Positions 1 to 34,114 of a DNA stretch of 34,114 nt are shown here, piece after piece (the first letter of the stretch is position 1; every line of letters starts with the position of its first letter). This stretch comes from a virus. The notes under the pieces were generated by a model. It searched no databases and was not told where the DNA came from. It saw only the letters and a program-made list of their open reading frames with translations. A program made the translations under genes and the position numbers. The stretch spans positions 1 through 34,114 of the IMG/VR virus record IMGVR_UViG_3300037847_002005. One strand, given 5' to 3'.

Positions 1-374
1 CATGCTTGACGATCCATGTTAATCGGTCTCTTCGCATCGTACAGATAGCGACGATCCATCACCCTCGGTCCAAGGTTCTTTCCATCAATAATTAATACGC
101 TCCCGGAGGAAGGATGATGAACCAAGTTATAAACCCGACCTCCATGCTGAGTTCGTAAGGTCTGCCATGCAATCTGGAGGGGTCTAAATGTAGGATAGCT
201 CTTGTCATTTCTTGTTGTCAAAACCTTTAATTCAAACCATGCTTCATTCCCTTTATAACACCCAGTCAGGTCAGGTATCCCAGTCGCAGTATATGATTCC
301 AACCTAGACCAGTGACACAGTCCCTCAGTCTGTTTTTTAATTATGTTCCAAAATTTTGTTTCAGGTTTAATCAT
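1..374 (-). CDS. PD-(D/E)XK (VRR-NUC-like) endonuclease, partial
   Basis: The frame is open from an ATG at 374 to the window edge, giving 124 residues without a stop, so the C-terminus is missing. The protein carries the nuclease signature G-I-P-D (Pro34-Asp35) followed by E-L-K (Glu48, Lys50) and a conserved R-P-L-Q near residue 70, with an earlier acidic Glu26. This is the layout of small VRR-NUC and Holliday-junction-resolvase-like PD-(D/E)XK enzymes, which cut branched or damaged DNA. In a phage such an enzyme would act in recombination, packaging or host DNA breakdown. It is the last gene in the transcription order of this window and lies just beyond a strong terminator that follows the 156-residue gene, so it probably has its own promoter or depends on readthrough. 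The family call is good; the exact substrate is unknown. Confidence 0.75.
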   Translation of the reverse strand, partial: MIKPETKFWNIIKKQTEGLCHWSRLESYTATGIPDLTGCYKGNEAWFELKVLTTRNDKSYPTFRPLQIAWQTLRTQHGGRVYNLVHHPSSGSVLIIDGKNLGPRVMDRRYLYDAKRPINMDRQA

Positions 375-385
375 AACACTAGGTC

Positions 386-414
386 AAAAAAACCCCCAGT
401 CGTTAAACTGGGGG
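386..414 (-). terminator. Rho-independent terminator
   Basis: On the minus strand an 8-bp perfect GC-rich stem (CCCCCAGT with ACTGGGGG, 393-400 and 407-414) with a 6-base loop is followed directly by seven T residues (386-392). It lies 9 bases after the stop codon of the gene at 423-893, so it ends that transcript. It is the clearest intrinsic terminator in the window. Confidence 0.92.
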
Positions 415-422
415 AAGGTAAA

Positions 423-893
423 TTATTTTTTAGGGATAACGTATAACTCAACGAAGTTCTTACCCCAACTGGTAGACTTTGCAGACTGTCCACCGTTAAG
501 AGCATCAATTAAAGCGTGGAACGAACGTGCCTTAATTGACTTATGAAACTGATCCACCATTGCAAGCGTAAGTGGATCTTTACCCTTTTGGCAATTGATT
601 AACTGCCAGACCACCTTTGCACGAAGAGTAGACTTTGCCGTACCGTTTTCTTCATAAAGGGTTTTTTTCTTTTCCCAAGGAAACGGTAACTCATCTTTAA
701 GGTTAACACCCTCAACAAGACGAACGCCTACATTGTTAATGTTACCTCCAGCATTTTGCTGAACAAAAGCAGTGATGTCAGCAACTGTAACACCCTCACG
801 CTTTTGGATACGCTCAGCTGATAAAGCAGTAATACCAGTGAACACGATAGGCTTTTGAGAAGATGCCTGAACTTTTTTAGCTACCTGAGCCAT
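423..893 (-). CDS. Unknown 156-residue protein, independently transcribed
   Basis: The start at 893 follows an excellent ribosome binding site (AGAAAGGAG, 9 bases upstream). The protein is soluble-looking and lysine-rich at the N-terminus (AKKVQASSQK), with a W-E-K-K-K segment near residue 73 and a G-G-Q-S stretch near the C-terminus. I do not recognise the family. The gene has its own candidate promoter (938-955) and a strong terminator (386-414), so it is a monocistronic unit. In this compressed genome that suggests high or separately timed expression. It sits between a nuclease and the small terminase, which could mean a DNA-binding or host-takeover role, but nothing in the sequence shows this directly. 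Confidence 0.8.
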   Translation of the reverse strand: MAQVAKKVQASSQKPIVFTGITALSAERIQKREGVTVADITAFVQQNAGGNINNVGVRLVEGVNLKDELPFPWEKKKTLYEENGTAKSTLRAKVVWQLINCQKGKDPLTLAMVDQFHKSIKARSFHALIDALNGGQSAKSTSWGKNFVELYVIPKK

Positions 894-937
894 AATAAAA
901 TCTCCTTTCTGTGAGATTAAGTTTTTGCTTTATTGCA

Positions 938-955
938 ATTATAGAGTACCAAATA
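938..955 (-). promoter_or_regulatory. Candidate promoter with TATTTGGTACT motif
   Basis: The minus strand has a perfect TATAAT (938-943), preceded 1 base upstream by the 11-mer TATTTGGTACT (945-955). The same 11-mer occurs once more, upstream of the gene at 4764-5036. No good -35 hexamer is visible at normal spacing, so the 11-mer may replace it. The leader then runs into TCACAGAAAGGA, which is also shared with the second copy. Confidence 0.5.
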
Positions 956-1005
956 ACTTCCTCATTGTAAACCCCTAAATACTCATAAAGATAAAACTTT
1001 TCATC

Positions 1006-1290
1006 TTATAACCAGTCTTGTATTTGCTTAATTGCATCATCTAGATCTGACTGTGTTTGGCAATACCAACTCATAGCGACACGTTCATGATTCCAATTTT
1101 CATACATAATCCAACATGCTAATCCGCCAGGAGCTGGATCAATCGGTGATCTAATTACAGACCATTGTGTTATGTCATTTGGTAACCAACACCAGACATT
1201 AGATATACTGACAATATCAGGGACTTTATTATTATCTTTGCCATGCTTTTTTGCTTGGTCATAAAGATATTGTTTTGCACTATCAAACAT
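1006..1290 (-). CDS. Unknown 94-residue protein
   Basis: The ATG at 1290 follows a good ribosome binding site (TTAAAGGAG). The product is acidic and unusually tryptophan-rich, with seven Trp in 94 residues, and includes a W-C-W pair near residue 34. No motif I recognise. It is preceded by a short inverted repeat and a TCACACTATA motif that may be its promoter region. The small terminase gene is directly upstream. Confidence 0.7.
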   Translation of the reverse strand: MFDSAKQYLYDQAKKHGKDNNKVPDIVSISNVWCWLPNDITQWSVIRSPIDPAPGGLACWIMYENWNHERVAMSWYCQTQSDLDDAIKQIQDWL

Positions 1291-1304
1291 GATTTTCTCC
1301 TTTA

Positions 1305-1329
1305 ACTATACTTATATAGTATAGTGTGA
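1305..1329 (-). promoter_or_regulatory. Inverted repeat and TCACACTATA motif upstream of 94-residue gene
   Basis: A 7-bp inverted repeat (ACTATAC, 1305-1311; GTATAGT, 1319-1325; 7-base centre) lies just upstream of the ribosome binding site. It overlaps the minus-strand 10-mer TCACACTATA (1320-1329), which recurs at 16067-16076 inside another candidate promoter. It could be an operator over a promoter. Weak -10-like hexamers are present but no convincing -35. Confidence 0.35.
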
Positions 1330-1360
1330 TTTAAATTGAGGTAGTGTTATGATATCAAAG

Positions 1361-1873
1361 TTATTTAGCTGATGATTCTTTGTGATTCACTAATTGTGGG
1401 AACTCTTCTTGGATTCTTTTTATTTCGTGCATTACTTCATCACGACTCATTTGGTCAATCCGTCCCATCAATATTTCTTTTCTATCTATATATAATCCAG
1501 CCGCTTGACCTCTTGCCTTTTCAGCCGCGACAGCTGATGCGTAATTTTGGTTAGCCATCGCATCATCTCTTATTTGTGATAGTTTACGAACATGGCTTTC
1601 AAAAGTTACTTCGTATTTATGTTGGAGTTCTAATTTAAGTTGGTGTATCCTATCCAATATTTGTGGATAATCCCGACCGTTAAGCATCCTACTGGCAATC
1701 GCATGAGCATTTGACACTGCGTATCCAGCTTGAATCGCGGCTTCAGTTTGTGTGACTTCTTCAGTTGCATAGATTTTACAAAACTTTTCTTGCTTGGGTG
1801 TCAAACCAAAATCAATCTTTGGGTTAGCTACAACCTCAAGCTTCTTTCTATGGGTTTCTTTCGCCTTTGCCAT
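1361..1873 (-). CDS. terS: Terminase small subunit
   Basis: This 170-residue protein matches the Terminase_2 type of small subunit. After a basic N-terminal tail, residues 24-60 contain L-T-P-K-Q-E-K-F-C and then Q-T-E-A-A-I-Q-A-G-Y, the helix-turn-helix core that recognises the packaging site. The C-terminal half is helical and charged, as expected for the oligomerisation and large-subunit contact regions. Small terminases start headful or cos packaging together with TerL, which is not in this window. The gene stands alone behind its own promoter: TATAAT lies 6 bases before the ATG, which predicts a leaderless mRNA. A conserved 50-bp element lies a further 75 bases upstream. No Shine-Dalgarno sequence is visible, in contrast to almost every neighbour. 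Confidence 0.88.
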   Translation of the reverse strand: MAKAKETHRKKLEVVANPKIDFGLTPKQEKFCKIYATEEVTQTEAAIQAGYAVSNAHAIASRMLNGRDYPQILDRIHQLKLELQHKYEVTFESHVRKLSQIRDDAMANQNYASAVAAEKARGQAAGLYIDRKEILMGRIDQMSRDEVMHEIKRIQEEFPQLVNHKESSAK

Positions 1874-1879
1874 ATCTTT

Positions 1880-1907
1880 ATTATATAACTCTGCTTAATA
1901 GTAACAA
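1880..1907 (-). promoter_or_regulatory. Sigma70-type promoter of terS
   Basis: On the minus strand, TTGTTA (1902-1907), a 16-base spacer and a perfect TATAAT (1880-1885). The sequence TATATAATAAAG around the -10 is shared exactly with the SNF2 promoter at 21228-21239. Transcription would start about 7 bases after the -10, at or next to the A of the terS ATG. Confidence 0.65.
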
Positions 1908-1947
1908 CAACTAAATTCTTATCATGCCGAATGGAATCCAGTTGTTG

Positions 1948-2000
1948 TCGCGAAACGGAAATAATATATCAGATATCGTATATTATAATATCTGATTTTG
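1948..2000 (+). repeat. Repeated regulatory element, copy A
   Basis: A block of about 50 bp that reads TCGCG-AA-ACGGAAA, then an AT-rich part with a 9-bp inverted repeat (ATCAGATAT and ATATCTGAT around an 11-base centre), ending in AATATCTGATTT. A close copy in the opposite orientation is at 21131-21181. In both places the CGCG end faces a TATATAATAAAG promoter. It looks like an operator, or an activator or host-factor site, rather than coding sequence. Confidence 0.6.
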
Positions 2001-2004
2001 TTTT

Positions 2005-2190
2005 TCAGTCTGATTTCAATTTACCACTATATAGCAGACTTTTGTTTTGTTCATGCTCTAATTTTCTGTTCATATGATCCGAGACCCCTTTGGCATCGTC
2101 ATAGGTATAATGCTGAGTAACCTTTTTGCCCTCAGCATCAACCACAATGTACAGACCATCGGGCATGGTACGTACTTCATAACTCTTCAT
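2005..2190 (-). CDS. Unknown 61-residue protein
   Basis: The likely start is the ATG at 2190, which begins MKSYEVR and has GAGGG upstream; an in-frame ATG 5 codons earlier lies inside the upstream gene. The product is hydrophilic, with a short beta-like start (YEVRTMPDGLYIVVDAEGKKV) and a charged helical tail. It overlaps the end of the 74-residue gene by 14 bases. No known family. Confidence 0.65.
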   Translation of the reverse strand: MKSYEVRTMPDGLYIVVDAEGKKVTQHYTYDDAKGVSDHMNRKLEHEQNKSLLYSGKLKSD

Positions 2191-2401
2191 AGAGACCCTC
2201 CACACTTATTTTAATCTTAAGTTTATCAATATCAGACTCGTGATACAACACTTTAACACCATCAACTTTGAATGTTTGGTTGAGTAACCTAGTCATCATC
2301 TTATAATAATGTTTTTTGGTAGGCTCATCCATATCATCAATAGTAAATATTTCAATAGGTGCTTTTGCACTAGAGTCAAAAACAAGCATATCCCTAGACA
2401 T
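2177..2401 (-). CDS. Unknown 74-residue protein
   Basis: The start at 2401 (MSRDMLVF) is set by a strong ribosome binding site, AGAAAGGAGG, 6 bases upstream; the longer in-frame ORF would lack one. The protein is acidic, with a D-D-M-D-E-P patch near residue 22 and a lysine-rich middle. No known family. It is the third gene of a short string of small overlapping genes (2959 to 2005). Confidence 0.7.
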   Translation of the reverse strand: MSRDMLVFDSSAKAPIEIFTIDDMDEPTKKHYYKMMTRLLNQTFKVDGVKVLYHESDIDKLKIKISVEGLYEEL

Positions 2402-2402
2402 T

Positions 2403-2774
2403 TTAAACCTCCTTTCTATACTCCCATTTATAAACATCACCTGACGGCTTTGTCAGTTGCCACATTAACTCATCACAATGGTCTTTACCAAAACTTAATT
2501 CTTGTTTAGTGAGATACAGACTATTGCACTCAGCCTCTTTACCATTGTTCCAAGTATAAGTAATAACAAGACTTTCGTAAGCCTCATCAACAAATATATA
2601 GAAGGTTGTGTGGTCACTGACACGGAAAATATATTTACCTTTTTTAATATCAGTATCAGCAGAAAACGGACCCATGCCACAATCACGAAAGTGTTTATAG
2701 ATCCAGCCACCTACGACATTACCAAACCACTCATGGTAAGGTATGTCCATATGATCAAATAAAGTTTCACTCAT
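2403..2774 (-). CDS. Unknown 123-residue protein
   Basis: The start at 2774 overlaps the stop of the 62-residue gene as ATGA, which points to translational coupling; GGTGG lies just upstream. The protein is rich in aromatic residues (W-F-G-N-V-V-G-G-W-I-Y-K-H-F near residue 16) and looks like a small alpha/beta domain. It has no metal-binding or catalytic motif I can name. Confidence 0.7.
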   Translation of the reverse strand: MSETLFDHMDIPYHEWFGNVVGGWIYKHFRDCGMGPFSADTDIKKGKYIFRVSDHTTFYIFVDEAYESLVITYTWNNGKEAECNSLYLTKQELSFGKDHCDELMWQLTKPSGDVYKWEYRKEV

Positions 2775-2959
2775 AATGCCACCTTATACTTGCCATTGAT
2801 GCGACCAATATACTCAGACTGTAGATTTTTACCACTAATCATAAGTACAAAAGCCATCATATCCTTCACGTCTTTTTCATTTTCGTGTTGGAATACTTCA
2901 CGAATGCTACCGTCCTCATTATAAATGATTCCAGTAGCCCATTGCTTTTTGTTTTCCAT
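2771..2959 (-). CDS. Unknown 62-residue protein
   Basis: The start at 2959 (MENKKQWA) follows AGAAAGGAG at ideal spacing. The protein reads as a beta hairpin (TGIIYNEDGSIREVFQ) followed by a helix, a fold common in small phage proteins that bind other proteins. It begins the small-gene string 2959 to 2005. Upstream, 2960-3015 holds AT-rich sequence with a CACGTG palindrome that may contain its promoter. Confidence 0.7.
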   Translation of the reverse strand: MENKKQWATGIIYNEDGSIREVFQHENEKDVKDMMAFVLMISGKNLQSEYIGRINGKYKVAL

Positions 2960-3015
2960 GGTTGACTCCTTTCTATAATTAACCATATAAATATAGTAAC
3001 ACGTGATTTAGGGAA

Positions 3016-3612
3016 CTATAGCCATTTTTTGTCTTCGTCCTGCAACCTTTTTATCTTTTGTTTGAGTATACCTAATCCTAAAGCACTATGCCGTCTAACT
3101 TTTCTACTAGACTCTGGAGGAAAGAAAATGTCATTTGGATTACTTTTAGTCGCCATTTTGAAGGGGCGAATGGAAAAGCAGACTTCACATTTGTAAAATG
3201 GAGCGAACAACGAAAATACTAAATCACCAATCGTTCTTGGTGGTAAATCACACATGAGGCAAGTTGGTCGTGCATCCGTTAATTTAAGGCATGTAAAATT
3301 ATCCAAGTGCCATCCTCCATCGGCTAAAGTACGCATATCAGCTTGCCTATCTGTCATACTGTAACCTTGTAGACGACGTGACCGAATGTATGGATATTTT
3401 GTCTTCTTATATTTTTTCTTACGTTTATTATTGACATCAGGGCGATTGGGTTTTGCCACCTTATCTTTTAAATGTTTAGCTCTGTACTTGAGGGGAGGCA
3501 GAGGTACAGCACGCATTGAGGGAAGAGGCTCTACCTTAACCTCTTCCTTTGTTAAGTTGTGGAGTTCAGCAAACTCCGTAAGTATTTGATCTAATTGATC
3601 TTTCACCGACAC
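3016..3612 (-). CDS. Basic zinc-ribbon protein, possible DNA or RNA binder
   Basis: This 198-residue protein starts at a GTG (3612), or at another GTG two codons later, overlapping the stop of the 76-residue gene by 10 bases. Residues 1-25 form an acidic helix and residues 45-80 are strongly basic, with runs of K and R. A cysteine pair C-L-M-C (118-121) and a second pair C-E-V-C (142-145), with an extra Cys108, form a probable zinc ribbon. The C-terminal 50 residues are again basic. The layout fits a nucleic-acid-binding protein, possibly a transcription or replication modulator. I do not recognise a named family, and the function is inferred only from composition and the metal site. Confidence 0.7.
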   Translation of the reverse strand: MSVKDQLDQILTEFAELHNLTKEEVKVEPLPSMRAVPLPPLKYRAKHLKDKVAKPNRPDVNNKRKKKYKKTKYPYIRSRRLQGYSMTDRQADMRTLADGGWHLDNFTCLKLTDARPTCLMCDLPPRTIGDLVFSLFAPFYKCEVCFSIRPFKMATKSNPNDIFFPPESSRKVRRHSALGLGILKQKIKRLQDEDKKWL

Positions 3613-3833
3613 TCGCAGTTTACTATTTCTTCAATATGGTCGGCACTACATCCATTAGCGTGTAGTTTACTGACAAGACGCTTCTTAGCTTTGTCTGCTT
3701 TACGTTTAATGAAGGACCTTGCCGTGGGACGAGATAAATCAAATATACCATAAGTGCTATTAATCTCATCGTGATACTCACCTACAGCTTGATCAATCTC
3801 ATCTTGCCAGAGTTGTTTTACTTTGCCCATCAT
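3603..3833 (-). CDS. Unknown 76-residue protein
   Basis: It starts at the tandem ATGATG at 3833 behind GCAGGAG. The sequence is mostly helical and charged (RSFIKRKADKAKKRL near residue 39), with cysteines at the C-terminus. It overlaps both neighbours by a few bases, so it is part of a coupled operon running 4169 to 3016. No known family. Confidence 0.68.
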   Translation of the reverse strand: MMGKVKQLWQDEIDQAVGEYHDEINSTYGIFDLSRPTARSFIKRKADKAKKRLVSKLHANGCSADHIEEIVNCECR

Positions 3834-3976
3834 GGTTTCTCCTGCAAATGCTCTTTAATTAAATGAGCTACGACATCAGTGTAACTTAACTTGAAGCCTA
3901 GCTTTTGTTCAAGCAGACCCTTCACATAGTCTAGGTCTGCTTTTACACCCTCATTTTTTATTTGTATGAGAGTCAT
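3830..3976 (-). CDS. Small ribbon-helix-helix-like protein (48 residues)
   Basis: The start is taken as the ATG at 3976, one base after the stop of the previous gene; longer in-frame starts would overlap that gene fully. The 48 residues read as a short strand (TLIQIK), a helix (DLDYVKGLLEQKLGF) and a second helix (SYTDVVAHLIKEHL). This is the pattern of Arc/MetJ-type ribbon-helix-helix repressors, which bind DNA as dimers. It could be a phage regulator. Similarity is by pattern only. Confidence 0.6.
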   Translation of the reverse strand: MTLIQIKNEGVKADLDYVKGLLEQKLGFKLSYTDVVAHLIKEHLQEKP

Positions 3977-3977
3977 G

Positions 3978-4169
3978 TTAGTTTGCTCGTTGCTCTTGTA
4001 AATGCTTGGTCCACCTTGTAAAGATATCCCTAGCCTCTTGTAATGGAACACCTAACTCCTCGTGCATCATGCGAGGTGCTCCCATCATATTTATTGCACC
4101 AGAATCACGTAAGTCAGTTAAAAATGTAAACCACTCACTGTCTGGTTTTTTTATAGTATCATTAGCCAT
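3978..4169 (-). CDS. Conserved small phage protein (63 residues)
   Basis: The start at 4169 (MANDTIKK) follows AGAAGGAGG at good spacing. The pattern S-E-W-F-T-F-L-T-D-L-R-D-S-G-A-I-N-M followed by a short helical tail resembles small hypothetical proteins I recall from many marine phages, but I cannot name a function. It heads the coupled operon 4169 to 3016 and has a strong extended -10 promoter just upstream. Confidence 0.72.
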   Translation of the reverse strand: MANDTIKKPDSEWFTFLTDLRDSGAINMMGAPRMMHEELGVPLQEARDIFTRWTKHLQEQRAN

Positions 4170-4200
4170 ATAGACCTCCTTCTGTTGTTTACTATAATTA

Positions 4201-4209
4201 ATTATACCA
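4201..4209 (-). promoter_or_regulatory. Extended -10 promoter
   Basis: On the minus strand TGGTATAAT is a perfect extended -10 (TGN-TATAAT), about 35 bases before the start of the 63-residue gene. No -35 match is needed for this promoter class. It probably drives the operon 4169 to 3016. Confidence 0.6.
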
Positions 4210-4275
4210 AGTGACAAAGCAGGAGGTACTATAAAAATATCCAAACGACCAAAAGAATAAGTATTGCCCAACAGA

Positions 4276-4482
4276 TCATAAGCCGTTCTTTGCGTTTTCT
4301 TGGTCTTCAATTAGTGACAACCAACGGTCAAAACTTTCACGCAAGTCCTCAGGCATATCATGAAAACTTGTTTCTTCCTTTGGTGAATCATTCCATTGAA
4401 TTAATATGCGTGATGATGTTATTCTTCTGGGTGTGCCGTCTGTTCTCATACGCTCACCTTTATTATTTATTAACTCTTTCAT
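4276..4482 (-). CDS. Unknown 68-residue protein behind a structured leader
   Basis: The start at 4482 (MKELINNKGERM) has AGAAAGGAA upstream. The protein is hydrophilic and contains a R-I-T-S-S-R-I-L-I-Q-W strand and an acidic helix (DMPEDLRESFDRWLSLIEDQE). No known family. It is the first gene downstream of the hairpin-rich region 4513-4741, so if that region is a cis-acting RNA this gene would be its target. Confidence 0.68.
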   Translation of the reverse strand: MKELINNKGERMRTDGTPRRITSSRILIQWNDSPKEETSFHDMPEDLRESFDRWLSLIEDQENAKNGL

Positions 4483-4512
4483 TTACTTTCCTTTCTATAA
4501 AAGTGCAAGTTT

Positions 4513-4741
4513 GTGTAGATTCGGGACAACCATTTTTAGAGGAGACGATCCCATCGCCATGAAAAACTTTAATAAAACTCAGCTCCACAAAACTGTCTCG
4601 TTCACTAATAATGAGGGAAGACAGTTTGTGCATCTACACCATTGTAGAGGTCGGACTTGCCACCGACCCCATGTAAAGGAGTTGCCTCCACCCTCGTAAC
4701 TGTTAAAAAATCTGTGTAAAAAGAGTGTAGAGCGTTTGCTC
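4513..4741 (-). ncRNA. Candidate structured RNA or 5' leader
   Basis: This 281-base gap between genes (4483-4763) has no convincing ORF but many perfect hairpins. Listed by + coordinates: 4730-4741 (GAGC stem); 4678-4689 (GGAG-GCAA-CTCC on the minus strand, a GNRA tetraloop); 4649-4668 (6-bp GGTCGG/CCGACC); 4633-4648 (6-bp TCTACA/TGTAGA, stacked directly next to the previous one); 4586-4630 (12 pairs with one bulge); and 4544-4558 (GGCGAT/ATCGTC with one G-U). ATCTACAC at 4632-4639 can alternatively pair with GTGTAGAT at 4513-4520. The loop CCCTC (4613-4617) can pair with GAGGG (4691-4695). The GNRA loop favours the minus strand. It does not match a tRNA or a riboswitch class I know. Confidence 0.5.
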
Positions 4742-4763
4742 AAAAACAAAATGTATTACATAA

Positions 4764-5036
4764 TCAATCACTGGTTTCCTCCTTGTTACTATTGTTAATT
4801 ACACTCTCTGCTGTCAACTTACCTTGCTTGTAGAGTGCTGGATCTTTTAATTTAACATATTCCATAAACACTGTGACAAACATGTAGTCCTCAGATAAGT
4901 GCTGGATTTTTGTACTTAACTCCATACACTCATGGGCGAGAGCCATTGGACCATGACCTTTTGTAAATAACTTTTCAGGTAAATGTTGCCTGACCATGTT
5001 ATCTGCATGTCGTGGCGATTTTTGTTTTGCTTGCAT
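4764..5036 (-). CDS. Unknown 90-residue protein
   Basis: The start at 5036 (MQAKQKSPRH) follows CAGAAAGGA. The middle is helical with a histidine/methionine-rich stretch (HGPMALAHECMELSTKI), and the tail is polar. No family recognised. Its promoter and leader resemble those of the 423-893 gene, so the two may be expressed at the same time. The structured region 4513-4741 follows it. Confidence 0.68.
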   Translation of the reverse strand: MQAKQKSPRHADNMVRQHLPEKLFTKGHGPMALAHECMELSTKIQHLSEDYMFVTVFMEYVKLKDPALYKQGKLTAESVINNSNKEETSD

Positions 5037-5064
5037 AAGTTTTTCCTTTCTGTGAATAAATTAC

Positions 5065-5086
5065 TTATAATAAATAGTACCAAATA
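5065..5086 (-). promoter_or_regulatory. Candidate promoter, second TATTTGGTACT copy
   Basis: The minus strand carries TATTTGGTACT (5076-5086), identical to 945-955, followed by a TATAA-type -10 (TTATAA, 5065-5070) and then by a leader with the shared TCACAGAAAGGA. The distance from motif to start codon is nearly the same in both copies, which suggests a duplicated promoter and leader. Confidence 0.45.
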
Positions 5087-5103
5087 GATAATTGATTACA
5101 ATA

Positions 5104-5502
5104 TTATAGTAGTCCTTTTAATCTATGCTTCTCTGCTTTCTTTACTATTTGATGGACACGTTGACGTGACATACCATATATCTTTCCTATATCGGCTAGA
5201 CTTCTTTGGTGAGTCCAATAGTCTTCATAAATAAGACTGTTACGATCTTTGTTATAGAAGGGTGACATTTTATTACGTCCATCCACAACAAATCGTGCGA
5301 GTTGTAGTTTATCAATCCATCTACGCATCGTTACTTCAGACACATTAAAGAACTGTGCCAATTTTTTATTTGTCCATCTCATACTCGGTTGGTTCAAGTG
5401 AGTCAAACAAGTCCGTATGCTGTCCTCAACATCAGGTGTTAGTTTAGTCACGCCTAACCTCCGCTTGCCTAAATCCATGTGGTCTAAATAATATTGTGCC
5501 AT
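5104..5502 (-). CDS. Two-HTH DNA-binding protein with sigma-region-4-like domain
   Basis: The start is uncertain: I use the ATG at 5502 (MAQYYLDHMD), but a TTG at 5532 or an ATG at 5478 is possible. With the first choice it has 132 residues. Residues 43-68 (W-T-N-K-K-L-A-Q-F-F-N-V-S-E-V-T-M-R-R-W) form one helix-turn-helix. Residues 100-122 (S-L-A-D-I-G-K-I-Y-G-M-S-R-Q-R-V-H-Q-I) form a second that closely follows the region 4.2 pattern of sigma-70 factors, the part that reads -35 promoter elements. No region 2 is present, so it is more likely a transcription regulator than a full sigma factor. It overlaps the upstream 65-residue gene by 59 bases. It is the best candidate for a phage transcription switch in this window. 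Confidence 0.72.
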   Translation of the reverse strand: MAQYYLDHMDLGKRRLGVTKLTPDVEDSIRTCLTHLNQPSMRWTNKKLAQFFNVSEVTMRRWIDKLQLARFVVDGRNKMSPFYNKDRNSLIYEDYWTHQRSLADIGKIYGMSRQRVHQIVKKAEKHRLKGLL

Positions 5503-5641
5503 CTTTTTTGCGAGACAGCCAACCACTCCCAATGTATTGATAAGGGAAAGCGTTTTTACCGAGTAATGATTGTTTCCTCAACTCAAGCCTAACTTCGCTT
5601 TGTACATCTTCTGGTAATTCATTTATTGTTTGATATTGCAT
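5444..5641 (-). CDS. Unknown 65-residue protein
   Basis: The start at 5641 (MQYQTINELPEDV) is chosen because AAAGGAAAG precedes it. Residues 3-25 are a charged helix, and residues 35-55 contain F-P-Y-Q-Y-I-G-S-G-W and K-K-D-G-T-I, which look like beta strands. No family recognised. It overlaps both neighbours, being read in a different frame from the HTH gene downstream. Confidence 0.62.
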   Translation of the reverse strand: MQYQTINELPEDVQSEVRLELRKQSLLGKNAFPYQYIGSGWLSRKKDGTILFRPHGFRQAEVRRD

Positions 5642-5843
5642 TTTCTTTCCTTTCTTCTTTAAAACATTCACCTAAAACAATATTTTGCCAGATTGGTTTT
5701 TCTCTAGTTCTATAATGTAGAAATCTAATTTGGCATTCTCTTTTAGTTTCAAACTCCCATCTAAACTTATGAGTGTAGCATGCTTGTTTAGGCTCACCGT
5801 TAACTATCCAAGCAGAACAAATTAATCCTATTGCTTTAAACAT
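5619..5843 (-). CDS. Unknown 74-residue protein, possible signal peptide
   Basis: The start at 5843 follows GGAGGAGC. The first 14 residues (MFKAIGLICSAWIV) are hydrophobic and could be a signal sequence or a membrane anchor. The rest has three cysteines and basic residues (RWEFETKRECQIRF). A small exported protein is possible, for example for superinfection exclusion or lysis control, but this is speculation. Confidence 0.62.
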   Translation of the reverse strand: MFKAIGLICSAWIVNGEPKQACYTHKFRWEFETKRECQIRFLHYRTREKPIWQNIVLGECFKEERKENAISNNK

Positions 5844-5858
5844 CTTGCTCCTCCATAA

Positions 5859-6119
5859 TTATAAAGGTGTGACATCTTGTTCCTCCCAGTATTCATCACT
5901 ACGATCATAAGGGTGTCTAGGTTTACTAGAGTCACCTTGCTTAAAATCAAAAGTGCGTTGTTCTCTGTCCTTTACATAAAACGACTGTATGAACCTGAGT
6001 GCATCTTCCATGTTGTTAGCAACATGTCTGCGTGGTCCAGTTTCTTGTGGTCTAAAATAACGCACAAGAAAAAAATTATTGAAATCATATATTTCAAAAT
6101 TAGGCTTCAATCTTTTCAT
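5859..6119 (-). CDS. Unknown 86-residue protein
   Basis: The start at 6119 (MKRLKPNFEIY) follows GGAGGAAGG; a longer in-frame reading would overlap most of the upstream gene. Residues 8-35 look like strands (F-E-I-Y-D-F-N-N-F-F-L-V-R-Y), then a helix, then a polar acidic tail. It overlaps the 163-residue gene by 20 bases. No family recognised. Confidence 0.66.
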   Translation of the reverse strand: MKRLKPNFEIYDFNNFFLVRYFRPQETGPRRHVANNMEDALRFIQSFYVKDREQRTFDFKQGDSSKPRHPYDRSDEYWEEQDVTPL

Positions 6120-6591
6120 AATATCCTTCCTCCATAAAGAATGGTCGTGGTCGCTTTGTCCATTTAGCGAAACGACTTTTTTCATAATAATAATATTTAC
6201 GATAAGCCTGAATAACATCAGGATCTTTGTACTGATCGGGCATAGCTTGTGGTTGCTCTGTAAGATCTCCCGGAGGTAAATCATTCCAACATTGACAAGC
6301 AATATCCATTAATACTTCTTGGCAAGCATGCCTACGACCATACCGATATTCATATTCTACACACAGAGCCATACCAAACCACCAGAGCCAAGAAAAGTTA
6401 CGTCTGTTCATACCACCCCAAAGAGTGCAAGGATGTCCGGCATGAACGGGAGCATAAGGTGGATTGAGTCCTATCTTATGTGATATAGTACAAACCATCT
6501 GCGTAGTTTCCAATGGCATTTTGACAATGTGTTTATCACAATGATACTGAACACATTTGTCCATGTTACTATCTAACATAAATATATTCAT
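6100..6591 (-). CDS. Conserved phage protein of unknown function (163 residues)
   Basis: The start at 6591 follows AAAGGGGCAAAA and overlaps the previous stop. The N-terminal pattern N-I-F-M-L-D followed by Y-H-C-D-K-H-I-V-K-M-P-L-E-T-T-Q-M, the middle W-W-F-G-M-A-L-C-x-E-Y-x-Y-R-Y-G-R, and the later Q-A-M-P-D-x-Y-K and F-A-K-W-T-K match a family of hypothetical proteins I recall from T4-like cyanophages and other marine phages. That family is sometimes labelled a pyrimidine-dimer glycosylase, a label I cannot confirm. The many invariant His, Cys, Asp and Lys residues suggest an enzyme or a metal site. No partner is evident from its neighbours. Confidence 0.75.
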   Translation of the reverse strand: MNIFMLDSNMDKCVQYHCDKHIVKMPLETTQMVCTISHKIGLNPPYAPVHAGHPCTLWGGMNRRNFSWLWWFGMALCVEYEYRYGRRHACQEVLMDIACQCWNDLPPGDLTEQPQAMPDQYKDPDVIQAYRKYYYYEKSRFAKWTKRPRPFFMEEGYYEKIEA

Positions 6592-6758
6592 TTTTGCCCC
6601 TTTCTAAGTTTTTCCATTAATTTAAAATGTCCAACGAGACAATTTAGACCTTCGCAAATACCACGATGTTCTGCTTTAGTATGACTATCGTTAACCCAAG
6701 AAATATCAGATTTAATTGCATCTGCTACTTTTATTAATTCTTTAACAGTAATCTTCAT
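6588..6758 (-). CDS. Small unknown protein (56 residues)
   Basis: This short frame fills the gap between two coupled genes. Its ATG (6758) overlaps the upstream stop as ATGA and its TGA overlaps the downstream ATG at 6591. The product begins MKITVKELIKVADAIK and continues through HRGICEGLNC to FKLMEKLRKGQK. It is helical and basic at the C-terminus. Perfect stop-start overlaps on both sides are good evidence that it is translated. Confidence 0.7.
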   Translation of the reverse strand: MKITVKELIKVADAIKSDISWVNDSHTKAEHRGICEGLNCLVGHFKLMEKLRKGQK

Positions 6759-6982
6759 AGCGTCACCGATATTGGTACGGCACGGTCAGGTGGTTGTGAT
6801 ACACCATAAAGCATAACACGAGCACCTTGTTCCCTGAGCTTGTCAGCTAACTGCTGAGCTTGGTAACCTTCATTTAAATTAAAGTAAGTCTTCTTATACT
6901 TACCTCTACCCAAAAACTCAGTCACACTATATTTTACAATGTGACTGCGTAAGTAGTCTTCATACTGTTCAACACCTGACAT
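6755..6982 (-). CDS. Unknown 75-residue protein
   Basis: The ATG at 6982 lies 1 base after the previous stop, with AAAGGT upstream. The sequence reads strand, helix, strand (KYKKTYFNLNEGYQAQQLADKLREQGARVMLYGV), a small ferredoxin-like or SPOR-like half. No named family. It is coupled to its neighbours on both sides. Confidence 0.66.
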   Translation of the reverse strand: MSGVEQYEDYLRSHIVKYSVTEFLGRGKYKKTYFNLNEGYQAQQLADKLREQGARVMLYGVSQPPDRAVPISVTL

Positions 6983-6983
6983 G

Positions 6984-7175
6984 TTACTTGACCTTTACTA
7001 TTTTAAATAAGTTAATAAAGTCTACCAAGTCAAGCTTGACTTTGCGATGAAAGGAATCATCTAAGTACTCACTATATAAAAAGCTGTTAGCATCACTGGG
7101 CGACTTGAATGTTCTGTCAGCAAAGTGTGGCGTGTAAGCACTCATACTTTCATCTTTTAATTGTATTTTGTACAT
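6984..7175 (-). CDS. Unknown 63-residue protein, first gene of a small-gene operon
   Basis: Two adjacent ATGs at 7178 and 7175 follow AAAAGGAGG; the second gives better spacing. The protein is basic at the C-terminus (LVDFINLFKIVKVK) and has a YSEYLDDSFHRKVKLDL segment. No family recognised. It heads the coupled string 7175 to 5859, behind a candidate promoter in the gap after the HD gene. Confidence 0.66.
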   Translation of the reverse strand: MYKIQLKDESMSAYTPHFADRTFKSPSDANSFLYSEYLDDSFHRKVKLDLVDFINLFKIVKVK

Positions 7176-7201
7176 CATAACCTCCTTTTGTTATAGTAAT
7201 A

Positions 7202-7229
7202 GTATTATACAATAGAGGGTCAGTGTAAA
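7202..7229 (-). promoter_or_regulatory. Candidate promoter for small-gene operon
   Basis: The minus strand has TTTACA (7224-7229), a 16-base gap and TAATAC (7202-7207), with an overlapping perfect TATAAT (7204-7209) at a shorter 14-base spacing. The spacing of the better -10 is not ideal. It lies just after the HD gene stop and before the start at 7175. Confidence 0.45.
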
Positions 7230-7240
7230 GCCCTATGTAG

Positions 7241-7762
7241 TCATAAGACTAAATTTAATTTTCTAAGTACTTGTTTTACTGGATTAAAATCAGGAAGCTG
7301 AGAGTAATTGTCCATAAGGTAATTCACACCAGTCTGCATAATAAGTTTCATGCGAGGGTTACTGTCGTTTAGTTTGTGGCAGTACATGACTAGCTCCAAC
7401 ATATCTGCCATCTTTAACCTATTGAGTTCACGGTCGGTAAGCACAAAATCTATATCAAGATCCTTCATTACTTTTTGTTCTGCTTTTTTAAATACTTTTT
7501 GCACATCAGGATATGACCATTTTGCTGTCGCAGGAATATCACCAAGAATTATTTCTGGTACATCATGGTAAAGGGCTGATAGTAATAAATTCTTAGAACA
7601 ATTATCCCACAACTGGTCAAGTAAAACTACAACTGCATATGAATGAGCACCCACTGTTTGCCTTAATCCGCCAAGTGGTACAGTGTGATATCTATTAATA
7701 AATTGTGCGTCATAAATAGTTTCTAACTTTTCGTAGTTAATTTGGTTGCTCGCTGTGTCCAC
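7241..7762 (-). CDS. HD-domain nucleotide phosphohydrolase (YfbR/DatZ-like)
   Basis: This 173-residue protein starts at a GTG (7762) with GGGGG 7 bases upstream and overlaps the polymerase stop by 26 bases. It has the full HD set: His40 in G-A-H-S-Y, His66-Asp67 in L-Y-H-D-V-P-E, Glu70, Asp75 and Asp120 in K-M-A-D-M-L-E. The length and residue positions match bacterial YfbR 5'-deoxynucleotidase and the phage dATPase DatZ, which remove dNMPs or a dNTP from the pool. Next to DNA polymerase and the modification block, it may clear the normal competitor nucleotide or recycle monophosphates. No PurZ or MazZ gene is present, so a 2-aminoadenine pathway is not supported. The substrate is unproven. 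Confidence 0.8.
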   Translation of the reverse strand: MDTASNQINYEKLETIYDAQFINRYHTVPLGGLRQTVGAHSYAVVVLLDQLWDNCSKNLLLSALYHDVPEIILGDIPATAKWSYPDVQKVFKKAEQKVMKDLDIDFVLTDRELNRLKMADMLELVMYCHKLNDSNPRMKLIMQTGVNYLMDNYSQLPDFNPVKQVLRKLNLVL

Positions 7763-9644
7763 TTTTTATCCCCCTTGTCCACGGTTTGTCGCTCAGTGTT
7801 TGTTTTGCTTGTCCCCAACTTGGACCAAGTTCCGCGTCTACCACGCTCGGTACTTCCAAGGACACGCAGTCCTGCATTATTTCTGTGATTACTTCGCATT
7901 CTTTTTCACTCCCTACACTAATATCTAACTCATCATGTACTTGTATCATTGGTACAATACCCTCTTTATGTAGGGCTACCATCGCTTGTTTTGTTTGATC
8001 AGCGGCAGATCCTTGTATAAGTTTGTTGAGTGCTTTATAAGTAAAGCATCTTTTAATCGCTGGACCATGTTCTGCATACGCATCTTCATAAGACATAGGT
8101 TTAAATGTTCCATACATGTTTGGCTCCCACTTATCAAACCTACACTTACGACCAAGTAATGTTCTTATTACACCTTTCTTACTTGCTTTATTCATAGCAA
8201 ATGTCGCTAACTCTTGCACGAAAGGAACTTTAGCGTGGTATTGAGCGAACAGTTCTTGTGCATCTTCATACTCTAAACCTAACTGCTCTGCTAATTTATT
8301 CTTGCCCATACCGTAGAACAGACCCAAGTTTATATCTTTTGCTTGCTTTCGTGGTACTCCTACAATATCTGCGGCGAGTTGATGAAAGTCAGTAAGTCTA
8401 TCTTTTTGATACTCAGCAACAAATTTTTGTGCTCCCGTAAAGTTCAACAATCCAGCGTAGTGAACAACGAGTCGTGGTTCTTGGCTACTATAATCAAATG
8501 CACCCCACAATGTATCTTCTTCAGGTAAAAACAAACTGCGTATCATAGGACCAATCTCAGCATTCCTTGCTGGAACTTGTTGTAAATTAGGATTAGTGTA
8601 ACTAAATCTACCAGTGACTGTGCCACCACCATCACTACGGAGGGGGTGTGCCTCAGCAAAGATACGACCATTATGTTGATGTTTAAGTATTGTATCAATA
8701 AAGGTTGTTCTAGCTTTATTAAGTTCTCTAGCTCTTACAACTGCACGAGGTAACTCATGTTCATGGTTAGCTAAAAAGTTTTTGGTGAAACTTGGAGCAT
8801 CAATCTTCTGTGTACGAGGGTAACGCAGTCCGACTTTATCAAATGCTTTCGCAATGGACTGAGCCGCCCAGATGTCAATGTCACTACCACCTACAGAGTG
8901 TAACACTTCTTTCTCTTGTTTTTCTAACTGGACTTTGAGCTGTTCAGCTTTTTCTAAATCTACCCTTACACCTTGCTTCCGCATGGCTAACACAACTCTT
9001 AACACATTTGTTTCTAAATCAAATATATCTTGTATATCTTCTTTTTGCATTTCACTTTGGAATCGTTTCCACAACCTCAAAGTTAAACTTGCATCTTGTT
9101 CAGCGTAAGCACCTACAAAGTGAGCAGGAAGTTTCCACATCTCGCTTTTTGCGTTGACTCCAAACGACTGAGCGGCTTCATTTAATTCAGCTTCGTTCTT
9201 ACGCTCACTCAAGTAATCTCTGCCAAGAGCATTGAGGGCATAACTAAATCTGTTTTCATCAAGTAATGCACCCACAATCATAGTGTCAATAATCCTGCCT
9301 TTAACTTCTATACCTTCACGCCACAACCATCCAGCATCATACAAAGCATTGTGCATAATATAATCACGGTCAACACTACATAAATCTTTTACCCAAGCCA
9401 GAGTTTGTTTAGGGTCAAGGTTACCACCATTGAAGTGTCGTATAGGAAAGTACCATGAGTCAGATCCTGCTGATACTGCGACACCAATAACTTCGCCATC
9501 ACCTCTAGCCCAACCACTGCCGTGTGATAGTAAGTTAGGATCACGTGTTTCTAAATCTATCGCTACTTCTTTTGCGTGTGTTAAGTCTGGGTAGCCATCT
9601 GGCATAACCCACTCAGTCGGTGGCGTGAACAGAGGGAACTGCAT
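7737..9644 (-). CDS. polA: DNA polymerase family A with 3'-5' exonuclease
   Basis: A complete 635-residue phage replicative polymerase. The exonuclease domain has Exo I (Asp30, Glu32 in I-D-L-E-T), Exo II (H-N-A-L-Y-D, Asp103) and Exo III (Y-A-E-Q-D, Asp184). The polymerase domain has motif A (Asp384 in D-Y-S-S-Q-E-P-R), motif B (Arg432, Lys436, Leu440, Tyr444) and motif C (His570-Asp571-Glu572). There is no 5'-3' exonuclease domain. Leu440 aligns with E. coli Phe762, a position where marine-virus surveys link Leu to slower or temperate replication. It overlaps the zinc-ribbon gene by 32 bases and the HD gene by 26, so the genes are coupled. It must copy templates carrying whatever base the modification block makes. 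Confidence 0.96.
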   Translation of the reverse strand: MQFPLFTPPTEWVMPDGYPDLTHAKEVAIDLETRDPNLLSHGSGWARGDGEVIGVAVSAGSDSWYFPIRHFNGGNLDPKQTLAWVKDLCSVDRDYIMHNALYDAGWLWREGIEVKGRIIDTMIVGALLDENRFSYALNALGRDYLSERKNEAELNEAAQSFGVNAKSEMWKLPAHFVGAYAEQDASLTLRLWKRFQSEMQKEDIQDIFDLETNVLRVVLAMRKQGVRVDLEKAEQLKVQLEKQEKEVLHSVGGSDIDIWAAQSIAKAFDKVGLRYPRTQKIDAPSFTKNFLANHEHELPRAVVRARELNKARTTFIDTILKHQHNGRIFAEAHPLRSDGGGTVTGRFSYTNPNLQQVPARNAEIGPMIRSLFLPEEDTLWGAFDYSSQEPRLVVHYAGLLNFTGAQKFVAEYQKDRLTDFHQLAADIVGVPRKQAKDINLGLFYGMGKNKLAEQLGLEYEDAQELFAQYHAKVPFVQELATFAMNKASKKGVIRTLLGRKCRFDKWEPNMYGTFKPMSYEDAYAEHGPAIKRCFTYKALNKLIQGSAADQTKQAMVALHKEGIVPMIQVHDELDISVGSEKECEVITEIMQDCVSLEVPSVVDAELGPSWGQAKQTLSDKPWTRGIKSGHSEQPN

Positions 9645-9789
9645 CTTTTATTACCTTTACTTTCATTGGAGTATTGCACTTCATACATATATTCCATTTG
9701 TTTTTTAATTTTCTCATAGTTGTTTCTATCCTTACATTACAACTTTCACAGTAAGCTATAGCTTTTGAGTCTAATGTTACTTTATTCAT
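9613..9789 (-). CDS. Small zinc-ribbon protein (58 residues)
   Basis: The start at 9789 (MNKVTLDSK) is the one with a ribosome binding site (AAAAGGTG); it overlaps the previous stop. The protein has two cysteine pairs, C-E-S-C (about residues 14-17) and C-M-K-C (35-38), spaced as in a treble-clef or zinc-ribbon fold, and a basic linker. It resembles the second small zinc-ribbon protein at 14041-14223 in layout. Its place between the DUF1599-like gene and polymerase suggests a nucleic-acid or protein adaptor for replication or base modification. That role is inferred from position. Confidence 0.7.
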   Translation of the reverse strand: MNKVTLDSKAIAYCESCNVRIETTMRKLKNKWNICMKCNTPMKVKVIKDAVPSVHATD

Positions 9790-10138
9790 TCGCACCTTTT
9801 GTTTGTATATGAGCATCTACTAATAATAGATAACGCCTTAAATCTCTAATGTCATCTATAATACCTTCAGGTCTAGTGTCTGTTTCAATAGCTTTAAATA
9901 TATCATAGCCATGTTCTTCTACTTGTTTTTCTAGCCTATCCCACTTACGAGCTAACATCATAAAAGCACCAATACCACCTCGTTTACGCCAACTGTCTCC
10001 GTATGATTGTTCTGATATATGTAATTGTTCAGTATCTTTTATAGCTAAATTCTGTACTTCATTAATAATTAAGCTATAATCTTCTCCAGGGATTATTTCC
10101 CCTTGTTTTTCAAGTTCTACATATTCTTTCTTGAGCAT
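9782..10138 (-). CDS. DUF1599-like (nucleotide modification associated domain 1) protein
   Basis: The start at 10138 (MLKKEYVELEK) follows GAGGAG; an ATG 5 codons earlier overlaps the thymidylate-synthase stop but lacks its own ribosome site. The 118-residue protein is all helical. Its core S-Y-G-D-S-W-R-K-R-G-G-I-G-A, then L-A-R-K-W-D-R-L-E, resembles the Y-G-x-x-W ... K-x-x-R-I-x-x-L pattern of DUF1599, named nucleotide modification associated domain 1 because it keeps turning up beside DNA-modification genes. An acidic helix pair (GIIDDIRDLRRYLLLVDAHI) closes the protein. The position directly after the dUMP-modifying enzyme fits. The family call is moderate and the biochemical role is unknown. 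Confidence 0.55.
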   Translation of the reverse strand: MLKKEYVELEKQGEIIPGEDYSLIINEVQNLAIKDTEQLHISEQSYGDSWRKRGGIGAFMMLARKWDRLEKQVEEHGYDIFKAIETDTRPEGIIDDIRDLRRYLLLVDAHIQTKGANE

Positions 10139-10149
10139 AGGTGTTCTCC

Positions 10150-11145
10150 TCATTTTAATTTGCTACTCCTTCTTTCTATCCATTCTTTACATGCTAAACG
10201 CCAATCATCTGATTGTATTTGTGATATAGCGTCCATACATTCCATCAACTCTTTTTGTTTCCACGCTTCCCATAATCTTAACATTGGGACAGCAACCTCT
10301 GTAAAAATATCGTTTTTAAACTTTCTGTTTATGCTTCCATCCATAAAGGCTTGTAACTCGTAGTCAAACATATCTTTGTTTGTTATCAAAGGTGTTTGGT
10401 ACTCAAACCCTCGTGCATCATATGAATCATAATCAGGGTGCATATTTAATAGTAGCTTCAATGTGTCATCATACGCATGTAAATTTTGTGTAAATTGAGT
10501 ATATGTTCCTACATCTACCCCAACCATCGTAGCGATATACTCTTGCAAGTAACTCATATGAACGGCATTTGCTCCACAGCACCCCCATATCAAGTCATTA
10601 CTTCTATTACATACCGTCATGTGTAGCTTTTTATCTCTTATTGTAAAATACACATGAGTATTACATGGTAAATCTTTCCTAGCATTATGTTCTAACAAAT
10701 CAGCATATGGATCCCACATAGCAAGAACAGAACGTCTGTCATTAGGTATGGATTTAAGTCTACCAATAATAGTTTGTAATTGATCCATTATAAAATGTCT
10801 ACGCCATCTGTGACCATAAGCACCATGTAGCCATTCACCGTCATCACTAAACTCACGCATGCGTTTATTAAAATATTCAATCCATTGTAAATCATTATTA
10901 CCATTTAGCATCCAGAGTGATTCCATAAAGTGAAAAACTGGATTAGCATCACGTTCAGGATAGTATATAACTCTTTCCATGGGCTTGTTATAAGTGATGG
11001 CAACTGGCATAGGAAACTCTTTTGCAGATCCGTTCCTAGTTTCAACTGTAACACCACTTTCTTTCAATGATTGTATTGTAAGGTAAAGAGCTTCAGCTAC
11101 ATTACCAACGACAAAGGTATGCACTCCGGATAGTTGTTTTAACAT
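10150..11145 (-). CDS. Thymidylate synthase homologue, possible dUMP hydroxymethylase
   Basis: The true start is the ATG at 11145 (MLKQLSGVHTF) behind AAAGGGGG; the longer reading runs through a hairpin. The 331-residue protein has the full thymidylate-synthase core: E-W-L-H-G-A-Y-G-H-R-W-R (104-115), the phosphate-binding D-R-R-S (136-139), catalytic Cys161 in P-C-N-T-H, R-S-N-D-L-I-W-G (181-188), Asn193 at the position that selects uracil over cytosine, and N-L-H-A-Y (221-225). It would methylate or hydroxymethylate dUMP. The sequence is far from bacterial ThyA (A-N-A-V-H instead of F-N-I-A-S). Its neighbours are base-hypermodification genes, so formation of 5-hydroxymethyl-dUMP is attractive. 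Sequence alone cannot separate the two reactions. Confidence 0.85.
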   Translation of the reverse strand: MLKQLSGVHTFVVGNVAEALYLTIQSLKESGVTVETRNGSAKEFPMPVAITYNKPMERVIYYPERDANPVFHFMESLWMLNGNNDLQWIEYFNKRMREFSDDGEWLHGAYGHRWRRHFIMDQLQTIIGRLKSIPNDRRSVLAMWDPYADLLEHNARKDLPCNTHVYFTIRDKKLHMTVCNRSNDLIWGCCGANAVHMSYLQEYIATMVGVDVGTYTQFTQNLHAYDDTLKLLLNMHPDYDSYDARGFEYQTPLITNKDMFDYELQAFMDGSINRKFKNDIFTEVAVPMLRLWEAWKQKELMECMDAISQIQSDDWRLACKEWIERRSSKLK

Positions 11146-11173
11146 TAGTCCCCCTTTCTTTGAGGTTGTATAA

Positions 11174-11188
11174 GCCCCCTCGAGGGGC
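11174..11188 (-). other. GC-rich palindromic hairpin between modification genes
   Basis: A perfect 12-bp palindrome (CCCCTCGAGGGG, 11176-11187) within a G-C-extended hairpin lies between the radical SAM stop and the thymidylate-synthase start. No T-run follows on the minus strand, so it is more likely an RNA processing or stability element, or a protein site, than a terminator. It stands out from the AT-rich surroundings. Confidence 0.6.
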
Positions 11189-11222
11189 GGAGCGTTGTGT
11201 TTTGCACCTAACCTACCTACCA

Positions 11223-12260
11223 CTAAATCAACTTGTCAGAGGGCAAGTTAATAAAGTCATAAACTGGCTTCACTGCTTTAGTATAACTATTACCACCACA
11301 CGCTTTATCAATAAAGTAATTAGTCGTCTTATCAGGTAATGGTAAGTCTTGCTTACCCATACGGTCAGGTAATAACCCATTACGGATAGTAGTATTATCA
11401 CAGCCATTGCATGGACCGAAGTCCCGTTGTCCGTGGTAGAGTTTTACCCTTGCAGAATAAAAAGCATCATTGTTCCATAAGTCATCTATTTTAGCATAAT
11501 CATTTACATTACCACATTTATAAATCCCGGTCCAGTCATTACAACAAACTGCTACATTACCGTCCCAACGAACACTTAACTCACGGAAAGGTTTTGCACA
11601 TCTTTTTCCTTGTTGTTTGTGGTTTAGTGGGAAAGCTGATCCTGCATGGTTACTGACTTGTGCGTGTGTTCCACTCGTCGCAATGGTAAGGTCAGCACCA
11701 ACTACAATAATTTTTTCATGAGGCTTTTTTCGTTTGTGAGGGTTGCCTTCTGGGTTTTGTGGATATTCTATAACTTTGTATGGACCATTATATTTTTCTT
11801 TTATTTTGTCTACTATCCTAATTCTTTCATAATTATCTAAAAATAATATATTAAGTCCAGCTTCCATAAGTTCGTTTACTTTTGTGTTGACATCACCAAG
11901 TAAACCACCACCATTACTTGTCATCATGATAGAGGCTTTTGGTAAACTTGTTCGTACAATATGAATAAATTCTTTATACTCAGGGTGCATGGTAGGTTCA
12001 CCGTGCATGGCAAACTCAAACCTAGGATTCCAGTTGCTGTTTTTGACTGTATTAATTATGGAGTATAAAGTTTCTTTACTCATAAACTTATACTCTTTTG
12101 AGTTTTTACCGTGAGTCCAACTTGGACCATCAGCACCATTATCACGAATCTGTTGTATACCACAGAAAGAACAAGCGAGGTTACAACCTTCAGTTAGCTC
12201 CACTTGGATTGAATTTGGGGCATCCTGCCTTAAACGCTCGTTGCCATTGTACTCTGACAT
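11223..12260 (-). CDS. Radical SAM enzyme with SPASM-like C-terminal cluster domain
   Basis: This 345-residue protein has the radical SAM [4Fe-4S] motif C-x3-C-x2-C at Cys26, Cys30 and Cys33, a G-E-P motif (87-89) for SAM binding, and a second cysteine-rich region (Cys221, Cys239, Cys240, Cys249, Cys284, Cys287) typical of SPASM auxiliary clusters. It would make a 5'-deoxyadenosyl radical to rearrange or oxidise a substrate in the cytoplasm. Radical SAM enzymes occur in known phage thymidine-hypermodification pathways, where they rearrange amino-acid-decorated thymines. Here it is sandwiched between the glycosyltransferase and the thymidylate-synthase homologue. The start at 12260 has GGAG 5 bases upstream although it lies 71 bases inside the glycosyltransferase gene. 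A peptide or sugar substrate is the alternative. Confidence 0.9.
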   Translation of the reverse strand: MSEYNGNERLRQDAPNSIQVELTEGCNLACSFCGIQQIRDNGADGPSWTHGKNSKEYKFMSKETLYSIINTVKNSNWNPRFEFAMHGEPTMHPEYKEFIHIVRTSLPKASIMMTSNGGGLLGDVNTKVNELMEAGLNILFLDNYERIRIVDKIKEKYNGPYKVIEYPQNPEGNPHKRKKPHEKIIVVGADLTIATSGTHAQVSNHAGSAFPLNHKQQGKRCAKPFRELSVRWDGNVAVCCNDWTGIYKCGNVNDYAKIDDLWNNDAFYSARVKLYHGQRDFGPCNGCDNTTIRNGLLPDRMGKQDLPLPDKTTNYFIDKACGGNSYTKAVKPVYDFINLPSDKLI

Positions 12261-13005
12261 CTACTCTCCTTTTCATATTATCCCAACCAGTTTTAGTTTC
12301 TTTTTCAACAACTTTAACAAAGTCAGGAAACAGTTCAGCTAACTTATGACTGGCTTTTTCTTGTAAGTCAGGGGTTCTATAATTACTACACCCTCCACTT
12401 TGTCCACTACCACCACGCTGATCCCATGTCCAATCAACTATAGTAGCATTAGGTTGACCTTTTGCAAATAACGATAATGTAACGTAGTAGTCTTCCATAA
12501 GTTCTACATCACTATAATACACTTCACGAATACTTAAATCATATGGTCTAATACCATGCACAGCGTTCATTCTCATACCGTACTTTGTTACGGCAGGAAA
12601 ATGCTTATCATTCATTTGGCGAGGACTTACACCCACATGAATGTAAGTATCTAACAAGTTACACATTCGTTGCCACAACTGTTCCATTTCTTCTTGTGTT
12701 GTCTTGCGTAGATTAGGTGCATCGTTACTTGCTCTTCTACCAAATATTAAGTCATCATCTAGCATAATAACTTTCTCAATGTCGTGATCAATTGCATGGT
12801 GCATGATAAAGTCACGCACCTTATTGATACCTTTAATGTCGCCCCTTGATAAACAGTTTCTACCATACTTCATATGGTATGCCATCTCATCTTCAGGGCA
12901 AACTAAACAAGCATTTGCTCTAGCCCAATCACCAATACTATTCCATGTTGTTTGTGTAGCTATCCTACCTCGTGTAGGAATATAAATTTTTATATTATCA
13001 TCCAT
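12190..13005 (-). CDS. Glycosyltransferase, GT-A fold, TET-associated (TAGT)-like
   Basis: A 271-residue protein with the features of a nucleotide-sugar glycosyltransferase. It starts K-I-Y-I-P-T-R-G-R (6-14), the first strand and sugar-nucleotide loop, and has the metal-binding triad Asp83-Asp84-Asp85 in M-L-D-D-D-L-I-F after a helix ending in R-D-F-I-M-H-H. A later E-V-Y-Y-S-D-V-E-L-M-E-D-Y region fits the acceptor side. This pattern matches the TAGT family described from phages that glycosylate oxidised or hydroxymethylated bases in DNA. It overlaps the upstream hypermodification gene by 8 bases (ATGGATGA) and the radical SAM gene by 71. The likely acceptor is 5-hydroxymethyluracil or a derivative in phage DNA; both acceptor and sugar are inferred. 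Confidence 0.78.
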   Translation of the reverse strand: MDDNIKIYIPTRGRIATQTTWNSIGDWARANACLVCPEDEMAYHMKYGRNCLSRGDIKGINKVRDFIMHHAIDHDIEKVIMLDDDLIFGRRASNDAPNLRKTTQEEMEQLWQRMCNLLDTYIHVGVSPRQMNDKHFPAVTKYGMRMNAVHGIRPYDLSIREVYYSDVELMEDYYVTLSLFAKGQPNATIVDWTWDQRGGSGQSGGCSNYRTPDLQEKASHKLAELFPDFVKVVEKETKTGWDNMKRRVDVRVQWQRAFKAGCPKFNPSGAN

Positions 13006-13897
13006 TGACTGGTCCTTTCGGTATGGGCAACATTACTTCTTTAAATTTACTTCTTGGTTTGCCCTGACCAAGCCTAACTCTTTCATACTTATCCCACTCA
13101 CATAAGCTATGCTCAATAGTTCGCATGTCTACATCAAAAGCATTTACTACTTCTATGTCAAGATACTTATGCTTTTCAGCTAATATGTCTTGCATAAATC
13201 TGTTAGCTCTTTCTTGGGAGTGCATTCTTTTTAGGTCATAACCATGTATTCTATTAATACCCCTCATTGCTCCTGGTCCTGCGTTTGCCCAAGTAAAACG
13301 GTCTTTCGCCTTGTCCAATACAGATGTGTAGTTGAGGTCGGAAACGACTTCGTATGACATAAAGCCTCCGCCTCCCCACCCTTTATAGGTAGCCAAGACT
13401 TTGTGTAAGGCTTGAAGCGACTGACTTTCGGTTGCCACCGATCCAAGCATGACTTGGTTTTGGTATATCGGAACAAGGAACTCATATACAACTACCTCCG
13501 ACTTTGGTTTCTTAATACCTTGATTAGTTATAATATACGCTCCAGTAAATGTTCGTAAACCTTGTTTTAATCTATCTTCAATTAAGGCTACTGTTTTATC
13601 AGGATCCCATTCAAGTGCATCAGCATTGACCCAACCATGAGCATTGGCAAACTCTATTGTGCCTATCATTCTGAACATACAACAATTAAAAATTATTTCT
13701 CCAGCTTTCTTATTGTCGTTAGGCTTTGTCCAGTTTTGCCTCATCCACACAGTAGTACGGTCATTTTCCCTAAATGGATTTGTAAATTTATATTCACGCA
13801 AAATAGGGTCTTCAGTCCATGGTGGACTGTCTCCCCTAACTCTAGCTAGATAAATGGAATGGCGTTCATTTATCCACTCGTAAAAATTTTCCAGCAC
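12998..13897 (-). CDS. DNA base hypermodification protein, HMUDK-helical/aGPT-pyrophosphorylase family
   Basis: The start is a GTG at 13897 behind a perfect AAAGGAGG; an ATG 8 codons earlier has no such site. The 299-residue protein opens E-R-H-S-I-Y-L-A-R (11-19), then S-P-P-W-T-E-D-P-I-L-R-E-Y-K-F-T-N and F-R-E-N-D-R-T-T, the signature of the helical domain fused to 5-hmdU DNA kinases and of alpha-glutamyl/putrescinyl-thymine pyrophosphorylases. G-F-M-S-Y-E-V-V-S-D-L and A-G-P-G-A-M-R-G-I-N later in the protein are also typical. These HhH-glycosylase-like proteins swap the pyrophosphate on an activated 5-hydroxymethyluracil for an amino acid or amine. No P-loop kinase is fused to it or seen nearby, so activation must come from elsewhere or differ. 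It heads the string of glycosyltransferase, radical SAM and thymidylate-synthase genes. Confidence 0.75.
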   Translation of the reverse strand: MLENFYEWINERHSIYLARVRGDSPPWTEDPILREYKFTNPFRENDRTTVWMRQNWTKPNDNKKAGEIIFNCCMFRMIGTIEFANAHGWVNADALEWDPDKTVALIEDRLKQGLRTFTGAYIITNQGIKKPKSEVVVYEFLVPIYQNQVMLGSVATESQSLQALHKVLATYKGWGGGGFMSYEVVSDLNYTSVLDKAKDRFTWANAGPGAMRGINRIHGYDLKRMHSQERANRFMQDILAEKHKYLDIEVVNAFDVDMRTIEHSLCEWDKYERVRLGQGKPRSKFKEVMLPIPKGPVNG

Positions 13898-14051
13898 GCT
13901 TACCTCCTTTAATTCGTTCATGTACTATATATCCTTTTTTTCTTGCTTGGTCAGCAAGTGTTTTACTGTATGTTGTTAGTATCTTACGGTCTGTAAGACT
14001 ACCAGTTTTGTTATGTGAGTAGATGTAGTATTTTTTATACTTACTTAACAT
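13866..14051 (-). CDS. Small basic protein (61 residues)
   Basis: The start at 14051 overlaps the stop of the zinc-ribbon gene, and its end overlaps the next gene by 32 bases. The protein is strongly basic (KKYYIYSHNKTG, RIKGGKRAGKFLRVDK) with a short helix between, which may mean DNA binding. No family recognised. Position at the head of the modification string may be meaningful or chance. Confidence 0.62.
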   Translation of the reverse strand: MLSKYKKYYIYSHNKTGSLTDRKILTTYSKTLADQARKKGYIVHERIKGGKRAGKFLRVDK

Positions 14052-14223
14052 TGATCCCTACTAAATGTTTCATATTAGAGACTACAACATAATTAGATTT
14101 GTGCATTGGCACAACAGTATGAGTTACTTGTTTTGCCTCTGCCTCACCACAAGTTAAGCAAGTAGAGTAACCTAACTCTACTCGCCTAGTTGTTATGCGT
14201 TCATCACACTTTCTACACTTCAT
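14041..14223 (-). CDS. Small zinc-ribbon protein (60 residues)
   Basis: The start used is the ATG at 14223, inside the end of the upstream gene, giving MKCRKCDERITTRRVELGYS. Two cysteine pairs (C-R-K-C at 3-6 and C-L-T-C at about 22-25) form a zinc ribbon, as in DksA/TraR-like or ribosomal-type fingers, followed by a strand-rich tail. It is similar in layout to the protein at 9613-9789. It may bind nucleic acid or RNA polymerase; there is no direct evidence. Confidence 0.66.
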   Translation of the reverse strand: MKCRKCDERITTRRVELGYSTCLTCGEAEAKQVTHTVVPMHKSNYVVVSNMKHLVGINVK

Positions 14224-14584
14224 GCACATGCTTCCATATAGCATCAGATATAATACGCAAAGAAGAACCTCTACCATTTTTAAGTCCTGCCTGAGACAGA
14301 GCATCTCCTAACTTAAAGCGTGAAGCAATCTCACTTGCAACACTAGAGGACATAACACCTTTTAATTCATCAAGCACATTACCATCGTTGTCAGTAATAG
14401 TGCCTTTAGGTGAACCATCTGACATATAATTATACACAAAGTTAGTGATATAATTTTCTGGAAGACCTAGCTTTGTAAACGCTGATGGTGCAAATATAGT
14501 ATGAGCATCACCAAACACGTCCCAAAAAGCATTTTTGTCTACGCCTTTTATAGCATCGTAGATCTGCTTTGTTAATGTATCCAT
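14213..14584 (-). CDS. Unknown 123-residue protein
   Basis: The start at 14584 (MDTLTKQIYDAIKG) is supported by AGAAAGGGA; the longer frame would run into the intergenic hairpin. The C-terminal half is helical with a conserved-looking V-A-S-E-I-A-S-R-F and L-K-N-G-R-G-S-S-L-R. No family recognised. It follows a strong intercistronic hairpin, which may separate its expression from the replication operon upstream. Confidence 0.7.
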   Translation of the reverse strand: MDTLTKQIYDAIKGVDKNAFWDVFGDAHTIFAPSAFTKLGLPENYITNFVYNYMSDGSPKGTITDNDGNVLDELKGVMSSSVASEIASRFKLGDALSQAGLKNGRGSSLRIISDAIWKHVHEV

Positions 14585-14634
14585 AAAACTTCCCTTTCTA
14601 TAAAAGTTTACATAATTAATATTAACAAGGGATA

Positions 14635-14663
14635 GGTAGAACACAATAACATTGTGCTCTACC
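14635..14663 (-). other. Strong 13-bp intercistronic hairpin
   Basis: On the minus strand GGTAGAGCACAAT and ATTGTGTTCTACC form 13 consecutive pairs (one G-U) around a 3-base loop. It begins 8 bases after the DUF932 stop codon. Only a weak T-containing stretch follows, so it may be an inefficient terminator, an RNase processing site or a 3'-end stabiliser at the border of the replication and modification blocks. Confidence 0.75.
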
Positions 14664-14671
14664 AGAGGAAG

Positions 14672-15700
14672 TTAAGCCTTTGCATACTCCAAGGCTTTTG
14701 CTAGACCCTTACGCTTGAGGACAGCATTACCACCAAACCATGAGGAAGTAAGTCTGTTGTCTTGGGTAGTAGCTTTTTTCTGGTGGTCCATTACATAAGT
14801 AAGACCGTTGAGAACACCCCACCAAGTACCCTTTGCAGATTGCATGTTACTTCCAGGACTTGTTTCAATAGCTTGTCTTACAAGCTCAGAAGTAGCAGTG
14901 AACTGCTCGTGTAGTAGTGGTTGGTCAAGACCGTCAGCCTTTGCCCTTTCAATAAGTAACTTCGGCTGTAACATCTCAGCAATGTAGTTATCAATTTGTT
15001 CTTGCTTTGCTCGCTTACTAGCAAGGAACTCTGATTGTTCCTGGAACACTTTCATTTGCTCGCCAGATATGCCCAGTGCTTGTTCAGCAGAACGCATAAC
15101 CTCTTCGTCAAACATTTGTAAATGTAACATACGGAACTTACCAGTGATACCGTCTTGATTAAGTGCCAGAGTTATCGTATTGTTACAAACAACCCTGATA
15201 GGTGTAAACATAATAGTCATAGCAGAACCTACCTTGTGACTGTTAGCCATAAGTAAGTAGCCTTCTATTTCATCGCCTCCTGCTAACTTAAAACCTTTTT
15301 TAATTTTAGCAAGACCCCAAACACGTTCACCGTCGGATAAACTTCCTGCAGTATCCATTTGCATGTGTCCTGCTTCGGTAAACTTTTTGAAAAACGACAT
15401 TGTTTCACTGTTTTGGAATGGCACAAAAGCCTCACCACAATGCGACAACACTCTATTGTCAGTGTCACGCACAATAGCAAAATGCTTATCTGCCTTGAGT
15501 AATTTTGCTTCACCTCTTGGGTCGTTTAAGTCCCAAGTGTTTGGCTTGTCAGCAAAATAGAATGGACGCTTGGACACAGTCCAGTCAAGTCCAGCGGCGA
15601 CTAACATTTCCTCAGGGGATAAGTTAGCGTCGACTTTATTACCTAGCCCATGCCAAGGAACTTGTCCTGCATAAGCCATAGTTTCAACCATGTGAGCCAT
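14672..15700 (-). CDS. DUF932 phage/plasmid-type protein
   Basis: A 342-residue protein whose opening (A-H-M-V-E-T-M-A-Y-A-G-Q-V-P-W-H-G-L-G) and later F-T-P-I-R-V-V-C-N-N-T-I-T-L-A-L are hallmarks of the DUF932 (TIGR03299-type) family found on phages and plasmids. The start at 15700 has AAAGGAGG at ideal spacing. The function is not known; family members are often beside replication or recombination genes, as here after the SF1 helicase. The length is normal and the gene looks intact. Confidence 0.88.
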   Translation of the reverse strand: MAHMVETMAYAGQVPWHGLGNKVDANLSPEEMLVAAGLDWTVSKRPFYFADKPNTWDLNDPRGEAKLLKADKHFAIVRDTDNRVLSHCGEAFVPFQNSETMSFFKKFTEAGHMQMDTAGSLSDGERVWGLAKIKKGFKLAGGDEIEGYLLMANSHKVGSAMTIMFTPIRVVCNNTITLALNQDGITGKFRMLHLQMFDEEVMRSAEQALGISGEQMKVFQEQSEFLASKRAKQEQIDNYIAEMLQPKLLIERAKADGLDQPLLHEQFTATSELVRQAIETSPGSNMQSAKGTWWGVLNGLTYVMDHQKKATTQDNRLTSSWFGGNAVLKRKGLAKALEYAKA

Positions 15701-15711
15701 ATAAACCTCCT

Positions 15712-16026
15712 TTACTGCACATCATTGTTAGTAGCTAGGTCTAGTTGTGGGAGGCTGTCGTACTCCTTAAAACTAATATCTAGCCACATATGGTTACCCT
15801 CATGCGTTGCAAAACAAACACGCATCTCCACATCATTGTGGGGCAGTGCTTGTGTTACGGGATAACGCACAAGGTCATCAGAATCCTCACCCTCAAACCC
15901 AATGTCTTGAAGAGTTTCAGGTAACTTTTCTAAAAATTTAGTTTTAATAGTTCTGTTAGACTTACGCCTAATAGCCCTATTGTTGAGCTTAATAAGTAGC
16001 TCTTTGCTTGCGTATAACTGCGACAT
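15712..16026 (-). CDS. Unknown 104-residue protein
   Basis: The start at 16026 follows AAAGG. The N-terminus is basic (NNRAIRRKSNRTIKTKF) and the C-terminal two thirds acidic with strands (MRVCFATHEGNHMWLDISF). No family recognised. It is cotranscribed with DUF932, 11 bases downstream, and has its own candidate promoter (16063-16090). Confidence 0.68.
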   Translation of the reverse strand: MSQLYASKELLIKLNNRAIRRKSNRTIKTKFLEKLPETLQDIGFEGEDSDDLVRYPVTQALPHNDVEMRVCFATHEGNHMWLDISFKEYDSLPQLDLATNNDVQ

Positions 16027-16062
16027 AATAAACCTTTCGTAGTTTGTTTGCGTTATGCTTTT

Positions 16063-16090
16063 AATATATAGTGTGATACCTAACTGTAAA
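16063..16090 (-). promoter_or_regulatory. Sigma70-type promoter before the DUF932 pair
   Basis: The minus strand has TTTACA (16085-16090), a 16-base spacer and TATATT (16063-16068). The TCACACTATA motif (16067-16076) overlaps the -10; it is the same 10-mer as at 1320-1329. It lies in the 88-base gap between the SF1 helicase and the 104-residue gene. Confidence 0.55.
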
Positions 16091-16114
16091 TCGTCGTATA
16101 CTCTTTTTGAGCAT

Positions 16115-17632
16115 TTAGTTTGGTATAGAGTATCCTTGTGAGTACATGGGTTGTATCAAATGTAGATTTTTTATTGCTCTTGTTAAACCAACGTAAAAGA
16201 CCCTAGCTTCATCATAGTGTGCGTTATCAAACCTTCGCCACATAGAATATGATCGACGCATTGTATCTGTTAGCATTAGAACATTTGTAGCCTGAGCTCC
16301 TTTTGCAGAATGAATGGTAGAGATTCTTATGCGTGGCGTCGCTGTTAATGATTCACCTTTACGAAGACAAGCCTTAATATATCGCCTATCCGACTCAGCT
16401 ATCTTACCTAATCCCTCATCCCAAGGAAGATTATGTAATAATCCATGAAAGTCTTTTAAATCTTGTAGACTGTAAAATTCACCTTCTTTCGCTTTGGGTA
16501 AAGTCTTATGTCCATACTCTACTTGCTTTCCTAATAGCATTTGTTTGTAAACGACTTTTACTTGTTCCATCCGCAACTTTTCGCCTGACCTTAATTTTTC
16601 CCAGAGTCTTACAGCTTCCAAAACTTTATTATCAATCGAGTTGCTTCCATTATAGATATATAAATGTCCTCGCCTTCTTACTTCTTCCTCAAGTTGTTTA
16701 GCACCACGAGTTGTTCTACTTAACAATAACCAGTCTCCATCCGATATGTCAACCATTTCTGAGTGTCTGTACCAGTTGACTGTACCTTGTTCTGCTCTTG
16801 GCAAGAACGCTTTTTGTCTTCTACCTACGACTTTACTAATCACACTCTGGCTCAACTTATGATGTAAAGATGGTATCCTATAACTTTGATTCAAGACAGT
16901 AACCTCTCCATCCAAGTTTATAAAGTAATCCACATCTGCTCCAGCATACCTAAATATGGCTTGGTCATCATCTCCTGCTACATATATTTCTTTAGTATTG
17001 TTTTGTAACTGATGAACCATTTGCCACTGAAGTGGTGATAAGTCTTGTGCTTCATCAATAAACACAGCCTCTAGTCTTGGCGATAACTCTCTTTTACAAA
17101 ATGATTCTAACATATCTGTGTAATCATATAAGTCATAAACTTGCTTCCATCTTTGTAACCCACGATTTACATAATCCACTCTTGACCAATCAGTACGCAT
17201 TGGCACAGTGGAAGAGTTGTAAACAGAACGTAGAGGTTGTTGTAAAATTCTAGACATATTTATAATCTCTAAAAATTTATCGCCATAACCATAATCCTTA
17301 AATGGGCTATCAGCTTGATCCATCTGTCCATAAAAGTTACCAATCTTGAGCCAGTCAGATATTTCTTTATATTTACTTTGTGTAAGTATTTGTGAATGGC
17401 TTATACCTATCTGCATAAACGCTAGGCTATGAAGTGTTCTAAAATAAGGTAAGTCACGCTTTACTAATTTAAATTTTTCACATGCTCTTTCAATTGCTTC
17501 GTTCGCCGCTCTTCTTGTAAAAGCAAAGTAACCAATTTTATCTGGAGGCACTCCAGAAGCTAGATATTGTTCTACTAATGATAACAGCTTTGTAGTTTTT
17601 CCAGTTCCAGGAGGTCCAACTACAATCTTCAT
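16115..17632 (-). CDS. SF1 UvrD/PcrA-like DNA helicase
   Basis: This 505-residue helicase has all core motifs: Walker A G-P-P-G-T-G-K-T-T (6-14), Ia F-A-F-T-R-R-A-A, II F-I-D-E-A-Q-D-L (Asp193, Glu194), III G-D-D-D-Q-A-I-F (220-227), IV N-Q-S-Y-R-I-P (248-254), V I-S-T-I-H-S-A-K-G-A (437-446) and VI Y-V-G-L-T-R-A (480-486). It is shorter than cellular UvrD (about 720 residues), as in compact phage helicases. It should unwind DNA with 3'-5' polarity at the phage fork or in repair. Its ATG overlaps the primase stop as TAATG and there is little ribosome site, so translation is coupled to the primase, which suggests a primase-helicase pair. Confidence 0.94.
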   Translation of the reverse strand: MKIVVGPPGTGKTTKLLSLVEQYLASGVPPDKIGYFAFTRRAANEAIERACEKFKLVKRDLPYFRTLHSLAFMQIGISHSQILTQSKYKEISDWLKIGNFYGQMDQADSPFKDYGYGDKFLEIINMSRILQQPLRSVYNSSTVPMRTDWSRVDYVNRGLQRWKQVYDLYDYTDMLESFCKRELSPRLEAVFIDEAQDLSPLQWQMVHQLQNNTKEIYVAGDDDQAIFRYAGADVDYFINLDGEVTVLNQSYRIPSLHHKLSQSVISKVVGRRQKAFLPRAEQGTVNWYRHSEMVDISDGDWLLLSRTTRGAKQLEEEVRRRGHLYIYNGSNSIDNKVLEAVRLWEKLRSGEKLRMEQVKVVYKQMLLGKQVEYGHKTLPKAKEGEFYSLQDLKDFHGLLHNLPWDEGLGKIAESDRRYIKACLRKGESLTATPRIRISTIHSAKGAQATNVLMLTDTMRRSYSMWRRFDNAHYDEARVFYVGLTRAIKNLHLIQPMYSQGYSIPN

Positions 17633-19149
17633 TATATTACATCTTCTTGTTTAGGTATGTCAGGTAACTTCATGGGCTCATCATCTGTTTCAAAGTATTC
17701 TTGTGGTAATGACCACACATGTATCCCCTTGCCTTTGACTCGCCAAAACATTTTATCAGCCTCTATATTCTGTAATCGTAAAGTTATTTTAGAAGAAGAG
17801 TAATGGTTAAAATCATTTACTGAAAGATGTTTCTTAATATCTTTAACTTGAAAGTAAACTTTTCCATCCATCCATACTGCAACTCCTTGCAAAATATCTT
17901 CACGTTCCACACCCCTTGCTCTTTCACTACAAAAGGAATGTAGTAAATCTTCAAACTCACCTTTTATAGTAGCATCTGGTGGTACTTCTACAATAGTTAA
18001 ACTATCCAACAATAATTGTATTCTTGTCTGCCAAGCGTTTTGACTCACTGTTCTTGGTAATCTATTTATCTGTGATACACAATCTTTTTGGAATCTTGTT
18101 TGTGAAACTAATCCATCCGTGCTTAACTCTAACCTTTGTCCATCCACATTTAAAATCCAGATAGGTGGATCACCATCTATTTTTGTAAGAGCTGACATAC
18201 TGTTTTGCACACCGTTTGGTCCAACACCATGCTTGCGTGTGACACAAACTTCTTTATTACAAAAAGGTTTTATAGGTTGGTCTTCACATTTATAAAAGTA
18301 ATCTTTGCGTTGCAACTGCTTGATTACTGCTCCAACTTCAGCATGTGAAAGTGATGGTTTTAAATACTCTAAATTATATCTTTGTATCAAAGCCTCCCAG
18401 TTATCAGCGTCAAACATACGAGCGTAAACACCTAAATTAAATAGAGCATTATTGCGTGACCCTTCGCCAAAACCCATACTACATAAATGTTGAAGACAAG
18501 GTGGTCCATCGGGTAAGTGATTGTCCTGATTGGCATTTATCTTGTAATCAGTAAACTGTTGTTTACCTATTTTATATTGAGAGGCTTTTTTAACAAACTC
18601 CTCGGGTGATAATACATCTAATGTTTTAAGGTCATACACAGACCGTGTACTCATCTTGCCTTTATAGTAAGGCATGTTTAATCCATTGCCAGTATCACCA
18701 CGCTCCACTAATATTTCTGATTGTTTAGGGAATACTTCACCTTCAGCTTGCCCTAATCCTGACGCAATCTCTGCAAGTTTATTTTTTACCGTAGATGCTT
18801 TTATAGGTTCTTTAAAAAAGAAATATATATGAGCTCCACCTGATTTACTTCTTGCGACCCAACCTATAATTCTTTCTTTGCGTAATCTTTCAACTAAATT
18901 TTTATGGTCTACTTGGTAGTTATCAACATCGATAGCTCCCCACAAACAAGTATTATCATCCATAATAGGTATAATACCAAGACCTTGTTTACCATTTAAA
19001 TGGTCAATCCAGTGTTGTACTTCAGGTGGCTTTTTAATTATCTTATATACACCAGTTTTTTTACCACTACCGTTTTCATCAAGGTCAACAACACCATAGG
19101 CTCGTTTATTGCCTTCAAATAATTTAAATAACTTTTCTGCTAACTCCAT
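17632..19149 (-). CDS. Archaeo-eukaryotic-type primase (TOTE/PrimPol-like)
   Basis: The start is set at the ATG 19149 (MELAEKLFKLF) behind GGAGAGG; a GTG 14 codons earlier sits in a hairpin. The 505-residue protein has AEP motif I A-I-D-V-D-N-Y (Asp74, Asp76) and motif II S-K-S-G-G-A-H-I-Y (101-109), then a probable third acidic site. A second domain begins P-P-C-L-Q-H-L-C (216-223) and runs through G-S-R-N-N-A-L-F-N-L to C-x8-C-x4-C (Cys288, 297, 302), like the metal-binding C-terminus of PriL or TOTE primases. The last 130 residues look like a winged-helix region. It would prime lagging-strand synthesis and may also extend. It replaces the T7-type primase-helicase fusion. Confidence 0.85.
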   Translation of the reverse strand: MELAEKLFKLFEGNKRAYGVVDLDENGSGKKTGVYKIIKKPPEVQHWIDHLNGKQGLGIIPIMDDNTCLWGAIDVDNYQVDHKNLVERLRKERIIGWVARSKSGGAHIYFFFKEPIKASTVKNKLAEIASGLGQAEGEVFPKQSEILVERGDTGNGLNMPYYKGKMSTRSVYDLKTLDVLSPEEFVKKASQYKIGKQQFTDYKINANQDNHLPDGPPCLQHLCSMGFGEGSRNNALFNLGVYARMFDADNWEALIQRYNLEYLKPSLSHAEVGAVIKQLQRKDYFYKCEDQPIKPFCNKEVCVTRKHGVGPNGVQNSMSALTKIDGDPPIWILNVDGQRLELSTDGLVSQTRFQKDCVSQINRLPRTVSQNAWQTRIQLLLDSLTIVEVPPDATIKGEFEDLLHSFCSERARGVEREDILQGVAVWMDGKVYFQVKDIKKHLSVNDFNHYSSSKITLRLQNIEADKMFWRVKGKGIHVWSLPQEYFETDDEPMKLPDIPKQEDVI

Positions 19150-19167
19150 AACCTCTCCAAAGAAAAC

Positions 19168-19213
19168 GAAGCCACAACCCATGAGTAACACAGAAAGGAG
19201 GCATTGTGGCTTC
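19168..19213 (-). promoter_or_regulatory. Hairpin leader of the primase gene (attenuator-like)
   Basis: A perfect 10-bp inverted repeat (GAAGCCACAA and TTGTGGCTTC) flanks a 26-base loop in the gap between the SSB-like and primase genes. On the minus strand the second arm runs into GTTTTCTTT, so it could attenuate transcription. The loop contains CCTCCTTTCT, identical to the 3' tail of 16S rRNA and complementary to the phage's own ribosome sites. A second, weaker 7-bp repeat (19221-19227, 19243-19249) lies just upstream. Confidence 0.6.
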
Positions 19214-19258
19214 TAACTTAATATTGTCCTAATCCCATTGCTACAATATCAAGTGTTC

Positions 19259-20083
19259 TTAGAAAGGGTCACCATCAACTTCTGCAGTTTGCTTTGGTGC
19301 ATCTTTAATTGGTGGTAAGTCTTCTGGAGTAGGGTCAGGCGAAACTTCTTTTGCCTCTACTTCTCCAGCTTCAACAGACTTTGCAAAAGCAACTGCATTG
19401 TCAAACAAACTTTTTTCAAAGTCGTTAGATAAATCTAGTTGCCTTTCACGAGCGATAGCCCAACCATACCATTTACCTAAATCATTTTGCTCAGGCACAG
19501 TTGTTAAGGTGTAGAACTGAGACATCATTGGTAAAGTGTATGGTCCATTCTTACCCATAGCTGTCATAGCGTTCATTTGTGATAACCAACGTCTTGACTT
19601 TTTTAATTGTGTACTAGACATTGTTATTAGACACCTACTGTATTGGTCACCTTCCACAAGCATTACAAAATGTTGAGCAGTGTTTGTCAACAAGTTACCA
19701 TTTGGCAAAACTTCTTCGTTTTTATCATTTCGTACTGCCGTAGGCACGATTGGGTCATCTGGTAAATAACTAGCTACATAACCACCACCCTCTGTTCTTG
19801 GCTTCCACTCAACATACCGTCTGTTATAGTAACACGGCACAACTAACATTCCTTCTTTACCTGAAGTTACTGTATTTGTAACTGTATTATATAGCATACC
19901 TCCTTTTGCACCTTCAACATAAGCACCATCAGACTCATCAACTTGTGGGCTTTGTGCTCCAAGTATTCTTAAAAAAGGTATAGACATATCTTGAGTAGTA
20001 GTTTCTGCAAAACCTAAACCAGACATTTCTTCAAATGAAGCGTTTACAAGTGCTCCCCCTTGTTTCTTTACAACTTCAGCCAT
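19259..20083 (-). CDS. Single-stranded DNA-binding-like protein
   Basis: A 274-residue protein with an opening (L-V-N-A-S-F-E-E-M-S-G-L-G-F followed by T-T-Q-D-M-S-I-P-F-L-R-I-L-G) that I recall from marine podovirus replication operons. The middle is rich in strands (G-M-L-V-V-P-C-Y-Y-N-R-R-Y-V-E-W), fitting an OB-like fold. The end is long, acidic and proline-rich and closes on E-V-D-G-D-P-F, much like the acidic tip of bacterial SSB and phage gp2.5 that recruits partner enzymes. Being directly upstream of primase and helicase, it most likely coats single strands at the fork. Its stop is followed by an attenuator-like hairpin, which would allow it to be made in excess. No named family can be assigned from sequence alone. 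Confidence 0.68.
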   Translation of the reverse strand: MAEVVKKQGGALVNASFEEMSGLGFAETTTQDMSIPFLRILGAQSPQVDESDGAYVEGAKGGMLYNTVTNTVTSGKEGMLVVPCYYNRRYVEWKPRTEGGGYVASYLPDDPIVPTAVRNDKNEEVLPNGNLLTNTAQHFVMLVEGDQYSRCLITMSSTQLKKSRRWLSQMNAMTAMGKNGPYTLPMMSQFYTLTTVPEQNDLGKWYGWAIARERQLDLSNDFEKSLFDNAVAFAKSVEAGEVEAKEVSPDPTPEDLPPIKDAPKQTAEVDGDPF

Positions 20084-20628
20084 TACTTTCTCCTTACTTT
20101 AGCTTGTAAACCTAAAAATACACCAAACAAGTCATGAGGTATATTTTCACCTTTTCCAGTTTGTTCTTTAACAAATGACTTTAGTGTCATTGGCTCTACC
20201 CAAACCTTATTACTTACTGTCATACCTTTACCTTGTAGGTCAGCTAACAAATCTTTAGCCTTATTATCTTCGTTCCTACCAAATGAAGCAGTAACAGTAT
20301 TCTTTATTATACTTCCAAAGCCATTAGAAACTAGCCACTCATGAGCTTCCTTCCTATTAGCTTCTGTTATGTGTGCTGATACAAAGTCTGCCACAGTAAT
20401 CTCATGACCATCTTCTGTTTGCAAGGTTTTTAAATTATGTTCTTGCATAGCAGAGGGCAATAAGTCGTGAGATATTTCTCTTAACTTTTGCTCAGCCTCT
20501 TTTAGTTCTGACTTTAAGGTTTTAACTCTGTCCTCAAGTTCTACTTGCATTTTGCAAAGCGAACTAACAGCACTTAAACCTTTTTCACTTACTTTCGTAA
20601 GCTCGTTAGCAGTTGATTCAAAATCCAT
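20083..20628 (-). CDS. Coiled-coil protein of the replication operon
   Basis: The start at 20628 (MDFESTANELTKVS) follows AAGGAGG; longer frames lack one. Of 181 residues, about 25-65 form a heptad-like coiled coil (VELEDRVKTLKSELKEAEQKL). The rest is a mixed domain with R-K-E-A-H-E-W-L-V-S-N-G-F-G and a basic end. Similar proteins occur beside SSB-like genes in marine phages; they could be SSB partners, recombination mediators or nuclease inhibitors of the Gam type, but I see no decisive motif. The stop overlaps the next start as TAATG, so it is translated together with the SSB-like protein. Confidence 0.72.
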   Translation of the reverse strand: MDFESTANELTKVSEKGLSAVSSLCKMQVELEDRVKTLKSELKEAEQKLREISHDLLPSAMQEHNLKTLQTEDGHEITVADFVSAHITEANRKEAHEWLVSNGFGSIIKNTVTASFGRNEDNKAKDLLADLQGKGMTVSNKVWVEPMTLKSFVKEQTGKGENIPHDLFGVFLGLQAKVRRK

Positions 20629-20638
20629 GTAAGCCTCC

Positions 20639-20947
20639 TTATTTATAAATGTCAACTGTTAAAGGATAATACTCTTCATCAAGCCTATCCCATTTAAGTA
20701 TTTTTGCTTTACCTAAATTGTTTGACATGGCAACAGCACAAGAGATGCCAATAATCACAGGATCCCCAGATAATAGCAAATAGTCTTCATTGTTAAAATT
20801 ACGCAACAAGCGATTTATTCTCCTAGCCGTTGGCTGTGAGGATAAGGCAACTTGTTCCTTTGCAGGAATGAGGATTTGCAGATCGCCAAACTCAGAAGCC
20901 TTCGTAATATCTCTTCCAGGAACTTCTTGCGTAATAAATACAGTCAC
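20639..20947 (-). CDS. Conserved small protein, first gene of the replication operon
   Basis: This 102-residue protein starts at a GTG (20947) with AGGAG upstream. It has the pattern G-D-L-Q-I-L-I-P (20-27) and L-L-S-G-D-P-V-I-I-G-I-S-C-A-V-A, then K-I-L-K-W-D-R and Y-Y-P-L-T-V-D-I, which I recall from many marine and T7-like phages without an assigned role. The Pro/Gly loops between strands suggest a compact alpha/beta fold. It is the first gene after the structured leader 20974-21078, so that leader, if regulatory, would act on this start and the whole operon. Confidence 0.74.
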   Translation of the reverse strand: MTVFITQEVPGRDITKASEFGDLQILIPAKEQVALSSQPTARRINRLLRNFNNEDYLLLSGDPVIIGISCAVAMSNNLGKAKILKWDRLDEEYYPLTVDIYK

Positions 20948-20973
20948 ACTTTCTCCTATGCTGTTGTTAGTCT

Positions 20974-21078
20974 TGCTAGTGTTTAACCCTTGTCGCTACC
21001 TCACACCCTTTGCCTAGGAGCTTGGGGCTCTTGGTAGCCAAGTGAACGGTTTGCATGTCACGCTACTAAACACTAGCA
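20974..21078 (-). ncRNA. Candidate structured 5' leader RNA of the replication operon
   Basis: The 307-base gap 20948-21254 holds a 105-base module closed by a perfect 12-bp stem (TGCTAGTGTTTA at 21078-21067 on the minus strand with TAAACACTAGCA at 20985-20974). Inside are two more hairpins, CTTGG-CTA-CCAAG (21030-21042) and GAGC-CCCAA-GCTC (21019-21031, overlapping by 2 bases). GCTAC in the first hairpin could instead pair with either of two GTAGC copies (21062-21066 and 20995-20999). A promoter (21085-21112) puts the transcript start right at the first base of the closing stem. A closed multi-branch RNA with alternative pairing at the head of an operon looks like a riboswitch or protein-binding leader. 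I do not recognise the class. Confidence 0.6.
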
Positions 21079-21084
21079 TTAATA

Positions 21085-21112
21085 AATATATACTTTTATA
21101 TATAGTAGTAAA
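21085..21112 (-). promoter_or_regulatory. Promoter of the replication operon
   Basis: The minus strand has TTTACT (21107-21112), a 16-base spacer and TATATT (21085-21090). The predicted start, about 7 bases after the -10, falls at 21078, the first base of the closing stem of the leader RNA. Overlapping TATATA sequences make the exact -10 uncertain. Confidence 0.5.
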
Positions 21113-21130
21113 ACACAATTTAGTCTAAAT

Positions 21131-21181
21131 GATAAATCAGATATTTAAATATCAGATATCGATATATTTTCCGTCCCGCGA
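21131..21181 (-). repeat. Repeated regulatory element, copy B
   Basis: Read on the minus strand this copy has TCGCG-GG-ACGGAAA, then ATATATC and GATATC, then AATATCTGATTT, matching copy A at 1948-2000 over about 50 bases with small gaps. It contains a perfect 14-bp palindrome, GATATTTAAATATC. It lies between the divergent promoters of the replication operon and the SNF2 gene. Its CGCG end faces the SNF2 promoter, the same relation as copy A to terS. Confidence 0.6.
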
Positions 21182-21207
21182 ATAATATCGTGCTGAGCAA
21201 AAATTAC

Positions 21208-21235
21208 TTAAAATCCAAAACACTTTGTATATAAT
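21208..21235 (+). promoter_or_regulatory. Promoter of the SNF2 gene
   Basis: The plus strand has TTAAAA (21208-21213), a 16-base spacer and a perfect TATAAT (21230-21235). TATATAATAAAG (21228-21239) is identical to the terS promoter core. The predicted start near 21242 lies after the first in-frame ATG (21225), which supports initiation at 21255 with a leader of only about 13 bases. Confidence 0.6.
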
Positions 21236-21254
21236 AAAGTTAGAAAGTTTTGTA

Positions 21255-22691
21255 ATGAAATATAAGTTTAAATTACAACCTTATGAGCATCAGTTAACAG
21301 CTCTAAGGAAAGGGTGGAACTTGGAAGAGTTTGCTTTTTTCATGGATATGGGAACTGGTAAGTCTAAGGTTTTGATAGATAATTTTAGTGTGTTGTATGA
21401 CAGAGGACATATAACTGGTGTTTTGATTATTGCACCAAAAGGTGTATATAGAAACTGGTCTCGCAATGAGATACCAACTCATATGCCAGAACATGTGCTT
21501 ACTGATATTTGTGTATGGCAACCTAATCACACACAAAAGTTTTTACAGACTTGGAAAAATTTATTTGTACCCAACGATAATTTAAAAATATTCCTAATGA
21601 ATATAGAAGCCTTTAGCACACGCAAAGGTGTAGAAGTGGCTGAAAAGTTTTTGTTAGCTCATACGGTACTAATGGCTATAGATGAAAGTACTACGATAAA
21701 AAGTAAAAAAGCAAAACGAACAAAGTCTATAGTGAAACTTGGAAAGAGTGCCAAGTTCCGTAGGATTATGACTGGCAGTCCTATAACAAAAAGTCCTATG
21801 GATTTATATACACAATGTGAGTTTTTAAACCCAACTCTATTAGGTCATAAAAGTTTCTATAGTTTCCAGTATGAGTATGCGATTATAAAGCGTCGTAATT
21901 TAGGCTCATATAGTTTTAATCAAATAGTAGGATACAAAAATTTAAAGGAGCTAAATGGTTTGTTAGATAATTTTAGTTTTAGAGTGCGTAAACAAGATTG
22001 TTTGGATTTACCTGATAAAGTATACACCAAGCGTATTGTTGAGTTGAGTGAACCACAACGTAAAATTTATGATGATATTAAAAAGATAGCACTTGGTATA
22101 TGTGAGGAGGGTACTGTTACTCCTACCACAATATTGACACAATTACTTCGGCTACAACAAGTATGTTCTGGTCATGTAAAGTTAGATGATGGTACTGTAA
22201 AAAACTTTCCATCAACAAAACTAAATGAGTTAGAAGTCATGCTTGATGAAATAGATGGCAAAGTAATTATATGGGCGAACTTTACTATGGACATTGTACT
22301 AATAGAACAACTCATAGGTAGAATGTATGGTGTAGAAAGTGTAGTTAGTTATTATGGTGAAACAACAACTGATCAACGTGATTATGCTGTGAGTGCTTTC
22401 CAAAACCCAGATAGTCCAGTAAGGTTTTTTGTAGGACAACCTAGAACTGGTGGTTATGGATTAACACTTACTCAAGCATCTACCGTTATATATTATAGTA
22501 ACAGTTATGATTTAGAAGTACGTTTACAAAGTGAAGACAGAGCACATCGTATTGGACAAGTGAATAAAGTAACTTATATTGATATTATTGCTGACAAAAC
22601 TGTGGATGAAAAAGTGCTACAAGCCCTCAGAAACAAAATTAATCTTGCTAGTGTAGTTTTACAAGAAAATGTAACAGATTGGATAGTTTGA
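21255..22691 (+). CDS. SNF2-family DNA-dependent ATPase/helicase
   Basis: The only clear plus-strand gene. I place the start at ATG 21255 (MKYKFKLQPYEHQ), since 21225 precedes the predicted transcript start; AGAAAG lies 8 bases upstream. The 478-residue protein has the SF2 Q-like opening, Walker A D-M-G-T-G-K-S (31-37), motif II D-E-S-T (143-146), motif III T-G-S-P (173-176), motif V G-G-Y-G-L-T-L-T and motif VI Q-S-E-D-R-A-H-R-I-G-Q. This is the SNF2 subgroup common in phages. It is a minimal ATPase core with no added domains. It may remodel protein-DNA complexes, restart forks or strip host proteins. Its reverse orientation and separate promoter suggest expression timing different from its neighbours. 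Confidence 0.93.
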   Translation: MKYKFKLQPYEHQLTALRKGWNLEEFAFFMDMGTGKSKVLIDNFSVLYDRGHITGVLIIAPKGVYRNWSRNEIPTHMPEHVLTDICVWQPNHTQKFLQTWKNLFVPNDNLKIFLMNIEAFSTRKGVEVAEKFLLAHTVLMAIDESTTIKSKKAKRTKSIVKLGKSAKFRRIMTGSPITKSPMDLYTQCEFLNPTLLGHKSFYSFQYEYAIIKRRNLGSYSFNQIVGYKNLKELNGLLDNFSFRVRKQDCLDLPDKVYTKRIVELSEPQRKIYDDIKKIALGICEEGTVTPTTILTQLLRLQQVCSGHVKLDDGTVKNFPSTKLNELEVMLDEIDGKVIIWANFTMDIVLIEQLIGRMYGVESVVSYYGETTTDQRDYAVSAFQNPDSPVRFFVGQPRTGGYGLTLTQASTVIYYSNSYDLEVRLQSEDRAHRIGQVNKVTYIDIIADKTVDEKVLQALRNKINLASVVLQENVTDWIV

Positions 22692-22763
22692 CGAAAAAAC
22701 GGATCCGAATAAGCTCGATACAGTCATTAGAGCGTGGTGCAGTAGTATGTTTGTACCCTAAAA

Positions 22764-23084
22764 TTACTTCCCATTCTTGGTCAAGTACGCAGTAGTCCCC
22801 ATATAAGTTCCCACTATTCCAGCACCAGAAATATAGAATAAATTGCTAATATCAGCTAATGCTTCTACTCTTTCTATAGGAACGATAAACATAGCGACTG
22901 TAAACACTCCCATACCTATTAGAGTGTATCTTGCCATGCGTAATTGTGCTAGATTTTTGCGTGCTTTTGTTTCCGTGTCTTTTATTTCTTTCATACTAGA
23001 AAGTTCTTCATCAGAAACTATGCCATCACCATCAATATCATACTCTGCATATTTAGATTTTTTTTGTAATTGTTTTTGTGTCAT
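22764..23084 (-). CDS. EF-hand membrane protein, holin candidate
   Basis: A 106-residue protein with a canonical EF-hand calcium loop D-I-D-G-D-G-I-V-S-D-E-E (16-27: Asp16, Asp18, Asp20, Gly21, Glu27), a charged linker, and two hydrophobic segments (about 53-70 and 81-100) that should span the membrane, leaving a short basic tail. It starts as ATGA overlap with the 159-residue gene. Two membrane spans, a charged end and a place two genes after the lysozyme fit a holin. The calcium site is unusual for a holin and could link lysis to ion changes. The alternative is a membrane protein unrelated to lysis. Confidence 0.72.
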   Translation of the reverse strand: MTQKQLQKKSKYAEYDIDGDGIVSDEELSSMKEIKDTETKARKNLAQLRMARYTLIGMGVFTVAMFIVPIERVEALADISNLFYISGAGIVGTYMGTTAYLTKNGK

Positions 23085-23560
23085 CTACTTTCCTTATATA
23101 ACCATGCAAGAAATATTATAAAACCTATGACGGTGCAAAATAAAATAAACCAACCAATATACTCCCATATTTTTCTAACAAGTTCTTGGCGTTCATATAT
23201 TTCTTTTTGTCTTTGTTTTCTTATTTCTGCTTCCATATGTAAAATTTCATTCCAAGAGTTTGCTCCGTAATGAAAATTTATAAATGATTTTAATTCTTGC
23301 CTTTGTGCCTCTAACTTTTTCTTAGCAGTAAAAGCCTCAATCGCACTCGCTTCTATTTCTTTACCTTTAAATAATTTTCTGAGTGGAGAGGCATTTTTTG
23401 CTGACTTTTCGGCATTATCAATATCACTCAATGCACCCATCCAACGACCTAAATCTTTACCCATTGATTCAATATCACGACCAATCGCAAAACCATTTTT
23501 AATTGCTGTGAAGGCTTTACTCGCCGCAGTTATTGCTAATCCAATTGAAGCTGGATCCAT
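23081..23560 (-). CDS. Membrane-anchored protein of the lysis region (159 residues)
   Basis: The start at 23560 (MDPASIGLAITAASKAF) follows AGAGG. Residues 1-30 are small and hydrophobic, residues 70-125 are a long charged helix (KKKLEAQRQELKSF, EAEIRKQRQKEIYERQELVRK), and residues 130-152 (IGWFILFCTVIGFIIFLAWLY) are a strong transmembrane span followed by K-E-S-R. The topology resembles a spanin or an accessory holin: a coiled coil on one side of a single membrane span. It lies directly between the lysozyme and the EF-hand protein. The role is inferred from position. Confidence 0.7.
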   Translation of the reverse strand: MDPASIGLAITAASKAFTAIKNGFAIGRDIESMGKDLGRWMGALSDIDNAEKSAKNASPLRKLFKGKEIEASAIEAFTAKKKLEAQRQELKSFINFHYGANSWNEILHMEAEIRKQRQKEIYERQELVRKIWEYIGWFILFCTVIGFIIFLAWLYKESR

Positions 23561-23568
23561 GATTACCT

Positions 23569-24018
23569 CTATACAATATTAACCACCATCATTCTATTTA
23601 CGAGTCTATCAGCACGATTAGTTACTTGGCGATACCATCTAGAGTCTTTCATTTGTTCAGATGCTTCCACCCAGTCACCATTGTCAACGGCTTCTTTCAT
23701 CTTCTTAAATCCAGACATTCTAGGATAACCCATATTGAACATCATGTTGGCGATGATTAATTGTACCTCTTCAGGTAAGTCATCGTAGTTGGGATATAAC
23801 TTGTTGCAATCATTCAATGTGATTTGTATATCAGATGCAAAACAAGCATCAACCCTATCCTCCGATACTGGAGTCCCAACTGGTTGATTATATTCAGGAT
23901 CAGTTTCTTTTACTAAATGACCAATACCAAAGGTCGGTAAACCTAAATGATCTAGGTATATTTCGTGTACACAACCTTCGTCTTCAGCTATTTCTTTTTG
24001 TAATTGTTCTAAGTTCAC
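23569..24018 (-). CDS. Endolysin, T4-type lysozyme (GH24)
   Basis: A 149-residue muramidase. The catalytic triad is in the same spacing as T4 lysozyme: Glu14 in E-D-E-G, Asp23 in Y-L-D and Thr29 in P-T-F-G-I-G-H-L (T4: Glu11, Asp20, Thr26). A later A-N-M-M-F-N-M-G (about 115) and the W-Y-R-Q-V-T-N-R-A-D-R segment match the C-terminal lobe of the family. It cleaves the glycan strand of peptidoglycan at lysis. It has no signal or membrane segment, so it needs a holin, supplied perhaps by the two membrane proteins that follow. The start is a GTG overlapping the previous stop (GTGA). Confidence 0.93.
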   Translation of the reverse strand: MNLEQLQKEIAEDEGCVHEIYLDHLGLPTFGIGHLVKETDPEYNQPVGTPVSEDRVDACFASDIQITLNDCNKLYPNYDDLPEEVQLIIANMMFNMGYPRMSGFKKMKEAVDNGDWVEASEQMKDSRWYRQVTNRADRLVNRMMVVNIV

Positions 24019-27002
24019 GTTAATCCCATTATTCCTGCTCTGTTTGCAATAGCCGTTCCCGTGGTATCAAATGGGAATAGACTTGCATATTGTCGGTTGT
24101 TTGGAGGATTAACATTACCCCCACCTGATACCTTGGGAAGACTTAAATTCAAATTTGCTGTGTTCGGCGTAATTGTATTTAGTGATGCTTGATCACCCAT
24201 GAACGGAGGTTTACCAGTTCTTTTAAATTCTTGCTCTCTAGTTTCATCCTCAAACCCAGGAGTAATATCTTCACTTGCTAAACCTAACTCTCTTTCAATA
24301 CTCGTAAGTATAGAACTTAATTTATTTAAGTATCCAGTTCTATTTAAAAATGTTTTTTTACTATGCTCTTTTGTAAGTTGAGCGACACTAGGTTTTTGTG
24401 ACATTAAAATTGCTAGAGCATTTCTTGGTAAGGCTGAAGATATAAACTCAAAAAACTGACCTCTTGTTGCTTGCCCTACAACAGAACCAGTTGCAAATGA
24501 CGATCCAGCATCTTCACCCATATTTGCAAAAAAACCATATATTCGTATACCTTCTAAATTTTTAAAATACTCTTTATCCACCTCGTCTGGTTTACCTTGT
24601 TTTGAAAATAAAGGTTTTAAATTAGCGTAAGGTCCAGCAAATCTTTTTAAGTCATCTAATTCTTTTGTAAGAGCCTTACCATTTATGATTGTAGAACCAT
24701 CAATATCGCTTATTCTTGTTACGTTAGGTTTATCTAAAATAGTAGATAAAACATGGGTTCTCAACTTTTCGGCATATTTACCATTGATTCCACCAGATAT
24801 ATTTATTTTATTTAAAAGTTCTTTTTGTGTACTATTTTTTATTTCATTAAAAGCAACTTCTGCATCAACTAATTCTCTTTCCATTGCTTTTACAGTTCCA
24901 CTATTTTTTAACCAATTATGTTTATCTGTAAAGTCAAGTAAGGCTTTTCTAGTAGATGCGTTAGGCACTAATAGTTTGAACAGTTCGGGTTTTTCTGTAG
25001 CAATTTTTTTAAGTAAGGGAGCACCAGTATCTATATTGGCTAAAGTATATTGGATAAAACCATCTTGTATGTTTTCCATAGTCTTAATATTGTTAAGTTG
25101 TGAAACAGATTTAGTTCCACCCTCTTTACTAATACGCATGAAGTTTTTTAGTAATTTCAAATCAGTAGCATTTATATTACCTTTGTATATACCGTCCATT
25201 GTTTTCATTACGTTTATGCCAGCGTTTCTGTCAAACAAAGTATTTAAACTTGTAAAGTTTACTACATCAGTTTTTTCTTTAGTCAACACTCTTGCATCAG
25301 CTAAAAACTTTTTAAATTCATTAGAACCACCTGAAGGCGTATCAATAACTTTATCAATCTCATCCATTAGTTCTCTGGCAAGATAAGCCCCATCACCTTT
25401 TTGTGCTACGATATCACTTAATTTATTTCTTACAGTAAGCATTTGTTTGAGTGCATCAAATGTTCTTTTTTTACCAAACGTAGCAACAGATATTGTTCCT
25501 ACATTTGGGTCTGCTCTTTTGAGTTGGTTGAGTAAATTACCTAAATCACCTTGTAAATCACCACCTATTTTTTCATAAAGGTTTTGATTTTTTTGACCTT
25601 TTTTGGTCATTTTTATTTGAGTGCCAGTAAGCATATCATCTAACTTGACAGCTAGATTACTAATATCAAATTTTACGTTACCAGCTCTAGCTGATGAAAA
25701 GGCTTTTGTAAAAGTACGATCAATTAATTCATTCATACCTTTTTTATACAAATCAAGGTCATTTACAATATCATCATATCTTACATTGATGGCTTTTCCT
25801 TCAATAGTTTGAACTCTTCTAACAGTATCTGATATTATGTTTTTACCTAATTTATCTATAGTAAACATTAAGTTACCTTGAGACAAAGTAGAAAGATCTT
25901 GTTTAGCTAATTCTTTAGCTTTTTTATACAGTGCTTGTTGTTGAGCTGTGGTCATGGCTTGTAGAATGTTTGATGTGCCACCGACTTGTTGAGCCATTTT
26001 TTGTAGTATAGGTGAATTAGTGGCAAGTTGCGATATGGATAGCGGAGGTAATCCTGCATCCAAAGCAAATTTTTGAGCTGTGAGAGCCGAGGGTGGTGTT
26101 TTACCAACAAAAGCTCCAAAAGGCACACCTTGCTTACCAAGCATTCTGTCAACAACAAATCTACCCATTCCTGGCAAGACTTTGTTTACTGCTCCTTCAA
26201 TCACACCTTGTAAAGCAACGTCACTGGTAAATCCAGTAACTAATTTTTCCCTAAAAGATTTATCTTCAACATCAACACCTTCATCAGCTAGAGCTCTATC
26301 TAATGTAGCTCCAAACATTACACCTCCAGCAGTCCCTAAAAAGGGAGAAAAAAATGAGCCAACAAGCCCTCCTGCTGTAGCATAATTTAAAAATGTGCCA
26401 CTAAAGTCACCAATATCCCCAGTAAAATCACTAAACCCACCATCTGGATCTACTCTATATAAAGGACCATCTTTAGTCAAAGAGTATAACATTTCTGTTT
26501 TTTTACCACCTACTCCTACTCTTAATAATCTACCTTCAGGATATTTTCTTTTAAAATAAGCAAACTGGTTTTTAAAATCAAATGATCGACGTGCTAAACT
26601 ATCTCTATCATTTGCAGTAAGTCCACCAATCTCATCTCTACCAGAATATTTATCACCAAAACGTTCTTTTAATACATCTTCAACACGTTGATTTTCAAGT
26701 TTCATATTTCTCAGTATTGTATTGACGCCCTCAGTATACTCACCAAACTCACCTTCTTTAGTTGTTGCCATCGTTAATCCTGGTTGCGTCATGAATGATA
26801 GAGTTGTTTCTGCATCAGGAGCAACAGCTTTTAATAAATCAAAAAAGCTAGACTCTGGTACAACATCTAGAGAGATACCTCCAGCAGTTTTAGCACTAGT
26901 CACGCCTGAAGTTGTTACTATATCTTGACCAACTGGTTCATTTAATGAACTAGAAGGTGTGGTGGTAACATTAATATCTGTACCTTGTGGCTCATTTAAC
27001 AT
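24015..27002 (-). CDS. Large internal virion / DNA-ejection protein (995 residues)
   Basis: A 995-residue protein at the end of the virion gene string. It starts M-L-N-E-P-Q-G-T-D-I and repeats L-N-E-P-V-G-Q-D-I at residues 20-28. Residues 201-238 are a glycine-rich, hydrophobic stretch (GTFLNYATAGGLVGSFFSPF) that could enter a membrane, and most of the rest is helical and charged. The size, helical nature, membrane-active patch and position match the internal core or ejection proteins of podoviruses (T7 gp15/gp16 role), which line the channel for DNA entry. I see no lysozyme or other enzyme motif. Its end overlaps the lysozyme start. The function is inferred from context. Confidence 0.7.
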   Translation of the reverse strand: MLNEPQGTDINVTTTPSSSLNEPVGQDIVTTSGVTSAKTAGGISLDVVPESSFFDLLKAVAPDAETTLSFMTQPGLTMATTKEGEFGEYTEGVNTILRNMKLENQRVEDVLKERFGDKYSGRDEIGGLTANDRDSLARRSFDFKNQFAYFKRKYPEGRLLRVGVGGKKTEMLYSLTKDGPLYRVDPDGGFSDFTGDIGDFSGTFLNYATAGGLVGSFFSPFLGTAGGVMFGATLDRALADEGVDVEDKSFREKLVTGFTSDVALQGVIEGAVNKVLPGMGRFVVDRMLGKQGVPFGAFVGKTPPSALTAQKFALDAGLPPLSISQLATNSPILQKMAQQVGGTSNILQAMTTAQQQALYKKAKELAKQDLSTLSQGNLMFTIDKLGKNIISDTVRRVQTIEGKAINVRYDDIVNDLDLYKKGMNELIDRTFTKAFSSARAGNVKFDISNLAVKLDDMLTGTQIKMTKKGQKNQNLYEKIGGDLQGDLGNLLNQLKRADPNVGTISVATFGKKRTFDALKQMLTVRNKLSDIVAQKGDGAYLARELMDEIDKVIDTPSGGSNEFKKFLADARVLTKEKTDVVNFTSLNTLFDRNAGINVMKTMDGIYKGNINATDLKLLKNFMRISKEGGTKSVSQLNNIKTMENIQDGFIQYTLANIDTGAPLLKKIATEKPELFKLLVPNASTRKALLDFTDKHNWLKNSGTVKAMERELVDAEVAFNEIKNSTQKELLNKINISGGINGKYAEKLRTHVLSTILDKPNVTRISDIDGSTIINGKALTKELDDLKRFAGPYANLKPLFSKQGKPDEVDKEYFKNLEGIRIYGFFANMGEDAGSSFATGSVVGQATRGQFFEFISSALPRNALAILMSQKPSVAQLTKEHSKKTFLNRTGYLNKLSSILTSIERELGLASEDITPGFEDETREQEFKRTGKPPFMGDQASLNTITPNTANLNLSLPKVSGGGNVNPPNNRQYASLFPFDTTGTAIANRAGIMGLT

Positions 27003-29579
27003 TTATTGTACTACTCTTTGTTTAAAATCAAATTGTCTATATCTATTAAAAAAGTCCTTTATATCTTGATCACTAAATTGTTTATTTGGTAGTTGACTTT
27101 TTAATAAACCTCTAAACTCATCACCATACTTAACTAAAAATTCATCAGCCTTATTCACGTCTCCTTTAAATATGAGTTGTGCTCGTGCTACTTGATTTGG
27201 ACCAATGTTAATACCAGCATCTTCATCAGTTCCTTTTCTAGCAAAGTAAAAGCCCTCAACAGTTTCAGGTTTTGCGTTTTTTAATTTATTAATAGTTTCT
27301 GGTCTAACTAATGGATTAGCCTTACGATACTCATCTATTCTAGCTGTCATAGCTACATATCTATCTTCTGGCTTCATAGCTTTAAGTGCTGGATCTTTCA
27401 TCGCCTCATTAATTATTTGAAGTTCTTTTGTAGAACGCACTGAAGCCTGATTAAATATTTCTTCCATAATTTTAATACCTTCAGGTGTTGTAGATAGTTG
27501 TAATCCAGCTTCTTTAATTAAGTCAACCTCTGACTGGTTCAAGTTTCCAGGGAAGTTAGATGCAAAAGTTACAGCAAATTGAGCACCTACTTTATTTAAT
27601 GTTTCACCAACAGCTATATTACCACCAAGGAATTGTTTTAGAGTATCTTCACCTATTACTTCTTTCATTTTAGCATTGAGAGTTGGAGAGGCTTGTAACA
27701 ATTTACCTATAGTTAATCTTGCATTAGCAAACGTACCAGTTCTAAATCCTTTTGTGCCTTCTTTAAATATTGAAGCAAAACTTGCTATTCTTTCATTATT
27801 TGTTGCTGACTCTCTAGTATCAGTGATTAACTTATCAATTGATTTAGCAAATACTTTATCCATTGATTCTGATGGGTTGTACTGTGTTGTCAAAGTTGAG
27901 CTTTTAGTAATAAAGTCATCAAACGCATCTTCTTTATAGTTATTAACTAAACGATCAATCTCAACTTCATCTAATCCAGCTTGTGCTAATCGTGTACGCA
28001 TTAAGTTAGCTTTATTGTTCACAACATTTTCAAACTCACTTGTATCAAACAATGTTCTACTTAATATCTGTACTCGTTGTTGTGCATCTTTATATTTATT
28101 ACTGTTTTTATTTGTGGCAGGATCTCTAAGTATTGCTTGAGCTTCTAATAATTTGTCTATGTTTTGTTGTAACTCTGGAGCAACTGCTTTTGTTAAAGTT
28201 GTTTTATCTGTCGTATTATTTAAGTCTACTGCAACAAATCCAGTTTTTTCAGTCCCATAAACTGCCATGTTTTTGCCTTCAGTTCCTTGAAGTATATGTC
28301 TTGTATTATTTGTTTTATTAACAACTACGAGACCAACGCCATCTACGTTTACAACTTCTGTTTCAGCTCTTCCTTTTACTTTTTCTATAGCTGACCCAGT
28401 TCCTTTATTGATAAAATAGATTGAACCACCTGGACCTTCTTTCACTACTACATTTTCTGCTGTAAGTTGTTGCCCAGTTTTACCTCCTACAGTTTGAAAT
28501 TTAAATTCGCCAGTTACTGGATTTTTTGAATTAGCATCATATAAATAAGTTTTGCCTGACGCATCATCTTTGAAACTTTTAATGTTTGGTGCTTGATACA
28601 TCACTTTGATGGAAGATCCTCCCTCAGCATCTGGAGTTATTCTACCTACGAAACCTTCTCTTTCAATAATCTTTCCTGGACCTCGATCAACAACTTTTAC
28701 TTCACCAGTTCTTGCGTTTTGTGCTATAACATCACCAAACTCGTTTTTACTAAACGTAAATCCAGTTTTAGCTAATTCTGTTAGCACTGGTTTAATCATT
28801 TCAGCTTTAGCTTTACCTTTAGCTTTTACTTCTTCTTTGTAAACATCTCCTGCTTTTTCTAAACGACTTTCTTTTTCTTTAGCTTTTAATAATTGTAATT
28901 GTATCAAAGGATCAAGTTGCTTTTGTGTTTCAGGTGATAAAGCGGCATCTAATAAAGTAGGACTACGACCTATTACTTGACCAATCCTTGCTAAAGTTAA
29001 TCCAGGAAGAATTTTACTATACTCATCATACGCACTCGGTCTAGAAGTATATTGTTCTTGTAATGTAGCCAATGGCGTAACTTTTGGTGCATAGCTTTCA
29101 GCCAACCCTAATAAACCAACTGGTGTTGATGCTAATTTTTGTAAAGCATTTATATTTACAGTAGGTGGATTACCAGTTGCTAACATGACAGGACTTTCAC
29201 CACTTTGCATTCTAGCCATCGCTTCCATTTGTTGTGATTCATCAATGTTTGGTGCTACTGGTGTTTCTGTATCTAAATCAGATATACCACCAGTAGATTC
29301 TATTACAGTCATTAAAGGTTGCACTATAGTTAATACAGACTCTGGTGTTTTGTTAGCATCTTCTTCACCAACTAATTGTGCAAGTTCTGTACGTCTTTGT
29401 TCTACACTAGCTTCATCACCACGGATTGCATCCATTATTTCTTTTGGGTTATCAGCCTCATCAATATTTTGAAACAATGTTTCAATGCCCGAGGTTACAT
29501 TAGTAAGTGCCTGAACTGATTCGTTATCTTCTAATCCTGATGTGATTCCGCCCATTGGCTCGTTTGTTAACATTTGCAT
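27003..29579 (-). CDS. Internal virion protein (858 residues)
   Basis: The start overlaps the stop of the 322-residue gene as TAATG; a second Met follows two codons later. The N-terminus L-T-N-E-P-M-G-G resembles the L-N-E-P motifs of the next protein. Residues 38-75 (DAIRGDEASVEQRRTELAQL then V-G-E-E-D-A-N-K-T-P-E) match a segment I recall from marine podovirus structural proteins. The middle (about 330-520) is rich in G, T, V and K with beta-like repeats (EFKFQTVGGKTGQQL), and the rest is helical. Probably part of the internal core or ejection machinery. No enzyme motif seen. Confidence 0.68.
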   Translation of the reverse strand: MQMLTNEPMGGITSGLEDNESVQALTNVTSGIETLFQNIDEADNPKEIMDAIRGDEASVEQRRTELAQLVGEEDANKTPESVLTIVQPLMTVIESTGGISDLDTETPVAPNIDESQQMEAMARMQSGESPVMLATGNPPTVNINALQKLASTPVGLLGLAESYAPKVTPLATLQEQYTSRPSAYDEYSKILPGLTLARIGQVIGRSPTLLDAALSPETQKQLDPLIQLQLLKAKEKESRLEKAGDVYKEEVKAKGKAKAEMIKPVLTELAKTGFTFSKNEFGDVIAQNARTGEVKVVDRGPGKIIEREGFVGRITPDAEGGSSIKVMYQAPNIKSFKDDASGKTYLYDANSKNPVTGEFKFQTVGGKTGQQLTAENVVVKEGPGGSIYFINKGTGSAIEKVKGRAETEVVNVDGVGLVVVNKTNNTRHILQGTEGKNMAVYGTEKTGFVAVDLNNTTDKTTLTKAVAPELQQNIDKLLEAQAILRDPATNKNSNKYKDAQQRVQILSRTLFDTSEFENVVNNKANLMRTRLAQAGLDEVEIDRLVNNYKEDAFDDFITKSSTLTTQYNPSESMDKVFAKSIDKLITDTRESATNNERIASFASIFKEGTKGFRTGTFANARLTIGKLLQASPTLNAKMKEVIGEDTLKQFLGGNIAVGETLNKVGAQFAVTFASNFPGNLNQSEVDLIKEAGLQLSTTPEGIKIMEEIFNQASVRSTKELQIINEAMKDPALKAMKPEDRYVAMTARIDEYRKANPLVRPETINKLKNAKPETVEGFYFARKGTDEDAGINIGPNQVARAQLIFKGDVNKADEFLVKYGDEFRGLLKSQLPNKQFSDQDIKDFFNRYRQFDFKQRVVQ

Positions 29580-30547
29580 TAAAATATCCCCAATTTACTT
29601 CCTGCACCGTACAGTCCTAACCCAGTAATCCCAGCTCCTAACGCTTGTTGAAATAAAGGCACTTGTTGCTGTCCTGGACCAGTAAGTGTTTGTATCTGCG
29701 TACTAGGTACACCTCTTAATATATCACTATAAAAACTTAACCTTTGTTGTGGCTCAAGGAAAGCAAATCTTTCCCTATCAACTCTTGCTTGTTCATCTGC
29801 AAGACGCTGTTGTTGCTCAACTTGCCCACCTCTGAGTAAAGCATCTGCATCTGTTAGAGCTTGTTTTTGTGCTAACTCACCTAATCCAGCTTGTCGTAAA
29901 GCTACTTCTGCTTGTTGTCCTGCTATATTAGAAACTAATCCAGCTTGATTAGCTAAACGTCTTTGTTGGTTTTCAAAAGAAGTCATTGCTGATTGTTGAG
30001 CTTGACCAAAGTTCCTTGCTAAATCTTCAAATATTCTTCTACTTGCCACATCACCTAATTCACGTTGAGCAATACCCTCAACAACACCTGACCTTGCACC
30101 ACCAAATGCTCCAGCTCCAACAGCAGATGCTCCTCTTTGAGCTTGCTGTTCTGCAAACTGTTTATTAAGTTGTGATAAGGCTTGCTCAGTGACAGCTTTT
30201 TGATAAGGATTCATAAACTGGTCAACCATTGTAGGATCAAATATACCAGTAGATAAAGCTCCTACACCTTCAGCACGACCTAATGTATCTCCAGCAGTTT
30301 CTAGTCCTAATCCAGCTTGTTCTAAAAAAGGTTTGTAACCACCAATACCACCCTCACCTTGAGCCGATAATTGCTGTAATGCTTGAAACTGTAAAGGTGA
30401 TAAACCTAATTGTTCTGGAGTGAGCCTACGGAGTTGCTCCATAGTAGGTGCTGACTCAGCTAACGCCTTTGCTTGTTCCATCAAGCCCAGTTTATAGGCT
30501 TCTATTTCTGGGGCTTCTCTTTGTATAACGGTTTGTGTTTCAGCCAT
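29579..30547 (-). CDS. Q/A-rich internal virion protein (322 residues)
   Basis: A 322-residue, helical protein very rich in Gln, Ala, Leu and Gly. The segment F-M-N-P-Y-Q-K-A-V-T-E-Q-A-L-S-Q-L and then R-G-A-S-A-V-G-A-G-A-F-G-G-A-R is characteristic of a podovirus structural protein seen in many marine phages. A hydrophobic C-terminus (ALGAGITGLGLYGAG) may insert in a membrane. By place and composition it is likely an ejection or tail-lumen protein like T7 gp14. It overlaps both neighbours by one base (TAATG), giving fixed ratios with them. Confidence 0.7.
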   Translation of the reverse strand: MAETQTVIQREAPEIEAYKLGLMEQAKALAESAPTMEQLRRLTPEQLGLSPLQFQALQQLSAQGEGGIGGYKPFLEQAGLGLETAGDTLGRAEGVGALSTGIFDPTMVDQFMNPYQKAVTEQALSQLNKQFAEQQAQRGASAVGAGAFGGARSGVVEGIAQRELGDVASRRIFEDLARNFGQAQQSAMTSFENQQRRLANQAGLVSNIAGQQAEVALRQAGLGELAQKQALTDADALLRGGQVEQQQRLADEQARVDRERFAFLEPQQRLSFYSDILRGVPSTQIQTLTGPGQQQVPLFQQALGAGITGLGLYGAGSKLGIF

Positions 30548-31950
30548 TATGCTACCTTTTCAAATCTTTTCATCATTGCGTACATGCGTTTAGCACCTTC
30601 TTTACGGTCACCACCTCCAGCACCTTGCACGGCTTTTGCGTTCATAACAAACTCACCATCGCTTAACATAGCTGGTATAGAATCCGAGGTTGATGTTCCA
30701 GGACCAACGATTTCACCACCATCAGCTCTGTTTAAATAGTATGGGTTTTGACCGTAAAAGTTTCTTAACCTAAAATCTTCAGGATACATCTCTAATAAAT
30801 CTTTACCAGTGATAAATGTTTCTTGACCAGTTTCTTGATCTGGTACTGTAAATATTGGTAAACCAGATTTGTCTAAACCATATAAAGTAAGACCTGCGAT
30901 ACCAGTGAGAGGAGCAAACTTTTCTAACGCACTTGGAGCTAGGTCTGCTTTAGCTGTTTTAACTGCTTTCATCAAAATATCAGCTTTTTTATCTTTAGTT
31001 AAATCAATACCAAGTTTTTTAGCTAGGTCAAGTTCACCCTTTGCTGTAGCTTGAGCTGATTTAATTATCTCATCAGTTGTAGGTTGTATACTTTGTCGTG
31101 ATGGGGATATGTAATCATCATACATATCTTTTATTTTACTACCAGTCTCTTTTAAAGATTCAAGTATTCCAGTTTCTTTAGGTGCAGTGACACTTGCTCT
31201 CAACTCATCAATGCCTAATGTAGGATCACCCCCTACTTGTAACAGACCCGAGTCTCTTGGTTGCAATGAACCAACTGTACCTTTTGGTAACGATGTTTGA
31301 GTTGTTGTTCCTATATTAGCTTTGGTTGGTAATGTTGTCGTTATATTAGAAGACTCACCACCACCAAATAATTTTCTTACATCAAAACGATCTGTTAATC
31401 CAGCCTCAGTGCCAGTTGCACCAAAGCCACCTTGACCAAAAGCCATATTACCTAATCCTGCTAACCCTCCTGCAATAACTGCGTTTCTTAAAGCATCTCC
31501 TGGTTTTTGTCCTGCAACTAAACCTCCTGCTAAAGAACCTAAACCAGTTGCTAAAAACATCGGCATAGTTGGTAGTAAAAACGGAGCGGCGATTGGTAAT
31601 ACAATCGGGGCAACTTTTTTAACAATCTTTTTTAAACCTTTGAATAATTTTTTAAGAAAAAACTCGGGTTGACCAGTAACTGGATTGATTGAATTTAATT
31701 CATTACCTACTATATAACGAGCAGGATCTAAATCAAGCTCACGCATTTGCTTGAATAACATTTTCTTCAGTCTTGGATTATTATCCAAAACTTCCATAGG
31801 TATAACAGTTTCACCCTCTTTAGCGTGAACAACATAAGTGTCACCATTACGACCAAACTCAGAAAGCATTTTACTTGCATTCTTTATCGTAAATAATCCG
31901 CCCTCGGGAACAAGCGGTGAATCATATGAAATACTTGCTATACCACTCAT
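30547..31950 (-). CDS. Tail-associated or ejection protein (467 residues)
   Basis: Residues 34-80 (R-N-G-D-T-Y-V-V-H-A-K-E-G-E-T-V-I-P then L-D-L-D-P-A-R-Y-I-V-G) and residues 99-170, a hydrophobic glycine-rich stretch (KKVAPIVLPIAAPFLLP), make a conserved N-terminal half. The C-terminus has S-D-S-I-P-A-M-L-S-D-G-E-F-V and G-G-G-D-R-K-E-G-A, a signature I recall in structural and tape-measure-like proteins of many phages. It likely helps pass DNA through the cell envelope. The start overlaps the previous stop as ATGA. The middle (about 190-330) is low-complexity and probably flexible. Confidence 0.74.
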   Translation of the reverse strand: MSGIASISYDSPLVPEGGLFTIKNASKMLSEFGRNGDTYVVHAKEGETVIPMEVLDNNPRLKKMLFKQMRELDLDPARYIVGNELNSINPVTGQPEFFLKKLFKGLKKIVKKVAPIVLPIAAPFLLPTMPMFLATGLGSLAGGLVAGQKPGDALRNAVIAGGLAGLGNMAFGQGGFGATGTEAGLTDRFDVRKLFGGGESSNITTTLPTKANIGTTTQTSLPKGTVGSLQPRDSGLLQVGGDPTLGIDELRASVTAPKETGILESLKETGSKIKDMYDDYISPSRQSIQPTTDEIIKSAQATAKGELDLAKKLGIDLTKDKKADILMKAVKTAKADLAPSALEKFAPLTGIAGLTLYGLDKSGLPIFTVPDQETGQETFITGKDLLEMYPEDFRLRNFYGQNPYYLNRADGGEIVGPGTSTSDSIPAMLSDGEFVMNAKAVQGAGGGDRKEGAKRMYAMMKRFEKVA

Positions 31951-32174
31951 GTCTTTATCTTAACACTTCCATTATCATTATACAAGGCTCCAGTTTCTAA
32001 TCCAGTTTCTGATGTGGGTAAATCAGTTAAAGTAATTTTTGTTCCACGAAGTTCTCCAGGATTTTGTAATTGTGTTGTCAGTTGTCCTAAACTTCTTACC
32101 ATATCATTAAAATATTGAACATCATATTCTTCAGGTGGTAATGAAAAAGTTGGTGGTACTAATTGTCTACTCAT
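31947..32174 (-). CDS. Small virion-associated protein (75 residues)
   Basis: The gene overlaps both neighbours by 4 bases (ATGA at each end). It begins M-S-R-Q-L-V-P-P-T-F-S-L-P-P-E-E-Y-D, then a helix, then a turn-rich end (LETGALYNDNGSVKIKT) that resembles the strand-turn tails of phage tail proteins. Its fixed place between two tail genes suggests a tail component or chaperone. Confidence 0.7.
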   Translation of the reverse strand: MSRQLVPPTFSLPPEEYDVQYFNDMVRSLGQLTTQLQNPGELRGTKITLTDLPTSETGLETGALYNDNGSVKIKT

Positions 32175-33712
32175 CTATCTCCATCCGCTCTTATATCTAC
32201 TCGTGGTGTACCTAATCTCCAGTTTACACCTTGAGTAGTGCTTTCTATTCTTAACCCAAAAGATCTACCACGCAACCTCAAATGATTAAGTTCTGTTGTA
32301 GAGGTTACATTATTTGTTGAAGTTTTTACAAAACCTCCAGCAGGACTTCGTTGTGCTTTTAGTGAGAACACAGTAGTTTTGTTTGCATCATCTAATCCAA
32401 CATCACTATTATCAAAACTTATATCAGGTATCATTCGTCTTATAAATACAAACTGATCTCCATCTTGTATATCTATTGGACTTGATTCAATAAATGATGT
32501 AAAAGCAGTGCCATCGTTATCATTACCTTTTTCATGATTGTACACCAAGTTTGAAGCAGTTGCCATTGGATATTGATATACACCTCTATCAACCCATGAA
32601 GTCCTAGACAGAGACCCAACGTACCATATCTTTTGATCATAATTATACACAACGTATTTATCGTTTTCACCAGTTCCACCGTTTGATACTGCATTTGTTT
32701 GTGATGGATAAAACCAAAATACTTCTCCAAACGCTGTATTTACTCCTGCGTATACTTTTTCTGATTGTGTTTCGTTAAAATCATTAAACACATGGTCTCT
32801 TACACTACAAGGTATGATATTTACACGACCATCATAAATATAAAATCTATCATAACCCATCCAAAACACAGCATCACCAACAGCTACAGCACTATTAAAA
32901 CTTCTTACTGTAGTCCCACTAGCTAATTGTGTTATACCAAAAGTAAAAGGAGGACCAATAAACTGCATACTATGAACAGAAGTATCTGTAATTACAACCA
33001 TTTCTCTTCTAGTTTTTACTGCTGTTACAATTTCAGAACCACTACCTATTCTCAAATCTCCAGCAGTGTTTGTTGTGTCTGCTGTCCATAAAAAAGGATT
33101 TTCTTGACTACTAAATCTTATCAGTAATCTATCTTGCACACTAGACCCTTGTGGAGAAGCACCAAAACAAATGACATGACGGTCACGCTCTGATACTATA
33201 ACTTTTCTTGACACTATTGGAGCTGAATCAGATAACTCTAATAAACTTTTAGCACGAGTATTTACACCATTAGATTTGTCCCAATAAAAAACAAAGCCAT
33301 CTTTTTGATTAAATATTAAATCTTCTCCAAAATTATCTTGAGACCACAATCTAAGAGAGCCTCCTCCAGCAGTTGCAGAAGCCGCTGATCCCCAACCATC
33401 AGAACCCCATGTACTCGCACCCCAACCACTTCCAGGAACGACAGTATTGATTCCAATATTAAGTTGATACTCAGCGTCTGCAGTGCCTGATGCGGACAAA
33501 GTTATGGGTGCATTTTCAGTTAGATCGATTGTATAACTATTAGTATCTGTTGTTAAAATTTGATGTTCCTTATCAAGTAAAGTGTTTAAAGAACTATTAC
33601 CAGTATTGCTTGAGCTAAACGTAACAAAATCACCAACTATAGCTCCATGTGCAGTGTCATTAACTGTTACACTAGGACTAGCGGTTGAACTTATTGTAAA
33701 AGTTATAGCCAT
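32171..33712 (-). CDS. Beta-propeller-like tail / head-tail structural protein (513 residues)
   Basis: Residues 1-90 are strand-rich and resemble an Ig-like adhesin domain (TFTISSTASPSVTVNDTAHG). Residues 95-110 are a Trp-rich linker (G-S-G-W-G-A-S-T-W-G). Residues 120-400 contain repeated strands with I-F-N-Q-K-D-G-F-V-F-Y-W, R-D-R-H-V-I-C-F-G, M-V-V-I-T-D-T-S-V-H and Y-D-R-F-Y-I-Y-D-G-R, fitting a propeller like P22 gp10 or the T7 tail-tube protein. It is a frequent gene in marine podoviruses. The ATG overlaps the stop of the preceding tail gene as TAATG. In relatives I recall, both halves can be one protein. Position and fold support a virion role; the exact place in the tail is inferred. 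Confidence 0.75.
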   Translation of the reverse strand: MAITFTISSTASPSVTVNDTAHGAIVGDFVTFSSSNTGNSSLNTLLDKEHQILTTDTNSYTIDLTENAPITLSASGTADAEYQLNIGINTVVPGSGWGASTWGSDGWGSAASATAGGGSLRLWSQDNFGEDLIFNQKDGFVFYWDKSNGVNTRAKSLLELSDSAPIVSRKVIVSERDRHVICFGASPQGSSVQDRLLIRFSSQENPFLWTADTTNTAGDLRIGSGSEIVTAVKTRREMVVITDTSVHSMQFIGPPFTFGITQLASGTTVRSFNSAVAVGDAVFWMGYDRFYIYDGRVNIIPCSVRDHVFNDFNETQSEKVYAGVNTAFGEVFWFYPSQTNAVSNGGTGENDKYVVYNYDQKIWYVGSLSRTSWVDRGVYQYPMATASNLVYNHEKGNDNDGTAFTSFIESSPIDIQDGDQFVFIRRMIPDISFDNSDVGLDDANKTTVFSLKAQRSPAGGFVKTSTNNVTSTTELNHLRLRGRSFGLRIESTTQGVNWRLGTPRVDIRADGDR

Positions 33713-34114
33713 TATGATTCATCCACAAAATCAGTTACTGTTATACTTGTTGGGACTAACACAGTTACAGTACCAAGTGATGCTGTCATTGCTGGAATTG
33801 ATTCATTTTGAGTAATACTTCCAACACTTCCAGTAGCACTTACTCCAGTTGTTGTAGCAGGAGCTAATGTGTCATTACTTTGAGCATTTACAGTTACACT
33901 ACCAATACCCATTGTTGCTGAAACACCCGAAATAGCAAAACCTACAGTTTCCGTATTTAAACTTAATATTACTTCATCACCAATAACTTTTCTTCTAATT
34001 GGTGTTATGTCATTATAACCTTGAGATTCTTCTATATAAAACTTAAGTTCTGTTCCTATGCCTAAATATTTGTCACCCTCAAGATTAGCCCATGTATGTA
34101 AAGATCTTGAAGTG
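33712..34114 (-). CDS. Tail protein, 3' part only
   Basis: The frame is open to the window edge. The visible end reads S-L-H-T-W-A-N-L-E-G-D-K-Y-L-G-I-G-T, then Y-N-D-I-T-P-I-R-R-K, then a threonine/valine-rich strand region and the final T-V-T-D-F-V-D-E-S. The W-A-N-L-E-G ... D-I-T-P-I-R pattern is one I recall in the large tail proteins of marine podoviruses, near the start of a propeller domain. The last 66 residues look like repeating short strands (GSVTVNAQSND, ASLGTVTVLVPTSITVTD). It ends directly at the start of the 513-residue protein, so the pair may be a split form of one gene. The N-terminus lies outside the window. Confidence 0.72.
   Translation of the reverse strand, partial: TSRSLHTWANLEGDKYLGIGTELKFYIEESQGYNDITPIRRKVIGDEVILSLNTETVGFAISGVSATMGIGSVTVNAQSNDTLAPATTTGVSATGSVGSITQNESIPAMTASLGTVTVLVPTSITVTDFVDES

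Follow-up and report, generated by a model that had tools for sequence, protein, structure and literature searches.

A covarying hairpin with exchangeable contents, predicted to form the 5' end of a phage replication-operon mRNA

The window, meaning the whole stretch of 34,114 nucleotides analyzed here (IMG/VR record IMGVR_UViG_3300037847_002005), is a 34-kb phage fragment. An operon on its minus strand, starting at 20947, encodes Pam3_gp32-, gp33- and gp34-like proteins, an archaeo-eukaryotic-type primase, a UvrD-like helicase, a family A DNA polymerase, a 5-hmdU DNA kinase-like protein and a TET-associated glycosyltransferase-like protein, and therefore serves the replication and modification of DNA. 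From 21225 onward an SNF2-type helicase gene is read in the opposite direction, across a divergent intergenic region. According to the original prediction the operon begins with a structured leader RNA, and the following features were located there.

20639-20947, minus strand: first gene of the operon, Pam3_gp32-like protein (PF23992), 102 aa
20945-20960, minus strand: start-codon hairpin CAUA-GGAGAAAG-UGUG, Shine-Dalgarno sequence in the loop and GTG start in the 3' arm
20974-20985, minus strand: closing stem, 3' arm TAAACACTAGCA, from fold and covariation
20986-20998, minus strand: module A, 3' part (TAGCGACAAGGGT), from alignments and consensus
20999-21034, minus strand: module B, 36 nt, CCAAGAGCCCCAAGCTCCTAGGCAAAGGGTGTGAGG, nested in module A in the window
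21035-21066, minus strand: module A, 5' part (GTAGCGTGACATGCAAACCGTTCACTTGGCTA), a small hairpin and the 5' side of a second helix, from fold and consensus
21067-21078, minus strand: closing stem, 5' arm TGCTAGTGTTTA, from fold and covariation; predicted transcript 5' end near 21078
21085-21112, minus strand: sigma-70-like promoter-like site, -35 TTTACT (21112-21107), 16 nt, -10 TATATT (21090-21085), overlapping TATATATAAAAG
21093-21104, minus strand: conserved motif TATATATAAAAG, overlapping the promoter-like site; 27 of 28 distinct leaders keep it at a constant spacing from the hairpin

The closing stem was found as predicted on the minus strand, with all 12 pairs perfect and 81 nt enclosed. 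It precedes the GTG start at 20947, as had been claimed, with a gap of 26 bases rather than 27. The closing stem, the second helix and the small hairpin of module A meet in a three-way junction. The minus strand of 20970-21082 (113 nt) folds with a minimum free energy of -38.3 kcal/mol (z = -3.0), a value equalled by 1 of 200 shuffles. The stem by itself is unremarkable, since 0.48 perfect 12-bp inverted repeats within 200 nt are expected per window by chance; the single sequence is weak evidence, and it is the comparison of related sequences that makes the leader real. A sigma-70-like promoter predicted at 21112-21085, with 9 of 12 matches in an AT-rich region, is suggestive only. Transcription from this site would begin near 21078, the first base of the stem, in agreement with the start predicted originally. 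The motif TATATATAAAAG occurs once in the window. No intrinsic terminator or attenuator (a GC stem followed by a T run) was found in 20900-21300, and comparison with known phages gave no DNA match to the leader region beyond one weak, partial one. A small leader ORF (ATG at the stem base, about 20 codons) was rejected, having neither a ribosome site nor conservation. Between the divergent genes lie ATATC-rich repeats (GATATTTAAATATCAGATATCGATATATTTTCCGTCCCGCGAA, 21136-21190) that are conserved in clade 1 of the relatives described below, with ATATC content also in clade 2; a replication origin or operator is possible.

Relatives were collected from IMG/VR with helicase and gp32 queries (80 + 29 loci), by flank patterns (11 + 16 loci) and by gp32 alignment (80 more), many of these being the same contigs. 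All are uncultured contigs. Clade 1 has helicase and gp32 sequences each 87-99% identical and provided 10 distinct leaders, while gp32 in clade 2 is about 70% identical. The slot from the promoter motif to the start codon was aligned by hand from the leaders, and the arms were picked by eye and trimmed before counting. One contig, IMGVR_UViG_3300030116_002175 (L003/L082), was left out as evidence because its two leader copies, 80 bp apart, look like an unresolved scaffold join. The copies (about 27057-27363) differ from each other, one having an altered module B, and flank a short unread gap; the double leader is probably a scaffold join of two strain variants.

In clade 1, 98.2% of cells of the closing stem are paired over 12 pair positions in the 10 distinct leaders, and both sides have changed at 8 of the 12 positions. 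The only two unpaired cells are both in the window, whose stem lacks the two lowest pairs. The covariation score was 0.50 versus 0.22 in shuffles, none of 500 shuffles reached the observed pairing or score, and the signal was lost when the register was slid. The same slot in clade 2 holds a 7-bp hairpin of unrelated sequence with a six-base loop that begins with AAU in all 15 sequences. This hairpin is 98.1% paired with 23 double-change cells (15 distinct sequences), and its covariation score was 0.77 versus 0.35 in shuffles (0 of 500). The clade 2 hairpin is an independent confirmation that a hairpin, and not a sequence, is kept in the slot; in both clades pairing is selected whatever the sequence, as in stabilizing stem-loops. 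The original prediction was to fail if the stem showed no compensatory changes in homologous phages or was absent from close relatives. The stem passes on both counts, which strongly supports a structured RNA leader to the operon.

The strand on which selection acts was apparent from the imperfect pairs. A G·U pair on one strand is A·C on the other. All 28 wobble pairs (7 in clade 1 and 21 in clade 2, counted in trimmed arms and not all independent events) read G·U on the transcribed strand with no A·C among them, an asymmetry that argues for selection on the RNA of that strand. An antisense-RNA pair of the copA/RNAI type was rejected, the imperfect pairs being all A·C on the other strand. Comparison of the substitutions thus shows that selection maintains the pairs of the closing stem in RNA of the transcribed strand.

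The ends of the hairpin are fixed whereas its interior is not. The 5' base follows TATATATAAAAG by 12-15 nt in all but one of 28 distinct leaders, and the span varies from 16 to 114 nt. Nine of the 10 clade 1 leaders have the 3' end exactly 12 nt ahead of the GAAAG in the ribosome site; in the window subclade this spacing is 20 nt. Within these ends the interior is bare or simple (L084, L086, L094), holds module A without B (L085), holds B directly inside the closing stem (L089, L090, L093) or holds B nested in A (the window, L087, L088, L091). Where present, the modules are well conserved, loop sequences included. Leaders L007 (A+B) and L011 (B) share a 165-bp intergenic flank that is 100% identical and a gene segment 98.2% identical, yet differ by all of module A, which occupies both sides of the helix. 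A second pair, L014 and L016, has 100% identity in the flank and 97.3% in the gene. Despite these near-identical flanks the leaders of either pair are only 50-56% identical. Leader forms are also interleaved in the helicase-gene tree, where a six-member group (100/99 support) includes both A+B and B, and L013 (A) pairs with L010 (simple form) with 99/98 support. The aligned leaders show by comparison that the stem ends keep a constant position with respect to the promoter motif and, in clade 1, for the most part also to the ribosome site, and that stem sequence and contents are free to change, with structured modules coming and going inside.

Single loop insertions could suffice for the changes from bare to A, from A to A+B and from bare to B. 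To get from B to A+B, either two insertions must be coordinated or recombination in the flanks must exchange the hairpin as a unit, and such exchange is favored over insertions as the source of the mosaic. Modules A and B were not found outside the slot in IMG/VR or in any of the loci read, and occupy one place per genome. Pattern scans of viral_contigs returned the slot and one chance coding match (L119), and those of genome_contigs returned four scattered matches, of which L121, read in detail, lies within a protein-coding frame. The L121 match (7620-7644) consists of 25 bases equal to module A (GTGACATGCAAACCGTTCACTTGGC) within an 83-aa ORF of a gammaproteobacterial MAG, the ORF resembling a RiPP leader peptide of the nitrile-hydratase type. 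The match stops at the edges of the 25-mer, and its chance occurrence in the collection is estimated at about 5e-4. A literature search on nested phage palindromes found nothing relevant.

A second hairpin surrounds the start of the first gene, with the Shine-Dalgarno sequence in a loop of 7-9 nt and the start codon in the 3' arm across the set. The form in the window is extended to GCAUA-GGAGAAAG-UGUGA. The arms covary as CAUA/UAUG, CAUA/UGUG, GCGG/CCGU, ACGG/CCGU, UACGG/CCGUG, UAACG/CGUUG, CAUGU/ACAUG and CAUGU/GCAUG. Over these 8 distinct arm combinations 32 of 32 inner pairs are formed, compared with 16.6 when arms are reshuffled (P 0.00045); the arms are out of register in the MAFFT alignment and pairs were counted by script. 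The hairpin is more stable than nearly all other starts in the window. It is kept across several phage clades, a finding independent of the closing stem, and is absent in L105-type relatives and in DSL-LC04. Both the Shine-Dalgarno sequence and the start codon are thus contained in one small hairpin of conserved pairing, and comparison of the arms shows that its pairs, too, are maintained by selection on RNA of the transcribed strand.

Contigs L045 and L046 have no hairpin in the slot; their sisters L047-L049 have a larger structure that departs from the spacing rule, the best closing stem of which would start upstream of the expected transcript start. This compound leader contains the inverted repeats TTAATAAT...ATTATTAA and GTTGCAGGCG...CGCCTTACAAC, as well as TCCTAGG, which is also present in module B. 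The more distant relatives L053, L096 and L105 have neither the motif nor a recognizable 5' hairpin.

The product of the first gene was modeled with AlphaFold (pLDDT 91). The best Foldseek matches were SAVED/CARF proteins (E 0.006-0.1). The top 45 VIA matches (Z 8.2 to 5.7) were all CARF/SAVED-fold or ring-nuclease proteins, one of them being a viral SAVED ring nuclease (9r8s), and unrelated folds appeared from Z 5.5 down. The model therefore resembles a CARF/SAVED-like cyclic-nucleotide sensor fold with middling Z, and an SGDP sequence with a helix after it resembles the CARF glycine motif. No sequence match was obtained among solved structures or defence models. The family is present in at least 86 phage records; a function in counter-defence or nucleotide binding, widespread among phages, is conceivable.

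The leader had originally been taken for a switchable riboswitch, in which the interior senses a small molecule and GCTAC switches between two GTAGC partners. In its A+B form the leader is a compact RNA of several helices whose loops are conserved, and the repeats claimed are present in the window (GTAGC at 21066-21062 and 20999-20995, GCTAC at 21038-21034). The alternative pairing exists only in the window subclade, however, other leaders having GCTAAC or no such segment, and mutually exclusive structures were not conserved among homologous leaders. Nor was a conserved ligand-binding core found. The interior is absent in L084, L086 and L094 and replaced in L085, L089, L090 and L093, with flanks 97-100% identical in the closest pairs of phages; a ligand-sensing core is thus contradicted because the interior is missing where promoter, ribosome site and gene are nearly identical. 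Rfam gave no match at the gathering score, and the best hit up to E 10 was an unrelated family at E 1.2, in keeping with the earlier remark that the leader is unlike known riboswitch classes. If there were an expression platform, it would have to be the start-codon hairpin, a separate element with no link to the interior, and a terminator is lacking. Sensing of a small molecule is therefore very improbable, and on the sequences of L084, L086 and L094 it is largely refuted already. A perfect stem with alternative pairings in a single sequence is, as a caution, weak evidence for a riboswitch. We consider it equally improbable that the element is a DNA-level palindrome (an origin, cruciform or protein site) whose pairing is kept by template-switch correction and not by selection on RNA. 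Imperfect palindromes can be corrected mutationally, and the divergent intergenic region around the slot has further conserved repeats rich in ATATC, but a strand-symmetric DNA process would leave A·C as well as G·U pairs, and the element sits at a fixed distance downstream of the promoter motif. Only slightly less remote is the idea that small mobile palindromic elements insert into hairpin loops, for which the leader is a mere landing site. Such elements would fit two observations: B is found both within A and immediately within the closing stem, and every form can be derived from a simpler one by a single loop insertion. The restriction of A and B to this slot speaks against them, recombination in the shared flanks accounts for the mosaic equally well, and the covariation of the closing stem would be left unexplained.

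A protein-binding leader, in which a phage or host protein recognizes the hairpin or hairpins, is doubtful but deserves more weight. One possibility is autorepression of the operon by the first gene product acting at the start-codon hairpin, another is recognition of the 5' hairpin by RNA polymerase for antitermination. The similarity of the start-codon hairpin to phage translational operators, the AAU at the loop start in 15 of 15 clade 2 sequences and the loop sequences kept in modules A and B are consistent with recognition. No single recognition site is conserved, however, as the bare, A, B and A+B forms of clade 1 share no loop or interior, and the modeled gp32-like protein resembles CARF/SAVED domains and not a known RNA-binding repressor. 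The conserved loops of A and B and the AAU of clade 2 leave room, on sequence grounds, for bound factors, and the conservation of A and B, loops included, is more than a pure passenger would require. An unlikely, though not negligible, reading is that the closing stem is a docking frame in which related phages swap or nest modules by recombination, the modules binding different host or phage factors.

The simplest reading is a 5'-terminal stem-loop, because the ends are fixed and the interior is free. We moderately favor a 5'-terminal mRNA stem-loop acting as a stabilizer of the ompA type, together with a second hairpin in which the ribosome-binding site is in the loop and the start codon is paired. 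The leader would then probably be a cap protecting or tuning the message and not a small-molecule sensor. Transcription is predicted to start at the stem or within a few bases of it, the paired 5' end may block 5'-end-dependent decay as an ompA-type stem-loop does, so that the long early transcript would survive, and the start-codon hairpin may set or gate translation of the first gene. The closing stem would insulate modules A and B, which would act as interchangeable cassettes with a minor or lineage-specific role. The leaders that depart from the pattern (L045-L049, L053, L096 and L105) and the conserved loops of A and B count against this reading.

Terminal stem-loops are known to stabilize mRNA and impede RppH (PMC3997798), the ompA and papA types having been described by Emory 1992 and Bouvet and Belasco 1992, as cited in that article. 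Like these, the present stem is located upstream of the ribosome site at the (here predicted) mRNA 5' end, and pairing but not sequence is conserved; unlike them, it is a phage leader in an operon, and its interior grows to more than 80 nt with structured swappable modules. Start-codon and Shine-Dalgarno helices control the T4 genes e, soc and 49 (PMC3014915). The start-codon hairpin is like these and that of I-TevI (PMC3014915) in having the start codon in a short helix, with an effect on initiation expected. It differs by displaying the Shine-Dalgarno sequence in its loop and by having a helix that covaries across several clades of phages. The nearest published arrangement found is that of the SAS/ESAS of cluster K mycobacteriophages, which are present in many copies per genome and in which the ESAS arms do not support RNA pairing (PMC3203893). 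Both have an inverted repeat just upstream of a ribosome-binding motif with complementary ends around AGGAG, whereas the leader shows strong RNA covariation and is single-copy, with one module A/B slot per genome and one promoter-motif copy in the window. The glutamine riboswitch of marine phage Melnitz (PMC9004378) is likewise a structured leader RNA of a marine phage, yet it belongs to a known class, while the leader described here has no Rfam family and no conserved aptamer core.

Were the docking frame true, it would mean lineage-specific control of the replication operon and a cassette system for leader RNAs. The locus is a clear natural case in which the existence and position of a terminal mRNA hairpin are kept and its sequence and contents are not. 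With its natural variants, what 5' hairpins do and how structured RNAs are assembled by nesting can be tested directly.
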